Below are positions 1 to 12,935 of a stretch of 12,935 nucleotides of DNA, in pieces (the stretch's first letter is position 1; the number at the start of each line of letters is the position of its first letter). The stretch is taken from the NCBI GenBank assembly GCA_002415895.1, contig DIAV01000232.1:1-12935 (forward strand). The letters run 5' to 3'. The stretch is from Anaerolineales bacterium UBA5069. GTDB taxonomy: Bacteria > Chloroflexota > Anaerolineae > Caldilineales > Caldilineaceae. The notes below the pieces were generated by a model that saw nothing but the letters and a program-made list of their open reading frames with translations, had not been told where the DNA came from and searched no databases. The position numbers and the translations under genes are program-made.

Positions 1-11
1 GTGCGGCGCCT

Positions 12-35
12 ATGATCTATGATCAATGATCAATT
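12..35. repeat. Heptanucleotide tandem repeat (ATGATCT, ATGATCA, ATGATCA, ATT)
   Basis: Three consecutive 7-mers are read directly at 12-18, 19-25 and 26-32, followed by ATT. The 11-mer AATGATCAATT at 25-35 recurs at 11447-11457, and ten bases of it recur inverted within 11390-11400, which links this site to the hairpin between the two LTD genes. The repeat overlaps the 3' end of the UroD-like gene: the stop codon (TGA on the minus strand, 30-32) and the last Asn codon lie inside it. The period is clear. Whether this is a genome-wide intergenic repeat family cannot be judged from the window alone. Confidence 0.75.
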
Positions 36-1157
36 GTGCTGTTCATACTCGCGTGCGGCGGCGTAGAGACGGAAGAGATTCTGCGCCGGCACATCATGCT
101 GCAGATGGTTGGCGGGCGCAAGGATGTAGCCGCCGCCCTGCCCCAGCAGTTCAATCCGCCGCCGCGCCTCGGCCACAACACCCGCCTCATCCCCCTGCAT
201 GGCGGTGCGAATGTCAATCCCGCCCAAAAAAACCAGCCGATCGCCAAAACGCGCCTTCACCGCCGCCATGTCGGTGGCGGGCAGCGGCTCCATGGGGTGC
301 ACCACGTCGGCCCCAATGTCAATGAAGCGCTGCAGGAAAGGGGTAATCGCGCCGTCCGAGTGGATGACCACCTTGATATGCGGTGCGCGCGCCTTGATGC
401 GCGCGATCAGGTCAGCATAGGGCTGCTTGAAGAAGGCGTCATACGTCTTTGGCGAGATGATGGGCTGTGTGTTGCCTGCAAAGTCGTCGCCCGGCAGTTC
501 AATCCAATCCAGCCGCGCCCCGACAATCTCCAGAAAACGATCCATCATGGCGCCGTAGCAGTCGGCAAGACGCGCAATCAGCGCGTGGGCAAGTTCGGGC
601 TCCATGAGCAGGTCGAGCAGAAACTGCTCGTGGCGACGCAGCGATTGCGCCATCTCGAAGAAACCATAGGAGGCTACGGCGCGCCCGCCAATGGCATACT
701 CGTCGTCCAGCGCATCAATGGCGCGCAGGCGCGCGTGCAGCGGTTCCTCGCGAATGAGATCCTCTGCGCGTGGCAAGGGGTAGGCCAGCACCTCATCAAC
801 TGTGGCATGTTCCAGCGGAAAGCTGGCCGCAGCGCGGTAGAGGCCGCTGTGCCGGTACTGCAAGCCCCAGGCGTCGGTGCCGTCGGCGTTCAGGCGCGAG
901 GAGACGGTGATTGCGCCGGGGTCAATGTGGCGCACATCGCAGCCGAGATGGGCCAGCAGTCGGTCATCATAGTAGTTGACGGAATGCGCTTTTTCGGGGC
1001 GAAAGGGTGCCACCGGCTCCCAGCCCAGCGCGTTGAGTGCGTCAAAGTAGAGGCGGTCGGTCACGCCATACCAGGATCCCCACAGGGCCGTGGGGACGCG
1101 ATCAGGGATTTCGTGGTTGAGTACGCGCAGGATACGGGCGCGCGGCGTGAGGGACAT
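30..1157 (-). CDS. Uroporphyrinogen decarboxylase (UroD/MtaA superfamily)-like protein
   Basis: The product is 375 residues, the normal length of UroD-superfamily TIM-barrel proteins, probably cytoplasmic. Family marks are an N-terminal NHEIPDRVP segment (14-22), IHSDG at 265-269, GADVVHP (282-288), LGGID (311-315) and a C-terminal APANHLQHDVPAQN segment (347-360). These resemble the corrinoid-linked methyltransferase-like branch (MtaA/CmuA relatives) more than true HemE. In MtaA-type enzymes zinc is bound through H-x-C; here the position after H266-S is Asp268, so thiol-methyltransferase chemistry is doubtful and the substrate is unknown. The ATG at 1157 has GGAG (1164-1167, minus strand) six bases upstream. 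The gene follows the GH3-like gene by 104 nt with no convincing promoter between. Its stop codon falls in a heptamer repeat. The fold is confident; the reaction is not. Confidence 0.88.
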   Translation of the reverse strand: MSLTPRARILRVLNHEIPDRVPTALWGSWYGVTDRLYFDALNALGWEPVAPFRPEKAHSVNYYDDRLLAHLGCDVRHIDPGAITVSSRLNADGTDAWGLQYRHSGLYRAAASFPLEHATVDEVLAYPLPRAEDLIREEPLHARLRAIDALDDEYAIGGRAVASYGFFEMAQSLRRHEQFLLDLLMEPELAHALIARLADCYGAMMDRFLEIVGARLDWIELPGDDFAGNTQPIISPKTYDAFFKQPYADLIARIKARAPHIKVVIHSDGAITPFLQRFIDIGADVVHPMEPLPATDMAAVKARFGDRLVFLGGIDIRTAMQGDEAGVVAEARRRIELLGQGGGYILAPANHLQHDVPAQNLFRLYAAAREYEQHN

Positions 1158-1261
1158 GGGGTGCTCCGAAACAGAGTGGATTGAGAAGTCACTATTGAAT
1201 TTTGCGTATTGACACGACCAGGGACAGCGGGTCGGTCACTTTGGTTGATCTGAGGCTTGCT

Positions 1262-4200
1262 CTAGCGCGCCTGCACGCGCAACTGCAGCCAGAAGAGCGG
1301 CAGCAGCATGGCCAGGAAGACAACCAACGGCGCGGCAAAAACATTGAGTGTTTGCGCCAGCAGATCGCTCCCCGGCAGCCACCCCGCAGCATAGAGCAGA
1401 TAGGCCAGCAGCCCCACCAGCACGGCCCAGATCAGGCTCTTGAAGAGCGTTTCGCGCGGCAGCACCCGAATTTGTGCAAGCAGCAGCAGGCTCAGCGTAA
1501 TCAGCATGGTGAGCAGCGAGAGCAGCAGCGTCATGGCGTTGACGCGCGACGTGCGTCCCTCGCCCTCGGCAGGGAGCGCCCCCACCCCCACGCCGCTGCT
1601 CGGCTCGGGCGGCGCTGTTGTCGTTGTGGGCATTACGATGGCACTCAACGATGGGGTCACCGTGACGACCACAGTGAGGGGTATTGTCGTGACTGCAGGC
1701 AGCGGCTCCAGCACGTTGACGACAACGGCCTCGCCCGAGTTGGCAGCGGCGGCGCGTGCTGTCACGCGCAGCACACCACCGCGATCCACCGTCAAGTCGC
1801 GCACGGCAATGCCGTTGCGCGTGGGCGCAGGCTCGATGGTCAGGGCAAGCTCCGCCCCTTCGAAGGCTGCATCAAAGGAGACGAGCACGCCGTCAGGCAC
1901 AGGGTGGCCGTTCAGGTCAAGCACGGGGCCTGCCTCAAGATGAATGGTATCCCCCACATTCATGACGGAGAGGCCGAGGCCGTCATCCTGCACGGGTGCG
2001 CCTGCGGCTGGGGGCAAGCTGTTGGATGCAAGCTTGGCGCCGCCCACAGAAAATTGCAGGGGAATGATATTGGCCGGGTTGGGTGCAAGGCGGTCGGTGA
2101 GTGCGGCAAAACGGGTGCCCGGGGCGTTGAGTGCGGGTGCGCCCGCAGGGGCGGTGGTGCGGAAGAGCGCCCGCACTGCACTCTCGAGAAAAGGCTCAAT
2201 CTTGCTGTAGACGCCGTAGTAGAGCGAGAGCTTGCTGATTTCCGTTGCGTCGAGAAAGTAGGGCGCATTGAGGGCCATCACGACAATGCGCTGGTTGGCG
2301 CGCGCGTCCTGGGGCTGGCGCAGGTAGCGCCGCACGACATTGCTCTCGGGATAGCTGGAGGACATGTCGAGCATGGCGAAGATGACCCAGTCGGCCTCGG
2401 CCAGTTCCTGCACAATGTCGGCGCGGGCATCGCCAGTGGCCTGTCCGGAGCCTTCGTTGAGGTCGGCGCTAACGCCCACGGGCGTAGGCGTAGGTGTGGG
2501 CAAGACAAGCGCAGGCGTGGTGGTGGCGAGTGCCGACGGTGTGCCTTCGGCGGTTTGGTCGGTGGCCGCCGGCAGTATCTGGTTGAGGTCGCTGAAGGTG
2601 ATGCTGCTGATCTGTTCGGGCGCAATTTGTCCGGTGGCGTCAGGGCCATAGAGCGAGAGGATAATGCGCGCCAGTGCGTCGGGGTCCACAGCGGCCTCGG
2701 CGGTGCATGTAGAGCATTCGCGCTGGAGGCGGCTGTCTGTCACAATGAGAATGCGCTCACCCGCCTGCGGCGCGGGCGGCAGCACCGCGTTGGCAGGATC
2801 AGGCGAAAGGATTGTGATTGCGTCACGCGCAACCTGTGCCGGCGCCTGATCTGTGACTGCGTTCCCTTCCGCACTGCCCGTGTCGGGTGCTGCTGCGCTG
2901 TCGTTGCTGCCCGTTGTTGTGGGTGCGCTTGTGTCCGGCAGCACAGCCAAATCGCCCTCCTGCACGAGCACGCGCGAGAGGGGGATTGGCAATGCGCCCG
3001 GTGCGCTGTCGGCGGAGGGATCGCTGGATGCCGATCCATAGAGGCGCAGCTTGAGGCGCAGAATGCGGCGCACCGAGGCGTCCACACTGGCGGCGAAATC
3101 AGCATCGCTGCGGTAGCGCTCCTGAAAGAAGGCGATGGTGGCGCGGATGTTGTTGAGTTGGCTCTCCCAGCTTTCGTCCAGCGCAAAACTGGAAAGATAA
3201 AGGAGATCGTGGCCAGCCGTAAAGGCATCAAGCGCCACGCGCCTGGCCGGAAACTCCTGCAGTGCAGGGTCATAGTAGCGGCGGATCGCAGGCACGCCCA
3301 GAGGGCCCGTCATGAGCAAGCCGCCGCGTGCCCGCCAATCGCCCAGCGTGCTGCCGACAAATTGCGCCAGATCAGGGTCAAGGCTCAGCGGCACGTTGCG
3401 ACCGGCGGGCGCTTGCAGCGCGTTGAAGCGCATGTGGCTCGTCATGAGCACATCGCTTAACGCCGTATCGGTGATTGCCCCCAGCGGTTGTGTGACGGAG
3501 ACGAAGGGGGGCACAGCCACGCGCAGCAGATCGTCGCGGTTGCGCTGAATTGTGGCCACTTCTTCCTCGGGCAGGCGGTCGAGATCGCCCTGGCCGGGGA
3601 AGTGACCGGCAACCGTGGCTACGCTGCCCCCGCTGCCCGCGTGCACGCCGCTGATATAGGCGCGCCCCATGCGCCCCACCCACGAGGCATTGCCCCCAAA
3701 ACTGAAGATGCTGAGGCTGCCTACCGCGTCGGCGCGCGGTTGCTCCACAACGTCGAGAGAGGGGCCAAGCAGCAGGTTGAAACCAACGGCGCTCAGTTCG
3801 CGCCCCACAATCGCGCCCACATTCTGCGCCGAATCCAGATTCCACGAGGAGCCAATTGCCAACTGGCTGGGCAGGGGTGTAAAGCCGCGCCGCAGCGAGG
3901 TGCCGGGGAGCGCATTGCCCATTTGGTAGGCGCCCACAAGCAGCGGCAGATCGGGCGGGGTGACGCCCAGTTCACGCTCCAGCGAAACGAAATTGCTGGG
4001 CGGCCATGGCTGCAGGGGCACAGGTTGCAGCGCCACATCGGTGGGCAACAGAATGCCGTAGGCAATCGCTTGCAGGCGGTTGGCAAGGATTGCCACCTGG
4101 CGTGGCGTGTCGGCTCCCGGTTCATTGGTAAAGTTGCCGTTCTCGGGTGACAGCACCACGCCGCCCACGCGATAAGCGTAGATCAGTTCCGCGATGGCAC

Positions 4201-4696
4201 TCTCAAAGCTGGTGTCGTTGCCTGCAAAAGTAACAACAAATAGCTGCCCCACGCGGTCGGCAACAGACATGCGCGCCAGCAGCGTCTCCACTTGCTGGTC
4301 AAGCGCATAGGCGGCGCGCTGCTCGGCTGTGGCTGAAATAGGCAGCCCTGCGGCGAGCGCAGGCGGCAGCGTTGCCGTAGGGACAAGCGTGGGCGTAACC
4401 AGCGGGGTGATTGTGGCGGTTATGCCTTCAATGCTCGGCGTAAGCGCGGGCGTGGCTGTGAGGCTTGCCGTGACGGTCAGCGTTGCGCTGCCGGTGGGCG
4501 ACAGCGTTGCCGTTAATGTCGCCGTGTCGCTCAGCAGCGCGCTGTTCGTGAGAAAGGTGGGAAGCGCGGGCGGCTCGCTTGTGGGATCAGGGGGGGTGGC
4601 AGCAGGCGTGCCCGGTTGCGCCTGCGCCGGCAGGGGCGCAAGCGTCATGATCAGGAGCAGGAGAAGAAACGTGTAGCGGAGGCGGCGGGATGTCAT
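1262..4696 (-). CDS. Secreted, membrane-anchored GH3-fold protein with degenerate active site
   Basis: The product is 1144 residues. A signal peptide (1-26, hydrophobic core 9-20, PAQAQ cleavage zone) is followed by a Thr/Pro-rich stretch (about 50-118), a NagZ-type GH3 N-terminal domain (about 130-555), a linker, a GH3 C-terminal-like domain (about 625-885, broken by a PTPTPTP linker at 733-739), an Ig-like region (about 905-995) and three membrane helices (about 1055-1078, 1086-1105, 1113-1136). NagZ enzymes carry K-H-F-P-G-H-G and a downstream D-S/T-H catalytic loop; here it reads GHFPGQGD (364-371) with no following Asp-His. The nucleophile motif S-D-D-L appears as T-G-P-L (463-466), with Gly464 where the Asp should be. 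Hydrolase activity is therefore unlikely; glycan binding or a scaffold role is inferred. An in-frame ATG exists at 4957, but the signal peptide and the promoter at 4724-4752 support the start at 4696, with GGAA five bases upstream. Confidence 0.85.
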   Translation of the reverse strand: MTSRRLRYTFLLLLLIMTLAPLPAQAQPGTPAATPPDPTSEPPALPTFLTNSALLSDTATLTATLSPTGSATLTVTASLTATPALTPSIEGITATITPLVTPTLVPTATLPPALAAGLPISATAEQRAAYALDQQVETLLARMSVADRVGQLFVVTFAGNDTSFESAIAELIYAYRVGGVVLSPENGNFTNEPGADTPRQVAILANRLQAIAYGILLPTDVALQPVPLQPWPPSNFVSLERELGVTPPDLPLLVGAYQMGNALPGTSLRRGFTPLPSQLAIGSSWNLDSAQNVGAIVGRELSAVGFNLLLGPSLDVVEQPRADAVGSLSIFSFGGNASWVGRMGRAYISGVHAGSGGSVATVAGHFPGQGDLDRLPEEEVATIQRNRDDLLRVAVPPFVSVTQPLGAITDTALSDVLMTSHMRFNALQAPAGRNVPLSLDPDLAQFVGSTLGDWRARGGLLMTGPLGVPAIRRYYDPALQEFPARRVALDAFTAGHDLLYLSSFALDESWESQLNNIRATIAFFQERYRSDADFAASVDASVRRILRLKLRLYGSASSDPSADSAPGALPIPLSRVLVQEGDLAVLPDTSAPTTTGSNDSAAAPDTGSAEGNAVTDQAPAQVARDAITILSPDPANAVLPPAPQAGERILIVTDSRLQRECSTCTAEAAVDPDALARIILSLYGPDATGQIAPEQISSITFSDLNQILPAATDQTAEGTPSALATTTPALVLPTPTPTPVGVSADLNEGSGQATGDARADIVQELAEADWVIFAMLDMSSSYPESNVVRRYLRQPQDARANQRIVVMALNAPYFLDATEISKLSLYYGVYSKIEPFLESAVRALFRTTAPAGAPALNAPGTRFAALTDRLAPNPANIIPLQFSVGGAKLASNSLPPAAGAPVQDDGLGLSVMNVGDTIHLEAGPVLDLNGHPVPDGVLVSFDAAFEGAELALTIEPAPTRNGIAVRDLTVDRGGVLRVTARAAAANSGEAVVVNVLEPLPAVTTIPLTVVVTVTPSLSAIVMPTTTTAPPEPSSGVGVGALPAEGEGRTSRVNAMTLLLSLLTMLITLSLLLLAQIRVLPRETLFKSLIWAVLVGLLAYLLYAAGWLPGSDLLAQTLNVFAAPLVVFLAMLLPLFWLQLRVQAR

Positions 4697-4701
4697 TGGG
4701 G

Positions 4702-4705
4702 TTCC
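4702..4705 (-). promoter_or_regulatory. Weak ribosome binding site of the GH3-like gene
   Basis: On the minus strand GGAA lies five bases before the ATG at 4696. It is modest, but the methionine opens an immediate signal peptide (RR near the N terminus, then a Leu-rich core), which decides this start over the upstream in-frame ATG at 4957. Confidence 0.5.
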
Positions 4706-4723
4706 ATACGATGCATTGTCTCC

Positions 4724-4752
4724 AGTATAGCCCTGGGATGGAGGAGCGTCAA
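4724..4752 (-). promoter_or_regulatory. Sigma-70-type promoter of the GH3-like gene
   Basis: On the minus strand TTGACG (4752-4747) is followed after exactly 17 nt by TATACT (4729-4724). Both hexamers differ from consensus at one position. Transcription would start near 4717, giving a leader of about 20 nt before the ATG at 4696. This is the best promoter-like sequence in the window and excludes the longer reading frame that begins at 4957. Confidence 0.75.
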
Positions 4753-4875
4753 ACGGTGCAGGCGGAGAGGGGAAGGCTACTTGAAAGATGTGGGAGCAGC
4801 GCGCAAACGGGCAAAAAGCAACCTCACCGCGATTTCTGCGAGGCCATGCAACCACAAGCTTCCGCTCGAATAAGT

Positions 4876-4889
4876 AGAACATATGTGCT
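4876..4889. promoter_or_regulatory. Imperfect palindrome AGAACATATGTGCT, candidate LexA-like operator
   Basis: This 14-bp inverted repeat has a single mismatched base pair. Its core GAACATATGTGC differs at one base from GAACATATGTTC, the core of the LexA (DinR) box known from Bacillus and other Gram-positive bacteria. It lies about 67 nt upstream of the CHAT gene start. No clear -35/-10 pair was found for that gene, so its position relative to the promoter is unknown. A single site of this kind could occur by chance. Confidence 0.4.
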
Positions 4890-4940
4890 AATTTGGAGCG
4901 ACAATAGTGCCTGTATGCATTGTCTGAACACATTGTCTGC

Positions 4941-4946
4941 AAGGAG
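4941..4946 (+). promoter_or_regulatory. Ribosome binding site AAGGAG of the CHAT gene
   Basis: AAGGAG lies nine bases before the ATG at 4956. It decides the start in favour of 4956 over the in-frame ATG at 4920, which has no comparable site. Confidence 0.8.
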
Positions 4947-4955
4947 CAAGCGGCC

Positions 4956-6158
4956 ATGCACGAGGCCTGGGACTATACCGAGGATGAACCGATCCTCTGG
5001 TGGAACTACTTCCTCTACTACTGCACCCTGGGTGCGGGGCGCTCGGTGGCGCGGGCGCGCGCCGTGGAGGCCGCGCAGCAGGGTATGGAGCAGGGGCTGG
5101 GCGGCGCACTCACGCCGCCGCTCTACTCCCTCTCCAAGTGGCAGCGCATGGCGCGCCAGTACAAGTGGCAGGCGCGCGCCCGCGCCTGGGACGCGTGGCT
5201 GGCGCAGCGCGCCCACACGCCCGCCGAGCACCTGCTCCTTGCGGAACAGCAGCGCAGCGATCAGGTTGTGCGCCAGACCCTGAGCCGCGCCCTCCACATC
5301 TTTGACGCAGCAGACCTCAATACGCTGGATATTGAGCAGGCGCGCAAGCTGCTGCCGCTTGCCCAGGGCATGGTGCGCACGGCGCTGCAGGCGCAGCGCG
5401 ACAAGCAGCGGGCCGAGCGCCAGTTTGGGCTTTCGCCATTGCCTGCCCCGCGCGCAGAAGCAGAGCGCAGCGATTGGCAACATGCCATGGCCGACACCGT
5501 GCGCCGCGTCCAGCAGCTGATTGAGGCCGGTGTGATGCCCACGGGCAGGCCAGGCGAGCCAACCGCATCGGCGCTGATTCACGCGCTGGATGGCGCACAG
5601 CCGCATGCGCCGCCCGGCAAGCCATCACCCATGGCCGACGCGCTGATTCCTGAACGCACAGAACCCCACCTGCTGGTTGTAACCGGCAGGGATGACCTGC
5701 TGGAGATGGATCTGGCCATGGTGCGTGCGGTGGCAATTGCCACAGGCTTGCACTATCAGAGTATTACGCAGGCTACAAAGGATGACCTGGAAACGAGCCT
5801 GCGCCGCGCCCGCAGCCTGGGCCGCCCTGTGACATGGGTGCATATGGCCTGCCATGTAAGCCACACCGGTGTGCAATTTGTCGATGGTGTGGCCGATGGC
5901 GCATGGCTCAGCCGCGTGCTCATGGGGGTGGAGGTGCTGCTGATTGCCGGCTGCAATGGCGACAGGGTGGGCGATTGGCTGGCGGTTGTGCCCCACGTGA
6001 TTACACTCTCCGACGCCATTTCACACGATGACGCCGCCACGTTGACACGCCACTTCTGGCAATTTCTGGCAGGCGGCGAGCCCCCCACGGCGGCCCTCGC
6101 GCAGGCCATGGCGCGCTGTCCGCAGGTGCTCTGGGAGTCGGTGGTGGCGCACTGGTGA
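4956..6158 (+). CDS. Terminase-small-subunit-like domain fused to CHAT (caspase-like) peptidase
   Basis: The product is 400 residues with no signal peptide, so cytoplasmic. Residues about 10-85 match the pattern of phage terminase small subunits of the helix-turn-helix type: F/Y-rich helix, L-G-x-x-RS (25-30), then L-S-K-W62, W71, R74, R76 and W78-D79. Residues about 90-195 look mostly helical. Residues about 237-400 form a CHAT-like domain: strand HLLVV (238-242), VHMACH (295-300) giving the probable catalytic His300 (codon 5853-5855), and LLIAGCNG (328-335) giving the probable nucleophile Cys333 (codon 5952-5954). CHAT peptidases cleave partner proteins in bacterial conflict and cell-death systems; the partner here is unknown. 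The N-terminal domain suggests DNA binding or oligomerisation. No terminase large subunit or other phage gene is nearby, so a prophage remnant is unlikely. The gene stands alone between divergent and convergent neighbours, with its own regulatory region and a terminator. Confidence 0.8.
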   Translation: MHEAWDYTEDEPILWWNYFLYYCTLGAGRSVARARAVEAAQQGMEQGLGGALTPPLYSLSKWQRMARQYKWQARARAWDAWLAQRAHTPAEHLLLAEQQRSDQVVRQTLSRALHIFDAADLNTLDIEQARKLLPLAQGMVRTALQAQRDKQRAERQFGLSPLPAPRAEAERSDWQHAMADTVRRVQQLIEAGVMPTGRPGEPTASALIHALDGAQPHAPPGKPSPMADALIPERTEPHLLVVTGRDDLLEMDLAMVRAVAIATGLHYQSITQATKDDLETSLRRARSLGRPVTWVHMACHVSHTGVQFVDGVADGAWLSRVLMGVEVLLIAGCNGDRVGDWLAVVPHVITLSDAISHDDAATLTRHFWQFLAGGEPPTAALAQAMARCPQVLWESVVAHW

Positions 6159-6167
6159 GACAGTAAT

Positions 6168-6200
6168 AACAACATCTCAACGCAAAGTTGAGATGTTGTT
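6168..6200. terminator. Bidirectional terminator hairpin between convergent genes
   Basis: AACAACATCTCAAC (6168-6181) and GTTGAGATGTTGTT (6187-6200) form a perfect 14-bp stem with a five-base loop. It sits in the 59-nt gap between the stop of the CHAT gene (6158) and that of the M24 peptidase (6218), as expected for a shared terminator. The stem is AT-rich rather than GC-rich and there is no long T-run, though the 3' flank on each strand is rich in T. Confidence 0.8.
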
Positions 6201-6217
6201 GTGCGTGTGATTAGCCA

Positions 6218-7447
6218 CTACTTCATTGGCACCACAAGGTCGTAGGGGAAGTCGGTCAGATTCACCAGTTCGCCTGCTTCAGTAAAGGCGATGGTGTCTT
6301 CAATGCGCACGCCAAAGCCGCGCTCGGGGTAGTAGAGGCCCGGCTCAACGCTCACAACGTGGCCGCGCTGCAGAACCGTTGCATTGCCGGCGGCATGGCT
6401 CAGGCTGGGTTGCTCGTGGATGTCCAGCCCTACGCCATGGCCCAGCCCATGCACGTAGCCGGACTGGGTGCCCGGGTGGCTCATGGGTGTGGGATGGCCC
6501 GCCTGCTCGTAGTATGCGCAGGTCATCACCTGATAGTCGCGGCAGGGGCGGCCAAGTTCCAGCGCACCCATCACCTGATCGAAAATGTCCTTGGTCTGAT
6601 CCCATGCCATTTGCACCTCATCTGTGGCATAACCAAGGCTCCACGTGCGCGTCATGTCATGAAAATAGCCGCTGCGCACGGTGGGGAAGATGTCGAATAC
6701 GATGCTCTGCCCCAAACGCAGCGGCATGGCGGGATCGCCGCCGTTGTGCGGTACGCCGGCATCGCGCCCCTGTGCAAAAATGCACTCGTGATCCTCCACC
6801 AGCCCATACTGAAGTTGGCGCATACGGATAAAGGCTTTCACGTCGCCAATTGTCAGCGGGTTGCTGTCGGCCTTGTACACCACCTCATCGCTGCCCACGC
6901 GGCTGCTCTGGATGTACTCACGCACATCACCCACCACCCTGCTTGTGAGCCGCCCGGCTTCGCGCAGCTCGGCAATTTCGCGATCATCCTTGGTTTGGCG
7001 CGCAAGGGTGAAGAGCGAGTCCCCAAACTCGCCCACCACCTCGCCATCAATGAGTTGATTCAGGCGCTGCAGCAGCGCATAGGCGGCTCCGGCATCAACC
7101 ATGCCGTAGACGCCAAGGCGGCCATGCAGCCCCTGATCGCGCACCACCTGCGCGAGCAGGTCGGCGCGCGCCTCCAGCACGTTGCCGCCATGTTTTTGCA
7201 GCAGCGTATAGGTGTTGTAGTTGCTGTCGCGGTCCACAAGTTGCATGCCGGTGGCGGCGGCGTTGTCGCGCTCCATGGAGCCGTGGGTGAGGGTGAGCGG
7301 GCCGCCGCGTCGCTTGGTGACGAGCGCGTTCTCGAGGTGTGCGCCGCCGGTGAGGTAGTTGAGCACGGTATTGGCGCGGGCATCGCCCATGACAAGCAGC
7401 GCGTCAAGGTTGCGTTCGGCCATCAGGCGGTCAAGATCAGCACGCAT
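6218..7447 (-). CDS. M24-family metallopeptidase (Xaa-Pro aminopeptidase/prolidase-like)
   Basis: The product is 409 residues, cytoplasmic by lack of a signal peptide. An N-terminal creatinase-like domain (about 1-150) precedes a pita-bread catalytic domain (about 155-405). All five metal ligands of the family can be placed: Asp252 (VFDIFP), Asp264 (HDMTRT), His337 (GLGHGVG), Glu368 (SVEPG) and Glu383 (RIEDT). Accessory histidines lie at 234 (GVPHNG) and 344 (DIHEQP). The enzyme should bind two divalent metals and remove N-terminal residues next to proline, or split X-Pro dipeptides; which of the two cannot be told. The ATG at 7447 has GGAA eight bases upstream. It lies 70 nt downstream of the YrdB-like gene in the same direction and ends at the shared hairpin terminator. 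The family is secure. Confidence 0.93.
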   Translation of the reverse strand: MRADLDRLMAERNLDALLVMGDARANTVLNYLTGGAHLENALVTKRRGGPLTLTHGSMERDNAAATGMQLVDRDSNYNTYTLLQKHGGNVLEARADLLAQVVRDQGLHGRLGVYGMVDAGAAYALLQRLNQLIDGEVVGEFGDSLFTLARQTKDDREIAELREAGRLTSRVVGDVREYIQSSRVGSDEVVYKADSNPLTIGDVKAFIRMRQLQYGLVEDHECIFAQGRDAGVPHNGGDPAMPLRLGQSIVFDIFPTVRSGYFHDMTRTWSLGYATDEVQMAWDQTKDIFDQVMGALELGRPCRDYQVMTCAYYEQAGHPTPMSHPGTQSGYVHGLGHGVGLDIHEQPSLSHAAGNATVLQRGHVVSVEPGLYYPERGFGVRIEDTIAFTEAGELVNLTDFPYDLVVPMK

Positions 7448-7501
7448 GGAGTGAGTTCCGTTCTATGCAAAGATGCGGGACTACAGGTAAGTGCGAAAGG
7501 C

Positions 7502-7516
7502 GCAGGCACAGCCTGC
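7502..7516 (-). terminator. Small GC-rich hairpin after the YrdB-like gene
   Basis: GCAGGC and GCCTGC form a 6-bp perfect stem with a three-base loop, one base after the TAA stop of the YrdB-like gene. On the minus strand it is followed by GCCTTTCG, so only a short T-run. It may be a weak terminator or attenuator before the M24 gene, or a chance palindrome. Confidence 0.35.
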
Positions 7517-7517
7517 A

Positions 7518-7895
7518 TTAGGGGCCGGGCGGCGGTGCACCGCGCAGCAGCCAAAGGACACGGTCGTAGGAAAGCAGATAGTGGAGCAGCGTGAGGCCAC
7601 CCAGCGTGAGCGCCCAGCCCGACCGATTGGCGGCATAGAGCGCGGCGGTAGCAGCGCCAAAGAGGAGTAGTTCCAGCAGCAGACGCACAACGCCCGGCAC
7701 TTGCACGACGGGCGGGCCGCCGTCATTGGGCACACGGAAGACACCCCACAGCGCCGCGGCCAAAAGCGGCAGCCCAATCGCGGCCACAAGGCGCCAGCCA
7801 TCCGCACCCAGCCGCCAGCCGGCTACAGCCAGCGCCGCCAGCATGGCAAGCTCCAAAAGGAAGCGCGTGACCAGCATAACAGGGTTTTGCGACAT
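7518..7895 (-). CDS. YrdB/DUF2568-type four-helix membrane protein
   Basis: The product is 125 residues with four hydrophobic helices (about 7-27, 36-54, 69-90 and 94-112), so an inner-membrane protein. The N-terminal LVTRFLLELAMLAAL helix and the GLPLLAAALWGVFRVPND segment at the end of helix 2, followed by VVRLLLELLLFGAA, are typical of the YrdB/DUF2568 family. The function of that family is unknown. An in-frame GTG at 7910 is possible, but the ATG at 7895 has AAGGAA five bases upstream and is preferred. The gene follows the giant LTD gene by 111 nt and precedes the M24 peptidase by 70 nt. The context gives no clear functional clue. Family assignment is from recalled pattern and moderately sure; membrane nature is certain. 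Confidence 0.75.
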   Translation of the reverse strand: MSQNPVMLVTRFLLELAMLAALAVAGWRLGADGWRLVAAIGLPLLAAALWGVFRVPNDGGPPVVQVPGVVRLLLELLLFGAATAALYAANRSGWALTLGGLTLLHYLLSYDRVLWLLRGAPPPGP

Positions 7896-7957
7896 GACAC
7901 TTCCTTGCACAATGCCTCAGTTGCAACAGTGTGCGTCTAGTGTACAACGGCTTGCCT

Positions 7958-7986
7958 GCCGCGCACCAAGCGCAATCCTGCGCGGC
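7958..7986 (-). terminator. GC-rich hairpin downstream of the giant LTD gene
   Basis: GCCGCGCA (7958-7965) and TGCGCGGC (7979-7986) form an 8-bp stem with a 13-base loop, about 20 nt beyond the stop codon at 8007 on the minus strand. It lacks a downstream T-run, so it is only a candidate terminator. The rest of the 111-nt gap holds no convincing promoter. Confidence 0.35.
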
Positions 7987-8006
7987 GCGTTTGCACATCA
8001 CAACGG

Positions 8007-11000
8007 TCAGTCGTTTGCAATCAGTTCCAGGTCGCTCGGCCAGCGCACGAGGACGCGGTAGCCACCGTTCCACGGTGCGGCGCGCGCCATTTGGCTCACC
8101 ACGCCCGTCACGCGCCAGCGTTGGCCGGGCAGCGCCGCGGGGCGGGGCCAGCCCAGGCTGCGCGCCACCATGACGCGCACAGCCGGCGCCTGGGGTTGCG
8201 CGGGGTCGTGCAGGTAGAGGCTATCCCCGTCGGCCCATGCGACAACGCCGGTGAAGCGCACAAGCCGTCCCTCAAAGGCCTCGCCAATGGCGGTAACGTG
8301 GGTGGCAAGCGGCTGCGGCAGCGCGCCCGCGCCTGTTGCGGCAATTGCGGCAGGCGTGTCAATGCGCAGTTCGCGCTCGCCGCGAAAGGTTGTCAATTCT
8401 CCGTGCGCCACCACCACATCGCCCGGGGCGAGGGCTGGGAAGTCGCCAATGGGCAGAAAGACGCGCAGGCCGGCCCCACAGTCACCCGCGTCCTCGGGCG
8501 CGCCACTCGTTTCTGCAATGTAGAGCGTGCTGTGCAGCAGGCCCGGCGGCAGGATGACCACGCCGCGCACTGTTGCCTCAACTCGAATGCCCAGGGCGCG
8601 CGCCGTGGCGACATCTGCAACGCCCGGGAGTCCGGGGGCAGCGGCTGCAGGCACCGCATCGATAGCGCTGGCAGGCGACGCGCCCACCATCATCGCGTTG
8701 GCGCCGGCGGGCGCGTTTTCCACAGCACCCTGTAATGCGGCGACCTGGACAACGGGCGCGTCCGCTGCGTCCTGCGGCACGGGTTCGAGGCGCGTGCCGT
8801 CGCCCACACGCACAAAGCGGGTGTCCGGCTCTGCCTCCTCCCAAAAGACCTCATCGGCAAGGCCACCACCGGGCAGGAAGAGGTAGAGGTGATCGCGCGC
8901 ATCATTGAGTACAAGGTGCGTCTCGCTGCGCCACAGCAGCAATTCCGCCTGGGCGGGGAGCACATGCGCCGCAGTGAAGGTAAAGCGCGCTGAACCTTCG
9001 GCGGCGGTGTTGCTGTCAAACAACTGCCATCCCGCCAATGCGACCGGCTGTGCGCCGCGGTTGATGAGCCTGACGTACTCATCGCCGCTGTCGATGTTGC
9101 CGTCGCCATTCCAATCACGCGTGGGGCGGGGCAGCGCCTCAATCATCTGAATGGCCATACGCATACTGTCGGCCAAAGGCTGTGCCACGTGGATGGGGGC
9201 GCTGATGGCAAAGGCGCCGTCGGCGCGGGTGGCGGTGGCATGGAACCAGGCGTCGGGCGGCGCAAGCAGGGTTTGGGACCACGCCCCGCCGCTTTGTGTA
9301 TCAGCTTCGGCCACAGGCACGCCATTTTGCCAGAGGGTGACATGCAGTGCGCCGCCGCGGGAATCCCCGGCGCGCACGGTGAAGGGCAGCGCGTTGGCGG
9401 GCGCTACTATCCCGCCCATCCACACACGGTCGTTGCCGGCGGTGAGCGCGAGCCAGAGGCCTGCATCGCTGCTCAGCCAGCCGCGGCGTGCGGCCAATGC
9501 GGCGGTCAAGGCGTCCGGCGCGGCGGAGGGTGCAGCCAGCCCGGTGTAACGCGGCGCGGGCAGCGCGACGGCAAAGGGTGCAGTCAAGCCGCTCCCGGCA
9601 GGCAGCAGCGGGCCGCCGGCAGCGCGCCAACTCTCCAACAGGGCAGCAGCGGCAGCAGAGGATGCAAGCGCATCAGCCGGGCGCGCGGCAAGGCTGGGGA
9701 TCTCCGCGAGCGTCGGTGCGTCGCCCTTGCGCCAGAGCAGCGGCGCGCCCTGATCGCGCGCCCAGGGCAGGAGCGCATAGCGGTCATCCAGCCCGGCGGG
9801 CCATGCGTTGGCATCGGGGCGCGTGCCGGCAAAGATGACAGCGCTATCGCCATCACCCTGCCAGCCCCAGGCGGGCAGCAGAGTGACCGGCGCATTGGCA
9901 ATGGGCGCGTGGGGTTTGGGATCGGCGAGCGCTATGAAGTCGAGACCCAGCGCCGCCGCTGCGGCCAGCAGCGCGCGCGGCGGCAGTGCAGCGCCCGACC
10001 AGGTGCTTGGCGCATCGAGCACACCCCAATAGGCGTGTAGATCGCCCGGCAGCGTCACAGGCGCATGGGGTGCGGGTGCGGGCCATTGCAACGCCTCAAG
10101 GGGTGCTGCGGGCAGCAGCGCCCAGCGGTCGGGCACATTGGGTGCAGACACAAAGTCGGGGCCGGGTACGCGCTGGAGCGCGTGTCCATCCGGCGCATCG
10201 AGCCGCCCTGCCAGCCCCAGCGCGGCGCAGTCACCGTCGCCATAGCAGAGCGCATCGGCCAGCACACCGGCGGGGTTCAGCAGTACCAGTTCATCGCCAC
10301 CATCGTCGAGTGCAAAGGCGCCGCCCGCGAGCCAGGCATTGCGCGCCAATATGGGCGTGCCGGCGCTGCCCGAATTGTCTGCCTCAAACTGGGCATCGGG
10401 GGCCACAAGCCAGCGGGCGGCAAAGCCCGCGCCGCTGCGCGCCACAATGTATGCGCCGCCCGGCGGAATCTGCGCGTCGGCAGGCAGGAAGGCGATGGCT
10501 TCGGCATCACCCGGGCGGGAAGCGTCGCCCAGTTGCCAGCCGGAGAGGACTACGCTGTCGCCGCTTGTATTCACCAACACAATGTACTCGCCTTCGCTGC
10601 CGCGGTAGAAGACTTCATCCATTTGCAGCGCTGATGGCGGCGCGCCCGAGGCCGGACGCGGCCACGCCGCCGGCAGGGGCGGCGCGGGGGTGAACGTGGG
10701 TGGGATGGAGGTGGGCGGTGCGGGGGGCGGCGTCCACGCTGCGCCCGGGCTGCCCCAATCCCCGGCTGAGCCGGGCCACGGCTGCCATGCGAGGGCCCAC
10801 CGCGGCGCAGCGTCGAAGGTCATGCGCTCCAGGCTGCGGCCGGGGAGAACCTGGGGCGAGTCCGGCGCATTGCCCCAGGCGGCGCTCTCCATCAGTTGCC
10901 CATCCGCGCTGTACAGCTCGAGCGCATCGGCATCGTCCAGCACAAGGCCCGGTAACAGGCCGTTGGCAACGACGCCGCCGTTCTGCAGGGGGCTACGCAC

Positions 11001-11354
11001 TTCGGTCAACACGGCGTAGCCACCCGGATCAATCCACAGGTCATTGACAAGGGTGGCGCTGTAGCCGCTGCGGATGCGTACCTGCCAGCCGGCAAGGTTC
11101 ACACCCTCTGCGCCGGTGTTGAAGAGTTCAATCCATTCACCGCCGCTGTCGGGCACGGCGCGAGGATTGGGCTGCACTTCGCTGAGGGCGATGCGCGCCG
11201 GTGGCGGCGCGTCCTGCGCGAGTGTGTGGCGTGAAAGGAGTGCCAGGAATGGCAGAAGAAGGAGCAGGAGAAACAGGCAGCGACTGGCCAGGACACCCCA
11301 GCCAGTGGGGTCGCACGTCGTATGGATGCGCAGGTGGGGCGCCTGCATGTCCAT
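8007..11354 (-). CDS. Giant secreted multidomain protein: three lamin-tail domains, degenerate PHP-like domain, two OB-folds
   Basis: The product is 1115 residues. A signal anchor or signal peptide (hydrophobic 21-41, cleavage zone near TLAQD) leads to a lamin-tail domain (about 53-165, GEWIELFN at 72-79). A Pro-rich linker, a second LTD (about 242-376) and a PHP/CehA-like region (about 437-650) follow, then a third LTD (about 739-850) whose start holds an EF-hand-like loop DWNGDGNIDSGD (747-758). Two OB-fold-like domains (about 912-1000 and 1018-1112) end the protein. LTD and OB modules are common in secreted nucleases and surface proteins; no nuclease motif is seen here. The PHP-like region keeps DLH (438-440) but has lost most ligands: the usual T-D-H is A-D-P (476-478). 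The ATG at 11354 has AGGAGG six bases upstream, better than the upstream ATG at 11399. Extracellular binding or adhesion is inferred. No sorting signal or C-terminal helix is visible, so it is probably released or held by other means. Confidence 0.85.
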   Translation of the reverse strand: MDMQAPHLRIHTTCDPTGWGVLASRCLFLLLLLLPFLALLSRHTLAQDAPPPARIALSEVQPNPRAVPDSGGEWIELFNTGAEGVNLAGWQVRIRSGYSATLVNDLWIDPGGYAVLTEVRSPLQNGGVVANGLLPGLVLDDADALELYSADGQLMESAAWGNAPDSPQVLPGRSLERMTFDAAPRWALAWQPWPGSAGDWGSPGAAWTPPPAPPTSIPPTFTPAPPLPAAWPRPASGAPPSALQMDEVFYRGSEGEYIVLVNTSGDSVVLSGWQLGDASRPGDAEAIAFLPADAQIPPGGAYIVARSGAGFAARWLVAPDAQFEADNSGSAGTPILARNAWLAGGAFALDDGGDELVLLNPAGVLADALCYGDGDCAALGLAGRLDAPDGHALQRVPGPDFVSAPNVPDRWALLPAAPLEALQWPAPAPHAPVTLPGDLHAYWGVLDAPSTWSGAALPPRALLAAAAALGLDFIALADPKPHAPIANAPVTLLPAWGWQGDGDSAVIFAGTRPDANAWPAGLDDRYALLPWARDQGAPLLWRKGDAPTLAEIPSLAARPADALASSAAAAALLESWRAAGGPLLPAGSGLTAPFAVALPAPRYTGLAAPSAAPDALTAALAARRGWLSSDAGLWLALTAGNDRVWMGGIVAPANALPFTVRAGDSRGGALHVTLWQNGVPVAEADTQSGGAWSQTLLAPPDAWFHATATRADGAFAISAPIHVAQPLADSMRMAIQMIEALPRPTRDWNGDGNIDSGDEYVRLINRGAQPVALAGWQLFDSNTAAEGSARFTFTAAHVLPAQAELLLWRSETHLVLNDARDHLYLFLPGGGLADEVFWEEAEPDTRFVRVGDGTRLEPVPQDAADAPVVQVAALQGAVENAPAGANAMMVGASPASAIDAVPAAAAPGLPGVADVATARALGIRVEATVRGVVILPPGLLHSTLYIAETSGAPEDAGDCGAGLRVFLPIGDFPALAPGDVVVAHGELTTFRGERELRIDTPAAIAATGAGALPQPLATHVTAIGEAFEGRLVRFTGVVAWADGDSLYLHDPAQPQAPAVRVMVARSLGWPRPAALPGQRWRVTGVVSQMARAAPWNGGYRVLVRWPSDLELIAND

Positions 11355-11360
11355 GGCGGC

Positions 11361-11366
11361 CCTCCT
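11361..11366 (-). promoter_or_regulatory. Ribosome binding site AGGAGG of the giant LTD gene
   Basis: A full AGGAGG lies six bases before the ATG at 11354 on the minus strand. It fixes this start over the ATG at 11399, which lies inside the arm of the intergenic hairpin. Confidence 0.85.
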
Positions 11367-11389
11367 GGTGGGGCCGGGGAACAAAGCAT

Positions 11390-11457
11390 AATTGATCATT
11401 GAAGATTGATGATTGGGGCATGCAGGAGCCCAACCATCAAGTCTGCAATGATCAATT
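11390..11457. repeat. Long imperfect inverted repeat (hairpin) between the two LTD genes
   Basis: The arms 11390-11415 and 11431-11457 are complementary over 26-27 bases with two mismatches and one single-base bulge, separated by a 15-base GC-rich loop. The outermost 12 bases of the arms (AATTGATCATTG and its complement) pair perfectly. The arms carry degenerate copies of the ATGATCA heptamer also found at 12-35. On the minus strand the hairpin lies after the stop of the small LTD gene (11499) and before the start of the giant LTD gene, so it could act as a terminator, an mRNA-stabilising element, or a small mobile repeat. Confidence 0.75.
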
Positions 11458-11482
11458 ATCCATGATCTCTGTTCAATTCACC
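11448..11482. repeat. Degenerate ATGATCA heptad array
   Basis: Reading the plus strand in steps of seven from 11448 gives ATGATCA, ATTATCC, ATGATCT, CTGTTCA and ATTCACC. The first and third units match the units at 12-32. The array overlaps the right arm of the inverted repeat. The last units are weakly conserved. Confidence 0.5.
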
Positions 11483-11484
11483 AA
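11455..11484 (-). promoter_or_regulatory. Candidate promoter of the giant LTD gene
   Basis: On the minus strand TTGGTG (11484-11479) is followed after 18 nt by GATAAT (11460-11455). The hexamers match the sigma-70 consensus at 4 and 5 of 6 positions. If used, the transcript would begin near 11448 and most of the hairpin would lie in the leader. The AT-rich repeat makes chance matches likely, so this is tentative. Confidence 0.35.
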
Positions 11485-11498
11485 GCACTACGTCTCAA

Positions 11499-12902
11499 CT
11501 ACGGCGCGGGCGCAACCGGCACACGCACCGTAGGCATGTAGTTCTTGTTCTCGCACAACTTGTTGGCCTTGCCCGCCGTGGGGCAAACGAGCAACTGGAA
11601 GCTGGCCTTGTTGTTGGCGCTGCCCGCACCATCGGGGAAGCGCCCCATGGCCACATTGTCGGTCTGCTTGCCAAAATCAAGGCCGTCAATCTGCACGGTG
11701 CCTTGTGCGCCAAAGAGCGCGAGGAAATCGCCATCCTTGTTCAGGCTGAAGTTGGTGTGGGTTGGCCCCTGCTCAGCATCGTCGTCGAGCCAGAAAATGA
11801 TAAACCCCTTGGCAGGCACGCTCAGGCCGTTGGGAATGGCGTACATGGTTGTCTCGCGCAGGCTGTCGGTGAGGAAGAGGCCGTCCAGCGCAATGGGCGA
11901 CGCCGCAGGGTTGTAGATCTCCATCCAGTCGGGGAATTCGCCGGGGTCGTCCACGTCCTCCACCAGACCATTGTTTTCCGCCATAAACTCATTGATACGC
12001 AGTACAGGCGCGACATAGCCGACAACATAACCGTTCCACTGGGCGCGCGCTTCATTGCTTTCGTTATCTACGGCGCGCACCTGGTAGGCGACAAAGGTGC
12101 CGTTGGGCTGGGGCGGAATTGTGGCCTGCCACTTGTTGGCGGGCTGGCCGGCCATGGGCAATGAAATGGCCGTTGTGCCTACGGTGTACACCAGCGTCGC
12201 GCTCACAATGCTTTGGTCATCGGTGATGACGGCAGTGACGATGACGCTGTCGGCGGCCTGGGGCTGCACAATGTTGCGCGTTACGCTGACAATTACGGGC
12301 GCATTCTTGCTATTGCTTTCGCCGGGCGTGGCCACGCTAAAGGCGCGCCACGTGGGGCCGCCGTCGGGGCTGCGCCCTTCGGAGACATCCTGCACCTGCA
12401 CACCAAAGTCATGTTGATCCACCTCAGCGCCGCTGGAGGTCTGATAAATGCCGATGGACTCACCGTCGGCGCTCAGGCCAAAGGTAAAGTGGCGCGCGCT
12501 GAGGGGCCGCTGGTTGGCATCCTCGCCCTGAAAGAAGAGCAGGAATCCCCCTGCCGGCACCATGACGGTTTGCGTAATGGGGTTCTTGTCGGGCCTGATG
12601 GGGTCGTCGCTGAGCGAAAGGCCCTTCATGTCCACGGCGACTGCGCCCGGGTTGTAGATCTCAATCCAGTCGGGGGTTTTTTCGGGCTGTGCCGGGTCAA
12701 TCACAAGGCTGCCGTTTGCGGCCATGAACTCATTAATGCGCAGCGCTGCCTGCGCCGGCGGCACAGCATCGGGTGCTGCGTCCTGGGCATGGGCCACGGC
12801 GGGCAGCATGGTCACAACGAAGGCTACCACGGCCAGCCCAAGCAGACGCGCACAGGTGGGCGACGCGCTGCGAAGACGTTGGGTGAGCTGCATGAATGTC
12901 AT
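11499..12902 (-). CDS. Secreted protein with two lamin-tail domains
   Basis: The product is 467 residues. A signal peptide (1-39, hydrophobic 19-34, AVAHA cleavage zone before QDAAP) is followed by LTD 1 (about 54-198), an Ig/fibronectin-like spacer (about 202-297) and LTD 2 (about 300-437). The two LTDs are clear duplicates: LRINEFMA opens both (54-61 and 301-308), followed by PDWIEIYNP and PDWMEIYNP, a glycine-rich strand ending in LLFF or IIFW, and a Gly-Arg-x-PDG motif (176-181 and 420-425). The tail has two cysteines (440, 450) and ends YMPTVRVPVAPAP, with no membrane helix. LTDs in bacteria are all-beta modules on secreted proteins, thought to bind or link surface components; the ligand is not known. 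The ATG at 12902 has no clear ribosome binding site, and the ATG at 12893 is an alternative. The giant LTD gene lies 144 nt downstream, suggesting related surface roles. Confidence 0.88.
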   Translation of the reverse strand: MTFMQLTQRLRSASPTCARLLGLAVVAFVVTMLPAVAHAQDAAPDAVPPAQAALRINEFMAANGSLVIDPAQPEKTPDWIEIYNPGAVAVDMKGLSLSDDPIRPDKNPITQTVMVPAGGFLLFFQGEDANQRPLSARHFTFGLSADGESIGIYQTSSGAEVDQHDFGVQVQDVSEGRSPDGGPTWRAFSVATPGESNSKNAPVIVSVTRNIVQPQAADSVIVTAVITDDQSIVSATLVYTVGTTAISLPMAGQPANKWQATIPPQPNGTFVAYQVRAVDNESNEARAQWNGYVVGYVAPVLRINEFMAENNGLVEDVDDPGEFPDWMEIYNPAASPIALDGLFLTDSLRETTMYAIPNGLSVPAKGFIIFWLDDDAEQGPTHTNFSLNKDGDFLALFGAQGTVQIDGLDFGKQTDNVAMGRFPDGAGSANNKASFQLLVCPTAGKANKLCENKNYMPTVRVPVAPAP

Positions 12903-12911
12903 GTGTACACC

Positions 12912-12935
12912 ATTCTATTCGAGATTCTATTCGAG
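12912..12935. repeat. Tandem 12-bp repeat ATTCTATTCGAG at the window edge
   Basis: Two perfect copies (12912-12923 and 12924-12935) lie just upstream of the small LTD gene, and the array may continue past the window. On the minus strand each copy contains TAGAAT, a possible -10 element. The copy nearest the gene would place transcription close to the start codon, but the -35 region falls mostly outside the window. Confidence 0.6.

What the first reader, a model, noticed from the sequence alone, without database searches (positions are those of the whole stretch)
4956..6158. Phage-terminase-small-subunit-like domain fused to a CHAT caspase-like peptidase
The sequence shows W62, W71, R74 and W78-D79 in the arrangement of phage small terminases, together with a His300/Cys333 dyad in VHMACH and IAGCNG contexts typical of CHAT peptidases. 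CHAT domains are known effectors in bacterial conflict and death systems. A packaging-type DNA-recognition domain as the sensor would give a single-protein system that could respond to phage DNA or phage packaging proteins. No phage genes surround it, and it has its own control region and terminator. The sensor role is inference.
Basis: partly seen in the sequence, partly recalled or inferred. Interest (0 to 1): 0.78.

Follow-up and report, generated by a model that had tools for sequence, protein, structure and literature searches.

The report
Phage packaging protein fused to death-protease
A bacterial gene joins the DNA-recognising small subunit of a phage packaging motor to a caspase-like protease, and related phages and prophage-like elements carry similar joins to a cell-death adaptor domain, which suggests that virus DNA packaging may be wired directly to a self-destruct or weapon protease.

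Summary

Beyond the finding: (1) the same TerS lineage is fused in at least seven other places to EAD1, an adaptor domain of bacterial conflict systems: three in bacterial assemblies, four on viral contigs, each with TerL nearby. (2) Relatives of the compact CHAT occur on three viral contigs as probably membrane-anchored proteins, once directly upstream of TerS-TerL. (3) The window's genome also holds a matching TerL and a head-gene cluster, each on another contig.

So this is a phage-derived packaging protein carrying a death-type effector. My best mechanism: engagement of the TerS module with DNA or TerL activates the protease and kills the cell. Who benefits (host, resident element or phage) is open. 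Everything past anatomy and kinship is inference.

The parts
4956..6158 (+). TerS-CHAT fusion gene, 400 aa
4956..5429 (+). small-terminase (TerS) module, residues 1-158: N-terminal helices 13-24, 31-45, 59-68, 71-85 (DNA-binding region by analogy), then a long helical hairpin 89-118/126-156
   Evidence: PHROG hit; AF2 model from 71 rows, mean pLDDT 87; homology to TerS genes beside TerL
5430..5657 (+). variable linker, residues 159-234 (mean pairwise identity 0.46 among seven close rows, against 0.66-0.71 for TerS and 0.82 for CHAT)
   Evidence: low pLDDT
5658..6155 (+). compact CHAT caspase-like peptidase domain, residues 235-400
5853..5855 (+). His300 codon, putative catalytic His
5952..5954 (+). 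Cys333 codon, putative nucleophile
4697..4955 (.). divergent intergenic region (control region), if the GH3 gene starts at the ATG at 4696
   Evidence: sequence; the only sigma-70-like site found is on the - strand
6168..6200 (.). perfect 14-bp inverted repeat, 5-base loop, between convergent genes; terminator-like stem without a T-run
   Evidence: not called by the terminator scan

Best explanation
The gene encodes a phage-derived small terminase subunit with a caspase-like CHAT peptidase in place of its usual C-terminal tail. SHOWN by sequence and model: TerS-type N-terminal module with a helical hairpin of the oligomerisation-core kind, variable linker, CHAT fold with an invariant His-Cys pair. 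INFERRED: the TerS module recognises phage-type DNA and/or a phage or resident TerL and assembles; assembly or TerL engagement brings the CHAT domains into an active state; the protease then cleaves cellular or phage proteins, so that the cell dies or virus production stops when packaging machinery appears. TerS thus plays the part that core components play in conflict systems: the effector is fused directly here (CHAT), and is probably recruited through an adaptor in the sister TerS-EAD1 proteins.
Against: No activity, oligomer, DNA or TerL binding was tested. The window protein alone is below Pfam's CHAT cut-off, P0007 has no CHAT hit at E<=1, and the full-length model is only fair (mean pLDDT 62, pTM 0.40; the stretch 331-340 with Cys333 is at 51). 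No solved TerS came up in the fold searches of the N-terminal model. In 4 of 9 members tested there was no PADLOC hit and no NCBIfam hit above cut-off. The family is small (9 full-length proteins including the window's; those searches scored only the about 8,000 candidates sharing most words), and I could see the genomic context of the window's copy only. The TerS-EAD1 examples lie with phage packaging genes, so the function may serve a phage rather than kill the cell in defence.
Confidence: 0.4

Rival explanations
1. It is the small terminase of a dispersed gene-transfer-agent-like or otherwise domesticated prophage in this genome, and the CHAT domain couples packaging to cell death or lysis so that particles are released.
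For: The own genome holds a TerL (C121, E 5.7e-173; phrog_2 TerL 5e-32) between an ABC-transporter ATPase and a dynamin-type GTPase gene, and on C275 a head cluster: portal match, open head protease/major head protein and two further genes conserved in the block, with prfB about 3.6 kb away. One TerS-like match only, the window's, was found in that genome (84 of 92 candidates scored). The G401 element is about 9 kb between ordinary bacterial genes, with no integrase that I recognised by eye. In Caulobacter a CARD-NLR-like system with peptidase domains is needed for lysis by gene transfer agents (PMC13236601, abstract and passages).
Against: TerL of this kind is patchy: 7 of 46 genomes of the family at E<=1e-30 (an eighth, G400, has a contig-end fragment at 2.9e-17), unlike an old vertically kept agent. 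The own portal match contains one in-frame stop. The genome is a draft in 412 contigs, and the head cluster reaches a contig end about 0.4 kb beyond the portal match, so dispersal is likely but not proven.
Confidence: 0.2
2. Host-domesticated antiviral sensor: the TerS module is an integrated decoy that binds the TerL or pac-type DNA of an incoming phage and sets off the CHAT protease (abortive infection).
For: Orphan position among ordinary bacterial genes; two relatives lie on contigs of 2.4 Mb, hence chromosomal (P0003, P0005); effector dyad conserved; 0 TerS-CHAT among 72 viral TerS loci. TerL sensing by Avs-type defence is known to me from recall.
Against: No defence gene recognised among the six neighbours scanned and no PADLOC hit for the protein. 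Viral contigs themselves carry TerS-EAD1 and relatives of the compact CHAT, which suggests that such joins arose on phages or phage-derived elements.
Confidence: 0.2
3. A phage or prophage weapon against competitors or host defence: TerS-linked CHAT cleaves competitor or host proteins, and TerS-EAD1 acts as a decoy that titrates host EAD1 adaptors, much as animal viruses make death-domain decoys (recalled comparison).
For: CHAT relatives as probably membrane-anchored coiled-coil proteins (membrane helix and coiled coil judged by eye) in 3 of 3 viral loci found with the CHAT alignment, one directly upstream of TerS and TerL with portal and head genes behind. EADs are described as having no enzymatic features. 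Further EAD1 ORFs lie in two of the TerS-EAD1 elements (33.7 bits, above, and 21.1 bits, below the cut-off).
Against: The window's copy is not in a phage block. A decoy needs no catalytic dyad, yet the dyad is invariant in the CHAT branch. By Pfam the phage CHAT proteins are weak: L093 23.7 bits (cut-off 24), L107 and L175 no CHAT hit at E<=1; their kinship rests on my profile of the TerS-CHAT family (7e-51, 6e-40, 3.8e-53).
Confidence: 0.12
4. The CHAT domain does a job inside virion assembly, such as processing head or terminase proteins, and the window's gene is a relic of that.
For: Fusion to TerS and, in one viral contig, adjacency to TerS and TerL.
Against: The related elements already have a protein matching head maturation proteases; 0 of 74 TerS ORFs carry CHAT; the reading frame and dyad are intact in an orphan gene.
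Confidence: 0.08

Closest known systems
SAVED-CHAT effector (PDB 8tl0)
   Different: 17% identity; a TerS module stands where SAVED would be; that SAVED-CHAT answers to a cyclic nucleotide is recalled ('activated SAVED-CHAT filament' is the entry's title)
TPR-CHAT of Craspase (type III-E CRISPR)
   Same: CHAT protease under the control of a nucleic-acid-recognising machine (PMC9729208: search listing and start of abstract only)
   Different: No gRAMP or TPR here; a DNA-packaging module instead of an RNA guide
EAD-based ternary conflict systems (Kaur et al. 2020, PMC7159879, passages)
   Same: Sister TerS proteins carry EAD1 over Pfam's cut-off; direct-fusion and EAD versions of one core component, as described there
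   Different: 'terminase' occurs 0 times in that paper and in PMC8195603; the window's protein itself has no EAD; no MoxR, STAND or GTPase partner among the window's scanned genes
Phage TerS proteins (review PMC9611059, passages)
   Same: N-terminal DNA-binding helices plus central helical hairpin; variable C-terminal region
   Different: 400 aa with a peptidase, against about 15-21 kDa; not beside TerL
Orphan TerS of phage-inducible islands (SaPI type; recalled)
   Same: A solitary TerS that could engage another phage's TerL
   Different: No other island genes recognised in the window; protease fused
LypABC of the Caulobacter gene transfer agent (PMC13236601, abstract and passages)
   Same: Death/lysis peptidases tied to a domesticated phage
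   Different: Separate CARD-NLR-like proteins, not fused to terminase; 'CHAT' occurs 0 times there

Membership tests
Small terminase (TerS) | Sequence homology to phage TerS | tested here: met
   phrog_6299 in 8 of 8 rows; profile hits to genes beside TerL; the ValentiniPuff gp3 ORF 5e-17 by my profile, a gene in TerS position
Small terminase (TerS) | N-terminal DNA-binding helices and central helical hairpin | tested here: met
   AF2 model, mean pLDDT 87, helices 13-85 then hairpin 89-118/126-156; domain plan from PMC9611059. The helix-turn-helix itself was not verified
Small terminase (TerS) | Match to a solved TerS structure | tested here: inconclusive
Small terminase (TerS) | Gene next to TerL | tested here: not met
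   Not in the window; TerL of the matching kind on another contig. Met for related TerS genes. So I call it TerS-derived, not a proven working TerS
Small terminase (TerS) | Ring oligomer; binding of DNA and TerL | not testable with these tools
   needs protein
CHAT peptidase | Profile match | tested here: met
   P0002 32.4 bits, above the cut-off of 24; 7 of 8 rows at E<=1; hhalign E 5.8e-12. The window protein alone scores 16.4, below the cut-off
CHAT peptidase | Caspase-like fold | tested here: met
CHAT peptidase | His-Cys dyad | tested here: met
   12 of 12; aligned with CHAT His and Cys
CHAT peptidase | Proteolysis | not testable with these tools
   needs protein
Known anti-phage system | Match to a PADLOC model | tested here: not met
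   0 of 4 family members tested
EAD ternary conflict system | EAD in the protein itself | tested here: not met
   No EAD among the 7 families hit by the 8 rows; EAD1 only in sister TerS proteins
Gene transfer agent | Dispersed head and packaging genes kept intact in the chromosome | tested here: inconclusive
   Three loci in the own genome, but draft assembly, one stop in the portal match, patchy TerL (7 of 46)

The most novel reading that the evidence does not exclude
The viral DNA-packaging complex is itself the input of a death-effector network. A lineage of phages and prophage-derived elements in Chloroflexota (Caldilineaceae by inference) has turned its small terminase into a hub that carries either a caspase-like protease or a conflict-system adaptor (EAD1), so that starting to package DNA switches on, recruits or sabotages a self-destruct machinery. 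That would be a class of conflict or release system in which TerS is the trigger.
Probability: 0.3. Interest if true: 0.92.

Novelty: new variant of a known kind. Interest (0 to 1): 0.74.

Why it matters
Bacterial CHAT proteases resemble caspases and EADs are likened to apoptotic adaptors, and what triggers most such systems is, to my knowledge, unknown. Here the trigger module is named by its homology: a piece of the packaging motor, whose ligands (DNA, TerL) can be tested directly. Recurrent pairing of one TerS lineage with two different conflict-system modules, on viral contigs as well as in bacterial genomes, is in my judgement (no statistical test was made) unlikely to be chance, and suggests a packaging-coupled death, release or sabotage route. 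I found no paper that describes it: 'CHAT domain' with 'terminase small subunit' gave 0 papers; terminase/caspase/CHAT/phage-encoded/effector-associated, 4 of 5 terms, gave 2 listings, by title unrelated; 'CHAT domain' with prophage and caspase gave 1, by title unrelated.

Tried and rejected
Rejected: CHAT as a chance weak hit (own E 0.0062), because family profile, hhalign and fold agree. Rejected: the TerS label as a PHROG artefact, because relatives lie beside TerL. Rejected for lack of support: an ordinary prophage in the window.

Led nowhere: genome-contig scans with the protein and with A2 (13 and 60 stretches, no relative); viral-contig scans with the window protein, P0007 and A2; plasmids; PDB by sequence (one hit of E 0.43, a coiled-coil construct); PDB by fold for the N-terminal half; tblastn of the P0009 N-terminus against phages (5 records, none below E 1; ValentiniPuff appeared there at E 1); Rfam and tRNA scans (none); a paper search for SAVED-CHAT (26 papers, 6 listed, by title irrelevant); a search for Avs/TerL sensing (55 papers, 12 listed, none opened); a search on gene transfer agents in Chloroflexi (4 listed, none opened). 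I could not see the genomic context of the TerS-CHAT relatives P0001-P0009.

Limits of the counts: only up to 4 candidates per genome were scored, so TerS-like genes are undercounted there. One search found any match in 28 of 396 genomes and the full fusion in 1 (the own genome); others (46 genomes; 46, the same genomes; 400) found no second full fusion at their E limits (1e-20, 1e-15, 1e-15). Viral scans work by short patterns and miss members: the EAD1 scan did not return L192. P0008 (frameshift-like fragment) was dropped from A2; one wrong-frame ORF of L033 and three other rows (L032, L046, L048) were dropped between A3 and A4; A5 used 62 of the 120 listed TerS relatives (162 found); the tree used 32 rows of my choice from the ORFs found.

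Full report
OBSERVATION. The ORF at 4956-6158 (+) encodes 400 aa. The gene stands on the + strand between a GH3-type glycosidase gene and an M24 peptidase gene; the six neighbours scanned are ordinary bacterial genes. A 14-bp perfect inverted repeat follows it at 6168-6200, without a T-run; the terminator scan gave nothing.

FAMILY. A search of 5.8 billion proteins found 7 full-length relatives (P0001-P0007) and one fragment (P0008); the profile added P0009. Identities to the window protein are 61-70% for six and 36-40% for two. With P0009, His300 and Cys333 are kept in 9 of 9 TerS-CHAT proteins and in three phage CHAT proteins, 12 of 12. Among the seven close rows the CHAT part is kept best (mean pairwise identity 0.82), TerS 0.66-0.71, linker 0.46. 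That pattern suggests selection on both domains and on the protease most.

N-TERMINAL HALF. PHROGs names it a terminase small subunit in 8 of 8 rows. I tested the label by genome context. In 396 genomes of the class, 28 had a match to the family profile, mostly to its N-terminal part in ORFs of about 140-320 aa; in 46 genomes of the family, 19 had the TerS module. Four such ORFs were checked to stand directly before a TerL by Pfam (L033, L039, L048; L031). A fifth tested neighbour ORF (L042) had no Pfam hit, and the others scanned beside TerS-like ORFs were ordinary genes. A model of residues 1-176 from 71 sequences reaches mean pLDDT 87 and shows four helices followed by a long helical hairpin, the plan that a review of phage TerS gives: helix-turn-helix, then a helical hairpin as oligomerisation core, a stalk, and a variable C-terminal part (PMC9611059, passages). 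The best viral structural match is Microbacterium phage ValentiniPuff gp3 (E 1.6e-4), which lies directly before that phage's terminase and portal genes. No solved TerS appeared, so that part of the test is inconclusive.

THE WIDER PICTURE. (a) TerS-EAD1. A gene in another genome of the family (L049) joins the same TerS module to EAD1 (41.2 bits, cut-off 24.2). Two more in bacterial assemblies (L084 on a 4.5-kb contig, L082 on a 1.16-Mb contig) and three on viral contigs (L094, L096, L143) also pass the cut-off (36.0, 51.6, 28.9, 49.4, 44.4 bits); a seventh, L192, was found with my own profile. All seven have TerL next to them or one small gene away (in L049 only its start, at the contig end). 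Of the 80 best viral loci with the partner type of TerL, 3 had TerS-EAD1 and 2 a CHAT ORF; of 72 viral loci found by TerS, 4 had TerS-EAD1 and none TerS-CHAT. A viral scan with EAD1 alone returned three loci, all TerS-EAD1. The G401 element runs TerS-EAD1, a small protein, TerL, portal, head protease/major head protein, a second EAD1 ORF and two genes without a PHROG hit in about 9 kb between a PHAX-type and an APH-type gene.

(b) CHAT on phages. A viral scan with the compact CHAT found three contigs. By eye, all three proteins have an N-terminal membrane helix and a coiled coil before CHAT. Pfam sees them weakly: L093 23.7 bits (cut-off 24), L107 and L175 not at all; my profile of the TerS-CHAT family gives 7e-51, 6e-40 and 3.8e-53. 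In L093 the gene lies directly upstream of TerS and TerL, with portal and head genes behind. The fusion in the window could have arisen from such neighbours (inference).

(c) The window's own genome. It has a TerL of the same kind on C121 (E 5.7e-173; PHROG TerL 5e-32) between an ABC ATPase and a dynamin-type GTPase gene, and on C275 a portal match with one in-frame stop, an open head protease/major head protein and two further genes conserved in the block (1.5e-46 and 3.5e-10 by my profiles), about 3.6 kb from prfB. No second TerS-like gene was found (84 of 92 candidates scored). It also has three EAD1 matches, one of them, L078, in an ORF that looks like an EAD1-trypsin by eye.

(d) Tree. 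Of 32 TerS rows, the nine TerS-CHAT form one clade (support 90/96; one side of a branch in 86% of bootstraps), whereas EAD1 needs four changes. So CHAT was probably gained once, EAD1 perhaps more than once or lost often. The rows were my choice and several forks are open.

MECHANISM. Shown: architecture, conservation, phage kinship, presence of TerL and head genes in the same genome. Inferred: TerS senses DNA and/or TerL, assembles and activates CHAT. Support for reading TerS as the core of a conflict-type system is the interchange of a directly fused effector with an EAD adaptor, the pattern that Kaur et al. describe for their systems (PMC7159879, passages). Beneficiary open: host defence, a gene-transfer-agent-like release route (precedent: LypABC, PMC13236601), or phage warfare. 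Patchiness of TerL (7 of 46 genomes) speaks against an old, vertically kept agent.

NOVELTY. Both domains are known; the join, its EAD1 sisters and their packaging context I did not find in print (155 papers, 15 listed, one of them opened after it; 'terminase' 0 times in PMC7159879, PMC8195603 and PMC10907252). I file it as a new variant of a known kind (CHAT effector protein with a new input module), and keep open that it is the first seen of a packaging-coupled class. That the organism belongs to Caldilineaceae (Chloroflexota) is an inference from source names of TerS homologues of its family.

Wording and counts were mended against the calls (share of TerS-CHAT among the 12, contig sizes of the EAD1 cases, Pfam results for the phage CHAT proteins, model confidence around Cys333, capped lists).

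Noticed in passing
L031:9453-11382 (G236:C1); L034:9683-10225 (G379:C1): In a sister genus, a TerS-TerL pair (L031) or a TerS-like gene (L034) lies among ordinary host genes (Gfo/Idh/MocA, solute-binding protein or GSDH), with up to six TerS-like matches per genome: mobile or domesticated terminases? Only a few neighbours were scanned.
   Followed up: partly
L065, L066, L075, L076: Proteins of 431-526 aa (stop to stop) with two TerS-like modules in tandem.
   Followed up: no
L218:5379-7379 and L219:2787-4787: Single ORFs of 667 aa that join a TerS-like module to what looks by eye like a TerL in viral contigs.
   Followed up: no
L078, L081 (G000:C260), L080 (G000:C297): EAD1 proteins in the window's own genome: one with a trypsin-like domain by eye, one Q-rich, one with repeats like TPR by eye: candidate conflict system.
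   Followed up: partly
L082:3344-3679 and L143:9719-10273: Second, free-standing EAD1 ORFs inside TerS-EAD1 phage-like elements (33.7 and 21.1 bits; the second is below the cut-off).
   Followed up: partly
L175:9551-10489: Probably membrane-anchored coiled-coil CHAT relative on a 107-kb viral contig; no Pfam CHAT hit at E<=1 but 3.8e-53 in my CHAT profile.
   Followed up: partly
L173:12110-12250 and translations in L078: A short repeated sequence (gggcttccagccctc type) beside the solitary TerL and, by its translation, at another locus of the same genome.
   Followed up: no
window 4956-5435: The TerS part has a higher third-position G+C (0.88) than the CHAT part (0.74) and the neighbouring genes (0.73-0.77).
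   Followed up: no
window 8007-11399 and 11499-12902: Two adjacent large proteins with lamin-tail domains on the - strand.
   Followed up: no
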